From contig NZ_JAADJV010000001.1 of NCBI RefSeq assembly GCF_011684115.1, positions 1,984,001 to 2,048,000 on the forward strand: a stretch of 64,000 nucleotides of DNA, given 5' to 3'. A program made the translations under genes and the position numbers. The notes under the pieces are model-generated. The model did no database searches and was not told the DNA's origin. It was given only the letters and a program-made list of their open reading frames with translations. Source of the stretch: Rahnella aceris (GTDB lineage: Bacteria; Pseudomonadota; Gammaproteobacteria; Enterobacterales; Enterobacteriaceae). How positions within the stretch are numbered: the first letter of the stretch is position 1; every line of letters begins with the position of its first letter. Shown here piece after piece: positions 1-64,000 of the stretch.

Positions 1-172
1 CGCTATAAAACCTTATTCTTTGTATGAATACTTTTTTATTAATTACACCCTATTAATGGTGAGGTAATTCTCTATAAAAAAGCATTATTTTAATTTTCTG
101 CTATTCTTAAATATTAAAGACGTTATCTGAACATACATCGCGCAGTATCAGCTTCCGACGCGAGGACATAAA

Positions 173-196
173 AAAACCGGGCGGAAGCCCGGTTTT
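173..196 (-). terminator. Rho-independent terminator of hemB
   Basis: A perfect 10-bp stem (AAAACCGGGC / GCCCGGTTTT) with a GGAA loop lies 22 bases after the hemB stop codon. On the minus strand it is followed by a run of T, as expected for an intrinsic terminator of hemB. Confidence 0.9.
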
Positions 197-217
197 GGTT
201 TGCAGCGAGAACAAAAA

Positions 218-1192
218 TTACAGCCCGTTTTCGGCAATATCCATCGCAAAGTACGTCAGGATAATATCTGCGCCCGCACGTTTAATCGCGCCAAGGCTTT
301 CACGTACGACGGCACGCTCATCAATAGCACCTGCTTGTGCAGCAAATTTGATCATCGCGTATTCACCGCTGACCTGATACGCCGCCAGTGGCAGACGGGA
401 GGCTTCGCGGATATCGCGGATCACGTCCAGATACGCACCGGCCGGTTTCACCATCAGCGCATCGGCGCCTTCCTGCTCGTCCAGCAACGATTCACGCACG
501 GCTTCGCGGCGGTTCATCGGGTTCATCTGATATTGCTTGCGGTTGCCTTTCAGTACACTGCCGCCCGCTTCGCGGAAAGGCCCGTACAGGGAAGATGCAA
601 ACTTGGTGGAATACGCCATGATTGAGGTATCGATAAATCCGGCTTCATCCAGCGCACTGCGGATGGCCTGCACCTGACCGTCCTGCGCGGCGGATGGCGC
701 GATGAAATCTGCACCAGCAGCCGCCGCCACGACAGCCTGTTTACCGAGGTTGACCAGGGTTGCGTCGTTATCCACGCCGTGGTCGTGCAACACACCGCAA
801 TGGCCGTGTGAGGTGTATTCGCAGAAACAGGTGTCGGACATGACAATCATTTCAGGCACGGTGTCTTTACAGATACGCGCCATACGCGCGACCAGACCGT
901 TTTCGTTCCAGGTATCGCTGCCGGTGGCATCCATGTGATGCGAAATACCGAACGTCATAACAGAGCGGATACCGGCGCGGGCGTAACGTTCGATTTCAAA
1001 TGCCAGGCGGGATTCAGGGATACGCAACACACCCGGCATAGCTTCGATGGGTACGTATTCAGAGGTCTCTTCTTCTACGAAAATCGGCAGTACCAGATCG
1101 TTGACGCTAAATTCAGTTTCCTGAAAAAGAGTGCGCAGGGATTCGGACTGTCTCAGGCGGCGAAGGCGTGAGCTCGGGAACTGATTCGACAT
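218..1192 (-). CDS. hemB: Delta-aminolevulinic acid dehydratase (porphobilinogen synthase)
   Basis: Cytosolic enzyme that condenses two 5-aminolevulinate molecules into porphobilinogen, the second common step of tetrapyrrole and heme synthesis. The 324-residue length equals E. coli HemB. Visible hallmarks are the zinc-binding cysteine cluster [15 protein letters not shown], the first active-site lysine region ([14 protein letters not shown]) and the Schiff-base lysine in [13 protein letters not shown]. The three-cysteine site points to the zinc-dependent class rather than the magnesium-only class. The gene stands alone, has its own terminator downstream and is followed by an unrelated exporter operon on the same strand. 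The ATG start fits the family N-terminus ([14 protein letters not shown]). Confidence 0.97.
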
Positions 1193-1370
1193 GAAAACTC
1201 CTAAAAATTAATCTGTTGCGCTGATATTTTTTAGAAACAGGAGCACAGACAGTTCAGACGGCAGGAGGCGATGCAGCGCCGTCAGACGATGAAGCCCGCA
1301 TTTTATAATAACTTTTAAACAAATGATGAACTTTCCGTGAGGAGATGTAACAGAGGCCGCAATTTTGGAA

Positions 1371-1396
1371 AGGCGATCCCGGAACAGGGATCGCCT
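1371..1396 (-). terminator. Probable terminator of the microcin exporter operon
   Basis: A 10-bp stem (AGGCGATCCC / GGGATCGCCT) with a six-base loop sits 11 bases after the stop of the ABC exporter gene. The T-tract on the minus strand is short (TTTCC), so termination strength is uncertain, but position and stem fit the end of the two-gene operon. Confidence 0.65.
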
Positions 1397-1407
1397 GAAG
1401 GAATGAT

Positions 1408-3507
1408 TTAACCGAGCTTGATCTCGCGATCTGCTGAGGCAATCGTAGACGGACGGTGGGCGATAAATATTCGCGTAATATCCAGTTCGCTGATCGCCTG
1501 ATTGATGCGCATTTCATTGTCCAGATCTAAATGGCTGGTGGCCTCGTCGAGGAACAGTATCGCCGGACGGCGGTACAGTGCGCGGGCAATCAGCAAACGC
1601 TGTTTCTGCCCGCCGGACAAACTGCCGCCCAGTTCGCTGATCAGCGTTTCATAGCCCATCGGCATCCGTTCGATATCGTCGTGGATGTTACAACGGCGGG
1701 CGCAATCAATAATACGCGCTTCATCTTTCTGCTCATCAAAGCTGGCAATGTTCTCGGCGATAGATCCGGCGAACAACGTGTCATCCTGTAACACACAGGC
1801 GATGCAACTGCGGTAATTGTTCAGTCCGGCGGTGGTGATATCCATACCGTTAATCAGAATGCGGCCTTCGGTGGGCGTCAGCAAACCGGTCATGATCTTC
1901 ATCAGCGTGGTTTTACCCTGCCCCGACGGCCCGGTGATCGCCACACTTTCGCCCGCCGCCACCGACAGGTTTAGCCCGTTGATCAGCGGTGCGGAAAGGC
2001 TGTCGTACTGAAACACCAGATCCCGCACCTCCAGCGACGCTGCCTCGCCCGCCCGCAGCAACTCACGTTCCGGCAGTGATTTCTCGGTGCCGGTCAACGC
2101 GATATCCGCGATACGGTCGCGGTGCAGGGAAAGCATCCGCAGTTGCAACACCATATTCAGCAGACTGGCAGCACGTTCGGAGAACTGCCCGCGGTAGGTG
2201 TTGAAGGCCACAAACATCCCCAGCGTCATATGGCCGTCAATCACCTGCGTCGCCCCCAGCCACAGCAGCGCGACCTGATCGAGCGTGGCGATCAGCGTGT
2301 TGCCGCCGGTAAACATCATCTCAAACCTGGTTTTGCGCACCGTCGCATTGGCGTTATCAATGTTCAGATTGAGCCAGAAATTGGCGCGGGCTTTCGATAA
2401 ACCCAGTGCTTTCAGCGTGCTGATGCCGTAGAGCGTTTCCATAAAGTGCGAACCGGCACGCGCACCTTTAACGATTTGCTCCTCGGAAACCTGGCGGTAA
2501 GCGTTATACGTCGTCAGGCGGAAGATGACATAAATCGCCGTGAAGCCAAGAATCACCCAAATCAGCCAGCCGCCATACAGCACCATCATCACGATTAACC
2601 CGACCGACATAATGCCGTCGATAATACTGTTGACCACGTTGGTGGTCAGCGTGGTACGCAGCGTATCGAGGGAAGTAAAACGCGACTGAATATCCCCGAG
2701 TTTGCGTTTCTCAAAATAATCGAGCGGCAGTTTCATCAGATGATCGAACAGCCGCGCTTTCCATTGCACATCAATCAGCGTACTCATCACCAGCGATGTC
2801 CAGGCGCGTAACATGCTGACGCCGGTGCGGAAAATGATGAAGAACAGCAACCCGAGGCAAATCAGGGTCAGTAAATCCGGGTCTTTCGCCGGGATCACAT
2901 GGTCCATTACCAGTTGCATCCCGACCGGCAGCAGCAGGTTGACCGATTCGATCATCAGCGAGAGGCAGAAGATTTTGGTCAGCGCCGGAATAAGGCCGCT
3001 GACATTGCCCATCATTTTGCGCAGATCCAGCCGTACGCGCGGTTTCTCCGAGGTAAAACCGTTGTCCGGCCACAGCTCGAGTGCCACGCCGGTGAAATGC
3101 TCGGACACCTCGCGCATGCCAAGCGAACGGCGGCCAAAGGCCGGATCGTGAATAATCACTTTGCCCTGTTTAACGCCAACCAGCACCACGAAATGATTGA
3201 GATCCCAGTGCAAAATACACGGCGTTTTCAGCGCGTTCAGCTCATCGATATCCAGCTTTAACGCGCGGGATTTCATCTCATTCGCTGCCGCGATATCCAT
3301 CAGCGTGCGCAGTGTCGCGCCCCGTGAAGATATGCCATAGCGCTGACGCAGGCTTTGCAAGTCCACGTGTTTGCCGTGATAGCCAAACACCATTGCCAGA
3401 CTGGCCAGTCCGCACTCGGCGGCCTCGGTTTGAATAATCTGCGGCACCCGGTGGCGCCAGCTAAAGTGCAGGCGGTCAGCCAGCTCCCGTACGTTATCGA
3501 GATTCAT
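1408..3507 (-). CDS. CvaB-type peptidase-containing ABC exporter (PCAT) for a double-glycine peptide
   Basis: Inner-membrane ABC exporter that removes the leader of a double-glycine-type peptide and drives its export. At 699 residues it is practically the length of CvaB, the microcin V exporter. The N-terminal C39 peptidase domain (about residues 15-140) keeps Gln26, catalytic Cys32 (TEAAECGLASLAM), His105 (HWDLNHFVVL) and Asp121 (IHDPAFG), so it looks active. A membrane domain follows (about 165-460). The ATPase domain has Walker A GPSGQGKTT (526-534), signature LSGGQKQR (630-637), Walker B LFLDEATS (651-658) and an H-loop histidine. It overlaps the 3' end of the CvaA-type gene by 14 bases, so the two are translationally linked. 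No outer-membrane partner is encoded here; by analogy with microcin V it would use TolC. The likely substrate is the small precursor encoded at 5207-5398. Confidence 0.93.
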   Translation of the reverse strand: MNLDNVRELADRLHFSWRHRVPQIIQTEAAECGLASLAMVFGYHGKHVDLQSLRQRYGISSRGATLRTLMDIAAANEMKSRALKLDIDELNALKTPCILHWDLNHFVVLVGVKQGKVIIHDPAFGRRSLGMREVSEHFTGVALELWPDNGFTSEKPRVRLDLRKMMGNVSGLIPALTKIFCLSLMIESVNLLLPVGMQLVMDHVIPAKDPDLLTLICLGLLFFIIFRTGVSMLRAWTSLVMSTLIDVQWKARLFDHLMKLPLDYFEKRKLGDIQSRFTSLDTLRTTLTTNVVNSIIDGIMSVGLIVMMVLYGGWLIWVILGFTAIYVIFRLTTYNAYRQVSEEQIVKGARAGSHFMETLYGISTLKALGLSKARANFWLNLNIDNANATVRKTRFEMMFTGGNTLIATLDQVALLWLGATQVIDGHMTLGMFVAFNTYRGQFSERAASLLNMVLQLRMLSLHRDRIADIALTGTEKSLPERELLRAGEAASLEVRDLVFQYDSLSAPLINGLNLSVAAGESVAITGPSGQGKTTLMKIMTGLLTPTEGRILINGMDITTAGLNNYRSCIACVLQDDTLFAGSIAENIASFDEQKDEARIIDCARRCNIHDDIERMPMGYETLISELGGSLSGGQKQRLLIARALYRRPAILFLDEATSHLDLDNEMRINQAISELDITRIFIAHRPSTIASADREIKLG

Positions 3508-4780
3508 TGATTGGCCCCACCACGCTTTTCTTCATGCTGTAATACGGAGACAACATCCACTGATACAGCGGCCTTTTCTCCAGGAATAACGTCGACTCGG
3601 CTTTCATGCCGCTGGATAAATTCAGCGTTTCGCCGTGCCAGTTCATGGCTTTTTTATCCAGTGAAACAATCACTTTGTAATACGGCCCGCTGATCGTGCC
3701 ATTGGCCGTTCTCGGCGCGCTGGCGTAAGAATTCAGCTCCTGTTCGGAAACCGGCGCAGAGGAAATCGATTCCACCTTGCCGGGGAACTGGCCATATTTT
3801 TCAAACGGATAGGCTTCGTACCGAATATTGATGTGCTCGCCGGCTTTCACGTAAGGCACGCTTTCATTCGGCAGCCAGGCAACGAGAAAGAACGGGGAAT
3901 TACTGGCTGGCACCAGTTGCGCGAGGCTATCACCGGCGTTGACCATCTGTCCGGGCGTGACGCTCAGCGAAGAGATTTTGCCGGAGGTCGGCGCGGTGAT
4001 CAGCAATGAGCCTTTGGCATCGGCCTGCGCCAGCTGGCGTTCGAGGTCATTGCGCTGGTAGCCGTACTGTGAAATCTGGTTATCAAACTCGGCGGCGCGG
4101 GTGACCAGTTCGCTGCGCAGATTGGTGATTTGTAATGCTTCCTGAATCGCCTGGGTGTTCAGGCTCTGGAACGATGTCTGCTGCTGGTAAAACAGGTAGC
4201 GCTGATTATTCAGCTGGTCAGTATTGATCAGGCCCTTCTTCTGATATGCCCCGTAGTTCTGCATGCTCTTTTTCATGGCATCCAGCCCTTCCTGCGCCGA
4301 ATCCACCATGCTTTGTGAGACTTCATGCGCCTTCTGATACTGATCGAGTTGCTGTTGCAGGTTTTGCAGGGTTTGCTGCTTATTGTGTTCCAGCTGGGCA
4401 ATAATGGAATCGATTTGCTCGCGCTGCTTTTTAATAGCGGCGAGCGTGGTGGTACTGACATTCCCCGCCTGCGTCACGCGGCTGACGTCGATTTCATATA
4501 AAGGCTGGCCTTTTTTTACGGGTTTACCGGTATCGACATACAATTTGGTGACCACGCCCTGCTCAGGGCTGAATAAATTAATGCTGTGCGGCTGAGTAAT
4601 GATTTCACCGCTGACGTTGATGCGACGTGTGTAGTTAGCGAAGATCAGGAATACCAGTAAAGCAAACAGGAAGAGGGCCGTGAGTGTCGTGATGATCCAT
4701 AAAGGCCAGCCGGCGAGCAATAAAGCCTTACCCGCCCAGTGACTTTGCTGATGTTCATTTACCTCTTTACGAAAGAGCAT
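3494..4780 (-). CDS. CvaA-type membrane fusion protein (HlyD family) of microcin export
   Basis: Periplasmic adaptor that would join the ABC exporter to TolC. The protein has one N-terminal membrane segment (about residues 20-45, rich in L, I, F and A) after a short cytoplasmic part. A first lipoyl half (NVSGEIITQPHSINLF), a long Gln-rich coiled coil (about 100-270) and a second lipoyl half with TAPTSGKISSLSV follow. The C-terminus closely matches E. coli CvaA as remembered (MKAESTLFLEKR..YQWMLSP.Y.MK....GPIN). I chose the ATG at 4780 (MLFRKEVNEHQQ, 428 residues) because it aligns with the CvaA start. An upstream GTG at 4873 would add 31 residues unlike the family. First gene of the exporter operon, divergent from the microcin gene. 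Confidence 0.92.
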   Translation of the reverse strand: MLFRKEVNEHQQSHWAGKALLLAGWPLWIITTLTALFLFALLVFLIFANYTRRINVSGEIITQPHSINLFSPEQGVVTKLYVDTGKPVKKGQPLYEIDVSRVTQAGNVSTTTLAAIKKQREQIDSIIAQLEHNKQQTLQNLQQQLDQYQKAHEVSQSMVDSAQEGLDAMKKSMQNYGAYQKKGLINTDQLNNQRYLFYQQQTSFQSLNTQAIQEALQITNLRSELVTRAAEFDNQISQYGYQRNDLERQLAQADAKGSLLITAPTSGKISSLSVTPGQMVNAGDSLAQLVPASNSPFFLVAWLPNESVPYVKAGEHINIRYEAYPFEKYGQFPGKVESISSAPVSEQELNSYASAPRTANGTISGPYYKVIVSLDKKAMNWHGETLNLSSGMKAESTLFLEKRPLYQWMLSPYYSMKKSVVGPINESR

Positions 4781-5049
4781 ATTTAAGTGTTCCAGAAAAA
4801 CCGGCTGTAAAAACAGAATCTTTGAAAGATAGCAGCACATAATCACGCTGCCACCGCGATTACTCTGAAACACCGGATGAAGTTATTACCACGCAGGGAT
4901 AATTGCGCAGTAATATTAATTTCAATGTCTTATAAAAAATAACCACCTGACCTCTGGTTCGATTATTTTTTGCACATTGCATTAATTATTCAGATTTAAA
5001 AATATCTTAATAATGATTTCAAACAATGAGTTACATATCTAAATTCACA

Positions 5050-5065
5050 TAGGAGATTATTCCTA
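5050..5065. promoter_or_regulatory. RcsAB-box-like inverted repeat upstream of the microcin gene
   Basis: The sequence TAGGAGATTATTCCTA is an inverted repeat (TAGGA / TCCTA) in the AT-rich 426-base region between the exporter operon and the microcin gene. Its right 14 bases match the RcsAB consensus TAAGAATATTCCTA at 11 positions. It lies about 140 bases before the microcin start codon. Rcs control is only an inference; another dimeric regulator could bind here. Confidence 0.35.
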
Positions 5066-5206
5066 GTCAAATTCCGTCCGCAGTACTCTAGGCTTAATCC
5101 CTGTGAAGACATTGCGTAGAAATTATCTCCATAGACTTACTCAATGTTTTCATCGCCCCCGTTATTTAAGGGGACTTGCTTTAACAGATTAAAAGGAAGG
5201 CCTAAG

Positions 5207-5398
5207 ATGAAACAATTAACAGAACATGATATTGAAATGGTTAATGGTGCGGGTTGGTCGGAAGATGTTAATAAGGTTGCCGATCGCCTATCAAACTTTG
5301 GTCAGGACGCGGTGAGTGACACCAGTAATGCGGTGAACAAGGCGTATTCACAAATTTCCGATGGTCTTGCTAAAGCACAGAACTATCTGACAACCTAG
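5207..5398 (+). CDS. Putative class II microcin (double-glycine-type) precursor
   Basis: A 63-residue peptide. The first 15 residues, MKQLTEHDIEMVNGA, fit the class II microcin leader pattern (microcin V MRTLTLNELDSVSGG; microcin L MREITLNEMNNVSGA), with cleavage expected after Gly-Ala. The mature part would be 48 residues starting GWSEDVNKVADRLSNFGQ. It has no cysteine and no Gly-rich transmembrane stretch, has six acidic and four basic residues (net about -2), and shows hydrophobic residues at 3-4 spacing, suggesting amphipathic helix. The start at 5207 is set by the Shine-Dalgarno AAGGAAGG; an upstream in-frame start at 5144 would bury the leader. It is transcribed away from the exporter operon and has its own terminator. 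No immunity gene is visible beside it. I do not recognise the mature sequence as a named microcin; a secreted signalling or surface peptide is an alternative. Confidence 0.8.
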   Translation: MKQLTEHDIEMVNGAGWSEDVNKVADRLSNFGQDAVSDTSNAVNKAYSQISDGLAKAQNYLTT

Positions 5399-5459
5399 TT
5401 TATAAACAGCTTTTGTTGTACCGAAAGTTAATTTATAAGCAACTTAGTCAGAGTAATAC

Positions 5460-5487
5460 AAGCCCCCGTTAATTTGGGGGCTTTTTT
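5460..5487 (+). terminator. Terminator of the microcin gene
   Basis: An 8-bp stem (AAGCCCCC / GGGGGCTT) with loop GTTAATTT is followed by TTTT on the plus strand, 61 bases after the microcin stop. It shows the peptide gene is a monocistronic unit and leaves no room for a co-transcribed immunity gene. Confidence 0.9.
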
Positions 5488-5513
5488 ATTGGCAGTTTAA
5501 AACTGAAGAAATA

Positions 5514-6581
5514 TCAGACGCCTGATTTAGTTTTATCGCTTTTCACCATGCTGTTTTTCAGCTTGCCGACAAGCTCACGGCGAAAATCACCGAGTTTAGG
5601 TTTATCGCCTTCCAGCCACGGCAGCGGACGGCAGAGTTCCATGGTTTTGATGCCCAGACGCGCAGTCAGCAAGCCGGCACCGATGCCTTGTGCCGCACGG
5701 GCTGAAAGGCGGGCAGCAAGATCCTGTGACATCCAGTCCATGCCCACTTCACGCACCAGTTCGGATGCACCGGCGAATGCCATGTTCAGCAGCACCAGAC
5801 GGAACAAACGAATACGGCTGTAATAGCCAAGTTCGATGCCGTACAGCACCGCGATACGGTTAACCAGCCGCAGGTTGCGCCAGGCGATGAAGGCCATATC
5901 CACCAGCGCCAGCGGGCTGACAGCGATCATCAGCGCGGATTCGGCTGCTGAATGACTGATTTCACGCCGGGCCTGCGCATCGAGAACCGGCTGAACCAGA
6001 CGGGCATACAGTTCAACCACTTCCCGGTCATTCTGGGTTTCATGCAGTGAAGCCTGCCAGCGTTGCAGCGCCGGATGGCTGTTATCCAGCCCGGCCTGCG
6101 CCGCCAGTTTTTCGCAGAATACACGTCCCTGCCCTAACCCATGACTGTGCATTAATTCGCGTGCCGTATCGCGCTCGTCGGCGCGCTGACGCAGGCGGTA
6201 CAAGCGTCGCCATTCGGTCGCGACGGAACCGACACCGGCGACAATAATCAGCCCGCCTGCGGTGCAGGCACCAAGCGCCACCCAGTCCTGCTGGATCCAC
6301 GCTTCGTGTACCCATTGCACGCCCTGTGCTACCACGCTGATGCCCAGCACCGCCACGCCGAGGCGCACAATTTTGCCCCACAAACTGCGACGCGGTTTCA
6401 GCGCACGGTTGAGCACTGCTTCGGCCTCGCCCTCTTCCTGCTGTTCGTCTGCTTCGGTGGATACCGCAATAAAGCGCTCTGAAATTTGTTCGTCAAACGC
6501 CAGCGCCGGTTTGATCACCGGTTCAGCCGGGGCTTTTAATTCCGTTTCAAAATCGATACGCGGTTTAATCGGTTCGCTCAT
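5514..6581 (-). CDS. ycjF: YcjF, DUF697/TIGR01620 inner-membrane protein
   Basis: Inner-membrane protein of unknown function, 355 residues against 353 in E. coli. The N-terminal third is charged and cytoplasmic. A pair of hydrophobic segments lies at about residues 68-120 ([19 protein letters not shown] and [20 protein letters not shown]). A conserved C-terminal domain contains [21 protein letters not shown]. It overlaps the 3' end of ycjX by four bases (ATGA type) and so is translationally coupled to it. In E. coli ycjX and ycjF belong to the sigma-54 psp regulon, and the continuous strand from pspA here suggests the same. In E. coli tyrR follows; here the microcin locus occupies that position. 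Confidence 0.93.
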
Positions 6582-7975
6582 CGCATTTTATCTCCCAGTA
6601 AAAACTCCATCACCGCATCCAGACGGATGTGCGGCAACGGCGTGTCCACGCTCATTTCACGCGGACGAAACTCATCAAAATGGAATCCCTGTTTTTGCCA
6701 GAACGCATGTCCCGGCAGACGCGCAGGCACCTCGCCGGGGAACACGGTCAGCGGCGCGCCATCCTGCAACCGGTGGCCTTTCAGCGCGGGCAGACTTTGC
6801 CCCTGATATTCCACCATGCCGGTTTCCGTCGCCTGAACCGACGCCAGACCGGCGCAATCCATACTGATGCCTTCGAAAGCGGCGTTCTGCCAGGCTTCCT
6901 GCACCAGTTGCTGCAACAGCGACACCAGATTAGCGTGCTGATCGCCGGTAATATGGTCGGCTTTAGTGGCGGCGAACATCAGTTTATCGATGCACGGATT
7001 AAACAGACGGCGGAACAGCGTGCGTTTACCGTAATGGAAACTTTGCATCAGCTGCGTCAGCGCCAGGCGCATATCGTTAAATGCCTGCGGTCCGCTGTTG
7101 AGCGGCTGCAGACAATCGACCAGCACAATCTGGCGGTCAAATTTCACAAAGTGATCTTTGTAAAAACCTTTCACGATGTGCTGGCAGTAATAGTCGAAAC
7201 GCGCACGCAGCATACCCAGATTGCTGTTTTTATCCGCCTGCGCCAGTTGCGCATCGGAATAGCGGTTCAGCTCCGGCCACGGGAAAAATTGCAGCGCAGG
7301 TGCACCGGCCATATCTCCCGGCAGAACAAAACGCCCCGGCTGGATAAAGTGCAAACCTTCGGTCTTGCAGCACACCAGATAATCGGTGTAGGCCTGTGAA
7401 ATTGTGCCCAGCAGATTTTCATCCGCCGGAGCCAGCGGATCACATTGTGCGCACAGCGTCAGCCACGGCTTCGCCCATTGCGCGCGATCGCCCTGCAACA
7501 GCCCCGCCATCTGGCGCGACCAGTCGAGATAGTTTTGCTCCAGCATCGGCAAATCCAGCAGCCATTCGCCGGGATAATCGACGATCTCCAGATATAACGT
7601 GGAGGTGTCTTTGAAGTGACGCAGCAGGGAATCATTAGAGCGATAACGCAATGCCAGACGGATTTCGCTGACGCCACGGGTTGGCGTTGGCCATGCGGGC
7701 GGCGTGCCGTAGAGTGCCGCCAGACCTTCGTCATAGGCAAAGCGCGACACGCCCAGATCACGCTGGGGGACGCGTTTCACGCCAAGCAGACGCTCCTCGC
7801 GGGCAGCCGAAAACAGCGGTAAACGTGCGCCGCTGTGCATGTGTAAAAGCTGGTTAACGAAGGCGGTGATAAAGGCGGTTTTTCCGCTGCGGCTTAAACC
7901 GGTGACAGCCAGCCGCAGATGTCTGTCCATGCCGCGATTGATCAGTGAATTAAACTCATTTTGTAGTCTTTTCAT
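6578..7975 (-). CDS. ycjX: YcjX, DUF463 P-loop GTPase-like protein
   Basis: Predicted P-loop NTPase of the psp regulon, 465 residues from the chosen start, the same as E. coli YcjX. Walker A is visible near the N-terminus ([11 protein letters not shown]) and a Walker B/G3-like segment in [14 protein letters not shown]. Other blocks shared with E. coli include [32 protein letters not shown] and [10 protein letters not shown]. The start at 7975 ([11 protein letters not shown]) matches E. coli; the frame is open eight residues further upstream. The 5' end overlaps pspD by 20 bases, supporting one transcription unit psp-ycjXF. Its biochemical role is not established; membrane-stress adaptation is inferred from the operon. 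Confidence 0.94.
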
Positions 7976-8201
7976 TGCTCTCCCTGGCGTAGCGCCCAAA
8001 CAGCGCGGTCAAAATACGTTTGAATAATGGTTCTAATAATAGTGCTAAAACATACCTCATTGGCCCTTTTCCCACCACGCCCAACACACGCGCTGCCAGC
8101 CCGGCAGGGCCAAAGGTCAGCGCCAGCGTAATGATCACGCTGAAAATTTTCGAAAACAGGCTGCGCTTACCCGGCAGCGAGGAATTCAGGTAACGGGTCA
8201 T
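7956..8201 (-). CDS. pspD: Phage shock protein D
   Basis: Small inner-membrane-associated protein of the psp operon, 81 residues against 73 in E. coli. The shared core is FGPAGLAARVLGVVGKGPMR followed by LALLLEPLFKRI and a basic tail. One or two hydrophobic stretches (residues 18-40 and 47-66) fit a peripheral or membrane protein. It lies 84 bases after pspC and overlaps ycjX. Recognition rests on this short motif and on operon position. PspD is the least understood Psp protein. Confidence 0.85.
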   Translation of the reverse strand: MTRYLNSSLPGKRSLFSKIFSVIITLALTFGPAGLAARVLGVVGKGPMRYVLALLLEPLFKRILTALFGRYARESNEKTTK

Positions 8202-8285
8202 AAAGATTCCTTAAGCGGGAGAGGAGAAGGAAAACAGCAGCCGGAGCAACGTCCGGCGGCCAGAGGCAAAGCGGTGAATAAAGAA

Positions 8286-8645
8286 TTAAAGCTGGCGGAA
8301 CCGGCTACGCACCCCGAAGGTTTCAGAGGTGACATAGCGTTCGACCTGGCGTAAACGCTGCTCGCTGGCTTTCAGTTCGCGGTCGGCTTCTTCCAGCAAG
8401 TTACGCGGCGATGGCGCAGTTTCATCGTCATATTCACTGGCCGGTACCGGATCCAGCACGTAGCTGAGAATGATGTACGCCAGGACGGTGAACATGAATA
8501 AACCAAAGAAAATCGACAGCACGGCCATAATCCGCAACAGTTTTACCGGCACGCCCAGATAGTGCGACAGCCCGGCCAGAACGCCTTTTATCACGCCCTC
8601 TTCCGGCACGCGGTAGAGTTTTTTCTCAGACAGACGGGTCGCCAT
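8286..8645 (-). CDS. pspC: Phage shock protein C, membrane stress sensor
   Basis: Inner-membrane protein that, with PspB, recruits PspA and relieves its inhibition of PspF during membrane stress. The 119 residues match E. coli length. The PspC domain (about residues 8-66) begins KLYRVPEEGVIKGVLAGLSHYLG and carries the hydrophobic segment LRIMAVLSIFFGLFMFTVLAYIIL. A charged heptad-like region (LLEEADRELKASEQRLRQVE) follows. Its start overlaps the pspB stop by one base (TAATG), giving tight translational coupling. Confidence 0.96.
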   Translation of the reverse strand: MATRLSEKKLYRVPEEGVIKGVLAGLSHYLGVPVKLLRIMAVLSIFFGLFMFTVLAYIILSYVLDPVPASEYDDETAPSPRNLLEEADRELKASEQRLRQVERYVTSETFGVRSRFRQL

Positions 8646-8872
8646 TATGATTGCCTCCAGCCCGGGTGTTCGGCATCAAGAATTTCTTCCAGTGCCTGAA
8701 TACGTTCGCGCATACGTTGCGCTTCATGAGTCAGGCTGGTGAGATTTTGTATCTCATGCTGACTAAGCTGACTGCCATTTTGCTGGCGATTGCTGTAGTG
8801 AAGCCACAACCAGACGGGCGCCACGAATAAAACGAAAATAGTCAGCGGAATAGCTAAAAACAGGAAGCTCAT
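8645..8872 (-). CDS. pspB: Phage shock protein B
   Basis: 75-residue inner-membrane protein acting with PspC as sensor of membrane damage. The N-terminal membrane segment (FLFLAIPLTIFVLFVAPVWL) is followed by the diagnostic WLHYSNR and a helical cytoplasmic tail with leucine spacing (LTSLTHEAQRMRERIQALEE). E. coli PspB is 74 residues. It lies 89 bases after pspA and overlaps pspC by one base. Confidence 0.96.
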   Translation of the reverse strand: MSFLFLAIPLTIFVLFVAPVWLWLHYSNRQQNGSQLSQHEIQNLTSLTHEAQRMRERIQALEEILDAEHPGWRQS

Positions 8873-8961
8873 TGTCTCTCCTTATGAGTCTTATTTATTA
8901 CCGGTTACGGCGTTAATCCTGCAACAACCTGCCTGCGAACAGGCAGGTTTAATGGCAAACA

Positions 8962-9633
8962 TTATGCGTCCTGATTGCCGTTCATTTTAGCTTTCAGCGC
9001 AGCAATTTGTGCGCTGATTTCATCGTCGGCTTTCAGTTCGGCAAATTGCTGATCCAGCGATTTCTTTTTACCAATGCTGACGCTTTCTGCTTCCGCTTCC
9101 ATATGATCGATGCGGCGTTCGAACTGCTCGAAACGCGCCATCGCTTCATCAATTTTACCGCTGTCGAGCTGACGGCGGACGTCACGCGAGGACGCTGCGG
9201 CCTGATGACGTAAGGTCAGCGCCTGCTGACGCGCACGGGTTTCGGTCAGTTTGCTTTCCAGCTCACCAATTTCTGACTTCATGCGATCCAGCGTTTCTTC
9301 TACCACGTTCACTTCGTTTTTCAGCGTGGTCACCAGCTCAGACAGCTTTTGCTTTTCGATCAGCGCCGCACGCGCCAGATCGTCTTTATCTTTACGCAAC
9401 GCCAGTTCGGCTTTGTCCTGCCATTCACTCTGCTGGGATTCACCCTGATCGATACGACGGATCAGTTGTTTCTTTTCTGCCAGCGCACGGGCGGAGGTAG
9501 AACGCAGTTCCACCAGCGTGTCTTCCATTTCCTGAATCATCAGACGAACCAGTTTTTGCGGATCTTCTGCTTTATCCAGCAAGGTGTTGATGTTGGCGTT
9601 AATGATGTCAGCGAAGCGAGAAAAAATACCCAT
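8962..9633 (-). CDS. pspA: Phage shock protein A (ESCRT-III/Vipp1 family)
   Basis: Peripheral inner-membrane protein of 223 residues with two roles: it binds PspF and silences it, and on stress it assembles on damaged membrane to limit proton leakage. The whole chain is predicted helical and coiled-coil. The amphipathic N-terminal helix [20 protein letters not shown] and the block [21 protein letters not shown] are diagnostic. I chose the ATG at 9633, preceded by the Shine-Dalgarno AGAGG, because it matches E. coli. An in-frame start 25 codons upstream lies across the 5' untranslated region and is unlikely. First gene of pspABCD, driven by the sigma-54 promoter at 9724-9743. Confidence 0.97.
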
Positions 9634-9723
9634 AATCGAAATTCCTCTTTGTTTCTGTTGGTTTCCGGCCAAATGATTACCGGTTAAATCCGCAGGAAAA
9701 TTTTTCACTGCGGCGATAAACCT

Positions 9724-9743
9724 ATATCAGGATCCGTGCCAAC
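9724..9743 (-). promoter_or_regulatory. Sigma-54 promoter of the pspA operon
   Basis: On the minus strand TTGGCACG-GATC-CTGATA matches the -24 element (TGGCACG) fully and the -12 element loosely (GA rather than GC at the key dinucleotide). It would place the transcript start near 9716, about 83 bases before pspA. The divergent PspF activator gene and the AT-rich DNA between (a likely IHF region) support it. Confidence 0.8.
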
Positions 9744-9865
9744 TTTTTAAAATCATTATCTGCATGAATAAATTGAATTTTTTACTTTTGTCTCTGCTAT
9801 GCTTATTTTTCGAGATGATTATTTTCACTAAGTGTTAGTGTGTTTCACCACACAAGGAAAGCCAA

Positions 9866-10873
9866 ATGACGGATAACACAGACAATTTACTCGGTGAAGC
9901 CAACGCCTTCATCGAAGTGCTGGAACAGGTCTCACAACTGGCGAAGCTGAATAAGCCGGTTCTGGTCACCGGCGAACGCGGCAGCGGAAAGGAACTGATT
10001 GCGCATCGTCTGCATTATCTGTCGCCCCGCTGGCAGGGGCCGTTCATTTCGCTCAACTGTGCGGCGCTCAATGAAAACCTGCTGGATTCCGAGTTGTTCG
10101 GCCATGAAGCTGGCGCGTTTACCGGCGCACAGAAACGTCATCTCGGACGCTTTGAACGTGCGGATGGCGGCACGTTATTTCTCGATGAGCTGGCGACAGC
10201 GCCCATGCTGGTGCAGGAAAAACTGCTGCGCGTGATTGAGTACGGTCATCTGGAGCGCGTCGGCGGCAGCCAGCCGTTACAGGTGGATGTCCGGCTGGTG
10301 TGTGCGACCAACGATGATTTACCGGTGCTGGCCGCTGAAGGAAAGTTTCGCGCCGACCTGCTGGACCGGCTGGCGTTTGATGTGGTGCAACTGCCGCCGT
10401 TGCGTGAACGCCAGCAGGACATCATGTTGCTGGCGGAACATTTCGCCATTCAGATGTGCCGCGAACTGTCTCTCCCGTTATTCCCCGGCTTTACCGACTA
10501 TGCGCGTCAGACGCTGATGGCCTACCGCTGGCCGGGCAATATCCGCGAGCTGAAAAACGTCGTCGAACGCTCGATGTACCGCCATGGTACCAGCGATTTT
10601 CCGCTCGATAATATTATCCTGAACCCGTTTGCGCAGCGCACTGCCACCGTCGAAACGGCTGACGTCAGTCCACACGACACGCTGCCGACGTTACCGCTGG
10701 ATCTTAAGCAATGGGTGACCGGACAGGAAAAAAATCTGATTGAGCAGGCTTTACGGCAGGCACGCTTTAATCAGCGTAAAGCCGCAGAGTTGCTGAACGT
10801 GACTTATCATCAGTTGCGCGGAATGTTGAAGAAACACGCAATTCAGGTCAATTCGCAGGAAGGGGCTGAATAA
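9866..10873 (+). CDS. pspF: PspF, sigma-54 enhancer-binding activator of the psp operon
   Basis: AAA+ transcription activator that opens sigma-54 promoters of psp genes and lacks a regulatory N-terminal domain, because PspA inhibits it directly. At 335 residues it is close to E. coli (325). Visible are Walker A GERGSGKE, the sigma-54-contacting loop GAFTGA, Walker B GGTLFLDELATAP, the arginine-finger region and a C-terminal helix-turn-helix (FNQRKAAELLNVTYHQLRGML). It is divergent from pspA with a 232-base spacer. The ATG follows the Shine-Dalgarno AAGGAAA. Confidence 0.97.
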   Translation: MTDNTDNLLGEANAFIEVLEQVSQLAKLNKPVLVTGERGSGKELIAHRLHYLSPRWQGPFISLNCAALNENLLDSELFGHEAGAFTGAQKRHLGRFERADGGTLFLDELATAPMLVQEKLLRVIEYGHLERVGGSQPLQVDVRLVCATNDDLPVLAAEGKFRADLLDRLAFDVVQLPPLRERQQDIMLLAEHFAIQMCRELSLPLFPGFTDYARQTLMAYRWPGNIRELKNVVERSMYRHGTSDFPLDNIILNPFAQRTATVETADVSPHDTLPTLPLDLKQWVTGQEKNLIEQALRQARFNQRKAAELLNVTYHQLRGMLKKHAIQVNSQEGAE

Positions 10874-10878
10874 CAGGC

Positions 10879-10984
10879 AAAAAAAAAGCCAGCACCCGAG
10901 CTGGCTAAGTAATACTGGAAGCAATGTGAGCAATGTCGTACCTCGCGATTAACGTCCCTGGCGGGCCGCCTCTCGTCCGGTGAA
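10879..10984 (-). ncRNA. ryhB: RyhB iron-responsive small RNA
   Basis: On the minus strand the core ACGACATTGCTCACATTGC, then TTCCAGTATTACTTAGCCAG, is essentially identical to E. coli RyhB as I remember it. It ends in the same type of terminator (AGCCAGC / GCTGGCT) followed by T8-9. The 5' part differs from E. coli. A -10 TATTAT with TTTACA 15 bases upstream places the start near 10984, giving an RNA of about 105 nucleotides. Two Fur-box-like sequences cover and precede this promoter. RyhB acts with Hfq to silence mRNAs of iron-using proteins when iron is scarce. The exact 5' end is estimated. Confidence 0.9.
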
Positions 10985-10990
10985 AAGAAT

Positions 10991-11009
10991 GATAATAGTT
11001 CTCAGTATC
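10991..11009. promoter_or_regulatory. Fur box over the ryhB promoter
   Basis: GATAATAGTTCTCAGTATC matches the 19-base Fur consensus GATAATGATAATCATTATC at 14 positions and overlaps the -10 region of ryhB, the expected place for iron-dependent repression. Confidence 0.7.
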
Positions 11010-11028
11010 GTCTGTAAAGCACTTTGTT

Positions 11029-11047
11029 GAGAATATTTCTCATTACC
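11029..11047. promoter_or_regulatory. Second Fur-box-like site upstream of ryhB
   Basis: GAGAATATTTCTCATTACC matches the Fur consensus at 13 of 19 positions, 38 bases upstream of the first box. Tandem boxes would allow extended Fur binding. Confidence 0.5.
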
Positions 11048-11094
11048 ATACTGATATTATGGCTACTTTATGAACACCTTAAGGTCACTAAGGA

Positions 11095-12282
11095 CTACCA
11101 TTCGGGGAACGGATCGGCCATGTTGACCCAGTGTTCGATGCCTTCTGCCATCTGCTCTTCGCTTAAGAGACACGCATCCAGCTGCCGGATAATCTCTTCT
11201 TTATTCAGGTGCTGGCCGATAAACACCAGTTCCTGGCGCATATCGCCAAACGGCTCAACCCATTTCTCCATAATGTGTTCACGGGTCTCCTCGTCCTGCG
11301 GCCAGTCGCTTTCCGGCAGCGAACGCCAGAAAATACCCGCCATGCCATAGCGCGCTATGCCGCCCGCCTGACTCCACTGCCCGGCAAAGCGCGGACGCGA
11401 CGCCAGCCAGAAAAAGCCTTTGGAACGCAGTAAGGTACCGCCCCCCCAGTCGCCGTGCACCACGCGGTAAAACTTATCCGGATCAAACGGCCTGCGGGCG
11501 GTGTAGACAAAACTGCTGATGCCGTACTCTTCGGTTTCCGGTGTGTGTTCACCGCGTAACTCTTTCAGCCAGCCCGGCGCCTGCTGTGCTTTGGCGAAAT
11601 CAAACCGGTACGTATTAAGCACGGCTTCAAGCGGCAGGCTGCCGGGGGAAATCGGTATAATGTGCGCATCGGGATTGAGGCTTTTCAGTAGTGCAATCAC
11701 TTCCCGCTGTTGCAGGCTGTCGAGAAGATCGGTTTTGCTCACCAGCAGCACGTTGCAGAATTCTATCTGGTCGATCAGCAAATCCGTCACGCTACGCGCA
11801 TCGTCCTCGCCCAGACTTTCACCGGCCTCCTGCACACTGCGCGCTTCCTGATATTGCTGCATAAAGTTGACGCCATCGACCACGGTCACCAGCGTATCCA
11901 GTCGTGCGAACTGCGACAGACTTTCACCGTTTTCATCTTCGAAAGTGAAGGTTTCCGCCACCGGCAGCGGTTCTGAAATACCACTCGATTCAATCAGCAG
12001 ATAATCAAAACGTCCGGCCTGTGCCAGCTCACGCACTGAAATCAGCAAATCTTCCCGCAGGGTACAGCAGATGCAACCGTTGCTCATTTCCACCAGTTTT
12101 TCCTGCTGACGGTCGAGCGTGATTTCACTGGCGACCAGTGCGGCGTCAATATTCACCTCGCTCATATCATTGACGATCACCGCCACGCGCAATCCCTGAC
12201 GGTTGTTCAGAATGTGGTTGAGAACGGTAGTTTTACCTGCGCCAAGAAAACCGGACAGCACGGTAACAGGGAGTAAGGACAT
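11095..12282 (-). CDS. COG0523 (CobW/YjiA family) GTPase, probable zinc metallochaperone
   Basis: G3E-family GTPase of about 395 residues. It shows Walker A GFLGAGKTT near the N-terminus, the family metal motif CxCC (NGCICCTLRED), the SGISEP block and the guanine-specificity-type segment SKTDLLD. A CobW C-terminal domain follows (about residues 245-370). COG0523 members supply metals to client proteins, and those behind Zur sites act in zinc starvation. A Zur-type palindrome 50 bases upstream supports a zinc role here. I chose the ATG at 12282 because GAGG sits 6 bases before it; starts at 12294 and 12285 are possible. The C-terminus lies next to the ryhB control region. Confidence 0.85.
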   Translation of the reverse strand: MSLLPVTVLSGFLGAGKTTVLNHILNNRQGLRVAVIVNDMSEVNIDAALVASEITLDRQQEKLVEMSNGCICCTLREDLLISVRELAQAGRFDYLLIESSGISEPLPVAETFTFEDENGESLSQFARLDTLVTVVDGVNFMQQYQEARSVQEAGESLGEDDARSVTDLLIDQIEFCNVLLVSKTDLLDSLQQREVIALLKSLNPDAHIIPISPGSLPLEAVLNTYRFDFAKAQQAPGWLKELRGEHTPETEEYGISSFVYTARRPFDPDKFYRVVHGDWGGGTLLRSKGFFWLASRPRFAGQWSQAGGIARYGMAGIFWRSLPESDWPQDEETREHIMEKWVEPFGDMRQELVFIGQHLNKEEIIRQLDACLLSEEQMAEGIEHWVNMADPFPEW

Positions 12283-12331
12283 CATTAACCTCATATCTCA
12301 GGACAGTGCAGGAATACTTCGCCTGCGATTA

Positions 12332-12348
12332 TTGTTATAATATAACAT
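12332..12348. promoter_or_regulatory. Zur box
   Basis: GTTATAATATAAC (12334-12346) is a perfect palindrome around A12340 and equals the core of the enterobacterial Zur consensus (GTTATAnTATAAC). It lies about 50 bases before the COG0523 gene on its promoter side, so zinc-dependent repression of that gene is likely. It is also about 175 bases before sapA on the other strand, probably too far to control it. Confidence 0.8.
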
Positions 12349-12521
12349 AACAATAGCAATCCAATTTCAAGGGTTTTATTGATACATGCTCTTTTTTTGC
12401 CGGGAAACGAACGGTTTTTGCGCGAAGTGCCGCAGTCCCGCACGCTGATTTGCTCAATGGATTGGGGTACCTCGCAGAGTACGGTACACTTAAGCTATTG
12501 CACCTTAACTTTGAAGCCTTT

Positions 12522-14204
12522 ATGCGTCGTCTAACTTTGTGGATGATTTTACTGAGTGGCTTGTCCACGACAGTTTTTGCTGAGACTGCTCCAACACACG
12601 CCAGCCCGCCAGTCGTCAGTGCGCCGGTGAAAGATATTCGCCAGAGCGGCTTTGTCTATTGTGTTAACGGCATGGTCAATACCTTTAACCCGCAGAAAGC
12701 CAGCAGCGGGCTGATCATTGATACGCTGGCCGCACAGTTATATGACCGCCTGCTGGATGTCGACCCTTATACCTATCGCCTGATCCCCGAACTGGCACAA
12801 AGCTGGGAAGTGCTGGATGATGGCGCAACCTACCGTTTCCATCTGCGCAAAGATGTGCCTTTCCAGAAAACCGGCTGGTTTTCACCGTCGCGCAAGATGA
12901 ACGCCGACGATGTGGTGTTCAGCTTCCAGCGCATCATCGACCCGAATAATCACTACCATGCTGTAAACGGTGAAGAATATCCGTATTTCGACAGCCTGCA
13001 GTTTGCCCATGCGGTGAAAAGCATCAAAAAACTGGACGACTATACCGTTGAGTTTCGCCTCAATAATCCTGACGCTTCTTTTCTCTGGCATCTTGCCACG
13101 CATTACGCACCGGTGCTTTCGGCTGAATATGCCGCGAATCTCATCAAATCCGGCAACGAAGAAGAGATTGATCGCCAGCCGGTAGGCACCGGCCCGTTCC
13201 AGCTTGGTGAATACCGTACCGGGCAATATGTGCGGCTGGCGCGCAACGGACAGTACTGGAAAGGCACACCGCGTATGGCACAGGTGGTGATTGATATGGG
13301 CGTTGGCGGCACCGGGCGTTTGTCGAAATTGCTGACCGGTGAATGTGATGTGCTGGCGTATCCGGCGGCCAGTCAGCTGTCCATACTACGTGAGGATCCG
13401 CGCTTGCGTCTTTCCCTGCGCCCGGGGATGAACGTTGCCTACCTGGCTTTCAATACCAACAAAGCCCCGCTCAATGATCCGCGTATCCGTCAGGCGGTGG
13501 CGCTGTCGATCAACAATCAGCGCCTGATGCAGTCGATTTATTACGGCACCGCTGAAACCGCTGCGTCTATTTTGCCGCGTGCGTCCTGGGCTTATGACAG
13601 CAACGCGCAGGTAACGGAATACAATCCGGATAAAGCGAAGCAAATCCTGAAAGACCTCGGGCAGGAAAAGCTCAACCTGCATTTATGGGTGCCGACGGCG
13701 TCGCAGTCCTTTAACCCCAGCCCGCTGAAAACCGCCGAACTGATCCAGGCCGATTTGGGACAGGTAGGGATTAAAGTCACCATTGTCCCGGTCGAGGGAC
13801 GTTTCCAGGAAGCCAAGCTGATGGAGATGAATCACGACCTGACGCTGTCTGGCTGGTCAACGGACAGTAATGACCCGGACAGTTTCTTCCGCCCCATGCT
13901 CAGTTGTGCAGCGATTCATTCGCAGACCAACTATGCTCACTGGTGTAACCCGGAATTTGATGAATTGCTGCGTCAGGGGCTGTTGTCACAGCAACTTTCC
14001 CAGCGTATTGAGTTTTATCAGCGGGCGCAAAAAATCCTTGAGCAGGAACTGCCGGTGTTGCCACTGGCGTCTTCCCTGCGTCTTCAGGCTTACCGTTACG
14101 ACATCAAAGGGCTGGTACTGAGCCCGTTTGGCAACTCCTCGTTTGCCGGCGTCTTCCGTGATGATGAAAAAAGTCGTGATAATGAAGGAAGGAAAGTTCC
14201 ATGA
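12522..14204 (+). CDS. sapA: SapA, periplasmic binding protein of the Sap ABC system
   Basis: Solute-binding protein (SBP_bac_5 family) of the Sap transporter, linked to antimicrobial-peptide resistance and, in E. coli, to putrescine export by the SapBCDF part. A Sec signal peptide ends near VFA-ETA. The mature protein closely follows E. coli SapA ([44 protein letters not shown]). I chose ATG 12522 ([14 protein letters not shown], 560 residues) because it begins the signal peptide; the open frame extends 24 codons further into non-conserved sequence. No strong Shine-Dalgarno is visible. It overlaps sapB by four bases and heads the five-gene sapABCDF operon. Confidence 0.96.
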
Positions 14205-15166
14205 TTATCTTTACGTTACGCCGCATTTTGCTGCTGCTGGTGACCCTGTTCTTCCTGAGCCTTGTGGCGTTCAGCCTGAGCTATTTCACGCCGAATGCGC
14301 CACTGCGCGGCGCGTCCTTGTGGGACGCCTACCACTTCTATTTTGCGGGTCTTTGCCAGTTTGATTTCGGTGTGTCGAGTATCAACGGCGAAGGCATCTC
14401 TTATCAGTTGAAAGCGGTTTTCCCGGCCACGATGGAATTGTGCGTGCTGGCCTTTGCGCTGGCATTAGTCGTCGGGATCCCGCTGGGCATTCTGGCGGGA
14501 GTGATGCGTGGAAAATGGCCGGATGTCGCCATCAGCAGCATCGCCCTGCTCGGCTTTTCCATTCCGGTGTTCTGGCTGGCGGTACTGCTGATGCTGTTCT
14601 TCTCGCTGCAACTGGGCTGGCTGCCGGTTTCCGGTCGCCTGGATTTACTCTATCAGTTGAAAAGTGTCACCGGCCTGACGCTGGTTGATGCGTGGCTTTC
14701 TGATTCGCCATACCGCCATGAGATGATCATGAGCGCTATCCGCCATATGATTTTACCGATCGCCGCGCTGGCCGTGGCGCCGACGACCGAAGTGATCCGC
14801 CTGATGCGCATTTCCACCGACGATGTGCTGGAGAAAAACTATGTGAAAGCCGCCGCAACGCGCGGTTTATCACGCTTTACGATTATCCGTCGCCATGTAT
14901 TACACAACGCGCTGCCGCCGATCATTCCCAAGCTCGGCCTGCAATTTTCGACCATGCTGACGCTGGCGATGATTACTGAGGTGGTCTTTAACTGGCCAGG
15001 CATCGGGCGATGGCTGATTAACGCCATCCGCCAGCAGGATTACGCGGCGATTTCAGCCGGGGTGATGGTCGTTGGCTCGCTGGTAATTGTGGTTAACGTG
15101 CTTTCAGACATTCTGGGCGCACTGATGAATCCATTGAAACATAAGGAATGGTATGCCCTTCGATAA
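14201..15166 (+). CDS. sapB: SapB, permease of the Sap ABC transporter
   Basis: Inner-membrane permease of 321 residues, the same length as E. coli SapB. The N-terminal segment [22 protein letters not shown] is followed by a binding-protein-dependent transport domain with about six membrane helices. The EAA-type loop is present ([30 protein letters not shown]). It overlaps sapA by four bases and sapC by 14 bases, so translation is coupled. Confidence 0.96.
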
Positions 15167-16043
15167 TGTATACCGCGAAAAACAGGTCCCGAGTCCTCTG
15201 CGCCATACGTGGGGGATTTTCTATCGCGACACACTGTCGATGATCGGTTTCTACGGCGTGCTCGGCTTGTTATTGCTGTGCATATTTGGCCATTTATTAG
15301 CGCCTTACGCGCTCGATCAACAATTCCTTGGTTATCAGTTGTTGCCGCCCTCCTGGTCGCGCTACGGCAATGTGTCGTTCTTCCTCGGCACTGACGATCT
15401 TGGCCGCGATTTACTCAGCCGGATGCTTACAGGCGCTGCGCCGACGATTGGCGGCGCACTGGTGATAACCCTCGCGGCGTCTTTATGTGGTGTGATCATC
15501 GGCGTACTGGCGGGGATCAGCCGTGGCCTGAAATCGGCCATTCTGAACCATATTTTCGATACGCTGCTGTCTATCCCTTCCCTGCTGCTGGCGATTGTCG
15601 TCGTCGCGTTTATCGGGCCGAAACTTGAGCATGCGATGCTGGCCGTCTGGCTGGCGCTGTTGCCACGCATTTCGCGCACGATTTACAGCGCCGTGCATGA
15701 TGAGCTGGAAAAAGAGTATGTGGTCGCCGTACGACTCGATGGTGCCTCCACCTGGCAGATTCTGCGTTATGCCGTTCTGCCAAATATCGTTGCGGTGCTG
15801 GCAACGGAATTTACCCGCGCACTGTCGATGGCGATTCTGGATATCGCCGCGTTAGGCTTTCTGGATCTGGGCGCACAACTGCCGTCACCGGAATGGGGAG
15901 CCATGCTCGGCGATTCGCTGGAGCTGGTGTATGTCGCGCCGTGGACAGTCATGCTGCCGGGCGCCGCCATTCTTATCAGCGTGTTGCTGATCAACCTGCT
16001 GGGTGACGGTGTGCGTCGGGCGATTAATGCGGGAGTGGAATAA
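15153..16043 (+). CDS. sapC: SapC, permease of the Sap ABC transporter
   Basis: Second permease subunit, 296 residues as in E. coli. The N-terminal segment with [22 protein letters not shown] precedes the DppC/OppC-type domain with [20 protein letters not shown]. The EAA loop [24 protein letters not shown] contacts the ATPases. Overlaps sapB by 14 bases and sapD by one base. Confidence 0.96.
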
Positions 16044-17035
16044 TGCCGTTACTCGATATCCGCAATCTGACCATTGAATTTATGACCGCCGATGGCCCGG
16101 TCAAAGCTGTGGATCGCGTCAGTATGACGCTCAACGCCGGTGAAATTCGCGGGCTGGTGGGCGAATCCGGTTCGGGTAAAAGCCTGATTGCCAAGGCGAT
16201 TTGTGGCGTTACCAAAGACAACTGGCGCGTGACGGCGGACCGGATGCGCTTTGATAACATCGAGCTGTTGCAACTGACGCCACGCGAACGACGTAAACTG
16301 GTCGGGCAAAATGTGTCGATGATTTTTCAGGAGCCGCAGTCCTGTCTGGATCCTTCTGAAAGCATCGGCCGCCAGCTTATTCAGGCCATTCCCGGCTGGA
16401 CCTACAAAGGCCGCTGGTATCAGCGCTGGAAGTGGCGCAAAAAACGCGCCATCGAGCTGCTGCACCGCGTCGGTATTAAAGATCACAAAGACGTTATGGC
16501 CAGTTATCCGTATGAACTGACCGAAGGCGAGTGCCAGAAAGTGATGATCGCCATCGCGCTGGCGAATCAGCCGCGTCTGCTGATTGCCGATGAACCGACT
16601 AACGCCATGGAGCCGACGACGCAGGCGCAGATTTTCCGCCTGCTGGCGCGACTCAACCAGAACAATAACACCACCATTTTATTGATCAGCCACGACCTGC
16701 AAATGATGAGCAAATGGGCGAACCGTATCAACGTGTTGTATTGCGGACAAACGGTTGAAAGCGCAGCGTGTGAAGAATTGCTGGCCACGCCGCATCATCC
16801 TTATACGCAGGCGCTCATCCGCGCGATGCCTGATTTCGGCCGCTCACTGCCACATAAAAGCCGTCTGAATACGCTGCCAGGTGCCATTCCTTCGCTGGAA
16901 CATTTGCCGATTGGCTGCCGTCTGGGGCCACGCTGCCCTTACGCGCAGAAAAAATGCATCGAAACGCCGCGCCTGCGTCTGGCGAAAACCCATGCGTATG
17001 CCTGCCACTTCCCGCTGAACATGGAGGAGCAATAA
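16043..17035 (+). CDS. sapD: SapD, ATPase of the Sap ABC transporter
   Basis: Cytoplasmic ATP-binding subunit (330 residues, OppD-like). Walker A is [12 protein letters not shown] and Walker B is [12 protein letters not shown]. The C-terminal oligopeptide-transporter motif has the iron-sulfur-type cysteine cluster ([14 protein letters not shown] and CHFPL). The signature loop reads [12 protein letters not shown] rather than canonical LSGGQ; I believe this is a family feature. In E. coli SapD also stimulates the Trk potassium system. One-base overlaps link it to sapC and sapF. Confidence 0.96.
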
Positions 17036-17844
17036 TGGGCGAAACCCTGCTCGAAGTCCGTAATCTGAGCAAAACGTTCCGTTATCGCACCGGACTGTTC
17101 CGCAAGATGAATCTCGAGGCCGTGAAACCGGTCAGCTTTACCCTGCGCGAAAAACAAACGCTGGCGATCATCGGCGAGAATGGTTCGGGCAAATCGACGC
17201 TGGCTAAAATGCTTTCCGGCATGGTCGAGCCGAGCGACGGCGAAATTCTGATTGATGATCATCCGCTGACGTTTCGTGATTATCGTTTCCGCAGCCAGCA
17301 AATCCGCATGATTTTTCAGGACCCGAGCACCTCACTTAATCCACGTCAGCGTATCGGGCAGTTACTCGAAGCGCCCCTGCGACTGAACAGCGAAATGGAT
17401 GCACAACAGCGCGAACAACGCATCAACCAGACATTGCGGCTGGTCGGCATGCTGCCCGATCACGCCAATTATTACCCGCATATGCTGGCGTCGGGTCAGA
17501 AGCAGCGCGTGGCACTGGCACGTGCACTTATCCTGCAACCCAAAGTGATCGTGGCTGATGAAGCGCTGGCGTCTCTGGATATGTCGATGCGTTCACAAAT
17601 CATCAATATGATGCTCGAATTACAGGAAAAACAGGGCATCTCGTACATCTACGTGACGCAGCATCTGGGCATGATGAAACACATCAGCGATCAGGTACTG
17701 GTGATGCACGAAGGCGAGGTGGTGGAACGCGGAAATACGGCCGAAGTTCTGGCGGCACCGCTGCATGACCTCACCAAACGGTTGATTTCCAGTCACTTTG
17801 GCGAAGCGCTGACTGCTGATGCCTGGCGTCGTGACGGTAATTAA
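17035..17844 (+). CDS. sapF: SapF, ATPase of the Sap ABC transporter
   Basis: Second ATP-binding subunit, 269 residues (E. coli 268). Walker A is GENGSGKSTLAK and Walker B is VIVADEALASLD. The signature loop is degenerate (MLASGQKQRVALARAL instead of LSGGQ), as in E. coli SapF as I recall it. The ATG at 17035 overlaps the sapD stop (TAATG). Last gene of the operon; in E. coli fabI is nearby, here yciW follows. Confidence 0.95.
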   Translation: MGETLLEVRNLSKTFRYRTGLFRKMNLEAVKPVSFTLREKQTLAIIGENGSGKSTLAKMLSGMVEPSDGEILIDDHPLTFRDYRFRSQQIRMIFQDPSTSLNPRQRIGQLLEAPLRLNSEMDAQQREQRINQTLRLVGMLPDHANYYPHMLASGQKQRVALARALILQPKVIVADEALASLDMSMRSQIINMMLELQEKQGISYIYVTQHLGMMKHISDQVLVMHEGEVVERGNTAEVLAAPLHDLTKRLISSHFGEALTADAWRRDGN

Positions 17845-17854
17845 CGCCCCTTCT

Positions 17855-17922
17855 GCATAATAAACGGGCAGATTCACCCCCTGAACGGTGTCAGGAAACT
17901 GATGCCGTTTTCTTTATTATGC
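17855..17922. other. Nested inverted repeat after sapF
   Basis: Outer arms GCATAATAAA (17855-17864) and TTTATTATGC (17913-17922) pair perfectly. Further pairing continues inward (GGGCA / TGCCG), and an inner CCTGA / TCAGG hairpin is nested inside. The 68-base structure follows the sapF stop by 10 bases. It lacks a T-tract, so it may be an mRNA-stabilising 3' structure or a weak terminator. Confidence 0.6.
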
Positions 17923-18051
17923 AAATCCACCCTCTTCTATTCCTTTTCGATATGATTTATCGCTTAACATTATTTTATATCGGCAGCAGTATCGGCAACG
18001 ATAGGGTCTGATAATTTGCCTGAGTAGCAGGCTTGAAGAAAGGACCCGTTC

Positions 18052-19254
18052 ATGGAACAACAACGCAAGGCCGCGCACAGCGGCTGGTATCATGAAACAC
18101 AATCCAGCCAATATGGTCATCTGCCGCTCGATCCGCACGCTGCGTTGGTACAGGATCGCTTTCTGCTGGGCCTTGATGCTCAACTTGACCCGACACTTCG
18201 CCAGTTACTTAACGACCGCCAGCGACTACTGAGGGCCTCCCGCGCCTGTTATGAGGTACTGTTTCCTGACAATCTGCAGGTTTCACGTACCGAAACATTA
18301 TCCTTGTATGACCGTCTCAGTAGTGCGCTGACGGTGGCACAGGTCAGCGGCGTACAGACACTTTGTAGCCATTACGCTGCCCGTCTCGCCCCGCTTCCCA
18401 GCCCTGACGCCTCCCGCGAAAGTAACATCCGCCAGACCCACATTACCCAGTTCGCACGATTACTCGCAACCCAGCCAACACTGATTACTGCGCCGATGCT
18501 GCATCAGCTTTATGACGTGGGTTTCAGCACACGCGATATCGTGACCTTTACGCAAGTGATTGGCTTTGTCAGCTATCAGGCACGCGTACTGGCGGTTCTG
18601 AATGGTTTACGTGGTCGCGCCGCCGCCGTATTGCCAGGATTTCCTTCGCCGGAAGGTTGCGGGCAGAAAGGGTTTTCACTGGCGATGTTGCAATGGACGT
18701 CGCGTTTACCTGAAGTGGTACCGGAAAATGCCAGCCAGCATCAGCAGGATGTACTGGATTTAATCGCGCCAGATGCGCGTTCTTCCTCTTTCTATACATT
18801 GCTGGTGCATGACGCCGACGCGCTGAGCGAGTTTTCTGCGGTATTTAATAATATTATGCAGGCAGGTGCGCAGCCGGTGGCCGCGTGGCGTGAACTGGCT
18901 GCCGTAGCCACGTCGCAGCTAAACGGTTGTCTGTATTGCGCCGGGATCCACGGACGTTTGTATCTTGAAGCGGGTGGGAATGAGATGCTGATTAACGAAT
19001 TATTCGCAGAAAATCATCGCGATGATGCCGTTGATACGCTGTCGAAAAATCTGCAAGACAAAAAAGAGATTGCCTTGCTGGAAACGGTGGTCGCCCTGAC
19101 CCGTACCCCGGAACGTTTTGATGCACGCCAGCTGCATAGTTTGTCTGATGCAGGTTATACGGCAACACAATCTCTGGATATTCTGCTGACTGCGGCGCTG
19201 TTCAGCTGGTCAAACCGTCTGATTCAGACGCTGGGCGATACCCTGAATCAGTAG
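18052..19254 (+). CDS. yciW: YciW-like carboxymuconolactone-decarboxylase-family (AhpD-like) protein
   Basis: 400-residue cytosolic protein resembling E. coli YciW, including the N-terminal WYHETQSS. The C-terminal half carries an AhpD-type redox motif: GCLYCAGIHGRLY preserves Cys-x-x-Cys and the histidine three residues later, preceded by a glutamate (ELAAVA). The N-terminal half looks like a second, degenerate CMD domain lacking the cysteines. YciW has been linked to cysteine and methionine metabolism in E. coli; peroxidase activity is only predicted. The ATG is preceded by AAAGGA. It stands alone between the sap operon and dtpA. Confidence 0.8.
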   Translation: MEQQRKAAHSGWYHETQSSQYGHLPLDPHAALVQDRFLLGLDAQLDPTLRQLLNDRQRLLRASRACYEVLFPDNLQVSRTETLSLYDRLSSALTVAQVSGVQTLCSHYAARLAPLPSPDASRESNIRQTHITQFARLLATQPTLITAPMLHQLYDVGFSTRDIVTFTQVIGFVSYQARVLAVLNGLRGRAAAVLPGFPSPEGCGQKGFSLAMLQWTSRLPEVVPENASQHQQDVLDLIAPDARSSSFYTLLVHDADALSEFSAVFNNIMQAGAQPVAAWRELAAVATSQLNGCLYCAGIHGRLYLEAGGNEMLINELFAENHRDDAVDTLSKNLQDKKEIALLETVVALTRTPERFDARQLHSLSDAGYTATQSLDILLTAALFSWSNRLIQTLGDTLNQ

Positions 19255-19292
19255 TTCTTCACCTGTTTACCTTCATTCTTTCTCCCCTCATT

Positions 19293-19315
19293 CCGGCAGG
19301 ATATTCCCCTGCCGG
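19293..19315 (+). terminator. Hairpin after yciW, possible terminator
   Basis: A 7-bp stem (CCGGCAG / CTGCCGG) with a nine-base loop lies 38 bases after the yciW stop. No T-tract follows, so this may be an RNA-end structure rather than an efficient intrinsic terminator. Confidence 0.5.
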
Positions 19316-19836
19316 TGATGCCAATTGTAAATACCTGCGCCACCTAACCGGCATAAGTCGTATTAATCTTATTTTCAATCGAAAATTTAGTGTTAAAACG
19401 AGAAACTGATCACATTACACTGTGCGCCGTTCTGGTTGCGTCTTCAGCAGCAAACAAGCCATTCATAAACCACCATATAAAGCACAACACCCCAGAGATA
19501 TTCACTACATATTCACGCCAAATCAGACAAATAAACCACTTAAGTATTTCCCTGTAAAACAATGGCACTATAAGAGTAGTGATTACAATTCGTGCAACAT
19601 ATTCATATTGTCTATTTAGAAAACATAAACATTAATTCTGCATAACATTTCGAACATAGTTTAATCACGTCGGATAAGTTAAATGTAACAGCATATGTCA
19701 AACTCCTTGCCACATTTACGAAGATAGTGAACATTACTTGCCGTCATCCCATCTTATAACAATGCAAAGGGTGCTTATTTCGCGCCACTTATGCGTTTCC
19801 GCCACATACGGCCGGAAGGAATAAACAGAGGTACGA
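19316..19836. other. AT-rich leader region of dtpA
   Basis: About 520 bases without a credible gene. The stretch 19370-19760 is strongly AT-rich. ATGTAACAGCATATGTCA (19683-19700) has the direct GTAACA-like spacing seen at OmpR sites, and E. coli dtpA (tppB) is OmpR-dependent; this link is tentative. A good Shine-Dalgarno (AGAGG) precedes the GTG start of dtpA at 19837. Confidence 0.4.
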
Positions 19837-21348
19837 GTGTCAACTGCAAACAAAACACCAAACAATGAAAGCGTGAGTCTTAACGCCTTCAAACAGCCAA
19901 AAGCGTTTTACCTGATCTTCTCCATCGAATTGTGGGAACGTTTCGGTTACTACGGCCTGCAAGGGATCATGGCGGTTTACCTGGTCAAAATGCTTGGCCT
20001 GAGTGAAGCCGACTCCATCACCCTGTTCTCATCATTCAGTGCGCTGGTCTATGGCTTCGTCGCTATCGGCGGCTGGCTGGGCGATAAAGTGCTGGGTTCA
20101 AAACGCGTGATCGTGCTTGGCGCGATTGTGCTGGCGCTGGGTTATTCATTCGTTGCCTATTCCGGCCATGAAATTTTCTGGGTTTATCTGGGTATGGCGA
20201 CTATCGCCGTCGGTAGCGGCTTGTTTAAAGCAAATCCATCCTCACTGCTTTCTACCTGCTACGAAAAAGATGACCCGCGTCTCGATGGCGCATTCACCAT
20301 GTATTACATGTCGGTGAACATCGGTTCGTTCTTCTCCATGCTGGCAACACCATGGCTGGCCGCGAAGTACGGCTGGAGTGTCGCGTTCTCCCTGAGCGTT
20401 GTGGGTATGCTGATCACCATCGTGAACTTCCTGTTCTGCCGCAAATGGGTCAAACGTCAGGGGTCAAAACCAGACTTCGCGCCGCTGCAGTTCAAAAAAC
20501 TGCTGATGGTGCTGGTCGGTGTTGTCGCGCTGGTGTTCCTGTCAAGCTGGTTACTGCATAACCAAACCATCGCACGTATGGTTCTGGGTGTGGTTTCCGT
20601 CGGTATCATTATTGTGTTTGCGAAAGAAACGTTCTCAATGAAAGGCATCGCCCGCCGGAAGATGATTGTGGCGTTCCTGCTGATGATGGAAGCGGTGGTG
20701 TTCTTCGTGCTGTACAGCCAGATGCCAACGTCGCTGAACTTCTTCGCTATCCACAACGTAGGCCACGATTTGCTGGGTATCAGCTTCCAGCCTGAGCAGT
20801 TCCAGGCGCTGAATCCATTCTGGATCATGGTTGCCAGCCCGGTTCTGGCAGCTGTCTACACCAAGGTCGGTGACCGTATGCCAATGCCGCACAAGTTTGC
20901 GATGGGTATGGTGCTGTGTTCCGGTGCGTTCCTGGTGCTGCCGTGGGGTGCGAGCCTGGCGAATGAGCAAGGCATTGTGTCAGTAAACTGGCTGGTACTG
21001 AGCTACGCGCTGCAGAGTATCGGCGAACTGATGATTTCCGGTCTGGGTCTGGCGATGGTTGCTCAACTGGTTCCGCAGCGTCTGATGGGCTTCATCATGG
21101 GTGCCTGGTTCCTGACCACCGCAGCCGCTGCAATTATCGCGGGTTACGTGGCCAATCTGACTGCCGTGCCTGCTGACATTGATGACGCGCATGCTTCACT
21201 GGCAATTTATAGCCACGTGTTCCTGCAGATTGGTATTGCAACCGCTGTGATTGCTGTGCTGATGCTGGTCACTGCATCTAAACTGCACCGCATGACGCTG
21301 GATCGTGAAACTGATGAGAAACAACCTGAACTGGCTTCTGCTCAGTAA
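19837..21348 (+). CDS. dtpA: Di-/tripeptide:proton symporter DtpA
   Basis: Proton-dependent oligopeptide transporter (POT/PTR2 family) of the inner membrane, 503 residues (E. coli 500). The N-terminus [20 protein letters not shown] and the ExxERFxYY signature ([13 protein letters not shown]) are diagnostic. About 14 hydrophobic segments are visible, and the second POT signature lies around [16 protein letters not shown]. The start is GTG. It imports di- and tripeptides using the proton gradient. Its terminator is followed directly by an insertion sequence. Confidence 0.97.
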
Positions 21349-21378
21349 ACGCGCAAGCGTCTGATGAGGGCTGACGAA

Positions 21379-21399
21379 CGCCTCCTCCGGGAGGCGCTT
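21379..21399 (+). terminator. dtpA terminator, possibly interrupted by the IS element
   Basis: Stem CGCCTCC / GGAGGCG with loop TCCG lies 31 bases after the dtpA stop. Only CTT follows before the IS border; a run of T occurs just beyond the other end of the IS (GATTTTTATG at 22750-22759). This suggests that the T-tract was split by the insertion. Confidence 0.6.
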
Positions 21400-21469
21400 A
21401 ATAAGATGGTCACCCCCACCCTGTGAGCGGTACGCTGACAGGGTGTTTTTCTTTCTGAAGGGGATCATC

Positions 21470-22474
21470 ATGCAAAACGTTACGCTCATCGGTATTGATC
21501 TCGGCAAGCATTCGTTCCATGTCCACGCTCAGGATAAAAACGGTAATGCATTGCTACGTAAGAAGTTTTCCCGCAACCCGTTAACCGCCTTTCTCTCTAC
21601 TTGTGCCGCTTCTACCGTTGTTATGGAGTCCTGTGCGGGCGCCCATTTTATGGCCCGGCACATCAGCCAGTTCGGGCATCAGGTGAAGCTCATATCTCCT
21701 CAGTTTGTCCGACCCTTCGTTAAAAGCAATAAGAACGATTTCATTGATGCCGGGGCTATCTGCGAAGCCGCATCACGACCTTCTATGCGCTTCGTGACTC
21801 CGCGAACCGAAGACCAGCAGGCTATGTCGGCGCTTCATCGCGTCCGTGACGCAATCGTCAGAGACCGCGTTAAAACCACCAACCAGATGCACGCTTTCCT
21901 GCTGGAGTTTGGCATTAGCATGCCGCGCGGCATCGCGGTTATCAGGCGTCTTGCCGCGGTGCTTGAAGAGCACGAACTGCCGCCTTATTTAGCGCGATTA
22001 CTTATGCGTCTCCATCAGCATTATGCCTACCTCACTGAACAGATTGAAGAACTCGAACAAGAGTTAAAAACCCACATGGCGGATGACGATACCGCGCAGC
22101 GCTTGCTGACTATCCCCGGCGTTGGACTTATCACGGCAAGCCTTTTAGCCACGAAGCTTGGCGATGGAAAAAGTTATGCCAGCAGCAGGGACTTTGCTGC
22201 ATCGACGGGGTTAGTCCCACGTCAGTACAGCACTGGCGGTAAAAGTACGCTAATGGGCATCAGTAAGCGCGGGGATAAAAATCTGCGACGTCTTCTGGTG
22301 CAATGCGCTCGCGCTTTTATGCAACGACTTGAACACAATCAGGGGCGGCTGGCTGACTGGGTGAAGGCCCAGCTCTCGCGGCATCACTCGAACGTAGTGG
22401 CCTGCGGGTTAGCCAACAAACTGGCCCGAATAGCCTGGTCGGTGACAACCCATCGTACAGCTTTTATCCAATAA
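21470..22474 (+). CDS. IS110-family (IS1111-type) transposase/recombinase
   Basis: 334 residues from the ATG at 21470, which follows GAAGGGGATC. The N-terminal RuvC-like DEDD domain starts LIGIDLGKHSFHVHAQD and includes VVMESCAGAHF. A coiled-coil region (TEQIEELEQELKTHM) precedes the C-terminal Tnp domain with the helix-hairpin-helix-like IPGVGLITASLLATKLGD and the catalytic serine motif QYSTGGKSTLMGISKRGDK. These enzymes recombine with the help of an element-encoded guide RNA (bridge or seekRNA). The frame is intact, so the element may be active. Confidence 0.95.
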   Translation: MQNVTLIGIDLGKHSFHVHAQDKNGNALLRKKFSRNPLTAFLSTCAASTVVMESCAGAHFMARHISQFGHQVKLISPQFVRPFVKSNKNDFIDAGAICEAASRPSMRFVTPRTEDQQAMSALHRVRDAIVRDRVKTTNQMHAFLLEFGISMPRGIAVIRRLAAVLEEHELPPYLARLLMRLHQHYAYLTEQIEELEQELKTHMADDDTAQRLLTIPGVGLITASLLATKLGDGKSYASSRDFAASTGLVPRQYSTGGKSTLMGISKRGDKNLRRLLVQCARAFMQRLEHNQGRLADWVKAQLSRHHSNVVACGLANKLARIAWSVTTHRTAFIQ

Positions 22475-22736
22475 AAAGAGCCAACAGGGACGAACTGTTA
22501 GCTCTTAGGCATTACGCAGTGACTTTCTGGTTTTGCGACGACCGATTATTGATGACATGAACGGCACAGCGACCTGCGGATGAACCTGACATAAAAAATG
22601 GCTCTTTGAAGCCGTCCGTTTTTTAAGGTTCTGCAGGCGCGGACTTCATCGTGGCGCAGGCAACGTAAGGTTGCCCATCAGACGCCGTATAGATTTAAGC
22701 AAGTCCATCATAAATCAAAATCAACGTTGCAAAAAC
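22475..22736 (+). ncRNA. Candidate guide RNA (seekRNA/bridge RNA) region of the IS
   Basis: Non-coding 3' end of the IS. A hairpin immediately after the transposase (22477-22505: AGAGCCAACAG pairs with CTGTTAGCTCT across loop GGACGAA) and another at 22659-22675 (GGCAAC / GTTGCC) are visible. In IS1111-type elements the guide RNA that pairs with target and donor DNA is encoded here. The segment at 22635-22640 (AGGCGC) repeats six bases of the left flank (GGAGGCGCTT), which could be a target guide. RNA borders are not determinable from sequence alone. Confidence 0.55.
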
Positions 22737-22793
22737 GGGGGTGACCATAGATTTTTATGTCTGAAATTCCGCAATCACTCAGAACGCGATTAT

Positions 22794-23585
22794 TCAGAAC
22801 GGATAGTCGTGAAAACCGATTTGCTCTGAAATATTCCGCGCGGCAGTATGCAGCATTTCTACGTAATGACTTTTGCTTTCTTCGGAGAAACGAATCGTCG
22901 GGAAAGAAATACTCAAACCAGCAATCACCACGCCAAAGCGGTCGAATACCGGAACTGCGATACAACGAAGCCCTTGTTCCTGCTCTTCATTGTCTTCGCC
23001 GAAACCCTGCGCGCGAACCTGATCCAGCGCAGTCTGCAAATCGGCAGCATTCATGATGGTATTTTCAGTGCTGCGGGTAAATTCAATTTCCTGCAACAGC
23101 GCGCTGACTTCTGCTTTATCGCCCCATGCCAGCAGCACTTTACCGATTGCGGTGGTGTGCAGCGGATTGCGGCGACCAATACGCGAATGCATGCGCAGGT
23201 TGTACATCGAATCAATTTTATGGATGTAGACAATCCCGTCTTCATCCAGTGCACCGAGGTGGATCGTTTCGCGGGTCAGACGGGACAATTCGCGCATCTG
23301 AATATCAGCGCTGCGGATCAGATCGACGTTTTGCAACGCTTTGGCACCCAGTTCAAACAACTTGAGCGTCAGGGAATATTTCTCTGATTCTCCTTCCTGT
23401 GCGACATAACCCAGGGATTTCATGGTCTGAAGAAAACGGTAGACCGTACTTTTAGACATCATTACGCGCTGAGAAAGTTCAGTAATGCCAATCTCACGCT
23501 CTTCCCCCAACGCCTGTAAAATGCCAAAAACTTTCAGGACTGAGGAGACGGAATCGGGTTGCTTATCAAGATCTGCGATAGCCAT
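22794..23585 (-). CDS. kdgR: KdgR, IclR-family repressor of pectin and hexuronate genes
   Basis: IclR-type DNA-binding repressor that senses 2-keto-3-deoxygluconate and controls pectin and hexuronate catabolism. The 263 residues from MAIADLDKQPDSV equal E. coli KdgR. The winged helix-turn-helix lies at about residues 24-60 (IGITELSQRVMMSKSTVYRFLQ) and the ligand-binding IclR domain follows. I prefer ATG 23585; a frame extension of 12 codons is not conserved. It is divergent from yebQ, as in E. coli. Confidence 0.97.
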   Translation of the reverse strand: MAIADLDKQPDSVSSVLKVFGILQALGEEREIGITELSQRVMMSKSTVYRFLQTMKSLGYVAQEGESEKYSLTLKLFELGAKALQNVDLIRSADIQMRELSRLTRETIHLGALDEDGIVYIHKIDSMYNLRMHSRIGRRNPLHTTAIGKVLLAWGDKAEVSALLQEIEFTRSTENTIMNAADLQTALDQVRAQGFGEDNEEQEQGLRCIAVPVFDRFGVVIAGLSISFPTIRFSEESKSHYVEMLHTAARNISEQIGFHDYPF

Positions 23586-23751
23586 AGGGTGTATTACCTG
23601 CTCGCGTTGAGTTTGTTTCAAAAAAAATAGAACGTGGTTTTTATTATACTGTCAAGCATCGCTGAGAAGCAATCAACCCATTGATCAAGAATGTAAGAAC
23701 TGTTAAGCCAGTTTCATTCCCGACAGAGAGATAAAAAATTCATTACATCAT

Positions 23752-23765
23752 GTGACAATTGTCAC
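23752..23765. promoter_or_regulatory. Perfect palindrome in the kdgR-yebQ spacer, probable operator
   Basis: GTGACAATTGTCAC is a perfect 14-base palindrome. Its right half supplies a -35-like TTGTCA for yebQ, with TAATAT at 23785-23790 as a poor -10. A dimeric repressor (TetR or MarR type would fit the size) bound here would block yebQ. It is not a KdgR consensus site. Confidence 0.5.
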
Positions 23766-23824
23766 TTTACGTTAATTAGCGTAGTAATATTCCCCTCTCT
23801 GATGACTACGCACTGACAGAACTC

Positions 23825-25222
23825 ATGACTTCTACACCTGCTGACGGATTACCCATTCCACAACGATATGGTGCCATTCTGGCCATTGCGCTGGGTATTA
23901 CCGTTTCTGTACTGGATGGCGCTATCGCTAATGTCGCACTGCCCACCATCGCTAATGATTTCCATGCCAGCCCGGCAACCTCTATCTGGGTGGTTAACGC
24001 CTATCAGCTGGCGATCACGATTTCTCTGCTTTCTCTGGCTTCACTGGGCGACATATTTGGCTACCGCCGTATTTACCAGACGGGTTTGCTGGTATTTAGT
24101 ATCACCTCGCTCTTTTGCGCCTTGTCGGATTCACTGATGACACTGACTGTCGCCCGTGTGTTACAAGGTTTTGGTGCGGCAGCGATCATGAGTGTAAATA
24201 CCGCGCTGATACGTATTATTTATCCGCAGCGTTTCTTAGGACGTGGCGTCGGTATTAATGCACTTATCGTTGCCGTCTCGGCAGCGGCCGGACCCACCAT
24301 TGCCGCTGGTATTCTGTCGGTAGCCTCCTGGCAATGGCTGTTTGCCATCAACGTTCCGATTGGTATTGTGGCTCTGATACTCGGTCTGAAGTTTTTACCG
24401 GCGAACTCGACGCGAAGTCAGGGTCAGCGTTTTGATATCATCAGCAGCGTGATGAATGCCCTGACCTTTGGCCTGCTGATCAGCGCCATCAGTGGATTTG
24501 CGCAAGGTCAGAACCCTATGTTGATCCTGAGCGAAGTCATTGCCCTCCTGATCATCGGCTGGTTCTTCGTACGCCGTCAGCTTTCCCAGCCTTTCCCGCT
24601 GCTGCCGATCGATTTATTGCGCATTCCTATTTTCAGTATGTCTCTGGGCACTTCGCTGTGTTCTTTCAGCGCCCAGATGCTGGCTTTTGTTTCACTGCCC
24701 TTCTTCCTGCAAAACACTCTCGGTCTGAATTCCGTGGAAACAGGCCTTCTGCTCACGCCGTGGCCGCTGGCGACGATGGTGATGGCGCCGATCGCCGGCC
24801 GTCTGGTTGAGCGCTTCCATCCGGGAATGCTGGGCGGGATTGGTCTGATCGTGTTCTCATTCGGGCTCTTTTCCCTGTCATTACTGCCATCAGAGCCTTC
24901 GCATCTGAACATTATCTGGCGCATGTTGCTGTGTGGTGCCGGCTTTGGGTTATTCCAGTCGCCGAATAATCACACAATCATCAGTTCAGCCCCGCGAAAC
25001 CGTAGTGGCGGTGCGAGCGGACTGCTGGGCACTGCGCGTCTTTTGGGTCAGACAACCGGCGCGGCGATGGTTGCCCTGATGTTTAACCTGTTCCCGCAGC
25101 ATGGCACTCACGCATCACTGATCCTTGCAGGAATGCTGGCCGGAACCGGCGCGCTGGTCAGTTTACTGAGGATGACGCAGAAAACCAGCAGCCAGAAGGA
25201 ATCGGAAAACCTGAAATCCTGA
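23825..25222 (+). CDS. yebQ: YebQ, MFS transporter of the DHA2 (14-helix) drug-efflux type
   Basis: 465-residue inner-membrane permease; E. coli YebQ is 457. The DHA2-type motifs are present: LDGAIANVALPTIANDF in helix 1 and LGDIFGYRRIYQTG between helices 2 and 3. The motif C-like RIIYPQRFLGRGVGINALIV and the late block FGLFQSPNNHTIISSAPRNR also match. Fourteen hydrophobic segments can be traced. The substrate is unknown; drug or small-molecule efflux is inferred from the family. It faces kdgR head to head and shares a terminator with htpX. Confidence 0.93.
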   Translation: MTSTPADGLPIPQRYGAILAIALGITVSVLDGAIANVALPTIANDFHASPATSIWVVNAYQLAITISLLSLASLGDIFGYRRIYQTGLLVFSITSLFCALSDSLMTLTVARVLQGFGAAAIMSVNTALIRIIYPQRFLGRGVGINALIVAVSAAAGPTIAAGILSVASWQWLFAINVPIGIVALILGLKFLPANSTRSQGQRFDIISSVMNALTFGLLISAISGFAQGQNPMLILSEVIALLIIGWFFVRRQLSQPFPLLPIDLLRIPIFSMSLGTSLCSFSAQMLAFVSLPFFLQNTLGLNSVETGLLLTPWPLATMVMAPIAGRLVERFHPGMLGGIGLIVFSFGLFSLSLLPSEPSHLNIIWRMLLCGAGFGLFQSPNNHTIISSAPRNRSGGASGLLGTARLLGQTTGAAMVALMFNLFPQHGTHASLILAGMLAGTGALVSLLRMTQKTSSQKESENLKS

Positions 25223-25229
25223 TATGAAA

Positions 25230-25258
25230 AAGCCCGGCAGAGTAGCCGGGCTTTTTGT
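25230..25258. terminator. Bidirectional terminator between yebQ and htpX
   Basis: Stem AAGCCCGGC / GCCGGGCTT with loop AGAGTA is followed by TTT on the plus strand and TTTTTCAT on the minus strand. It lies between the convergent yebQ and htpX genes and can serve both. Confidence 0.9.
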
Positions 25259-25278
25259 TCAGCATTGCTGGAAACAAA

Positions 25279-26160
25279 CTACTTGATGTATGCACCACTG
25301 CGCAGCGCTTCGATACGCTTGTCGAGTGGCGGGTGGGACATAAACAGCTCGCTGAATGACTTCGATTTACCGTTGATGCAAAACGCCATCATGCTCCCCG
25401 CTTCCTGCGGTTCGTGACTGGTTTTAAGGCGCTGCAACGCAGCAATCATTTTTTCACGGCCCACCAGTTTTGCAGAACCCGCATCCGCATGGAATTCACG
25501 GTGACGCGAGAACCACATCGTGATGATGCTGGCCAGAATACCGAAGACCAGTTCAAGCACGGTCGCCACGGCAAAATAAATCAGCGGATTGCCGTTACTG
25601 CTCTCTTCGCCATCACGGTTGCCGGAAAGGAAGCCCGAGGCCACCTGCGCAATAATACGTGAAATGAAGATCACGAAGGTATTCACGATCCCCTGAATCA
25701 GCGTCATGGTTACCATATCGCCGTTCGCAATGTGGCTGATTTCATGGGCGATAACCGCCTCGGCTTCGTCCTGACTCATGCTTTGCAGCAATCCGGTGCT
25801 CACCGCCACCAGAGAGGCATCGCGACGTGCACCCGTGGCGAAGGCGTTAATATCGGGTGCGTGATAAATCGCGACCTGTGGCATCGCAATGCCCGCCTGC
25901 TGAGACTGGCGACGCACGGTGTCCATCAACCAGCGCTCAGTTTCGTTACGCGGCTGCTCAATGACTTCCCCCCCCACTGAGCGTAACGCCATCCATTTCG
26001 ACATCAGTAATGAGACAATTGCGCCACCGAAGCCAAACAGCCCGGCCATGATCATCAGCCCCGGCACGCTGCTGTGCTGAATGCCGGTCAGGCTAAGTAC
26101 CAGCCCGAATACCAGCATAACGGCCAGGTTAGTCAGCAGGAACAACGCTATACGCATCAT
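25279..26160 (-). CDS. htpX: HtpX, inner-membrane zinc metalloprotease
   Basis: M48-family membrane protease of 293 residues, equal to E. coli HtpX. Two N-terminal membrane segments (residues 4-24 and 33-54) precede the catalytic HEXXH motif in [16 protein letters not shown]. The third zinc ligand is in the ExxxD-type segment [14 protein letters not shown]. Two further hydrophobic segments lie at about 158-178 and 190-215. It degrades damaged membrane proteins alongside FtsH and is usually controlled by Cpx envelope stress. Gene order htpX-prc-proQ matches E. coli. Confidence 0.97.
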
Positions 26161-26375
26161 AAAATTTCACTTCCTCATTGTTACTTCATTGTTATTAGCG
26201 AGTCATACCACCGGCACATAGCATGCCGGGCTGTACTGATCCTATGGGCTTCTTATCAGGATTCAAGACTCCATGCGTTCTGAAGGCCTGAATTCACAAT
26301 ACTTTACATTTTGAAGCGTTTGCTTTTACAGACAGGGCTGAAATACCGATGTTATTGAGAAATACACGACATAAA

Positions 26376-26399
26376 AAAAGCGCACCGGAGTGCGCTTTT
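26376..26399 (-). terminator. Terminator of proQ-prc
   Basis: Stem AAAAGCGCAC / GTGCGCTTTT with loop CGGA, 20 bases after the prc stop. The minus-strand T-tract has seven T. Closes the proQ-prc unit. Confidence 0.92.
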
Positions 26400-26418
26400 A
26401 GTCAGTCTGTCACAAGAA

Positions 26419-28491
26419 TTATTTTGCCGGGGCCTGATCAACCTGAGACTTTTCCAGCTTGCCGAGATCGACAGCAATATGGTCGGCTTCATCAAGGTAA
26501 GGATCCGGAGCAACATAATCTTTCGGCAGATCGTCGAGAGATTTCAGCGGCTTCTTGCCTTCACGCTTGAAGCGTTCATTCAGGCGATTAAGACGCAGTG
26601 CATCATCCTCTTTATCTTCTTTATCACGCTGGGCGTAATTCAGAGAGGCAATGTTACGTTTGTCTTTCAGCGCCTTGTAACGCGCGATATCTTGCTGGAT
26701 GTACTGGAACTCAGGATTTTGCGCAATACGGGCTTCATGCATTTTCAGCAATTCAGGCAGGAACGGTTTCATGTCGCCTAATTTGGTGTAGGTTGCCGCA
26801 TTAATACTATCCCACGGAAGTGCGTTATCTTCGAACTTCTCGCCGGTTTCAATCGATTCAATACCGGTTGGCATCAGGATATCCGGGGTAACCCCTTTAC
26901 GCTGAGTACTGCCGCCATTGATGCGATAGAACTTCTGGATAGTGTATTGCACAGAACCGAGCGCAGGCCATTCAGGGCGCAGCATCTGGTCGTAAATGCG
27001 GTTCAGTGAACGATACTGCTGAACCGTACCTTTACCGAAGGTCGGCTCACCGACAATCAGCGCACGGCCATAATCCTGCATAGCGGCGGCGAAGATTTCT
27101 GATGCCGAAGCACTGAAGCGGTCAACCAGAACCACCAGCGGGCCTTTGTAGTAAACGACGCCATCAGTATCACTGTCCTGACGGATGCGACCATTATTAT
27201 CGCGTACCTGAACCACCGGACCACTTGGGATAAACAGACCGGACAGCGAAACAGCTTCCGTCAGCGCCCCCCCTCCGTTGGTGCGCAGATCGATAACCAG
27301 GCTGTTAACGTTCTGCTTAGCCATTTTCTGCAACTGCACTTTGACGTCATCTGTCAGGCCAACATAGAAGCCAGGAATGTCCATCACAGCGACTTTTTGA
27401 GCGCCAACATTTTTGATGGTCATTTTGACGGCGCGATCTTCGAGACGAATCTTCTCGCGGGTCAGCGTAATCACATGGTTCTTGGCATTTTTACCCGCTG
27501 GCAAGATCTGCAAACGGACTTTGCTGCCTTTTGGCCCTTTGATTAACGCAACCACATCGTCGAGACGCCATCCGATCACATCAACAATCGGAGTCTGTTT
27601 TCCTGCCTGAACCTGACCGACACCCACAATACGGTCACCCACTGCAATGGCTTTACTTTTGGCCGCCGGGCCGCCAGCAACCATCGAATTGATGACTGTA
27701 TAATCGTCGTCACCTTGCAAGACCGCACCAATACCTTCCAGAGACAGGCTCATTTCAGTATTAAATTGTTCAGTGCTGCGAGGCGATAAATAGTTGGTGT
27801 GCGGATCAATTTCGTGCGCGAAGGCATTCATGACCAGTTGGAAGACATCTTCGCTGTTGCTTTGCGTCAGACGCTTCATCGCAAAATGATAACGCTTAGA
27901 CAATACATCGCGAATTTCCTGATCGTTCTTGCCGGTCAGTTTGAGGTTCAGCTCGTCATATTTGACTTTCGCATCCCACAATTTGTCCAGCTCAGCGCGG
28001 TCTTTCGGCCACGGTGATTTACTGCGATCAAGTTCAATGGTGTCGTTGCCCGTAAAATCCATCGGGCGCTCAAGCACTTTTAACGCATAGTCATAACGTT
28101 CAAAGCGGCGTTTCTGAGCCAGATTGAATAAGGCATAGGGGGTAGTTAACTGACCGGATTTCAGTTCCTCACCCAAGGTGGCACGTTTATCAGTAAATTG
28201 TGCGACATCGGAAGCCATTAATACGTTATGGCCATAATCGAGCATGTTGAGGTAACGGTCGAAGATTTTCGCTGAGAAATCTGCATTAAGGTCGAACTGA
28301 CGATAATGTGAACGGGTAAAACGAGCAGTCACACGCTCGCTCACCGTTGCATCCTGCGGATCCTGCGTTAAATTAGGAAGTTGAGCGAGAGTCACCGGTG
28401 TACTCTCGTTCGCAGCAAAGCTGGTGTTCACCAGCCCGGCTCCTGCCATTAACAGACCCGCAATAACGCTTAATCTGACAAATTTGTTCAT
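26419..28491 (-). CDS. prc: Prc (Tsp), periplasmic tail-specific protease
   Basis: C-terminal processing protease of the periplasm, S41A family. It degrades MepS (with NlpI) and ssrA-tagged and other proteins with apolar tails. From the ATG at 28491 it has 690 residues and a signal peptide (MNKFVRLSVIAGLLMAGAGL ... TSFA-ANE). A PDZ domain lies at about residues 240-330, and the Ser-Lys catalytic region FSASASEIFAAAMQDYGRAL..GEPTFGKGT is intact. The open frame continues 16 codons upstream into the proQ 3' end, but the signal peptide sets the start. It lies 19 bases after proQ. Confidence 0.97.
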   Translation of the reverse strand: MNKFVRLSVIAGLLMAGAGLVNTSFAANESTPVTLAQLPNLTQDPQDATVSERVTARFTRSHYRQFDLNADFSAKIFDRYLNMLDYGHNVLMASDVAQFTDKRATLGEELKSGQLTTPYALFNLAQKRRFERYDYALKVLERPMDFTGNDTIELDRSKSPWPKDRAELDKLWDAKVKYDELNLKLTGKNDQEIRDVLSKRYHFAMKRLTQSNSEDVFQLVMNAFAHEIDPHTNYLSPRSTEQFNTEMSLSLEGIGAVLQGDDDYTVINSMVAGGPAAKSKAIAVGDRIVGVGQVQAGKQTPIVDVIGWRLDDVVALIKGPKGSKVRLQILPAGKNAKNHVITLTREKIRLEDRAVKMTIKNVGAQKVAVMDIPGFYVGLTDDVKVQLQKMAKQNVNSLVIDLRTNGGGALTEAVSLSGLFIPSGPVVQVRDNNGRIRQDSDTDGVVYYKGPLVVLVDRFSASASEIFAAAMQDYGRALIVGEPTFGKGTVQQYRSLNRIYDQMLRPEWPALGSVQYTIQKFYRINGGSTQRKGVTPDILMPTGIESIETGEKFEDNALPWDSINAATYTKLGDMKPFLPELLKMHEARIAQNPEFQYIQQDIARYKALKDKRNIASLNYAQRDKEDKEDDALRLNRLNERFKREGKKPLKSLDDLPKDYVAPDPYLDEADHIAVDLGKLEKSQVDQAPAK

Positions 28492-28510
28492 GCCTGAGTT
28501 GGCCTCCGTA

Positions 28511-29200
28511 TCAGAACTGCAAATGTTCTGCGCGTACAATCATCGCCAGACCCGAAGAGAGTTGAACGCGAACACCGTCTTTGGCAATTTCCAATACGGT
28601 TGCATCCATCGCACTCTGACCTGCTCTGACTTTGATTTCCTGGCCAATTTGCAGTTTTGAAATGTCTGTTACTGGCACATGACGCGGTTCACGTTTTTCC
28701 TCACGCGGTGGGCGAGGTGTACGTGGTTTGCGATTTTCCTGGCCAGCCACAGCTGCGGGCGCATTTTCACGACGCGGCGCAGGTTTTTTAGCGGCCGGAC
28801 GTGGACGACGTGGCTCAGCGGTTTCACCGGCTTCACGACGTTTAGCCTGTTGTTCCGCACGTTGTGCCTGAACACGGGCTTTCGCTTCTTCCAACTGTTT
28901 ACGGGCATGTTCTACGTGCTGTTCTTCAAGAACGCCACATGAATTACCATCAAGATCAACACGTTCTGCACCGACTTTAACGCCGTACAGATAACGCCAG
29001 CTTGAGGTATACAGGCGCAGAGCAGAGCGTAACTGAGTTTTGCTCAGATTCTCTTCACCTTGCACGCGCGCGACCAAATCCGCAAAGATACCGATCTTTA
29101 ATGGGCGTGCTTCGCCTTCGGCGGTAAAACAGAGCGGGAACCGCTCAGCCAAAAAGGCGATGACTTCTTTACTACTGTTCAACTTAGGTTGATTTTCCAT
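28511..29200 (-). CDS. proQ: ProQ, FinO-domain RNA chaperone
   Basis: Global RNA-binding protein of 229 residues (E. coli 232). The FinO/ProQ domain occupies about residues 1-120 ([39 protein letters not shown]). A long basic, Pro/Arg/Lys-rich linker follows, and the C-terminal Tudor-like domain is [32 protein letters not shown]. It binds structured sRNAs and mRNA 3' ends. Translated from its own likely promoter (29255-29283) and co-transcribed with prc. Confidence 0.97.
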
Positions 29201-29248
29201 GAAATTTCCTGATTACAACGGGTTTGCCAACCGGCGCAGGCATGAACA

Positions 29249-29283
29249 GGCGTCATTATAATGACGCCATTATTAAATGCCAC
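29249..29283 (-). promoter_or_regulatory. Probable proQ promoter with a 20-bp palindrome
   Basis: A minus-strand TATAAT (29255-29260) with GTGGCA 17 bases upstream (29278-29283) would start the proQ mRNA near 29248. The -10 lies inside the perfect 20-base palindrome GGCGTCATTATAATGACGCC (29249-29268). The palindrome could also be the end hairpin of msrC, whose stop is just upstream. Confidence 0.55.
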
Positions 29284-29295
29284 GTTATCCGACGA

Positions 29296-29793
29296 TCAAC
29301 TTACGATCAGATTGACATATTTTTCAGCATCGCAGCTTTCGAGATGCTGGCAAAGCCCGCTGACTAACTCTGTCAGCCCCAGTTCATCCGCTTCATCGAA
29401 GCGTTGATAAACGGTGCTATCAATGTCTAATACGCCGATCACTGTGCCATTAACGGCCACTGGCAGAACAATTTCGGCATTACTTGCTGCATCACAGGCG
29501 ATATGCCCGGGGAAGGCATGAACATCGCCCACACGCTGTACAGCATTTTCCGCTACTGCGGTACCGCAGACGCCTTTTCCTACCGGAATACGCACGCAGG
29601 CAATTTTACCCTGGAATGGCCCCAGCACGAGTGTTGTGCCGTCCAGCAGATAAAAACCTACCCAGTTGACGCCATCAAGACGTTCAAAAAGTAAGGCACT
29701 TGCGTTCGACAGAGTAGCAATAAAATTGTTTTCTCCGGCGATCAACGCGTTCAAATCACGTTTTAATTCCGTGTAGAATGCTTCTTTATTCAT
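29296..29793 (-). CDS. msrC: MsrC (YebR), free methionine-(R)-sulfoxide reductase
   Basis: GAF-fold reductase of 165 residues that reduces free methionine-R-sulfoxide. The three redox-relevant cysteines are visible: IACVRIPVGKGVCGTAV (two) and GHIACDAASNAEIV (one). The protein keeps the family ends NWVGFYLLDG and FDEADELGLTELV. It precedes proQ in the same direction, as in E. coli, and is divergent from letA. Confidence 0.95.
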   Translation of the reverse strand: MNKEAFYTELKRDLNALIAGENNFIATLSNASALLFERLDGVNWVGFYLLDGTTLVLGPFQGKIACVRIPVGKGVCGTAVAENAVQRVGDVHAFPGHIACDAASNAEIVLPVAVNGTVIGVLDIDSTVYQRFDEADELGLTELVSGLCQHLESCDAEKYVNLIVS

Positions 29794-30050
29794 GTAGTAA
29801 CCAATAATGACCTAAGGGCACTGAGCCGTTCTGTTGTGCTTAACCCCTATAAAATAAGCATTAAATGCCCATGTGAACAAGGTTAATCCTGTGTGACATC
29901 AAAAAGACTCGCCTACAATAACTGTTTGCCGACCGCATAATACGTTATTTTGTCAAAAAAACCTGGCTGATCTTGGCCTGATGGCCTCGTCTGCCCCCCA
30001 ACGGGGATGCGTAATTGTAACAACAGGTATTCTTTACTATTCCAGGTACT

Positions 30051-31298
30051 ATGAAAATAAACACAATATCAGTCCAGTTACCGCATGTTCGCTACCAGCG
30101 GTGCCATGAATGCGATTACCTTTTCTCGCTTCCGGCGCTGAAACGGACGCAAACTGCACATTGCCCGCGCTGTAATGCCAAAGTGGAAAAAGGCAAAGTT
30201 TGCTCCCTTCCCCGGCTGATCACTATGGCCATCAGCATTTTGCTGCTGATGCCTTTCGCTTATACCGAACCACTGATCAGCATCCGTCTGCTTGGCACGC
30301 GTATTGACGCCAGCCTGCTTGAAGGCATCTGGCAGATGTCGCGTCAGGGCGATCCGGTCACGGCAAGTATGGTCGCGTTTTGCACCATCGGTGCGCCGCT
30401 GACACTCGCTGTTTCAATTCTTTATCTGCATTTTGGCAGCAAGCTGGGGATGAATCTCAAACCTGTATTGCTGATGCTTGACCGCCTGAAAGACTGGGTG
30501 ATGTTGGATATTTATCTGATTGGCATGGCGGTCGCCAGCATCAAGGTCAAAGAATATGCGGATATCAATGCCGGAGTTGCACTGGCCGCGTATCTGATGA
30601 TGACTGTGATGGTCACAATGACGATGATTAATCTTAATATTGAGCAGCTGTGGGAGGAGTTTTATCCGCAGCGCAGGCCAAAGGGCGTACCGTCTTCACT
30701 GCGTTTGTGCATTGCCTGTAAATTTACCGGATTACCGGATGAACACGGGCGCTGTCCACGCTGTCATGTTCCCATGCAACGACGCTACAAACACAGTCTG
30801 CAAAAAACCTGGGCGGCGTTGATTGCGGCCATGATGTTTTTAATCCCGGCCAATTTGCTGCCGATTTCCATCATTTACGCCAACGGGCAGCAACTGAAGG
30901 ACACTATTTTCTCCGGTGTCGTTTCGCTTGCCACTTCAGGGAATATCCCGATTGCCGCAATTGTGTTTATTGCCAGCGTACTGGTGCCTTTTACTAAAGT
31001 GATTGTGATGCTGACACTGTTACTCAGCATCCATTTTAAAGCGATTCAGGGACTGAAAACGCGCATCCGTTTACTGCGACTGGTCACCTGGATAGGACGC
31101 TGGTCGATGCTGGATTTGTTTGTTATTTCATTAATGATGTCGCTGGTAAACCGTGACCAGCTTTTGTCTTTTACTATGGGTCCGGCCGCCTTTTACTTTG
31201 GCTCTGCCGTAATTCTGACCATTCTTGCCGTTGAATGGCTTGATAGCCGCTTGATTTGGGATGCACATGCAACAGGAAACGCCGAATACACCGACTGA
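30051..31298 (+). CDS. letA: LetA (YebS), PqiA-like inner-membrane partner of LetB
   Basis: Polytopic inner-membrane protein of 415 residues with two PqiA domains. Each is headed by a zinc-ribbon-type cysteine set: [16 protein letters not shown] near residues 19-43 and [16 protein letters not shown] near 220-245. Each half has about four membrane helices. It is thought to feed lipids to the MCE tunnel LetB for transport across the periplasm. Its 3' end overlaps letB by 32 bases. Confidence 0.94.
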
Positions 31299-33897
31299 AG
31301 CACGGATAAAACACAGGCGCCGGATTTCGCCTTTCTGGCTTCTGCCGTTTATTGCTTTACTGATCGCCGGATGGCTGATTTACAGCAACTATCAGGAGCG
31401 TGGAAATACTGTCACGATCGATTTCCAGTCAGCAGCGGGTATCGTTGCGGGCCGTACTCCTGTGCGTTATCAGGGGGTTGAGGTTGGGACAGTAGAGTCC
31501 ATCAGTCTGACCAAAGATCTGCGTACCATTCAGGTAAAAGTCAGTATCAAAAGCGATTTGTCTGACGCCCTGCGCGAAGGCACACAGTTCTGGCTGGTGA
31601 CGCCAAAAGCCTCACTGGCCGGGGTTTCCGGCCTTGATGCGCTGGTGGGCGGTAACTATATCGGTATGATGCCCGGACCCGGCAAAGAGAAAGATCATTT
31701 CGTCGCGCTCGATACCCAGCCTAAATTCCGCCTGAATACCGGTGAGCTGATGATTCACCTGCATTCAAAAGATCTGGGCTCACTGAGCACCGGCTCCCTG
31801 GTGTATTACCGCAAAATCCCTATCGGGAAAGTTTACGATTACGACATTGAAAGTGGTAATGACGGCGTCACGATTGATTTGCTGATCGACAAGCGTTTTG
31901 CCGGTCTGGTGAAAGACAACACGCGCTTCTGGAACGTATCCGGTTTTAAAGGCGACTTCAGCCTGAGTGGCGCGAAAGTGCAAATGGAAAGTCTGGCCGC
32001 GCTGGTTAACGGAGCCATTTCAATGGATTCGCCAAATGATGGTAATCCGGCCAAAGCAGACCAGTCTTACGTGCTGTATCCGGATCTGGCGCAGAGCCAG
32101 CGTGGGGTTGAAATCAATCTCGATTTGCCGAACGGCAACGGCTTGTCAGAAGGACAGACACCGCTGATGTATCAAGGGTTGCAGGTCGGTACCCTGACCA
32201 AAGTCACTTTGCAACCCGACAATAAAGTTACGGGTAAACTCACTGTCGACCCTTCGGTAATCGACATGATGCGTACCGGGACGCGTATCGAAATGAACAG
32301 CCCGAAAATTAGTTTGAACAACGCTAACATCAGTCAGTTACTGACGGGTAATACGCTGGAACTGATCCCGGGCGATGGGGAAGCGCAAAAGCATTTCGTG
32401 GTGCTTGACAGTAACCAGCGCCTGCTTCAGAACCCCGGTACCGTCAAGATTCAGCTGATTGCGCCGCAAAGCTATGGAATTGATGCGGGGCAGCCGATCA
32501 AGCTTTACGGTATCAACGTCGGCTCGGTGATTGACCGCACGCTGACTGATGAAGGCATCCTGTTTAATGCCGCGATCAAGCCGGAATATAAAAATCTGCT
32601 GCACAAAGACAGCAAGTTTGTGGTCAACAGCCGCGTGGATGTGAAGCTGGGTATTGATGGCATGGAAGTGTTGGGTGCCAGCGCACAGGAATGGGTCGAT
32701 GGGGGTATCCGCCTCATTCCTGGCAGTAAAGGTGAACCCGTTCAGAAATACCCGCTTTACAGCAACGCGGAAAAAGCCGCTGAAGGTATTCAGGGAGATC
32801 AGCCAGGTGCCACACTGACATTGACGGCGAAAACCCTGCCAGATATTCAGGCAGGATCAGTGGTGCTTTACCGTAAATTCCAGGTCGGGCAGATTGTGAA
32901 TGTTCGCCCGAAAGCGAACGAGTTTGAAGTGGATGTGTATATTCAGCCGCAATACCGCAATCTTCTGTCTGAGAAAAGCATTTTCTGGGCTGAAGGTGGT
33001 GCCAAAGTGCAGCTCAATGGCAGCGGTCTGACCGTTCAGGCCTCGCCGCTGGATCGTGCGCTGAAAGGCGCCATCAGCTTTGATAATCTTGAAGGTGTCT
33101 CCACCAGTAAAGGCGTGAAACGGGTTCTGTATGATTCAGAAACCGCGGCCCGCGCTGTCGGCAGCCAGATAACGCTGAACACTTATGATGCCAGTAAGCT
33201 TTCTGCTGGCATGCCAATACGCTATCTGGGCATCACAATTGGTCAGGTCGAATCACTGAAGCTCGATCCGCAGCTCAATCAGGTTTCGGCCAAAGCCGTG
33301 TTATATCCGGAATTTGTGAACGACTTCGCCCGTCGCGGTTCGCGCTTCTCGATTGTTTCTCCGGAAATTTCAGCCGGTGGTGTCAGTAATCTGGAAACCC
33401 TGCTCCAGCCTTATATCAACGTTGAAGCAGGCAAAGGCGTTCCGGCGCGTAATTTCGACCTGCAGGAATCTACCATTACCGATTCCCGCTACACCGACGG
33501 TCTTGGCATTGTTGTTGACGCAGCAGAAGTCGGTTCATTGCAAATCGGCACGCCAGTGTTGTTCCGTGGCATTGAAGTAGGTACGGTCTCGGGCTTCTAC
33601 CTTGGTGCGATGGCCGACCGGGTAAACGTGACGTTGAGGATCAGTAAGAAATACCAGTATCTGGTGCGCGAAAACTCGGTGTTCTGGCTGGCATCCGGTT
33701 ATGACCTTCAATTCGGTCTGACCGGCGGCGTGTTCAAAAGCGGCACATTCCAGCAGTTTATCCGTGGCGGTATCGCTTTTGCGACCCCACCGACAACGCC
33801 GCTGGCGCCGAAAGCCAGCAATGGCAACCATTTCCTGCTCAATCCGGAAGCGCCAAAAGACTGGCAGAAATGGGGAACGGCAATCCCCAAAAATTAA
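31267..33897 (+). CDS. letB: LetB (YebT), seven-MCE-domain lipid-transport tunnel protein
   Basis: Periplasm-spanning MCE protein anchored by one N-terminal membrane helix ([20 protein letters not shown]). Seven MCE repeats can be counted from the recurring G-x-PVxYxGxxVG core: [66 protein letters not shown] and [11 protein letters not shown]. It is about 876 residues; E. coli LetB is 877. I prefer ATG 31267 over 31261 because GGGA stands at better spacing and it aligns with E. coli. It forms a hexameric stack between inner and outer membranes. Confidence 0.96.
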
Positions 33898-33914
33898 CCA
33901 ATATGATTTTCATC

Positions 33915-33940
33915 AAGGCCACCTTCGGGTGGCCTTTTCG
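33915..33940 (+). terminator. Terminator of letAB
   Basis: Stem AAGGCCACC / GGTGGCCTT with the stable TTCG tetraloop followed by TT, 17 bases after the letB stop. Confidence 0.9.
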
Positions 33941-33981
33941 TTTCCTGGTTACGACTGAAGCCCCTCCCTGCGCAGGTAAAT

Positions 33982-35499
33982 ATGCTAAACTCCGCGGCTG
34001 AAAACTTATTCAGTTCTGGAACCGCACTCTTGTCAAAGCTCACCACTGCCAGCAGTTTTGCTGATAAATTACCCGCCGCTTTTCTGGAAGCCACTCGTGC
34101 AATCATGCCTGCCAGCCTGAGCATGGAAGATTTTATCGCTGCCTGTCAGCGCCCTCTTCGCCCCAGCCTGCGGGTCAACACCCTCAAAATCAGCGTGGAA
34201 GATTTCCTTACACTGGCCGGCAGTTATCAGTGGGATTTAGAGCCTGTGCCGTGGTGCACCGAAGGTTTCTGGATCAACCGCCATGCACTGGATGAATCGC
34301 GTTTAGGCAATGCGTTGTCTCATCTTGCGGGGTTGTTTTATATTCAGGAAGCCAGCTCAATGCTGCCGGTCACTGCGTTATTTGCTGATGGCACTCAGCC
34401 GACGCTGGTGATGGATGTCGCCGCCGCACCGGGTTCAAAAACCACGCAGATTGCGGCGCTGATGGAAAATCAGGGCGGCATCGTTGCCAATGAATATTCC
34501 GCAAGCCGGGTAAAAGTTCTGCACGCCAATATCAGCCGCTGCGGTGTCAGCAATACAGCACTCACCCACTTTGACGGGCGCGTATTTGGTGCCGCATTAC
34601 CGGAAACTTTCGATGCCATTCTGCTGGATGCCCCCTGCTCGGGCGAAGGCGTTATCCGTAAAGATCCTGATGCCATGAGCAACTGGTCTGAAAACAGCGT
34701 GTCGGAAATTGCTGCCACGCAGCGTGAACTGATCGACAGCGCTTTTCATGCGCTGAAACCGGGCGGTGTACTGGTTTATTCAACCTGTACCCTTAATGCG
34801 CAGGAAAACCAGCAGGTCTGCCAGTGGCTGCTCGAGACTTATGCTGATGCGGTGGAAAGTGAATCGCTGGCAGACTTATTCCCGGGTGCGAGGAAAGCGG
34901 TGACGCAGGAAGGCTATCTGCACGTATTCCCTCAGGTTTATGACAGTGAAGGTTTCTTCGTCGCGCGTTTTCGCAAAACGGACTCCGTACCGCGCTTGCC
35001 TGTTCCGGGATACAAAGTCGGTCGTTTCCCTTTCTCTCCGCTTTCCCGTCAGGACAGCGCAGAAATTATCAAAGCTGCCGGTCAGTCCGGACTGTTATGG
35101 CAGGAAAAACAATATACGTTGTGGCAACGCGACAAAGAGATCTGGATATTCCCGGCAGTTCTGGAACCGCTGTTTGGGAAAGTACGCTTTTCGCGTATTG
35201 GTATCAGGCTGGCTGAACGCTTTCCGAAAGGCTTCCGCTGGCAACACGAAGCCGTGGTGGCATTCAGCGATACTGAAACTAAAAACCGTTTTGAAATTGA
35301 CGACGAACTGGCGCAAAGCTGGTTCCGGGGCGTCGATATTTATCCGCAAACTGCCCCACCGGCAGATGAATGTCTGGTGACATGGCTCGGCCAGCCGTTG
35401 GGATTAGCGAAACGAATCGGAAGCCGGATTAAAAATAGTTTGCCGCGTGAGCTGGTCAGGGATGGCGCGGTTCGTCCGCAGACCTTATCGAACGATTAA
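33982..35499 (+). CDS. rsmF: RsmF (YebU), 16S rRNA m5C1407 methyltransferase
   Basis: SAM-dependent RNA methyltransferase that makes 5-methylcytosine at position 1407 of 16S rRNA. Motif [19 protein letters not shown], motif [12 protein letters not shown] and the nucleophile-cysteine motif [13 protein letters not shown] are intact. The C-terminus ends with the family block [22 protein letters not shown]. The 505 residues include about 26 more N-terminal residues than E. coli; a start nearer residue 17-27 (for example TTG at 34030) is possible and would match E. coli better. Confidence 0.94.
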
Positions 35500-35870
35500 T
35501 TAATTTAAACTTTTTGCAAACTTCTGTGCCATAAGATCATCGTGATGGCGCAGAATATTCTACCTAATCATTATCTTTAACGATTAAAAACTCATCCTGA
35601 CAAGCATTTTGGCGAATTCTGTACAACGTCGTGTTTAGGTGAAATAGGGGTGACAAAGTGTATGGAACCCTTACTTAGGCAACATTTTATGCCGAATATA
35701 GTAGATAATTATTTATATTATCAAGAAAGATTTATTGAATTATAAGTAGGAATAATCCTACCGTGACATGTATTATTGCCATCAAGATAACATTGCTAGT
35801 GATATATCATTTTCAGATATAAATCTTAATGCCTGATGTTGAGTAAAGACCTGCCAGTCGGAGAAGTGTC
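35500..35870. other. Non-coding, AT-rich spacer before the diguanylate cyclase
   Basis: 371 bases, AT-rich after 35640, with no credible gene, hairpin terminator or recognisable regulator site. It probably holds the promoter of the cyclase gene; rsmF appears to lack an obvious terminator here. Confidence 0.4.
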
Positions 35871-37592
35871 ATGTCGGATGAAATGAAACTCGAATCAGCA
35901 GATGGGCTGCTATTACAGCAAATGGCCAGCCTGCGGGATATCATCGATAACAATTCTGACTGGATCTGGGAAGTCGATACGCAGGGGCGTTATGTTTTCT
36001 CTTCCAATAAATGCATCGAGTTTCTCGGTGTTCCACCTGAAAAAGTATTAGGCAAAACGCCTTTTGACTTCATGCCACCTGATGAAGCCAAACGGGTTGG
36101 CGAGCAGTTTGCTGCTATCGTCGAACGACGCGCGCCATTCGGCGGTTTGCTGAACCGTAATATTCGCCCTGACGGGACGGAAGTCATTCTTGAAACCAGC
36201 GGTGTTCCGCTGTTTGACAACGAAGGTAATTTCCGGGGTTATCGGGGGATCGATCGTAACCTGACCAGCCTTGATCAGGCTCCGGGTCAGCGCCTCTTCC
36301 AGCTTGAAACCATTTATTCCAATGCGCCGGTCGGCCTGTGTTTTATCGACCTGCAAATGCGCTACGTCACCGTAAACGATGCCATGGCGAATATTATCGG
36401 TTTACAACCTTACGAAGCGATTGGTCGTAAAGTCGGCGTGTTTCTGCCCGGTCTTTCTCCGTTGCTCAATAATGCACTTGAACTTGCGAAGCGGAATGAA
36501 ACCACGCCGGACCGCGAATTTTCCGTTCCCGGTAAGAATCAGGTTTTCTTTGTACGTATCAAAGCCGCCTGTGATACGCAGAATCAGCTTAATGGCCTTT
36601 CCGTCGCGATGACCGACATTACCAGCCTCAAACGTATGGAAAGAGCACTGCGTGAAAGCCAGGAGCATTACCGCAATATGGTTGAGCTGAACCCGCAAAT
36701 CCCGTGGACAGCCGATCCGCGCGGTCTGCTCAACGACGTCAGCTCGCGCTTCCAGCGGATTACCGGCATGACGCGACAGGATATTCTGGCAGATAAGTGG
36801 ATCCAGAGTATGCATGTGGAAGACCGCCGTGCTGCCGTACAAACCTGGGAACATTGCCTGAAGACCGGCGCCCCCCTGGATATTGAAGTTCGTTTCTGCC
36901 ACGTAGACCGCGGCTGGAACTGGATGCGCATTCGTGCCGCAGCGAGCTATGCCGCTGACGGCTCCATTCAGCGCTGGTATGGCACCGCCGAAGATGTGCA
37001 TGAACGTAAGTTGCTGGAACTGAAACTGGTCAAAGCTAACCGCCGTCTGGAAATTCAGGCGCGCACGGACTCGCTGACCAAATTGCCGAACCGCCGTGAA
37101 TTTAAAAAAGTGCTCAGCCATGAATACATGCGTGCCAAGCGTAACCGCACGCCGCTGACCGTGGTGATGATCGACATCGATTACTTCAAACATTTTAACG
37201 ATCACTACGGCCATCTTTCCGGTGACGCCTGTCTGCGTCTGGTCGCCCGTACATTACGAAAATCACTCAAACGCAGCACCGATGTCGTGACACGTTTTGG
37301 CGGCGAAGAATTTGCCGCGATTCTGCCGGATACGGATTTGAAAGGGGCGTGGATTGTGGCGCAGCATATTATGGAATCCATTGAAGTGCTGGGCATCAAA
37401 CACAGCTTCAGTGAATTTAATCGCGTCACCATCAGCCAGGGGATTGCGACCTATATGCCAGATCAGGATCCGGACATTGAGGATCAGTCGGATATTGTGA
37501 GTGCCGCTGATGAAGCGCTGTACCTCTCAAAAAACAACGGTCGCAATCAGATTAATGCCATGCCCGTCTCGGTAAGATTCAATAAACTTTAA
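35871..37592 (+). CDS. PAS-PAS-PAS-GGDEF diguanylate cyclase
   Basis: Soluble 573-residue sensor enzyme predicted to make cyclic di-GMP. Three PAS-type domains occur in order at about residues 22-130 (NSDWIWEVDTQGRYVF), 145-255 and 265-380 (the last with a PAC tail, RWYGTAEDVHERK). They are joined by a helix (LLELKLVKANRRLEIQARTD) to the GGDEF domain at 400-565. The active loop is GGEEF (477-481). An inhibitory I-site RSTD lies at 468-471, exactly five residues before it, so product feedback is likely. No membrane segment is seen. The PAS ligand is unknown. It lies between rsmF and yebV, where E. coli has no such gene. Confidence 0.92.
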   Translation: MSDEMKLESADGLLLQQMASLRDIIDNNSDWIWEVDTQGRYVFSSNKCIEFLGVPPEKVLGKTPFDFMPPDEAKRVGEQFAAIVERRAPFGGLLNRNIRPDGTEVILETSGVPLFDNEGNFRGYRGIDRNLTSLDQAPGQRLFQLETIYSNAPVGLCFIDLQMRYVTVNDAMANIIGLQPYEAIGRKVGVFLPGLSPLLNNALELAKRNETTPDREFSVPGKNQVFFVRIKAACDTQNQLNGLSVAMTDITSLKRMERALRESQEHYRNMVELNPQIPWTADPRGLLNDVSSRFQRITGMTRQDILADKWIQSMHVEDRRAAVQTWEHCLKTGAPLDIEVRFCHVDRGWNWMRIRAAASYAADGSIQRWYGTAEDVHERKLLELKLVKANRRLEIQARTDSLTKLPNRREFKKVLSHEYMRAKRNRTPLTVVMIDIDYFKHFNDHYGHLSGDACLRLVARTLRKSLKRSTDVVTRFGGEEFAAILPDTDLKGAWIVAQHIMESIEVLGIKHSFSEFNRVTISQGIATYMPDQDPDIEDQSDIVSAADEALYLSKNNGRNQINAMPVSVRFNKL

Positions 37593-37789
37593 TCCTCTGT
37601 ACAGTCAGTCGTGCGCTATCTGCCGCGCGGCTGGTTCACCTTCCCCTCCTCTTTTTTTTGCCTGTTTTATGCAGCAGTAAAATTCAGGTGGCACTTTTTG
37701 TGCTGTCGTCTATCCTCATATAAGGGCGACCAACTGGTCATACCTGATGTTGTTGAAATTACTCGCGTCACTCTGGCAAGGGGTACCTG

Positions 37790-38032
37790 ATGGGAAAATC
37801 GAGCATAAGAATTGGTAGCTACGAAATTGACGATGCGCATCTCTCAACGCCTGAAGCAAAAGGCGGCGATAAAGTGCACATCCCGTGCAAATCAGATCCT
37901 GATTTGTGTATGCAACTTGATGCCTGGGATGATCACACCAGTGTCCCGGCAGTGGTCGATGGTCGTCACTCTGTGTTGTACAAGGAGAAGTATGACGAAC
38001 AGAAAGATGAGTGGATAATGCGACTGGAGTGA
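37790..38032 (+). CDS. yebV: YebV, DUF1480 family small protein
   Basis: 80-residue protein matching E. coli YebV (78) through most of its length: SIRIGSYEIDDAHL, IPCKSDPDLCMQLDAWD, and HSVLYKEKYD...WIMRLE. Function unknown. It marks the right edge of the block that is collinear with E. coli (rsmF-yebV); beyond it an accessory region starts. Confidence 0.92.
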   Translation: MGKSSIRIGSYEIDDAHLSTPEAKGGDKVHIPCKSDPDLCMQLDAWDDHTSVPAVVDGRHSVLYKEKYDEQKDEWIMRLE

Positions 38033-38037
38033 TACAG

Positions 38038-38065
38038 CATGGCGAACGGGATGATGTTCGCCATG
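38038..38065. terminator. Hairpin between yebV and the C39-like gene
   Basis: A perfect 10-bp stem (CATGGCGAAC / GTTCGCCATG) with loop GGGATGAT lies six bases after the yebV stop and 10 bases from the end of the convergent C39-like gene. T-tracts are absent, so efficiency is unclear. Confidence 0.5.
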
Positions 38066-38075
38066 CCGCTTGCGT

Positions 38076-38726
38076 TCACTCAGCGTTTTCAACCAACGAA
38101 ATACCCCGTCCGGCAAAAAAGCGGGCGAAGACTTTCACCGGTAACGTGACATCCTGTTGTGTGGAAATATCATGACCGGAAGGATTATGAAAGGTCACAA
38201 ACTCCCTGTCGGCACGCGTCACCAGCACCAGATGCCCGCCTTTACGCGGCGGAACAGTCTCCGGAATACGAACCGACGGATGCACCGAGGCAATGAAGAA
38301 CCGGTGATCTACCATTTGTGCAGCAATATCCTCTGCAGCAATTCCCACTTTAACTACTGCGGTCATCCCCAACTCCTGGCGAACATACTCAACAAAAGGT
38401 GCATAAATCAACCCCTTAATGTTGTCGCCATCACGAACATACGCGCCATATGGCAGACTGCGCTGAGTCAGATTAAGAACAGGCACCACTTTTCCGGAAA
38501 CCGCCGCCAGCACCATTTTCAGGCAACACATCCCACAAACATGGTTTGCCCACTCAATAAATTCCTGCTGGGTTGATGCGCCAGACTGGGCCCATAGTTT
38601 GATATCACTCAGTTCGAGTTCACCGGCAATAATTCCGGCAGCACAGTCAGGGTCTTCCCACTGGCTGAAATAAGGTATTCCTGAAAGGGTTGCAAAAGCG
38701 CGTTGATTTACTGAATTCACTGACAT
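38076..38726 (-). CDS. Stand-alone C39-like (papain-fold) cysteine peptidase
   Basis: 216-residue protein without membrane segments or an obvious signal peptide. It carries the elements of a C39-like peptidase: Gln22 in IPYFSQWEDP, a cysteine cluster with candidate nucleophile Cys64 (ANHVCGMCCLKMVL), His165 (KGGHLVLVT) and Asn181 (FHNPSGHD). It differs from bacteriocin exporters in lacking the ABC parts. The substrate is unknown. A link with the double-glycine peptide 33 kb away is speculative. It is single-standing, convergent with yebV, with the ASCH gene upstream on the same strand. Confidence 0.7.
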   Translation of the reverse strand: MSVNSVNQRAFATLSGIPYFSQWEDPDCAAGIIAGELELSDIKLWAQSGASTQQEFIEWANHVCGMCCLKMVLAAVSGKVVPVLNLTQRSLPYGAYVRDGDNIKGLIYAPFVEYVRQELGMTAVVKVGIAAEDIAAQMVDHRFFIASVHPSVRIPETVPPRKGGHLVLVTRADREFVTFHNPSGHDISTQQDVTLPVKVFARFFAGRGISLVENAE

Positions 38727-38824
38727 GACATATTCCTGAACGGCAGATCGACAACATCAGGTTGATCATATCGCTGGCTGGCGAGATTTAAGGCCTGATT
38801 TTCCTTATCAGGCCCCTCAGATAT

Positions 38825-39217
38825 TTAGAACTTTTCTATCATCCGGAACTTCATCAGTAACAATGGCATAGTGGGTTCAAACATCTCGTACTCTTCGAAG
38901 AAACGCTGATGCTCAGCGCGCCAGTAAGCCAGCGTGCGGTCACCTTCACCTTCTTCCCAGGCATGTTGCTCTGTCACCTGATCAAAAGGAACTTGTTTCA
39001 CTTCGGTCAGTTGTACGGCACACACCGGATTATTGCGACCATCGACCACCACAAAGATTTCGCCAGGTTCTGGTTCCGGGTCATCATCCAGGTTTGAACA
39101 GGTGGCGGTTTTTGTGCCTGCAATAACACGTTTAGCCAGTTCGTCTGCTGACGACTCGGTATCACCAAACGACCAGCGCTCTGCATCCCTGTATTTAAGT
39201 GGGATCTGCGGAATCAT
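38825..39217 (-). CDS. ASCH-domain protein
   Basis: 130-residue cytosolic protein. The ASCH signature GxKxxT appears as AGTKTATCSNL, followed by the beta-barrel core GEIFVVVDGRNNPVCAVQLTEVKQVPF and the family's VTEQHAWEEGEGDRTLAYWR...F segment. ASCH domains bind RNA or modified nucleosides, and some hydrolyse N4-acetylcytidine; activity here is not proven. It is separated by 98 bases from the C39-like gene. Confidence 0.85.
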   Translation of the reverse strand: MIPQIPLKYRDAERWSFGDTESSADELAKRVIAGTKTATCSNLDDDPEPEPGEIFVVVDGRNNPVCAVQLTEVKQVPFDQVTEQHAWEEGEGDRTLAYWRAEHQRFFEEYEMFEPTMPLLLMKFRMIEKF

Positions 39218-39274
39218 AATTTATCCTTTCAATTGAGATAGTTCACTACTATGACAGTTAAACATTAGCACAAA

Positions 39275-39296
39275 AAAACCCGCCGTAGCGGGTTTT
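39275..39296 (-). terminator. Terminator of the WG-repeat operon
   Basis: Stem AAAACCCGC / GCGGGTTTT with loop CGTA and a minus-strand T-tract, 19 bases after the end of the downstream WG-repeat gene. Confidence 0.92.
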
Positions 39297-39314
39297 AAAA
39301 GCCAGAAATGCGTT

Positions 39315-42155
39315 CTACGGTTTGCAGTTATCCGGCATCGCTACCGGCCACTGTCTTGCGCTGCCAGCGCCGTATAAAACGGCAATGCCGCATTCCTTAT
39401 CGATCCTTGCAAGCGGTTTACCCGTTTTATCAATCATCATTGACATCGCAGGCGTTGAAACGACGGCAACGCCGCTGTCAAACGGTGAGACGGCACTGAA
39501 TAGCGGTGCAATGGCAAAGTTACCCTGTACATCGACAAACCCGTAATTATTGTTCGTTTTGGCGAATGCCAGGCCATCCACAGGCAAACCTAAGTCGGCA
39601 TAAGCAATGCCCTCAGCTTGTTTACCCTGGCCGTTTATCCAGGTTTTCATGCCGTCTGCGCGTGTCAGTACAGCATGATCATTCACCATCAGGCTGGCAT
39701 TCCCCTGTACCGTCAGTACTAATTTACCGGTGTTGTCGACATAACGGGTCGCTGGCGTACCATCCTGCGGGTCGTTAGAGACAGACCACGTGCTGGCTGA
39801 CGGCATTGTCCACCTGCCCTCAGGCATAGCCGCAACCCGCACACCTTTATCATCGATCAGCTCATACCCTGCCGGCGTCGAACGCAAAGCACGGCCCTGC
39901 ACAAAAGCAGAACTTTGGGCTTCCGCTACGGGCTGAATTTGCCATTCTCCTTGCGCAGAAAGATAACCTTCCTGCGGCTTACGGGATAATTTTACCCAAT
40001 CGCCCAGCGCGCTGATACGGGTTTGCTGTTCGTGCAGTTCAATGTTGCCTTGGGGATCCAAAAGCCAGGACTGCCCTGCGGCAGAGGTGGCAAGAATGCG
40101 TCCATCACTGAACTGAGTGACTGATAACCCCGCCGTTGGTGCGACTCTCGCTTTCGCATCATTGCCAATGATTTCAGCAATCACACTGGATTCGGCTTGG
40201 TCAGGAGCGGCCGGTTGCGTCAGCAGCCAGAGCGCAGAATTGATACGTTTTGCTTTAGCATACTTCGCTTCAACAATGATTTTACCCTGACCGTCCACAA
40301 TGCCCCATAAGCCTCCCGGCGCTCTGAACGCCGCCAGACCATCGGCGTAGTCACCCAAATCCTGATAAGAGGGCTGAACAACCGTTTTCTGTGTGTTGAC
40401 ATCAAAGATGCCCCACAGCGCGCCTTCGGCAGCGGTTTCGCGAAAACGGAACCAGCCGTTACCCACAGACTCAATCTCGAATACGTTGGGCAAATCATAA
40501 TGCTTACCCGCGTGATCCAGTGCGGTCAGCTTGCCGTCCAGATAATCAAGCGCGTAGCCATGAACAAAGGGCGAAATATTGTCTTCGGTCAGCGGGATAA
40601 CAATTTTCCCCTGAGCATCGACAACACCGGTTCCCTCAGCCGTTCTGACAATAAACTGTTCGATATTACCGTCTGCGTCAGCAGATTGAATATCCTGCCA
40701 TTTGCTGTCGAGCTGAAGTGAACCGTCCGGGCGCAGGAAACCGGCACCGTTTTTACCGCTTCCGGATTCAGGACGAATCAGTGCGAGTGGCGATTGTGCA
40801 GAAGTAACATCATTTCTGACATAGAGAGGTTCAATCCGGCTGCCATCAAGGGCGCTGCTATTCTTCTGATTCAGTAACGCCTTTCCTGATGCATCAACAA
40901 TATTGACGACATCACCCTGGTCGTTGCGCAGCCATAAACGGTGGTTGATCACTTCTGCGCTGTTGATTTGCGCCAGCCAGCCCACATTCTGTGAGCCTCC
41001 GATGATGCCGCCAGAAGGTGCAACAATCGCGTTGACCTTTTTCGGGTCACCTTTGGTAGTGATCAGGTATTCACCCGTACTGTGCTCCCAGGGCTCACTG
41101 CCCGCAGGCAACAAAAGAGGTTGTTTACGTCCCGGTACATACAATGTAAGAGCGTCTTTGGTGACGGGATTCAACACGTAATCACCGGAGACACGTAGCG
41201 AAGAGGCCTCGGCTTCGCTAAAGGTGGCGATAACCACTGCGGAATTATCAAGTAATTTGATCCCTTCAGGGGTTTTTGCCAGCCAGAAAGCGCCAGTTTC
41301 TTCACTGACCGACAAGTACTTCTGTTCGTCCGGCACACCGTCGGTGCGAATTAAGGTAATTCCTTCCGCATTTTTCGCCAGGGCAACAGAAGAGTTTTGC
41401 GGATCAAGGGTGATTGCGGTGTATTGCGGCAGAACGCGCCAGGTAAGATTGCCATCAATGATGCCGTAACCTTTGCTGGCATCAAAAGCGATAAAGAGAT
41501 CTTTCGGGCCAAACGGTTCAACCACTTCCATTTTGTCGGTAGCCACATGACGGACACCATCAGGGGAAAGCAGAACGCTGTTAAACGTCAGACTCAGGCG
41601 GGCCGGAATGCCGTCACTCAGAGTGGCGTCATCCACTAATTCATCCAGCGCTTTACCGACCTGGGCACCTTTGTGGTCAATAATTTGTGGTTTACCTCCC
41701 GCCGTCACCACGGCCAACCCGGATTCGGTAAAGGGCTGGACGCGATCAAAGGCCGGCGGAATCATCCAGTTTCCTGTCAGATCGATGAATCCCCACTTGC
41801 CCTGTTGCATGGCAGCGGCGGCACCAAAATGATAGTCACCGACTTTTTCAAAAACAGGTTTAATGACCAGTTGCCCCTGATTGTCTAAAAAGCCCCAACG
41901 CTCGCCATTTGCATCTGCAGCAGGCAAAAGCACTGCTGCACGGCCTTCATGGACATCACGGATACATAAATTCTGAACCACAGGCAATGCATTATGCCTT
42001 TGTGCATCCGCCCGCGCCGCAGATAACGGCGCAAAGCAACTGTCGGGCTCTGCCGCGATTGCAGCGGATGTCAGCGTCAATAAGGCCAGTGTACTGCTGG
42101 TATTCAGAGCACAACGGAGTGCATTTCTTAGCCTTGAAGGTTTGCTGACAATCAT
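39315..42155 (-). CDS. Large exported WG-repeat protein (second of a tandem pair)
   Basis: 946 residues with a Sec signal peptide ending near AIA-AEP. WG-type repeats (WGFLDNQGQLVIKPVFEKVG, KWGFIDLTGNWMIPPAFDRV, LWGIVDGQGKIIVEAKYAKA, NNYGFVDVQGNFAIAPLFSA) run along the chain and are more degenerate in the middle. Mature cysteines are confined to the two ends (Cys40, Cys64 and Cys922, Cys944). This suggests disulfides that could close or cap the repeat solenoid. The function of such proteins is unknown; periplasmic or surface location is inferred. Its start codon overlaps the stop of the upstream paralogue by one base (TAATG). Confidence 0.85.
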   Translation of the reverse strand: MIVSKPSRLRNALRCALNTSSTLALLTLTSAAIAAEPDSCFAPLSAARADAQRHNALPVVQNLCIRDVHEGRAAVLLPAADANGERWGFLDNQGQLVIKPVFEKVGDYHFGAAAAMQQGKWGFIDLTGNWMIPPAFDRVQPFTESGLAVVTAGGKPQIIDHKGAQVGKALDELVDDATLSDGIPARLSLTFNSVLLSPDGVRHVATDKMEVVEPFGPKDLFIAFDASKGYGIIDGNLTWRVLPQYTAITLDPQNSSVALAKNAEGITLIRTDGVPDEQKYLSVSEETGAFWLAKTPEGIKLLDNSAVVIATFSEAEASSLRVSGDYVLNPVTKDALTLYVPGRKQPLLLPAGSEPWEHSTGEYLITTKGDPKKVNAIVAPSGGIIGGSQNVGWLAQINSAEVINHRLWLRNDQGDVVNIVDASGKALLNQKNSSALDGSRIEPLYVRNDVTSAQSPLALIRPESGSGKNGAGFLRPDGSLQLDSKWQDIQSADADGNIEQFIVRTAEGTGVVDAQGKIVIPLTEDNISPFVHGYALDYLDGKLTALDHAGKHYDLPNVFEIESVGNGWFRFRETAAEGALWGIFDVNTQKTVVQPSYQDLGDYADGLAAFRAPGGLWGIVDGQGKIIVEAKYAKAKRINSALWLLTQPAAPDQAESSVIAEIIGNDAKARVAPTAGLSVTQFSDGRILATSAAGQSWLLDPQGNIELHEQQTRISALGDWVKLSRKPQEGYLSAQGEWQIQPVAEAQSSAFVQGRALRSTPAGYELIDDKGVRVAAMPEGRWTMPSASTWSVSNDPQDGTPATRYVDNTGKLVLTVQGNASLMVNDHAVLTRADGMKTWINGQGKQAEGIAYADLGLPVDGLAFAKTNNNYGFVDVQGNFAIAPLFSAVSPFDSGVAVVSTPAMSMMIDKTGKPLARIDKECGIAVLYGAGSARQWPVAMPDNCKP

Positions 42156-44917
42156 TAATTACCTCCGGTACCGCATGCAGGAGCCTTGGCTGGCCAGAGA
42201 TAAGCCCCCTTAGCATCCACAATGACACGCTGATTACAGCGCACCTGAATTTTCGCCTGAACAGCGCCATCACCGTTTAGCAAACTGACCACACCTTTAC
42301 CCCCTGCCCAGGCATGTTTCTCGCTGAAATCATTTGCCCAATCGAACTTAGGCAAAATAGCGAAACGCCCTGTGGTATTGATGTAACCTAGCAAATTGCC
42401 ATAGGTCGATTTCTTCATGGCGGTAGCAAAATTATTGCTCATTGCACCAACCTGATCAAAGTAAGAACCGATCAGTTTCTTGCCTTGCTGATCAACAAAA
42501 CCATACAGGCCCTTGCTATCACGCAGAGGGATGACGCCAGAATTGGCTTTATCCGCCTGCAGGCTGTCGAGTCCGGCGAAGCGCTGAATCTCATTGCCGT
42601 CGTTGTCATACAACACAGTTTCGCCTGTAAGATCGTCATTCATGACCAACCGCGCCATCGAGTTCAATGCCTGGGCCTGTTCAAAACCGTCTAACGGAAC
42701 CGCGCCATGATCATTAATCAATGTGACGCGGCCATCACTGACCGCGCGGCTCAGATTAAGAGGCGGGATGAAATTGAATTCAGCGGTATAAAGTGGTGGG
42801 ACTTGCCAGTCGCCCTGACTGTTAATCGCCCCAAAATGAGGGGAAAAACTGAGCATAACCCAGTCGCCATCAACAGAACTTGAAGATGCAGTAATTGCCT
42901 TGCTGACAGGGAAACGCCCTGCGCTGTCGAGCAATGCAACACCACCTTCGGAAGGTTGAACCAGCCAGTGGTTGCGGCCCACAGGCTGCGGCCTTGAGAG
43001 CAAATCTGTGGCTAAAGCCTGACCGTTTTCAGCGCTGTAGAGGCTGTAATGGCTGGCAAGCGCACCACGCTCACCGGGCTGATCGTTATCAGAAAGCGTA
43101 AAAGCACCTTGCCCGATATACTGGAATTTACCGCTACGGCCCGCATCAGGCTCAATCGCCCAACTGCCGTCGGTTCTGATCACGCCCCAGCCCGTATCTG
43201 TCTGCGCCAGGGCATAACCGTCATTGAAGGAATCAATCTGAATAAACTGAGGTGCAGCTTTATTGCTTTTACTCGCAATGTCCCATAAGCCCCAGCGTTG
43301 GGCATCTTTTTCGCCCCCGGTATAAAACAGCAGTCCGGATGACAAACGCTGAGCGCTTTGCTGAATATTTGCCGGAACGTCTATCGCGTTACCGCTGCGA
43401 TCAATAAGGTGCTTAACGTCTGTATTGCCATTGTTGTCAGTGGCCCAGGTATAGTCGCCGTTAAACGGGGTGATTTGCGTAAAGACTGGCTGGATAACCC
43501 ATTTCCCTGCGGCATCGATCGCGCCAACTTTTTTGTTTTCAGTATGGATGATCAACGGAGCCTGAGAAGCCTCTCCTTCAATCGATGCCCACTGAGGATC
43601 GGAAAGCACATTCCCCTGGGAGGTGAGGATTGCCGGAGGTTTTGTCGCATCAACAGGCGTCAGAACTGCCCATGGCAGGCTTTGTGCCGTATCTGTGGTT
43701 GCTTGCGCCAAAGCATTGATGTCATCGGTCATCGGCGTCGTGGCCAATGGTCTTAACTGATAGTCTTTCAGCGCTGTCAGCGTGGCGTCATTAAGAAGCG
43801 CTACGCCGTTATTGTCATAGATCTGCGCGACCTGAGGCGTTTTCCCCTCAGTTTGCATCACCCAAAGACGGTTGCCCTGTTGCAGAACTTGCGGCTTATT
43901 CACTTTCAGCGAAGCAACCTGATTATCAGCACCGATAATCACAATGCCTTTACTGCCCGTTCCCAGCGTAGCTTTACCCCAGTCGAGGATGTTTTCAGAT
44001 TGATCTGCAGGAATATCCTGCACTTTTTCCAGCTTATTGTTGAGCAACTGTTTGCTGCTATCCGCAGCTGTAACCAGCCAGCTACCTGAAGCCAGCGGAC
44101 GTACAGATTTATATTGCTCTTTATTTAACGAAACACCCTGCCGGTCAACGAACATCCAGACGTTTTTGGTTTTCACCGCAACGACATCACCACTAAATTG
44201 CGGCTCGTCGCGGGTTTTCAGGATCATCGGGTCAATCGCCCAGTCACCATTTTCATCGAGATATCCCCAGTAACCGTCTTGCGCAGAATCACGCTTTTTA
44301 GCTGGAATCAGCCCGGACTGAGGCAAATCCAGTGCAATGACATCATCAGGCAGAGAAAGGGAACGATTTGTGGAGGCATTCCACAAGGCAGGCGAAACTT
44401 GCGTTTGCACACTTGCCAATGCCTGACCGCGCACAAATCCCTGGCTGTCGAGAGAAACGGCAAACGGCAGCGTTTTTATCACTGCACCTTTGCGATCAAT
44501 CAGTACCAGACGGTTATCGGTCACGACCAGCGCGGTGCCTTGTGCATTGAAATCGGTTGCCCGCGTAAATTTAGGTTCAATAACCCAGTGGCCTTTCTTA
44601 TCGATATAGCCGAATTTATCGCCTTTTTTCGCAGCAGCCAGGTCGTTCACAAAACCCCGGGCTTCACTGAAATCAGGCTTGATCACCATATGCCCGGTGG
44701 TATCCACGTACCCCCACAACGGTTCGCGGGATAACCCGACCTGCACAGGGGAAAGCCCTTGCTGGAAAGGCAACTGGCAATCCTTGGCCGTTTTTGCATT
44801 GCTACACGCCCGTAACAGTGCGTCATCCGCATGTACCGGCAGGCTAAAAAAAGCATTCAGAACCAGGGATAACGCACTGAAGTTTCTGACATATTTGAAT
44901 TTTTCGGAGCAATTCAT
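42155..44917 (-). CDS. Large exported WG-repeat protein (first of a tandem pair)
   Basis: 920 residues with a signal peptide ending near VHA-DDA. WG repeats are clear at the N-terminus (LWGYVDTTGHMVIKPDFSEA, KFGYIDKKGHWVIEPKFTRA), in the middle (RWGLWDIASKSNKAAPQFIQ) and at the C-terminus (LYGFVDQQGKKLIGSYFDQV, LLGYINTTGRFAILPKFDWA). Cysteines lie at 38, 47, 894 and 915, the same end-only layout as in its neighbour, so the pair probably arose by duplication and then diverged strongly. First gene of a two-gene operon closed by the terminator at 39275. Function unknown. Confidence 0.85.
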   Translation of the reverse strand: MNCSEKFKYVRNFSALSLVLNAFFSLPVHADDALLRACSNAKTAKDCQLPFQQGLSPVQVGLSREPLWGYVDTTGHMVIKPDFSEARGFVNDLAAAKKGDKFGYIDKKGHWVIEPKFTRATDFNAQGTALVVTDNRLVLIDRKGAVIKTLPFAVSLDSQGFVRGQALASVQTQVSPALWNASTNRSLSLPDDVIALDLPQSGLIPAKKRDSAQDGYWGYLDENGDWAIDPMILKTRDEPQFSGDVVAVKTKNVWMFVDRQGVSLNKEQYKSVRPLASGSWLVTAADSSKQLLNNKLEKVQDIPADQSENILDWGKATLGTGSKGIVIIGADNQVASLKVNKPQVLQQGNRLWVMQTEGKTPQVAQIYDNNGVALLNDATLTALKDYQLRPLATTPMTDDINALAQATTDTAQSLPWAVLTPVDATKPPAILTSQGNVLSDPQWASIEGEASQAPLIIHTENKKVGAIDAAGKWVIQPVFTQITPFNGDYTWATDNNGNTDVKHLIDRSGNAIDVPANIQQSAQRLSSGLLFYTGGEKDAQRWGLWDIASKSNKAAPQFIQIDSFNDGYALAQTDTGWGVIRTDGSWAIEPDAGRSGKFQYIGQGAFTLSDNDQPGERGALASHYSLYSAENGQALATDLLSRPQPVGRNHWLVQPSEGGVALLDSAGRFPVSKAITASSSSVDGDWVMLSFSPHFGAINSQGDWQVPPLYTAEFNFIPPLNLSRAVSDGRVTLINDHGAVPLDGFEQAQALNSMARLVMNDDLTGETVLYDNDGNEIQRFAGLDSLQADKANSGVIPLRDSKGLYGFVDQQGKKLIGSYFDQVGAMSNNFATAMKKSTYGNLLGYINTTGRFAILPKFDWANDFSEKHAWAGGKGVVSLLNGDGAVQAKIQVRCNQRVIVDAKGAYLWPAKAPACGTGGN

Positions 44918-45433
44918 CCGATGCCCTTATAACTGGATAAAATTAGAAAGTGTAGCGCCCGCATTTTTTTCATCACCCGCAGAATGGGCGCGTGAGACGG
45001 TAAAAAAACCGATAATAATCAATTTAAAGCGAGCGCACATGCCATACGCCTATAGGGTGTCAGCTTGTGAAAGAAAAAGCAGCTATTTTATTACTCTGTA
45101 ACGAATGAATACATATTATCAATTCCCGGAAAGAGACGCCTTGTGTGTTACCGCTCACCTGCATTACTCACCCGCCGATAACCTGACAGCAACATTCCAA
45201 CCTCCTTACTAGAAATTAGATCATTTTCATTTACATGTGTTTGAGTGGCTAACAATTAATCTTCGGAAGATTATTACAACTCTTGATTAAGGTCATTATT
45301 TCCCCCTCTTTTGTCTGGTTTTATAGATTCCAGAGCGTTGTGTGACCAATATCACTCCCGGTCCGGGTGGCGTCAAACCTGGCAGTGTTCGGTTACAGCG
45401 TATTTCAGGTGTTTTATCTTATTGGGGGAAGTC
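44918..45433. other. Divergent intergenic region between WG operon and DUF1883 gene
   Basis: 516 bases with no credible gene. Besides the CRP-type site described separately, TTGATTAAGGTCAT (45281-45294) matches an FNR half-site pair at 8 of 10 fixed positions. The rest is AT-rich promoter-like DNA. Confidence 0.45.
45341..45356. promoter_or_regulatory. CRP-type site upstream of the DUF1883-like gene
   Basis: TGTGACCAATATCACT matches the CRP consensus TGTGAnnnnnnTCACA at nine of ten fixed positions. Its centre lies about 85 bases before the start codon at 45434, which fits a class I activator position if transcription starts near 45410. Confidence 0.6.
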
Positions 45434-45691
45434 ATGCCTATCGTTCGAGCCAGATTGAGTCTGTTTGGTGGCGACACCGTCGTCATACGTTGTTCAGAAA
45501 AATGTCACATTCATCTGATGTGTGAAAATGATGTTGAGCGAAAAGGACGTCACTCAGGTTTCGGCGATATTTTGACGGTTAATGATCAAAATACGGCTTA
45601 TGTGGGGATCCCTTATAAAGGTATCTGGAATGTTCTTATCGATTCCCAGTGTGACTCACTGGAGCACTCAATAAGTTATATGCCCGCCTGA
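45434..45691 (+). CDS. DUF1883-like small protein
   Basis: 85-residue protein without a signal peptide or membrane segment. The pattern RARLSLFGGDTVVIRCSEKCHIHLM followed by AYVGIPYKGIWNVLID matches the DUF1883 family layout (a small beta-rich domain). Function unknown. The start at 45434 is supported by GGGGGAAG; an upstream in-frame extension from 45311 lacks a ribosome site and would contain the promoter region. It is a single gene behind a CRP-type site. Confidence 0.7.
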   Translation: MPIVRARLSLFGGDTVVIRCSEKCHIHLMCENDVERKGRHSGFGDILTVNDQNTAYVGIPYKGIWNVLIDSQCDSLEHSISYMPA

Positions 45692-46055
45692 AACCCGCCA
45701 TTACCTCCTCGATTCTGCTGCTTTATCTGAGACCTTTATCAGGCGGATGGAAAACCATTTGCCTGATATTTCATGAATTACCAGTCAGCCCGGTCTGCAT
45801 CACAACGTTACAGTTAACCGCTGACACCATCCAGCAGCAAAATGTTGAATTGCGTAACGTCGCGGAAAAAACTTTAGTCTGTCACATCAATTACATACCG
45901 TTATTGAATTGAACATTCCATAATTTTCAAAAGTCCTTTTTTTGCCTGATTTATGTATTGCCAGTCCGGATTTCACATTGCATTCTGTCAAAGGTAATGA
46001 CATGGCACCGGTCATATTGGCCGGATTTCTTTCAGGCAAAAAACAGATCCTTATA
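45692..46055. other. Spacer between DUF1883-like and amidohydrolase genes
   Basis: 364 bases in which I see no complete gene, RNA or clear operator. The last 55 bases could be coding if translation of the amidohydrolase starts at 46002, where AAAGG precedes an in-frame ATG. Confidence 0.35.
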
Positions 46056-47234
46056 ATGAATAATAAATCACTTTGCACCATCGCTGACGTAGCGGATCTC
46101 GTTCCGCAATTGCGCCAGGTTCGCCAACACCTGCACCAACACCCTGAACTTTCCAATGAAGAATCTGCAACCGCAGCACTGGTCGCTGAAAAACTCGAAT
46201 CTCTAGGCTATCAGGTGACCACCGCCGTGGGCGGATACGGCGTCGTCGGCTCAATGAAGCATGGAAACGGGTCACGTAGCATTGGCATCCGCGCAGATAT
46301 GGATGCCCTGCCCATCACCGAACGAACAGACTTGAGCTACTCCAGCCAGTTTCCTGGAAAAATGCATGCCTGCGGCCACGACGGCCATACGACGATGTTG
46401 CTGGGTGCCGCTGAACAGCTTGCACGCAGCAAAAACTTTTCCGGCACCTTGCATCTTATTTTCCAGCCCGCTGAAGAAATTGGGTTTAACAGCGGTGCGG
46501 AGCGCATGCTGGCCGAACAGTTGTTTGAACGATTCCCCTGTGATGCCGTCTACGGGCTGCATAATCATCCCGGCTATCCGGTCGGCAAAATGATGTTCCG
46601 TTCTGGCCCGTTTATGGCAGCCTGCGACACGGTCAACATCACTATTCATGGTAAAGGCGGACATGCAGCCCGCCCGCATATGACCGTAGATCCTATACTG
46701 GTTGCCAGCAGTCTGGTCATCGCCCTGCAGTCTGTTATTTCGCGCAATATCGACCCTAATGACACAGCGGTTGTCACCATCGGTTCATTACATTCAGGGC
46801 ATGCGGCGAATGTCATCCCTGAAACTGCACGCCTTGAAATGAGTGTTCGCTCCTTCGATCCCGAAGTCCGCAAAACGCTTGAGCAACGTATCCGAACTCT
46901 GGCAGAGAATCACGCTGCCGGTTACGGTGCCCGCGCTGAAATTGAATATGTTCCCGGATATCCGGTACTGGTGAATCACGATCAGGAAACGGCATTTGCT
47001 GTGGAAGTGGCAAAAGAACTGCTGGGTGAAGAAAACGTGGTCGATAATCTTCCGCCTATTTCTGGCAGTGAAGACTTTGCGTATTTCCTGCAGCAGAAGC
47101 CCGGCTGCTTCCTGCGTCTGGGCAACGGAGACAGCGCGGTGCTGCATAATCCGGCCTACAACTTTAATGATGAAAGCCTGAGCTTTGGCACCGCCTACTG
47201 GACGCGTCTGGTGGAGCGCTATTTAGTCGATTAA
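46056..47234 (+). CDS. M20D-family amidohydrolase (hippurate/IAA-amino acid hydrolase type)
   Basis: Cytosolic metal-dependent amidohydrolase of 392 residues. Metal-site motifs are HACGHDGHTTMLLG, QPAEEIGFNSGA and GLHNHPGYPVGK, and the C-terminal His is in VLHNPAYNFND. The lid/dimer domain starts GKGGHAARPHMTVDPI. Such enzymes cleave N-acyl amino acids (hippurate, indole-acetyl-amino acids, N-acetyl-cysteine); the substrate here is unknown. The start is uncertain: 46056 gives the usual family N-terminus, while an ATG at 46002 has the better Shine-Dalgarno (AAAGG). It converges with the extensin-like gene, overlapping it by four bases. Confidence 0.88.
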   Translation: MNNKSLCTIADVADLVPQLRQVRQHLHQHPELSNEESATAALVAEKLESLGYQVTTAVGGYGVVGSMKHGNGSRSIGIRADMDALPITERTDLSYSSQFPGKMHACGHDGHTTMLLGAAEQLARSKNFSGTLHLIFQPAEEIGFNSGAERMLAEQLFERFPCDAVYGLHNHPGYPVGKMMFRSGPFMAACDTVNITIHGKGGHAARPHMTVDPILVASSLVIALQSVISRNIDPNDTAVVTIGSLHSGHAANVIPETARLEMSVRSFDPEVRKTLEQRIRTLAENHAAGYGARAEIEYVPGYPVLVNHDQETAFAVEVAKELLGEENVVDNLPPISGSEDFAYFLQQKPGCFLRLGNGDSAVLHNPAYNFNDESLSFGTAYWTRLVERYLVD

Positions 47235-47929
47235 CGGCAAAAACCGAACCAGCGCATGCCGAGGTGGAAGTGATTGGCATGCGCTGCGTTGTATTCCGGC
47301 CCGATGGAATTGCCAAAATACGGGCAGCTCTCTGAAAATAATGTCCGCACATACTCCCCTTCTGCGCCGGGCTGAGGCCATTGTTTCAGCACCGTAAGAT
47401 GGCGCCCGTCAGCCAGCGAGAAACCGGCAATATCCAGCGCTTGCGCCGTAGCGTGTTCGCTTAGCCGGGCGTCGGGCTTGTTATAGACGTTCCTGCAGGC
47501 ATAACTGCCCAGATGATCAATACGCACCAGCGGCGAACCTAATTCCCGAGTGGCCAGCGGTTTCGCCACCTGCGCGACAAACATTGCGCTGCTCAGTGCA
47601 AGGCGACAGCTCGCCAGATAACTCGAACTCAATGAAACATCACCAAATCCGCGAACGCGCACAGAATGAGTCAGCGGACATTTCCCGCCCATATTTCCGG
47701 CGCTGTTAAACTCAATCATCCCCTCTTGCTGAGCCCGTTCAAGCACAGCCAGACATTCCTGAGGATTGTTATCCAGCTTCCTTAATTTGTAGCGGGTGAT
47801 CAGATTCGGCGGGTCATTAATAGTTATCGGTGTGAAAGGATTATATTCAGAAGGCACATGACGGCTTATCCACGGGCCACTGAACCAGGCGATGCCAATA
47901 ATCACAATGAAGCTAACCCAATATCGCAT
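47231..47929 (-). CDS. Extensin-like (DD-peptidase-fold) exported protein
   Basis: 232 residues with an N-terminal membrane or signal-anchor segment (WVSFIVIIGIAWFSG). The extensin-like C-terminal domain shows GGKCPLTHSVRVRGFGDVSL, a DD-peptidase-type zinc-site segment LSEHATAQALDIAGFSLADG and AHANHFHLGMRW near the end. His, Asp and His ligands resemble VanY/LAS peptidases, so a peptidoglycan or sugar-polymer role is plausible but unproven. Cysteines are many (six in the mature part), consistent with a periplasmic location. Confidence 0.85.
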   Translation of the reverse strand: MRYWVSFIVIIGIAWFSGPWISRHVPSEYNPFTPITINDPPNLITRYKLRKLDNNPQECLAVLERAQQEGMIEFNSAGNMGGKCPLTHSVRVRGFGDVSLSSSYLASCRLALSSAMFVAQVAKPLATRELGSPLVRIDHLGSYACRNVYNKPDARLSEHATAQALDIAGFSLADGRHLTVLKQWPQPGAEGEYVRTLFSESCPYFGNSIGPEYNAAHANHFHLGMRWFGFCR

Positions 47930-48054
47930 AGTGTTCCTTTAGCACCACTTAGGTTTAGCAGTACATTGTTTTTCACGCGGAATATTTTGAGTATAGCGCC
48001 TGAGTAAATAGTGATCTGACGGGGTTACAAGTCGGGAAATAAACTTACTTAGCT

Positions 48055-48195
48055 TTGACATAAATAGACATTGAGTTTGTTACTTTTATATCCGAAGACG
48101 ATATTTCTTCTCCTGTGTCCACTGTGAACTGTCCTTCATAGTGTGTAAGACCCTCGCATTACCCCTTTCAGCCCGCCCCGAGCGGGCTTTTTTTT
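48055..48195 (+). ncRNA. Orphan promoter-terminator unit, candidate small RNA
   Basis: A strong intrinsic terminator (GCCCGC / GCGGGC, loop CCCGA, then T8; 48171-48195) has no gene ahead of it on the plus strand. A perfect -35 TTGACA at 48055-48060 with a weak -10 (TGTTAC, 17-base spacing) could start an RNA of about 105 nucleotides near 48090. No start codon with a ribosome site lies in between. The sequence does not match any small RNA I know. Confidence 0.4.
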
Positions 48196-48271
48196 ATCGG
48201 CTATCTCGCGCGTAAGTCATGAGTGACGCAGCAAAAGATGCTAAGTCGCGCCACCCGACACCCTGAAAACC

Positions 48272-48898
48272 TTACTTATGCGTAAAGTCGATCACCATTC
48301 TGCCTTTAATTTTGCCTTGTTCCATTTCCTGGAAGATCGCATTGATATCGCCCAGCGGACGCTTTGTGACTTTCGGCACCACTTTACCTTCAGCGGCAAA
48401 CTGGAAAGCTTCAGCCAGATCTTCACGGGTACCGACCAGTGAACCGACGACCTGAATGCCGTCAAGCACAAGACGAGGAATATTCAGGCTCATGGATTCC
48501 GGCGGTAAACCCACGGCGACAATACGACCGCCAGCGCGCATCGCATCCACTGCGGAGTTAAAAGCGGATTTCGCCGTTGCTGTTACCACCGCAGCATGAG
48601 CGCCACCGACTTTCTCCTGAATAATTTTTGCTGCATCGTCTTTCCGCATATTAATGGTCAGGTCAGCCCCCATATCGGCGGCAAACTCCAGTTGCTGATC
48701 ATTAACATCAATACCGATCCCTTCATGCCCGAGGATTACGCCGGTTTTGTCACCGAAATCACCGTTTTTGACATGCAAATCCGTATGACATACACCACAG
48801 CACTCCATTTCCAAAAGTGCCTCACCATGTTCCAGGTCGCGCAGAGTCTTCTCCACGACGTCCACAGAGTGGTCTTTATTCACAACAGCAGCTTTCAT
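48272..48898 (-). pseudogene. adhP: adhP with an internal in-frame deletion (defective alcohol dehydrogenase)
   Basis: The protein matches E. coli AdhP (336 residues) at both ends but has only 208. After VILGHEGIG (residue 62) the sequence jumps to IDVNDQQLEFAADMGA, so about 128 residues (384 bp) are missing in frame. Cys37 and His58 of the catalytic zinc site remain. The third zinc ligand, the four structural-zinc cysteines and the NAD-binding GxGGLG segment are lost. It cannot be a working zinc alcohol dehydrogenase, although the frame, the ATG at 48898 and the ribosome site are intact, so a stable fragment could still be made. The remainder is well conserved, so the deletion is probably recent. 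Confidence 0.88.
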
Positions 48899-49497
48899 TT
48901 TCCTTTCCTTATCGTTGTGGCGGAACCTCAAAGTTACAACGCTATTTATCTGGCTGCAAATGAGAATGAAACGCTTTAACTATCAAGTTCAAAACGTTGG
49001 CGGAAAGTTTCATTTCCATTGTTGATGAGGAATATGACGGCAGATACTCAGGCAATATGGGACAGAGTTTTTACTTTAATCATGAAAAATCAATTGGTTA
49101 AAAAATCCAGCAGTACAACGAAGGTGCCATATTCCCCCGCTGATTCACGTACTCTACGTTCAGTCATAATTTAATGTGTATTAATTTTATCCACACAATT
49201 AACGGTCGGTAATTCTGCTACCCATTTAAATCTGACTGAAACACTTAAAGGACTGGTAATTAGGATGCATATTAGTATTTCCCTATCATTAAGTAATATC
49301 TATACTTTTCAACACGAAAGACTCTCCACATACTTTTCACTTTTATAAATCAAAAAACAGCTCAAGATATAAATTTTGATGCCGATAGTGAGATCAATGA
49401 AATATAAAAAAGCTGGCTCAGCTGTTTTATAAATTATAAAAAAAATCCGAAGCCTGTTGAGGGCGAATTTATCGTTTAAATACATGAGGATTCTAAA
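48899..49497. other. Divergent region between adhP remnant and chemoreceptor gene
   Basis: 599 bases, AT-rich, without a credible gene. It contains the sigma-28 promoter of the chemoreceptor near its right end. I see nothing else I can name. Confidence 0.45.
49362..49388 (+). promoter_or_regulatory. Sigma-28 (FliA) promoter of the chemoreceptor gene
   Basis: TCAAGATA, 11 bases, then GCCGATAG. The -10 matches the flagellar consensus GCCGATAA at 7 of 8 and the -35 TAAAGTTT at 5 of 8. It lies 109 bases before the start codon, giving an mRNA start near 49395. Confidence 0.75.
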
Positions 49498-51153
49498 GTG
49501 AGATTTATAAGAGATATTAAAATACGAACAGTATTAATAACCATTCTCATCACTTTTTCACTTTTATGGGCCGGAGTATCAGGTTTCGCTTTATACTCAC
49601 TTAATCAGTTAAAAAGTGAACTGAACTTCACCAATGTTCAACAGCAAAACGGTGACATCATCAATGGTGCCAATGCACAGTATTACCGTGCAGTAACAGC
49701 ACTGGAACGCGCTATAGCTGGGTTAGAAAAAAACAATAACGGCATTTATGATATTGAAATAAAAGCCACGTTGATTGAATTAGAAAGTCTTAAAAAAGGG
49801 TTAGATCAATTTAAAAATATTGATCATGGGAATTTAGACTCCAACACCGTGGACGATATCTATAACAGTTCCTTTACTCTTTTCAACAGTGCTGTATTCC
49901 CCATGTATGAATCAGCAGCAGTGAAAAATACAAGTCTGTTCGCGTCTTTAAAAAATGATAAATATCTTCCGCTTAGACGTAACTTTAGTGCAGCCATAGA
50001 AAAATATAATGACAAAATTACCTCTCTTAACGCTGAAGCGAATCACAGAATTACCCAGTGGGTTGCATGGTGCCAATATATACTTATAGGTGCTATGGCC
50101 CTCAGCGTTGTCATTATGCTTTTGAGCGATCGTTATCTGGCAAACTTTCTTGTTAAACCATTAAACAAAGTGAAAGCTCACCTTGAATCATTGGCAACCG
50201 GCATACTTGACAGCAAAATTGCTTTCCAGGGTAAAAACTGCGTTGGACAATTAATACCTTATATCAACAAGATGCAAGATAACTGGGCAAAAACAGTATA
50301 CGACATCCGAAACAGCGCTGATTCAATTTATAAAGGCTCCAGTGAAATCTCCACCGGGAATACCGATCTTTCCTCCAGGACAGAAGAACAGGCATCTGCA
50401 CTTGAAGAGACAGCCGCAAGCATGGAACAACTGAGTTCAACCGTTCGACATAATGCAGATAATGCGAGTCAGGCCAGCACACTGGCAGAACAGGCAACTC
50501 AGGAGGCAAACCAAGGCGGTGTTATTGTGAACGACGTCATATCTACCATGGTAAAAATTAACGCCAGCTCGCATAAAATCGTAGAAATAATCAGTGTTAT
50601 TAATGGTATAGCCTTCCAGACCAACATTCTTGCTCTTAATGCCGCTGTTGAAGCAGCACGAGCCGGAGAGCAAGGTCGGGGATTCGCCGTCGTTGCAAGC
50701 GAAGTAAGAAATCTGGCGCAGCGCAGTGGACAAGCCGCAAAAGAGATTGGTGTGCTCATTAATGAATCGGTTGAGAACATTCAGTCCGGGTCAGAACAAG
50801 TGACCCAGGCCGGGGGAGCCATGGAGAAAATCGTCAGCTCTGTCAGCCGTGTAAATGACATCATGAGCGAGATAGCGGCTGCATCGACTGAACAAAGCAA
50901 AGGAATAAACCAAATCGGTATAGCAGTCGTGCAAATGGATAGTGTTACGCAGCAAAATGCCGCACTGGTGCAGGAATCAGCCGCCGCCGCCGCCTCACTT
51001 GAAGAGCAGGCACGTCAGCTCACAGAAATTGTCTCGGTGTTTAAAATCGAAGGCAGGGCTCCCCTTTCTTCAGCGAGTCTTCTTCCCAAAAATAAAACAC
51101 AAAAAAATAGCAGAGTCTTAACCACAGAAGATGGCGGCTGGACGAAGTTCTGA
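49498..51153 (+). CDS. Methyl-accepting chemotaxis protein
   Basis: Transmembrane chemoreceptor of 551 residues. TM1 is at about 10-31 ([22 protein letters not shown]). A helical periplasmic sensor domain (about 32-188) follows, then TM2 (about 190-210), a HAMP domain and a long cytoplasmic coiled coil. The signalling tip is [41 protein letters not shown]. The C-terminus GWTKF fits the xWxxF CheR/CheB-docking pentapeptide. The start is GTG with GAGGA at good spacing. Expression from a sigma-28 promoter ties it to the flagellar regulon. The ligand is unknown. The 5' half is more AT-rich than the neighbours, hinting at acquisition or relaxed codon use. Confidence 0.93.
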
Positions 51154-51157
51154 TATT

Positions 51158-51190
51158 CCAGCCCTTCGCGGCATGAATGGGAAGGGCTGG
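51158..51190 (+). terminator. Terminator-like hairpin of the chemoreceptor gene
   Basis: A perfect 10-bp stem (CCAGCCCTTC / GAAGGGCTGG) with a 13-base loop, four bases after the stop, followed by the weakly T-rich TTCGTCATTCTTG. Confidence 0.65.
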
Positions 51191-51437
51191 TTCGTCATTC
51201 TTGTGGGGCAATGTGACGGCGTTGAATCGGGAAGTTTTACTGTCAGACCTGTCCCCCGGGAGGACAGAGAGCGATGACCGGAAACAGAAATAAAAACTGA
51301 ATTAAATGAAATTAAAAATAGTCACAGCTTATATTTTACTTAAAAAAGCACTTGAATCCAATAAGTTGTGTGTTTTTCTATGTTCAAACATTGCGTAATG
51401 TAACATCACGATTATCCTTAAAATGAGTCATGAAAAG

Positions 51438-51489
51438 ATTAATCCACAGTCGTTATACCCCGGGTGAGGTATATCGCATGCGGATTAAT
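51438..51489. promoter_or_regulatory. 52-base bipartite dyad, probable operator of the alkylsulfatase gene
   Basis: Two nested inverted repeats share exactly one centre (51463.5): ATTAATCC (51438-51445) with GGATTAAT (51482-51489), and TATACC (51454-51459) with GGTATA (51468-51473). The spacers between outer and inner arms are eight bases on both sides. It lies 44-95 bases before the ATG. The layout suggests a multimeric regulator or a large mRNA-leader hairpin. Confidence 0.6.
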
Positions 51490-51532
51490 GAATATGCCCA
51501 CCTGGTGGGGTGATTATTTTTAAGGATAAGCA

Positions 51533-53512
51533 ATGAAGCTTAAATTGATAGTCAAAAGCCTTGCTCTGGCAGGGTTACTTTCATCAACCAGCCTCACACC
51601 GCTATTTGCCCAGGAAGCGCCAAAGGATGCTACGGCGGCGACCAAACAGGTCAATGACGCACTTTATAATCAGCTTCCTTTCTCCGACAACACCGACTTT
51701 ACCAACGCACATAAAGGATTCATTGCTGCAATACCAGCAGAGGTGATCAAAGGTTCCCAGGGGAATATTGTCTGGGATCCTCAGAAATATGCCTTCATCA
51801 AAGAAGGCGATAAGGCTCCTGAAAGCGTCAACCCAAGCCTTTGGCGACAGTCACAATTAATTAATATCAGCGGTCTCTTTGAAGTTACCGACGGGGTTTA
51901 TCAGATCCGCAATATTGATCTTTCAAACATGACAATTATCGAGGGTAAAGAAGGGATTACGGTGGTTGACCCGCTGGTATCGGCAGAAACCGCGAAAGTG
52001 GGTATGGATTTGTACTATAAAAATCGCGGGCAAAAACCTGTCGTCGCGGTGATATATACCCATAGCCATGTTGATCATTATGGCGGCGTCCGTGGTGTCG
52101 TCGACGAGGCTGATGTGAAATCCGGTAAGGTAAAAATTTATGCGCCTGCCGGATTTATGGATGAAGCGGTCTCCGAGAATATCATGGCGGGTAATGTCAT
52201 GAGCCGCCGAGCCAGTTACATGTACGGTAACCTGCTGAAACCAGATGCGAAAGGCCAGGTGGGTGCGGGTCTGGGTACCACGACATCGGCGGGAACAGTA
52301 ACGTTAATTGCTCCAACCAACTACATCACCAAGACAGGACAGAAAGAGACGATTGATGGCCTGACTTACGATTTCATGATGGCGCCAGGCTCTGAAGCAC
52401 CGTCTGAAATGCTGTGGTATATCGAAGAGAAAAAACTCATCGAAGCAGCAGAAGATGTTACTCATACCCTGCACAACACATACTCGTTACGTGGCGCAAA
52501 AATTCGCGACCCCCTAGCCTGGTCAAAATACATTAACGATGCCATTAACCGCTGGGGTGATAAAGCAGAAATCATCATGGCACAGCACCACTGGCCGACG
52601 TGGGGTAAAGATAACGTTGTCAGCCTGATGAAAAGTCAGCGCGATATGTATCGCTATATCAATGATCAGACGTTGCGCCTGGCGAATACCGGCCTGACAC
52701 GTGATGAAATAGCCGCAAACTTTAAACTCCCGGACGGTCTGGCTAAAACCTGGGCAAGTCGTGGTTATTACGGTTCTGTCAGCCACGATGTAAAAGCGAC
52801 CTATGTGCTTTATCTCGGCTGGTTTGACGGCAACCCGGCAACATTAGATGAACTACCACCTGAGGAGGCGGCGAAAAAGTTTGTCGATTATATGGGGGGT
52901 GCCGATAACATCCTGAAAAAGGCCAAAGAGGATTACGATCAAGGGAATTACCGGTGGGTAGCACAGGTGGTGAGTAAAGTTGTCTTTGCTGACCCGAAAA
53001 ATGAGGCTGCGCGTAACCTCGAAGCTGATGCACTGGAACAACTGGGCTATCAGGCCGAATCAGGACCATGGCGTAATTTCTATCTCACTGGCGCGCAGGA
53101 ATTACGTAATGGCGTGCAGAAACTGCCAACGCCGAATACGGCAAGCGCGGATACGGTAAAAGCCATGTCGCCTGAAATGTTCTTCGACTATCTGGGTGTG
53201 CATATCAATGGCGAGAAAGCGGCGAATGCGAAAGCGGTGTTTAACGTTGATCTGGGCAGTGACGGCGGCAAGTACAAGCTGGAACTGGAAAACGGTGTGC
53301 TCAATCATACAGCCGATGCAGAAGCGAAAGACGCCGATGCCACTATTGTCCTGAACCGTGACACCCTCAACAAAATTATCCTCAAGGAAGTCACACTGAA
53401 ACAAGCTGAAGATAAAGGCGATGTGAAGGTGACCGGCAACGGTGCGAAGCTGGATGAAATGCTGGGTTATATGGATAAATTTGAGTTCTGGTTCAATATC
53501 GTCACGCCATAA
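51533..53512 (+). CDS. SdsA/YjcS-type alkylsulfatase (metallo-beta-lactamase fold), exported
   Basis: Class III linear alkylsulfatase of 659 residues with a Sec signal peptide ending near LFA-QEA. The metallo-beta-lactamase domain carries the zinc motif THSHVDHYGG, and a further metal-site glutamate/aspartate region lies in KLIEAAEDVTHTLHNTYS. An alpha-helical dimerisation domain (about 430-530) and a C-terminal SCP2-like lipid-binding domain (about 545-655) complete the family architecture. The enzyme would release sulfate from primary alkyl sulfates such as detergents, in the periplasm, as carbon or sulfur source. It is followed after 58 bases by an outer-membrane beta-barrel-like gene. Confidence 0.93.
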   Translation: MKLKLIVKSLALAGLLSSTSLTPLFAQEAPKDATAATKQVNDALYNQLPFSDNTDFTNAHKGFIAAIPAEVIKGSQGNIVWDPQKYAFIKEGDKAPESVNPSLWRQSQLINISGLFEVTDGVYQIRNIDLSNMTIIEGKEGITVVDPLVSAETAKVGMDLYYKNRGQKPVVAVIYTHSHVDHYGGVRGVVDEADVKSGKVKIYAPAGFMDEAVSENIMAGNVMSRRASYMYGNLLKPDAKGQVGAGLGTTTSAGTVTLIAPTNYITKTGQKETIDGLTYDFMMAPGSEAPSEMLWYIEEKKLIEAAEDVTHTLHNTYSLRGAKIRDPLAWSKYINDAINRWGDKAEIIMAQHHWPTWGKDNVVSLMKSQRDMYRYINDQTLRLANTGLTRDEIAANFKLPDGLAKTWASRGYYGSVSHDVKATYVLYLGWFDGNPATLDELPPEEAAKKFVDYMGGADNILKKAKEDYDQGNYRWVAQVVSKVVFADPKNEAARNLEADALEQLGYQAESGPWRNFYLTGAQELRNGVQKLPTPNTASADTVKAMSPEMFFDYLGVHINGEKAANAKAVFNVDLGSDGGKYKLELENGVLNHTADAEAKDADATIVLNRDTLNKIILKEVTLKQAEDKGDVKVTGNGAKLDEMLGYMDKFEFWFNIVTP

Positions 53513-53518
53513 ATAAAA

Positions 53519-53550
53519 CCCCTGCGGTGTTTCTACCACAGCCGCAGGGG
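53519..53550 (+). other. Intercistronic hairpin between alkylsulfatase and beta-barrel genes
   Basis: A perfect 9-bp stem CCCCTGCGG / CCGCAGGGG (loop of 14) starts six bases after the alkylsulfatase stop. It lacks a T-tract, so partial termination or mRNA-end protection within an operon is more likely than full termination. Confidence 0.6.
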
Positions 53551-53570
53551 AATTCAATTCAGGTGATCTT

Positions 53571-54359
53571 ATGCGTCGGATATTCACACTATTACCCTTA
53601 CTTTTCCCCTTCGTTTCGGGTTATGTCCTGGCGGCCGAAGAACATACGCCGGACGCTGCGCAGGCGAATAACCCGCTGGCCAATATGACTGCATTCAATA
53701 TGCAGAATTATTATATCGGCGACGCCAGCGGAACCGATAAAGATGCCAACCAGTTCTGGTTCCGTTATGCCCAGCCATTTTCGCTGGGTGAAAGTCACTG
53801 GCTACTGCGCGGCTCTTTACCTGTAAACACATACCCTTCACCTCCCTCTGGCGGCCATAAAACCGGCACAGGTGATCTTAATCTTTTCGCGTCATGGCTG
53901 ATTGATACCGGCAATCCTGCTGTCAGCTTTGGCTTTGGACCGCAAATCACTGCCCCTACTGCAAGCGATGATTCATTGGGCACAGAGAAATGGTCAGCGG
54001 GTTTGGTCAACGTGTTATTTGATGCGAGTTCACCAAAATTTCAATACGGCTACCTTGCGTCATGGCAGCACAGTTTCGCCGGAAAAGACGATCGCAACGA
54101 TGTTCATCTCGGGACATTCCAGCCATTTCTCTTTTACCAGTTAGGGGGCGGGACTTATCTTCGCGCAGCACCTATATGGGTTTATAACTTCCAGAATGAC
54201 AGTTATAGCGTCCCCATGGGGCTTGGGATTGGGCAGGTCATCAGGCAGGAAAAAACCGTCTACAACTTCTTTATCGAGCCACAAGGCTCAGTGGCAGATC
54301 ACGGACCTGGTCAGCCCAGATGGCAGATTTTTGCCGGGCTGAACCTGCAGTTTCTCTAG
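53571..54359 (+). CDS. Outer-membrane beta-barrel-like protein (phenol MetA pathway/transporter family)
   Basis: 262 residues with a signal peptide ([24 protein letters not shown]). Alternating hydrophobic beta strands and aromatic girdles ([47 protein letters not shown]) and a C-terminal LNLQFL strand suggest an outer-membrane barrel of about 10-12 strands. It resembles the PF13557-type proteins found beside aromatic or lipid degradation genes. Adjacent to the alkylsulfatase, it may admit alkyl sulfates or related compounds; this is inference. The start is set by AGGTGATCTT before ATG. Confidence 0.75.
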
Positions 54360-54381
54360 TTTACTCCGTTCGCTGAAACAT

Positions 54382-54430
54382 AAGGGGAATGGCTGCCATG
54401 CTTACGCGGGTGCAACGTTCCCCTTTCTTA
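54382..54430 (+). terminator. Possible terminator after the beta-barrel gene
   Basis: AAGGGGAA (54382-54389) pairs with TTCCCCTT (54418-54425) across a 28-base loop, followed by TCTTATT. The long loop makes it a weak candidate. Confidence 0.45.
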
Positions 54431-54559
54431 TTATGGTAACAGGAAGGGGTTTAATGGGTTGTTCTAAAGATAGGTTATTGATTTAAAGAATGATCAAAAA
54501 AACAACCAAACACTCATTCAATTTATTAAAATCAATAAGTTTAATAAACAGGGAGTGCG

Positions 54560-55471
54560 TCAGTCGAGCGCCTGGTCGTTCATTGACGCCGGATCTTCCA
54601 AGGGTTCTACGTGAGTGGTGATATGGATAAAAGGCAGTGCTGTGCGGATATCATTCTCTATACGCTCAGCCCAGTCGTGACCATGTTGAACAGTCCATAT
54701 CCCAGGAACGAGGATGTGCAGTGTCATAAACGCGCGTCCGCCCGCCTGGCGTGTGCGCAGCGCATGGAAATCGAGCCCCTGCTCACGGTATCCCGCCAGC
54801 AGCGACTCGATTTTTTCGAGTTCTTCAACGGGTAGCGAGACGTCCATCAGACCCGCAGCTGAACGGCTCATGAGCTGATAACCGGTCCACACGATGTTGG
54901 CCGCGACCAGCAATGCAATAACCGGATCGACCCATAACCAGCCGGTCAGATAGACCAGTCCGACGCCCAAAATGACCCCGACCGACGTCCAGACATCGGT
55001 CAGCAGGTGGTGAGCATCTGCCTCAAGCGTGATTGAATTGTGCTGCTTGCCAGCCCTTAACAATATTCGTGCCGTCACAAAATTAAGAACGGATGCAACC
55101 ACAGAAACCAGTAGTCCGACACCAACCGCGTCGAGTGGCTGCGGGGCCAACATACGATCAACGGCGGTATAGGCAATACTGGCTGCCGCCAATAGGATCA
55201 AGAACCCCTCAAAAGCGCTCGAAAAATATTCGGCTTTACCGTGTCCATATGCGTGCTTATCGTCGGCCGGAAGTGCAGCCAGGGTCAGCATCCAGAGCGC
55301 CATCAGGGCTCCCGCGAGGTTGACCACGGATTCGATGGCATCAGACAGCAGACCGACCGAACCGGTCATTTTCCACGCCACACCTTTTAGTCCGATGGTG
55401 GCAATCGCAGTGGCAATGGACAGCCAGGCGTAGCGCGTAAGGGATGGCGTCAATGCTTTGTTTTTACTCAT
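54560..55471 (-). CDS. CDF-family cation efflux transporter
   Basis: 303-residue inner-membrane cation diffusion facilitator with about six membrane helices and a C-terminal cytoplasmic metallochaperone-like domain (from about 210; [10 protein letters not shown] near the end). In the transport site, helix 2 reads SDAIESVVN, so the residues equivalent to YiiP Asp45 and Asp49 are Glu47 and Asn51. Helix 5 keeps His155 and Asp159 (AHHLLTDVW). This E/N/H/D set differs from FieF (D/D/H/D) and ZitB (H/D/H/D), so substrate choice cannot be copied from those proteins. Stand-alone gene. Confidence 0.88.
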
Positions 55472-55520
55472 TATTTCACCCTGTAATGGACGGCAAACTA
55501 AATTATTGCCACATCAAAAA

Positions 55521-55864
55521 TTAATCACTTAAGTCAGGTGTACCATTTTTATATGCTTCAATTAAAAGATGCAAAACTCCCATCGCACCATGTGCATAAA
55601 AATAGACCTCGATGAAATTAGAAAGCCACATATAATAAGCCCAAATCCTTAAATAATGTGCATCCAGGTTATAACCCCTTCAAGACTATGTTCAGCAATT
55701 GCTTCGGTCTCTGTCAGATTAGCGTTAATAATTTCCGACAGTATTAAAAATGCCATCATGGTGTGAAGAATACGAAAAAAAGTAGCATATTCATGGGGTA
55801 ACAGACTCCAGACTCGCAATTTCATTAATGAGCTCTTAGCATATTTACCCATAGTCTGAATCAT
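55521..55864 (-). pseudogene. Frameshifted small membrane-protein gene
   Basis: Reading from 55864 gives RVWSLLPHEYATFF, then RILHTMMAFLILSEIINAN, then TEAIAEHSLEGVITWMHII and a stop at 55649. Shifting frame at a GGGG run (near 55670) continues YNLDAHYLRIWAYYMWLSNF, then IEVYFYAHGAMGVLHLLIE, to a stop at 55521. Both halves are hydrophobic and His-containing, like a shortened b-type cytochrome, but I do not firmly recognise the family. Either a frameshifted gene or two unrelated small frames. Confidence 0.35.
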
Positions 55865-56023
55865 ACAAAAGAATTATTAGCATAACCTTAATTCTGAAAA
55901 TTTCAGCAGACATTAGCTCACTTCATGATACTGATACCCATGAAATAGGAATGATAACTATTATTATGATTTATTCTCTTCTTGTTACTCAGCAGATCCC
56001 CTATATATAATTTTAGTTTGCAG

Positions 56024-56289
56024 AATAATAATACTGAGTTCATTCTCAGTTCTGCCAGCAGAAAAACCAGATGGCAGCCCGGCACGCTTCGAGCGGATAG
56101 CATTACCCAAGCATTCTGGCGCGCGGTAAAAAAACGGTGTATCACGGAGCGAAAGCCCGCAGTCTTGCTTCCCGGCTTTACGAGCGTGAATACGGCGCGG
56201 AATTTGCTCAGAAACTATTGGGGCATAAATCGATGAAAATGACGAACGTTTATCCTGATAGCCGCGGTACCGAGTGGACGGAGATATAG
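56024..56289 (+). pseudogene. Phage integrase (tyrosine recombinase) C-terminal remnant, frameshifted
   Basis: A 5' piece (TEFILSSASRKTRWQPGTLR then ADSITQAFWRAVKK) and a 3' piece in another frame together resemble the end of a lambda-type integrase. The 3' piece runs HGAKARSLASRLYEREYG, AEFAQKLLGHKSMKMTNVYP and DSRGTEWTEI. The catalytic Arg (equivalent to HELRSL) is read as KARSL, and LLGHKS and the Tyr of NVYPDSRG remain. The frames switch at an A7 run (56128-56134). The N-terminal two thirds are absent. It is the decayed end of an integrated element. Confidence 0.85.
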
Positions 56290-56292
56290 ACA

Positions 56293-56320
56293 GGATTTAG
56301 GATTTAGGATTTAGGATTTA
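56293..56320. repeat. Four tandem copies of GGATTTA
   Basis: Four exact copies of the heptamer GGATTTA lie back to back, four bases after the integrase remnant stop and about 37 bases before the SdsR terminator end. Such short arrays vary by slippage; it could also be part of an old attachment region. Confidence 0.95.
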
Positions 56321-56356
56321 GGGAGATGCTGAAATTATCTTTATAAATCAAATAGT

Positions 56357-56458
56357 AAAAAAAAGACCGAATACGATTCCTATATTCGGTCTAGGGAAAT
56401 GGCTCTTGGGAGAGAGCCGTGCGCTAAAAGTTGGCATTAATGCAGGCGGTTAAGCCGT
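56357..56458 (-). ncRNA. sdsR: SdsR (RyeB) small RNA
   Basis: On the minus strand the sequence contains GCCTGCATTAATGCCAACTT, then TTAGCGCACGGCTCTCTCCC, then AAGAGCCATTTCCCTAGACC. It ends in the terminator AGACCGAATA / TATTCGGTCT with T8, matching E. coli SdsR almost base for base from memory. SdsR is a sigma-S-dependent, Hfq-bound RNA that represses mutS, ompD and other targets. The extreme 5' end differs from E. coli (about ACGGCTTAACCG), so the start at 56458 is estimated. The opposite strand should encode the antisense RNA RyeA (SraC), whose ends I cannot place. As in E. coli, it lies next to yebY. Confidence 0.92.
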
Positions 56459-56602
56459 ACAACTTAAAGAGTAGACGACAGATGACTATTTTCCACCCAG
56501 TTTGAAACATAGTGATAATAACAATGATGTATTATTTTCATTGTGTGACAACATACGCAAAACATGGGATTTACATCAGTCAATTATCGTCGGCACGGCT
56601 GT

Positions 56603-56938
56603 TCAGCAAAGCGACTGAGCTTTGGCAATAAAAGGGGCCAGACTCATTTTTTGCCCTGGGTTCTGCGGATCGTCCAGCCAGATTTTCTCCAGTGGCACAG
56701 CCTGAACCTGATGGTTTTTTACCTGCTCTTTCGCCACGTCATTGAGAGGATATTGCGCCAGCGTGCTGTCGTTAATCACATACAGCGCATTACCGGGGCG
56801 GCATTGCAGCATGACTTCTTCACGGGTAAAGGCCCAGGCTTTGCCGTATTGCAGACGGCTGATCGTTTCCAACTGGGGTGCCGCAAAGCTGCTGGCAGAT
56901 AAGGTCAGCAGCACACAAGCTAGCAGTGTTTTCCTCAT
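56603..56938 (-). CDS. yebY: YebY, DUF2511 periplasmic protein
   Basis: 111 residues with a signal peptide ([22 protein letters not shown]). Shared with E. coli Yeb[38 protein letters not shown], and [20 protein letters not shown], with the C-terminal Cys. Function is unknown; the operon with copC- and copD-like genes suggests copper handling in the periplasm. Third gene of yobA-yebZ-yebY, 51 bases after yebZ. Confidence 0.94.
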
Positions 56939-56989
56939 AATTTTTCCTCGGTGATATTAAATTTCCTGGTACTTATTCAGATAACCCGT

Positions 56990-57874
56990 TCAGCGCGGTG
57001 CCAGTGTGGCAAACACACTCACCAGCAGTAACACACCCAGCGCCAGCCCCCATTCGAGCCAGGTCATCATGATAAAATAGTGTTGTGCCCTGTCTGGCTC
57101 TTTACCCATTAAGGGCACCAGCCGGTAGCGGTTAAACACAGCGACAGCCACCATCATTCCTACCATGATCACTTTGACCACCAGCAGACACTGGTAAAGC
57201 GACGTCATATCCGTTGGCCAGCGCTGTAAAATAATGGCCGTGTTGATGATACCGGTGAGGATCACCAGCGCGACGGCGGCATGTCCCCAGAGCGAAAAAC
57301 GGATAAGCGTGGCAATAGCATAAGGTCTTGCTGAAGGCTGTCGGGTATACCCCATACAGATCAGCAATGGCAGCAAACACCCGAACCAGTAGGCCGCGCT
57401 GAGCAGGTGCACCACATGATTCGTCCGCTGTACCAGCCCGGGCAGACCTTCATGCATCGCAGCATGGCCGACCAACGCCTGACTCATCAGTAAACCGCAT
57501 GAGCACAGGAAGACCAGCATATTCCGCGCAGGCAGCCAGTCCATCAAAAGCACCAGCAACAGCGCGGCCGTCAGTAATAAATGCCAGCGCCAGACTTCAC
57601 CAAATGCAGTGGTTAAAACCAGCAGCCAGACATTCAGATTCAGCGCATCACTCCAGCCGTTGCCCATCAGCGCAGCCTGAATCGCCAGCATACCGACCGA
57701 AGTGACCGCCGCAACCAGGGCGGAGCAAATCATCAGGGTCTGGTTTTTGCGCAACAACACGGCCGAGAAACCTGCAGGCGTCAGCAGCGAGCAGAAAACG
57801 CTCAGACCGAAGATTTGCATCAGCGAAGCAAAATGCATGAAGCGGCACAGAACAAACAGTGCAGTCAGACTCAT
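56990..57874 (-). CDS. yebZ: CopD family inner-membrane protein YebZ
   Basis: 294-residue polytopic membrane protein with about eight helices. The CopD domain is at about 190-290 (RFSLWGHAAVALVILTGIIN, LVVKVIMVGMMVAVAVFNRY). Members are thought to move copper across the inner membrane together with CopC. It starts three bases after the yobA stop, so the two are tightly coupled. E. coli YebZ is 290 residues. Confidence 0.94.
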   Translation of the reverse strand: MSLTALFVLCRFMHFASLMQIFGLSVFCSLLTPAGFSAVLLRKNQTLMICSALVAAVTSVGMLAIQAALMGNGWSDALNLNVWLLVLTTAFGEVWRWHLLLTAALLLVLLMDWLPARNMLVFLCSCGLLMSQALVGHAAMHEGLPGLVQRTNHVVHLLSAAYWFGCLLPLLICMGYTRQPSARPYAIATLIRFSLWGHAAVALVILTGIINTAIILQRWPTDMTSLYQCLLVVKVIMVGMMVAVAVFNRYRLVPLMGKEPDRAQHYFIMMTWLEWGLALGVLLLVSVFATLAPR

Positions 57875-57877
57875 CGT

Positions 57878-58261
57878 TTATTTAACGGTAAAACTGTACT
57901 GACCGTGCGTTTTGTGACCATCAACGGAGACAACGTTCCACGAAACAATGTATTTCCCCGCGCTCAACGCATCGGAAAGTGGCAGAACGGCCTGAGTATT
58001 GTCATTCGCTGCCAGCGTCATTTTGCCGGTTTTCACTGTTTTCTGGCTGGCGTCCGTCAGGGTAATTTTACTGAAATCAGGCTCGATCCCTTCACTGAAG
58101 CCGAGAGACAGTTCAGTCGGGCTGACGGTTAACACCGAATCCGCCGCCGGGGTTTCTGTTTTCAGATGGGCGTGAGCAGAAGCCTGCTGTGAGATAAATC
58201 CGCTCAGCAGAACGGCTGAGACTGCCAGGGCACGGCAAAGAGAAGTGGTTTTTTTGAACAC
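57878..58261 (-). CDS. yobA: CopC family periplasmic copper-binding protein YobA
   Basis: 127 residues with a signal peptide ending QASA-HAHLK. The mature protein thus starts with His, the amino-terminal copper(II) ligand of CopC proteins. The partner Asp and His are seen in VVSVDGHKTHGQYSF. The Met-rich copper(I) site of plasmid CopC is absent. First gene of yobA-yebZ-yebY. Confidence 0.94.
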   Translation of the reverse strand: MFKKTTSLCRALAVSAVLLSGFISQQASAHAHLKTETPAADSVLTVSPTELSLGFSEGIEPDFSKITLTDASQKTVKTGKMTLAANDNTQAVLPLSDALSAGKYIVSWNVVSVDGHKTHGQYSFTVK

Positions 58262-58350
58262 GATAATTCCTTGGCTTGCTTAACGATGAATTTATAACGC
58301 CGTCACTTTAGCGCAAACCGCCACAAAACGTTTGCCAAAAAGGCATAAAA

Positions 58351-58379
58351 AAACGCAGAGGCGGAAGCACTCTGCGTTT
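58351..58379 (-). terminator. Terminator of ftnA
   Basis: Stem AAACGCAGAG / CTCTGCGTTT with a nine-base loop, 23 bases after the ftnA stop, with seven T on the minus strand. T residues on the plus side are also present but no plus-strand gene precedes it. Confidence 0.92.
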
Positions 58380-58402
58380 TTGTGAACACCTCTGGCGGGA
58401 AA

Positions 58403-58909
58403 TTAGCCTGCCGGAGTTTGCGTCACCATATTTTTGAGATCTTTATCCACGAAGAACAGGCCGTTACCGGTGTTGCTGACCAGCGCCAGTTTATCAAGGA
58501 CTGATTTGAACAACGTCTCTTCTTCATGCTGTTCAGAAACGTACCACTGCAGGAAGTTGAAAGAAGAGTAATCTTTCAGCGTCATAGACAGATCAGCCAG
58601 TTCGTTGATTTTCTGGGTGATCAGCTGTTCATGCTCGTAAGTCTGTTTGAACAGATCAGTCAGGGATTCAAAAGCCACCGGCGGAGCGGCAATTGCGCCC
58701 AGCAAAGGCAGAGCACCCGTATCGCTGACGTATTTGAACAGGCGATGCATGTGGTCCATTTCTTCCATTGAATGCTGTTTAAGGAAAGCGGCGGCACCTT
58801 CGTAGCCTTTGTCGCTGCACCATGCACTCATCTGCAAATATAAATTGGCAGAATAAAACTCGAGGTTCAGCTGTTCATTAAGCTGATCAATCATTTCTTT
58901 TTTAAGCAC
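58403..58909 (-). CDS. ftnA: FtnA, bacterial non-heme ferritin
   Basis: Iron-storage ferritin subunit of 168 residues (E. coli 165) forming 24-mers. Ferroxidase-site residues are visible in [31 protein letters not shown] and [14 protein letters not shown], with the third-site region [10 protein letters not shown]. It sits between yobA and holE, unlike E. coli. The 406-base AT-rich upstream region with a strong Fur box fits Fur-dependent activation, as known for E. coli ftnA. Confidence 0.96.
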
Positions 58910-59075
58910 GATACGGCTCCATAAATTGAATTAAGTCAGGTGGGCTGATTTATTTATCTGCATTATGCCCGCATCAACACAAAATAAATACACCTCATTC
59001 ACATTAATATGCGCAGCAATAACAATTAATTTTAACATATTGATTTTAAATCATTTTATAAACCAATAAATATTC

Positions 59076-59094
59076 AACAATGATAATCATTAAC
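59076..59094. promoter_or_regulatory. Fur box in the ftnA-holE intergenic region
   Basis: AACAATGATAATCATTAAC matches the Fur consensus at 16 of 19 positions. It lies about 170 bases upstream of ftnA and 220 bases before holE. Weaker Fur-like blocks follow (GATAATTATC near 59201). The region is otherwise AT-rich and gene-free. Confidence 0.75.
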
Positions 59095-59315
59095 ATGTAA
59101 TTCCCTATTAAAAGGAATCATTCTTATTTACGATATTAATTAACGTCGCCTTGTTGAATATAATTATCACTTCTGATTTGTGAATGGTTCTTATTTACTC
59201 CTGATAATTATCCGCATTCTTTGCCGGGCACAGGAACATAAAAGCCAAATCGCAACATTCACGCTGGCGCCTGCCTCGGGTACAATGTGGTAAAACGGAT
59301 CATCGGGAAGCAGTT

Positions 59316-59546
59316 ATGAGCATCAATCTGGCTGAAATCAGCAAAGAAGAAATGGATCGTATCAATGTCGATCTTGCGGCCTCAGCGGTGGCCTTTAAAG
59401 AACGCTACAACATGCCGGTTGTCGCTGAGATGGCGGAACGCGAACAGCCTGCGCATCTGCGCACCTATTTTCGTGAGCGGGTGATGTTCTATCGCGGGGA
59501 ATCACATAAGTTCTCCCGCTTACCTTATGAGCCGAAGCAAAAGTAA
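59316..59546 (+). CDS. holE: DNA polymerase III theta subunit
   Basis: 76-residue HolE, same length as E. coli. Diagnostic stretches are [40 protein letters not shown] and [20 protein letters not shown]. It binds and stabilises the epsilon proofreading subunit in the polymerase core. Its end faces pip; only 19 bases separate the two convergent stops. Confidence 0.97.
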
Positions 59547-59565
59547 ACGGGAGTAGCAGGCAACG

Positions 59566-60564
<999 letters not shown>

Positions 60565-60799
60565 TTACATCTTCATAACAGCGCATCGGCTAGCCCGCCA
60601 CAAGGTGTTATAAGCAAAAATCGTTATTTTGCATACCGTTCGCATACTTATCGCGCAATTTCACTTTCAGGCACGCCCGGCCCGCCTTAAAGCGGCCGTG
60701 CAAAGAGTGAAGAAAAACCTGCGAAGACACTTGCAACCGGAGCGAATTAAGCAGTAAATAGCAGAGCAACCCAATCCACCAGCTTTAAGAGAGGCAAAT

Positions 60800-60901
60800 A
60801 TGAGTAAAGGAATGGATAGCAAAAAGAATGCGAAGAAAAAACCACTGAAAACCCCGGCCGAAAAAAAGGCTGAGAAAAAAGCCAAGAAAGCTTCTGCCTG
60901 A
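60800..60901 (+). CDS. Lys-rich 33-residue small protein
   Basis: Encodes MSKGMDSKKNAKKKPLKT, then PAEKKAEKKAKKASA. Nearly half the residues are lysine. A Shine-Dalgarno GAGG lies five bases before the ATG, and a strong terminator follows 19 bases after the stop, so it forms a complete transcription unit. The basic helical tail resembles histone-H1-like tails; nucleic-acid binding is a guess. I recall similar unnamed small proteins in other enterobacteria but cannot name a family. Confidence 0.7.
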   Translation: MSKGMDSKKNAKKKPLKTPAEKKAEKKAKKASA

Positions 60902-60920
60902 CAATGGACTTCGTAGAATA

Positions 60921-60944
60921 AACCCGCCGAGAGCGGGTTTTTTT
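60921..60944 (+). terminator. Terminator of the Lys-rich small gene
   Basis: Stem AACCCGC / GCGGGTT with loop CGAGA followed by five T on the plus strand. No other plus-strand gene precedes it, so it supports transcription of the small gene. Confidence 0.9.
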
Positions 60945-61017
60945 ATTCTCCCCGTCCTACTTCGCGCTGCAGTGGCGTTGGCTGCAACCCGAATTATTTA
61001 GGGGAAAGGTGTGATAT

Positions 61018-63057
61018 TTAGTGCTTCGCTGCCAGCGCCAGCACAAAGGCATATTCCAGCGCGATATCTTCGTAGGCTTTGAAGCGTCCGGATTTACCGC
61101 CGTGCCCGGAATCCATATCGGTATGCATCAGCAACTGGTTATCATCGGTTTTAAGCTCGCGTAATTTCGCCACCCATTTTGCCGGCTCCCAGTATTGCAC
61201 CTGCGAATCATGCAGTCCGGTGGTGACCAGCATATGCGGATACGCCTGCGCGCGAACCTGATCATATGGGCTGTATTGCAGCATATAGTCATAATACGCT
61301 TTGTCGTTCGGGTTGCCCCACTCGTCATATTCACCGGTGGTCAGTGGAATGGATTCATCAAGCATGGTGGTCACCACGTCAACGAACGGCACCTGTGCCA
61401 CAATGCCGCGATACAATTCTGGCGCCTGATTAATAATCGCGCCCATCAGCAAACCGCCTGCACTGCCGCCCATGGCGTAAACCTGCCCGGCGTCACCGTA
61501 GCCTTCAGCAACCAGTTCTTTGGTCACATCAATGAAGTCATGGAAAGTGTTGAGTTTGTTGAACAGTTTGCCATCGTCATACCATTGCTGGCCCAACTCA
61601 GCGCCACCGCGGATGTGCGCCAGTACGAAAACAAATCCTCTGTCGAGTAAACTCAGACGGCTGCCACTGAACGCCGGATCCATACTGCTGCCATAGGAAC
61701 CGTAACCGTAAACCAGTAACGGATTTTCATTCGGCTTAAACAGTTCGCGGCGATACACCAGTGACACCGGGACTTTCACGCCGTCACGTGCCGTAACCCA
61801 GACACGTTCGCTGCGATAATTTGCCGCATCAAAGTCTTTCACTTCCTGCTGCTTGAGCAGCGTACGGTCATGCGTATCCAGATCGAGTTCAAACAGCGAG
61901 CTCGGCATGGTCATGGAAGAATAACCATAACGCAGCAATGAGGTGTCCGGCTCCGGGTTGTACGCCAGCCAGGTGGTATAGGTCGGATCGTCAAACGCCA
62001 GCGATTTTTCCTCGCCAGTTTTCCAGTGGATCTGACGCAATTGCGTCAGCCCCTGATGACGTTCTTCCACCACCAGCCAGTCACGGAACAGGCTGAAGCC
62101 TTCAAGCATCACTTCAATACGCGGCGCAATCAGCGTCTGCCAGTTTGCTTCCACGCCATCTTCACTCTTATAAAGTCCGAAGTTTTTGCCATCTTTATTG
62201 GAGCGGATGTAGAAATGCCCGAGGTAATGATCGAGAGCGTATTCATGATCTTTACGGCGTGAGAGAAACACCTGCGGTTTTGCCTGCGGATCATCGGCAT
62301 CCAGCAGCAGGATCTCGGAAGTCGTGGTGCTGTCGAGGTGGATCAGAATGTATTTTTCAGACGTGGTTTTATCCAGCCCGACGTAAAACGTGTCGTCTTT
62401 CTCTTCATACACCAGCTTGTCGGTCTTAGGATCAGTGCCGACCACGTGGCGATAAACCTGATACGGCAGCAACGTTTTCTTGTGTTTGCGCACGTAATAC
62501 AGTGTCTGAGAATCGTTCGCCCATTCGCTGCTGCCGGAGGTGTTTTTCAGCAGATCGTCAGTCCAGGTTTCGTCATCAAGTTTTTTGATGCGGATGTCGT
62601 ACTGACGGCGCGAAAGAAAGTCTTCCGCCACGGCCATCAGTTTGTTATCAGGGCTGATATCCAGACCGCCCAGCGTGTAAAATTCGCTGTCTCTGGCACG
62701 TTCATTGCCATCAATCAGCGTGCTCCAGTTTTCATGTTCCGCTGCGGGCTGACGCAGATAAAGGGGGTATTCGTTGCCCGGTTCATAGCGGGTCTGATAA
62801 CGGTAGCCATGTTTCACGTAGGGAACGGAATGATCCTGTTGCGCAATACGCGCAACCATTTCGCCATACAGGGTTTCACGCAGCGCCTGATGCGGTTGCA
62901 TGGCCTGTTCGGTATATTGGTTTTCAGCGGTCAGATACGCCAGAACCTGAGGATCGGCGCGGTCATCATCACGCAGCCAGTAATAGTTATCGACGCGGTC
63001 ATCGCCGTGTACGCTCAGGGTTTGCGGGCGTTTTTCAGCCTTTGGAGGTGTCATCAT
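61018..63057 (-). CDS. ptrB: Oligopeptidase B (protease II)
   Basis: S9A serine peptidase cleaving short peptides after Lys/Arg. The N-terminal beta-propeller (about residues 70-400) precedes the hydrolase domain with nucleophile motif [13 protein letters not shown]. The acidic pair region is [18 protein letters not shown] and the catalytic His is in [13 protein letters not shown] chose ATG 63057 ([20 protein letters not shown], 679 residues), which lines up with the E. coli start; a TTG 21 codons upstream is unlikely. It closely follows E. coli PtrB (686). Confidence 0.96.
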
Positions 63058-63188
63058 CTCGGGATCTCTTTGTCCTCTTTGCGGTGTGACAAGAGTGACA
63101 GGTTTAGGCAGGGAAACCAAGAGACGTCAATGCAGGGAAATAATGCGTCCGCTAAGAAATAACGGACGCAACCGGAAGTGCAGAAAGG

Positions 63189-63554
63189 CTATACCGGCGT
63201 GCTGTAGCTGATTTCGCCGATCTGGCAGTTGAGGGTCACCTGATAGGTTTTATCAGTGTGATCACCGCGCACTTTTAGCGGGATATTCCATCTGGCGTTA
63301 TTGCCGCTGATGCTGTCAGTCACCACCCAGGCCACCGGTGTAGAAGTGCCGAGCACTTTTTTATCTGCATCCCAGCGCGGAATACGGTTTTGCAGGAAAT
63401 CACGTTTAACCAGTGCTGCCACTTCATCTTTTGTGGCCGTGGAACAGGGTGTTACCGTTGCCGTTCTCACTTCAGGCTCATCGGCCTGTGCAACCTGGCT
63501 CAGACCGCTCATTCCTGCAACGGCCATCACAACGCCCAAGATTATCTTTTTCAT
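63189..63554 (-). CDS. yebF: YebF family exported protein
   Basis: 121 residues from ATG 63554 with a signal peptide (MKKIILGVVMAVAGMSGLSQ ... AQA-DEP). The mature core matches YebF: two cysteines (VTPCSTAT and LNCQIGE), the central VKRDFLQNRIPRWDADKK and VAWVVTDSISGNNARWNIPL. In E. coli YebF reaches the medium through porins, and its fold is shared with the colicin M immunity protein. Next to ptrB, as in E. coli. The frame extends 35 codons upstream but the signal peptide decides the start. Confidence 0.9.
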   Translation of the reverse strand: MKKIILGVVMAVAGMSGLSQVAQADEPEVRTATVTPCSTATKDEVAALVKRDFLQNRIPRWDADKKVLGTSTPVAWVVTDSISGNNARWNIPLKVRGDHTDKTYQVTLNCQIGEISYSTPV

Positions 63555-63715
63555 CGTTCGTCTTCCCAGTCTTTGTCGTTCATTCAGTTGACCTTGCCGG
63601 ACAATATCCCTACATAAGGCAAGGTCATCGCTTGCGTTAGATAATATAATCCTCAACAAGGCAATAACACAACATTAACAACAAGACGACCAATGCAAAG
63701 CGATAAGAAACCCGG

Positions 63716-64000
63716 TTAACGCAAGATAATGGCTTTGCAATTCTTGCCTTTAATTTTCCCTTCCTGCAAACGTTGCAGCGCTTTCTTAGCGCTCTTCTGA
63801 CGAATCGCCACATAAGCATGAACCGGGAACATATCGATTTTACCGACTTCAGCTGCGGTCAGCCCGGCGTCACCGGTCAGCGCGCCCAGAATATCGCCGG
63901 GACGGATTTTGGCTTTACGGCCGCCATCGATGCACAACGTTGCCATTTCAGGATCAAGCGCTACCGGGGCGGCGGCCAGTGCCTGCGCTGCGGGCTGCCA
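63716..64000 (-). CDS. dbpA: DbpA, 23S rRNA-dependent DEAD-box helicase (3' part only)
   Basis: The reading frame runs off the right end. The visible last 94 residues contain the DbpA-specific RNA-binding domain: MATLCIDGGRKAKIRPGDIL, GALTGDAGLTAAEVGKIDMF, VHAYVAIRQKSAKKALQRLQ and GKIKGKNCKAIILR. This domain recognises hairpin 92 of 23S rRNA. The helicase core lies outside the window. Confidence 0.92.
   Translation of the reverse strand, partial: WQPAAQALAAAPVALDPEMATLCIDGGRKAKIRPGDILGALTGDAGLTAAEVGKIDMFPVHAYVAIRQKSAKKALQRLQEGKIKGKNCKAIILR

Follow-up and report, generated by a model that had tools for sequence, protein, structure and literature searches.

A predicted dedicated secretion unit, related to CvaA/CvaB, for a double-glycine peptide in Rahnella, Ewingella and Rouxiella

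Introduction

Class II microcins are defined by five parts that, in two accounts (PMC9746304, PMC10233263), include an immunity protein typically encoded beside the precursor. The described systems close to the locus studied here include that of MccV, a class II microcin with CvaA/CvaB and TolC, which combines a 15-residue leader ending in Gly-Ala, a C39 peptidase-ABC exporter (PCAT) with the catalytic triad C32/H105/D121 (CvaB numbering as given in PMC9746304) and a membrane fusion protein (MFP) encoded beside the precursor gene. Genome mining tends to class a double-glycine peptide as a microcin when a CvaB-like exporter is encoded next to it. Here we describe a Rahnella aceris locus within a 64,000-nucleotide stretch of DNA (the window) that shares these features with MccV but differs from MccV-type systems in lacking a common immunity ORF, in its core-gene distribution, and in having an acidic, Cys-free core made of 11-mers, an RcsB-like promoter and a structured 5'UTR. 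Judged by its sequence, the locus is probably a dedicated secretion unit for a double-glycine peptide, related to CvaA/CvaB and shared by Rahnella, Ewingella and Rouxiella.

Results

A double-glycine precursor beside a CvaA/CvaB-type exporter

The initial annotation described a 63-residue ORF with its own ribosome-binding site and terminator, a 15-residue leader of microcin form, and a Cys-free, mildly acidic, helical mature part, and we recovered each of these. The 63-codon gene, supported by the ORF list, homologues and alignments, lies at positions 5207–5398 on the forward strand, as do the other elements of its transcription unit, and is preceded by a ribosome-binding site, AGGAAGG, at 5194–5200. 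The leader (5207–5251) has 15 residues with Gly-Ala at its end, consistent with the 15–18 residues and GG or GA ending of class II microcin leaders. The core (5252–5395; stop codon 5396–5398) has 48 residues, no Cys, a net charge of −2 and a predicted helix; its C-terminal end, SQISDGLAKAQNYLTT, lacks the Gly/Ser-rich siderophore-attachment region of class IIb microcins. A terminator-like hairpin (5460–5483) followed by a T-tract occupies 5460–5487. A terminator scan of the window returned 9 sites against 8.2 expected in shuffles, and is weak evidence taken alone; the hairpin and T-tract are retained despite changed letters in the Rahnella alignment.

Divergent from the peptide gene are two reverse-strand genes that overlap by 14 nt. 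One (3494–4783) encodes an HlyD/CvaA-type MFP, identified by its ORF and HlyD-type Pfam domains, with a longer GTG start possible at 4873. The other (1408–3507) encodes a CvaB-like PCAT of 699 aa with Peptidase_C39, ABC_membrane and ABC_tran domains. The PCAT triad is C32, H105 and D121, and the protein is 57% identical to both CvaB and MchF. The locus therefore has the triad-bearing C39 PCAT and the MFP that mark a class II microcin exporter, in agreement with an earlier description of a head-to-head, two-gene, CvaA/CvaB-like exporter with an intact triad. Only one C39 domain was found in the R. aceris genome, and a profile built from 16 sister cargo peptides detected only the window peptide there, at E-values up to 10; together, these observations suggest that the PCAT and the peptide form a dedicated pair.

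Sister PCAT-MFP-peptide loci are present on chromosomes or plasmids of Enterobacteriaceae (L049–L087), with exporters 44–75% identical among those fetched. At least one match to the leader pattern was found in 24 of 40 fetched exporter regions, and none in 16; 12 regions were read in detail. For the sister regions alone, small peptides with the pattern lie beside the exporter in 23 of 39. Their leaders can be aligned with that of the window peptide. Their cores differ, being mostly Gly-rich or hydrophobic, and we rejected homology of the cores because the alignment is limited to the leader. Among 10 sister peptides tested, 8 weakly matched the Pfam MccV model and 2 an E492 microcin model, all below the cut-offs; because of these matches, the exporter clade may well serve microcins. 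The window peptide itself matched no Pfam or NCBIfam family, including MccV and the microcin models, at the curated cut-off.

The peptide gene behaves as a core gene

The initial annotation proposed co-occurrence of the three genes in related genomes as a check, and this was borne out. The peptide is encoded in all 14 genus genomes searched (97–100% identity) and in 15 of 98 genomes of relatives, and the MFP and PCAT genes adjoin it in 15 of 16 named loci; in the sixteenth (L097), the contig starts 127 nt upstream of the peptide gene. This conservation rules out a chance ORF. The amino-acid divergence of the peptide gene is similar to that of hemB and PCAT (window, nine Rahnella loci, L099, L101 and L102), which, together with its presence throughout the genus genomes searched, indicates by sequence comparison that it behaves as a core gene. 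By contrast, any of three microcins was found in 12 of 24 strains of one Serratia marcescens panel, according to PMC13101503. No relative of the peptide was found in 72,556 plasmid records, and we therefore rejected a plasmid-borne bacteriocin.

No ORF of at least 40 codons in the gaps is common to 15 loci, so there is no adjacent immunity candidate of this size; frames that recur in some loci either lack a ribosome site or overlie a tRNA gene. An immunity gene that is shorter, or that lies elsewhere in the genome, may exist. PMC10233263 mentions Bacteroides double-glycine bacteriocins without an adjacent immunity gene, so its absence here is compatible with a bacteriocin.

Within Rahnella, dN/dS of the peptide gene is 0.126, and it is 0.112 with three further loci (same set as for amino-acid divergence). 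Synonymous changes within Rahnella are very few (pS 0.091); across five neighbouring genes, none of 1963 windows is as low. Between genera, synonymous divergence is ordinary, with 175 of 1701 neighbour windows as low (same set plus L098). Codon optimisation was rejected as the source of the low synonymous divergence: the codons of the peptide gene are the less adapted ones when judged by neighbour usage (0.55 versus 0.66–0.71), and GC3 is 0.40. The block at 5045–5402 is far more conserved than the spacers flanking it (94% for the 5'UTR versus 61% for 4901–5044), and its distances broadly track those of flanking genes. Conservation ends at the boundaries of the transcription unit, the neighbouring spacers being strongly diverged, and the region between the peptide gene and the terminator is variable. 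Genomes G003, G010 and G012 are in the Rahnella alignment of the locus and outside the selection counts; L097 was left out of the promoter and selection counts, with its 5'UTR kept in alignment A2.

An RcsB-like promoter and a structured 5'UTR

RcsB is the regulator of an envelope-stress phosphorelay, and rprA is an RcsB-activated sRNA gene. A conserved inverted repeat upstream of the peptide gene (5050–5065) contains an RcsB-like 14-mer (5052–5065), and the first base of a −10-like hexamer, TAGGCT (5089–5094), lies 37 nt from that of the 14-mer. A predicted box with TAGNNT at exactly this distance from its start is present in 15 of 16 loci. The rprA promoter has the same box-to-−10 spacing in all six loci checked, and the combination of box and spacing was found for none of 33 sister peptides; for 4 of them, a site with a score above 8.0 is spaced differently. 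The box at the peptide locus is weaker than that of rprA, with a modest score of 8.0 (rank 23rd in the window) versus 20.1 for the rprA box of the same genome, and would drive a peptide mRNA rather than an sRNA. Two of 26 rprA matches were left out of the scoring: L144 (no box by pattern) and L156 (a second, weak match in G014). An RcsAB consensus finds the site only at 3 mismatches, and the window has 9 such sites versus 3.0 expected. The Rouxiella aceris locus has no RcsB-like box. An alternative register, in which the whole 16-mer palindrome is the box and the spacing is 6 nt, was set aside in favour of the 14-mer one: the latter gives the rprA spacing, and in Hafnia psychrotolerans its sequence is TGAGATTGTTCTTA, which closely resembles that of rprA. 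Based on this architecture, the peptide promoter may be under Rcs control.

The 5'UTR has two predicted hairpins, hairpin 1 at 5103–5153 (14 pairs, 5 changed on both sides) and hairpin 2 at 5157–5173 (4 pairs, 1 changed on both sides). Overall, 6 of 18 pairs are changed on both sides and 96.2% of cells pair, neither value being reached in any of 500 shuffles. Known RNA families matched the leader or trailer of the mRNA only below the gathering score.

The core is predicted to be a helix of four 11-mers

A structure model based on 8 close sequences (pTM 0.52) predicts the core as one helix spanning residues 17–62, with block-mean pLDDT of 91–97 from residue 21. Core hydrophobicity has a lag-11 autocorrelation of 0.55 (p 0.0002, 5000 shuffles), and the core can be divided into four 11-mers on one long predicted helix with a helix angle near 99 degrees. 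Amphipathic helices of 11-mer repeats occur in lipid-surface proteins such as synuclein and perilipin, which share the undecad hydrophobic periodicity and the angle near 99 degrees, and amphipathic helices are also common among antibacterial peptides. The peptide differs from synuclein and perilipin in being bacterial and presumably secreted; the likeness noted here is one of periodicity and helix angle, and lipid binding is a proposal.

Discussion

The initial annotation suggested that the mature peptide is a new type of microcin or a secreted signal. The double-glycine precursor, its conserved CvaA/CvaB-type exporter and the lack of a known family fit that suggestion; the lack of an immunity ORF common to the loci and the core-gene distribution count against its microcin part. 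Retention as a core gene, a stress-type promoter and the absence of an adjacent protection gene indicate that this microcin-like system may have a different job. We put at about even odds that it produces an Rcs-controlled, exported, surface-active or signalling helical peptide for the producer's own envelope or community, and not a classical microcin to which an immunity gene is paired. Based on the promoter architecture and covariation, RcsB would activate the weak promoter (except in Rouxiella aceris), and the resulting mRNA would be short and have a structured 5'UTR. The conserved parts of the locus suggest that the C39 domain of its own PCAT would recognise the 63-residue precursor and cut after Gly14-Ala15, and that the peptide would leave the cell via PCAT, MFP and presumably TolC. 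The 48-residue product, probably while in contact with lipid or LPS, would fold into a single long amphipathic helix built from four 11-residue repeats; the role of this conserved peptide would be in surface activity or signalling.

The main rival is an unusual class IIa microcin, in which the exported helix is taken up by related bacteria or inserts into their membranes and kills them, with the producer kept safe by a distant immunity gene or a missing receptor or target. The microcin-form leader, the triad-bearing PCAT and its identity to CvaB and MchF all fit such a toxin, as do the leader-level profile match to sister peptides, most of those tested matching MccV below its cut-off, and the mention of Bacteroides bacteriocins lacking an immunity gene. 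We nevertheless consider it less likely, given an RcsB-like promoter, presence in every genus genome searched, gaps with no common ORF, no plasmid relative, and a window peptide that itself matches no microcin model.

Conservation of the mRNA bears on two further explanations. The RcsB-like promoter could drive a small rprA-like regulatory RNA that acts on other mRNAs through its 5' part and its coding region and also yields the peptide. The conserved block, the scarcity of synonymous changes within Rahnella and the covarying hairpin are consistent with this; however, synonymous divergence between genera is ordinary, the exporter always adjoins where visible, and the 3' part ahead of the terminator is variable, making a dual-function RNA improbable. 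We regard it as more improbable still that the secreted peptide is ordinary and highly expressed, and that recent spread or recombination within Rahnella, instead of constraint, accounts for its low synonymous divergence. Such a history would fit a pS that is low within Rahnella and ordinary between genera, but not conservation that ends with the transcription unit beside strongly diverged spacers, or block distances that broadly track flanking genes.

A more specific form of the surface-active or signalling reading, which we advance tentatively and hold clearly short of an even chance, is that an exporter of the microcin type has been co-opted for a non-toxic use. In this view, an Rcs-controlled, secreted amphipathic helix of 11-mer repeats would coat the envelope or interfaces of the producing cell or signal there, and the mRNA would itself be under sequence constraint. 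If true, the peptide would be a Gram-negative counterpart to secreted surface-active helical peptides. With one peptide and one exporter, the locus is a simple system for deletion tests. A core-gene pair with no visible immunity gene and an apparent envelope-stress promoter would mean that this export route serves other secreted peptides too, and suggests that surveys may include, among their candidate microcins, some peptides that are not toxins.

A double-glycine peptide gene lies divergent from a CvaA/CvaB-like exporter

The peptide gene (5207–5398, + strand; 63 codons) encodes a precursor that starts MKQLTEHDIEMVNGA, a double-glycine leader of the GA type, followed by a Cys-free core of 48 residues with a net charge of −2. 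Divergent from it, with domains assigned by Pfam, are the genes for an HlyD/CvaA-type membrane fusion protein (MFP; 3494–4783, − strand) and a C39-peptidase ABC exporter (PCAT; 1408–3507, − strand). The PCAT catalytic residues are C32, H105 and D121, numbered as for CvaB in the accessible text of PMC9746304, and the protein shares 57% identity with CvaB and with MchF and 65% with a plasmid-borne exporter from Ewingella. We thus confirm the 63-residue precursor with a leader of class II microcin form, and the CvaA/CvaB-like exporter with an intact C39 triad, described in the initial annotation. The best 25 NCBIfam models listed for the window all matched the exporter, each below its own cut-off, and left the peptide unmatched. 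The flanking genes are hemB (porphobilinogen synthase) and a gene for a TIGR01620 protein, which we take to be ycjF, presumably with ycjX after it. Separately, a 10-mer, TCAGAGTAAT, occurs in the MFP leader region (~4860–4875, −) and directly ahead of the peptide-gene terminator (5446–5458, +); many aligned Rahnella retain it, and it could have arisen by chance.

The peptide is distributed like a core gene

A search of 5.8 billion proteins returned 11 relatives of the peptide with 67–98% identity (ten of 63 residues, one of 53), those labelled by organism being from Ewingella allii and Rouxiella sp. Mn2063. The Ewingella and Rouxiella relatives (P0008 and P0011) are publicly labelled 'chemotaxis protein', which our observations do not support. 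The peptide was found in 15 of 98 relatives' genomes, namely all 14 of the genus, its own included, and one other. A word-pattern scan of GTDB species genomes, from which the window's own record may be missing, gave 16 loci: ten Rahnella, two Ewingella americana, Hafnia psychrotolerans, two unclassified Enterobacterales and Rouxiella aceris. MFP and PCAT adjoin the peptide gene in 15/16 loci (a contig end cuts the PCAT of L100), the exception being L097, whose contig starts 127 nt upstream; the small gene is therefore conserved next to the exporter, the co-occurrence expected of the locus as first described. ycjF comes next after the peptide gene in 15/16 loci, L100 being too short, and hemB adjoins the exporter in nine of the ten Rahnella loci, L097 being the remaining one, and was not detected in the six others. 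In a family sample, 4/149 genomes had a peptide match at E ≤0.1, one of them (G121) with merely 36% identity and E 0.047. No plasmid record searched encodes the peptide. Overall, its distribution resembles that of a core gene.

An exporter was detected at E ≤1e-120 in 39/149 family genomes. By pattern search, 24 of 40 such regions that were fetched carry one or more ORFs with a double-glycine leader, one of these regions being L048, the region of the peptide's own family. The leader can be aligned with those of sister peptides, which lie beside related exporters in Enterobacteriaceae; the cores cannot. Eight of ten sister peptides matched Pfam MccV and two of ten the NCBIfam E492 microcin model, all below cut-off, which gives the sister systems a stronger microcin resemblance than that of the window has. 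Reading through the ORF tables of 12 regions, we noticed no small ORF with transmembrane character that regularly accompanies the peptides. The window's own genome has one C39 domain and a single cargo detectable with a profile from 16 sister peptides; this profile would miss any cargo whose leader is dissimilar. Among the sister regions, L049 (7025–17382) contains about six double-glycine-type peptides, located between and alongside two MFP-PCAT pairs; L065 has a tandem of three near-identical double-glycine peptides of differing lengths (12340, 13023 and 13707, −) near one exporter; and L080 (near 6858) encodes one whose core is rich in Cys and Pro and made up of PKPVCP-type repeats, beside the second PCAT of its genome, G037.

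The gene and its upstream region are conserved

For the peptide, dN/dS among ten Rahnella sequences was 0.126, compared with 0.024 (PCAT), 0.032 (MFP) and 0.020 (hemB). The higher peptide value is due to low dS (0.097 versus 0.48–0.69 in five neighbours), since dN is comparable (0.012, with 0.014 for PCAT and 0.010 for hemB). Within Rahnella, peptide pS was 0.091, and 0/1963 63-codon windows of the five neighbours were as low. Between genera, pS was 0.558 and 175/1701 neighbour windows were as low, which counts against constraint, in a test weakened by saturation. Conservation of the block 5045–5402 exceeds that of its flanks (−10 region 100%, 5′UTR 94%, leader codons 99%, core codons 97%, versus 61% for spacer 4901–5044 and 87% for flanking genes), with only 67% between box and −10.

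The candidate promoter, TAGGAGATTATTCCTA, lies upstream of the peptide gene and includes an RcsB-like 14-mer (5052–5065, +) and a −10-like hexamer, TAGGCT (5089–5094, +). In E. coli, the RcsB homodimer targets rprA, according to the accessible text of PMC5651002, and our site model was built exclusively on the rprA promoters of relatives, with 24 sites representing 12 distinct sequences. The score alone gives weak support, because the 14-mer scores 8.0, versus 20.1 for the box of the genome's own rprA, and comes 23rd among the sites of the window. The RcsB-like reading comes instead from the architecture: in 15/16 promoters (box scores 7.1–8.8), the distance from the box start to the first base of TAGNNT is exactly 37 nt, as it is for TA[GC]TAT in rprA of this genome and five others, all that were checked. 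The Rouxiella aceris promoter has no box. As background, 24 window positions score at least 7.9, two with TAnnnT at +37. A box score >5 together with the 37-nt spacing occurs in 0/33 sister peptides (four have a site >8.0 located elsewhere); the positive control, L048, has both. The top-scoring RcsB-like site in the window is a perfect palindrome, TAGGAATAATCCTA (35747–35760), ~110 nt upstream of an ORF (35871–37592) that, from its sequence, looks like a PAS-GGDEF diguanylate cyclase.

RNAalifold of 16 leaders predicted a 14-pair hairpin and a short second hairpin. Both-sided changes occur at 6/18 pairs and 96.2% of cells pair, values that 0/500 shuffles match; the number of further pair types was equalled by 26/500. 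Shifting partner columns by 1–3 reduced pairing to <50%, with at most 4 pairs changed on both sides. Folded alone, the window leader was moderately better than shuffles (z −1.84). A covariance model found the element in 14/14 genomes of the genus and in G037; matches in three others reached only E 0.06–0.8; Rfam gave no match at threshold.

AlphaFold2, with eight sequences, predicted a leader helix (6–14) and a single core helix (17–62), with block-mean pLDDT 91–97 from residue 21 and pTM 0.52. The core can be split into four 11-mers, with a lag-11 autocorrelation of hydrophobicity of 0.55 (p 0.0002) and 99 degrees as the best angle, consistent with the amphipathic-helical mature part originally proposed. 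This periodicity is shared by Ewingella, by two sequences from Rouxiella and by one of the sister peptides; a second sister peptide shows it more weakly (0.33, p 0.009). Undecad helices have been described in lipid-surface proteins.

The peptide is probably secreted, and less probably a microcin

We searched three gaps at 15 loci for an immunity gene, grouping ORFs of at least 40 codons by similarity, and found none common to all 15. Frames recur next to the MFP start (6/10 Rahnella loci) and within the hemB leader (4/10), with smaller groups of two or three loci each; those with upstream bases inspected have no ribosome site. The window belongs to none of these groups, its one 40-codon gap ORF being shared with no other locus. 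In five non-Rahnella loci, frames recur downstream of PCAT on both strands; a tRNA-Tyr gene lies there in four, and a tRNA search there in L101 found none.

Term searches found no Rahnella, Ewingella or Rouxiella in the main texts of PMC9746304, PMC11494933 and PMC13174018, and no Rahnella in that of PMC13101503; in PMC11634061, Rahnella appears among the targets of other microcins. Among the matches listed for Rahnella with microcins, colicin V, bacteriocins or CvaB, and for RcsB with microcins, no title concerned the locus. The accessible text of PMC9746304 reports microcin matches in 51.9% of Yersiniaceae species; the supplement states whether these include Rahnella, so the precursor may already be a listed candidate there.

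The precursor, PCAT and MFP, the parts of a double-glycine exporter system that were examined, are all present and conserved, which argues strongly that the unit secretes the peptide, presumably through TolC. Of the original alternatives, a new type of microcin or a secreted signal, the second agrees with the reading favoured below; microcin identity is not a strong inference, because no immunity gene was found in the locus gaps and the gene is distributed as a core gene. A microcin of an unusual kind is the main rival and seems somewhat unlikely. We favour, at roughly even odds, a conserved peptide that would be controlled by envelope stress and may be surface-active or serve as a signal.
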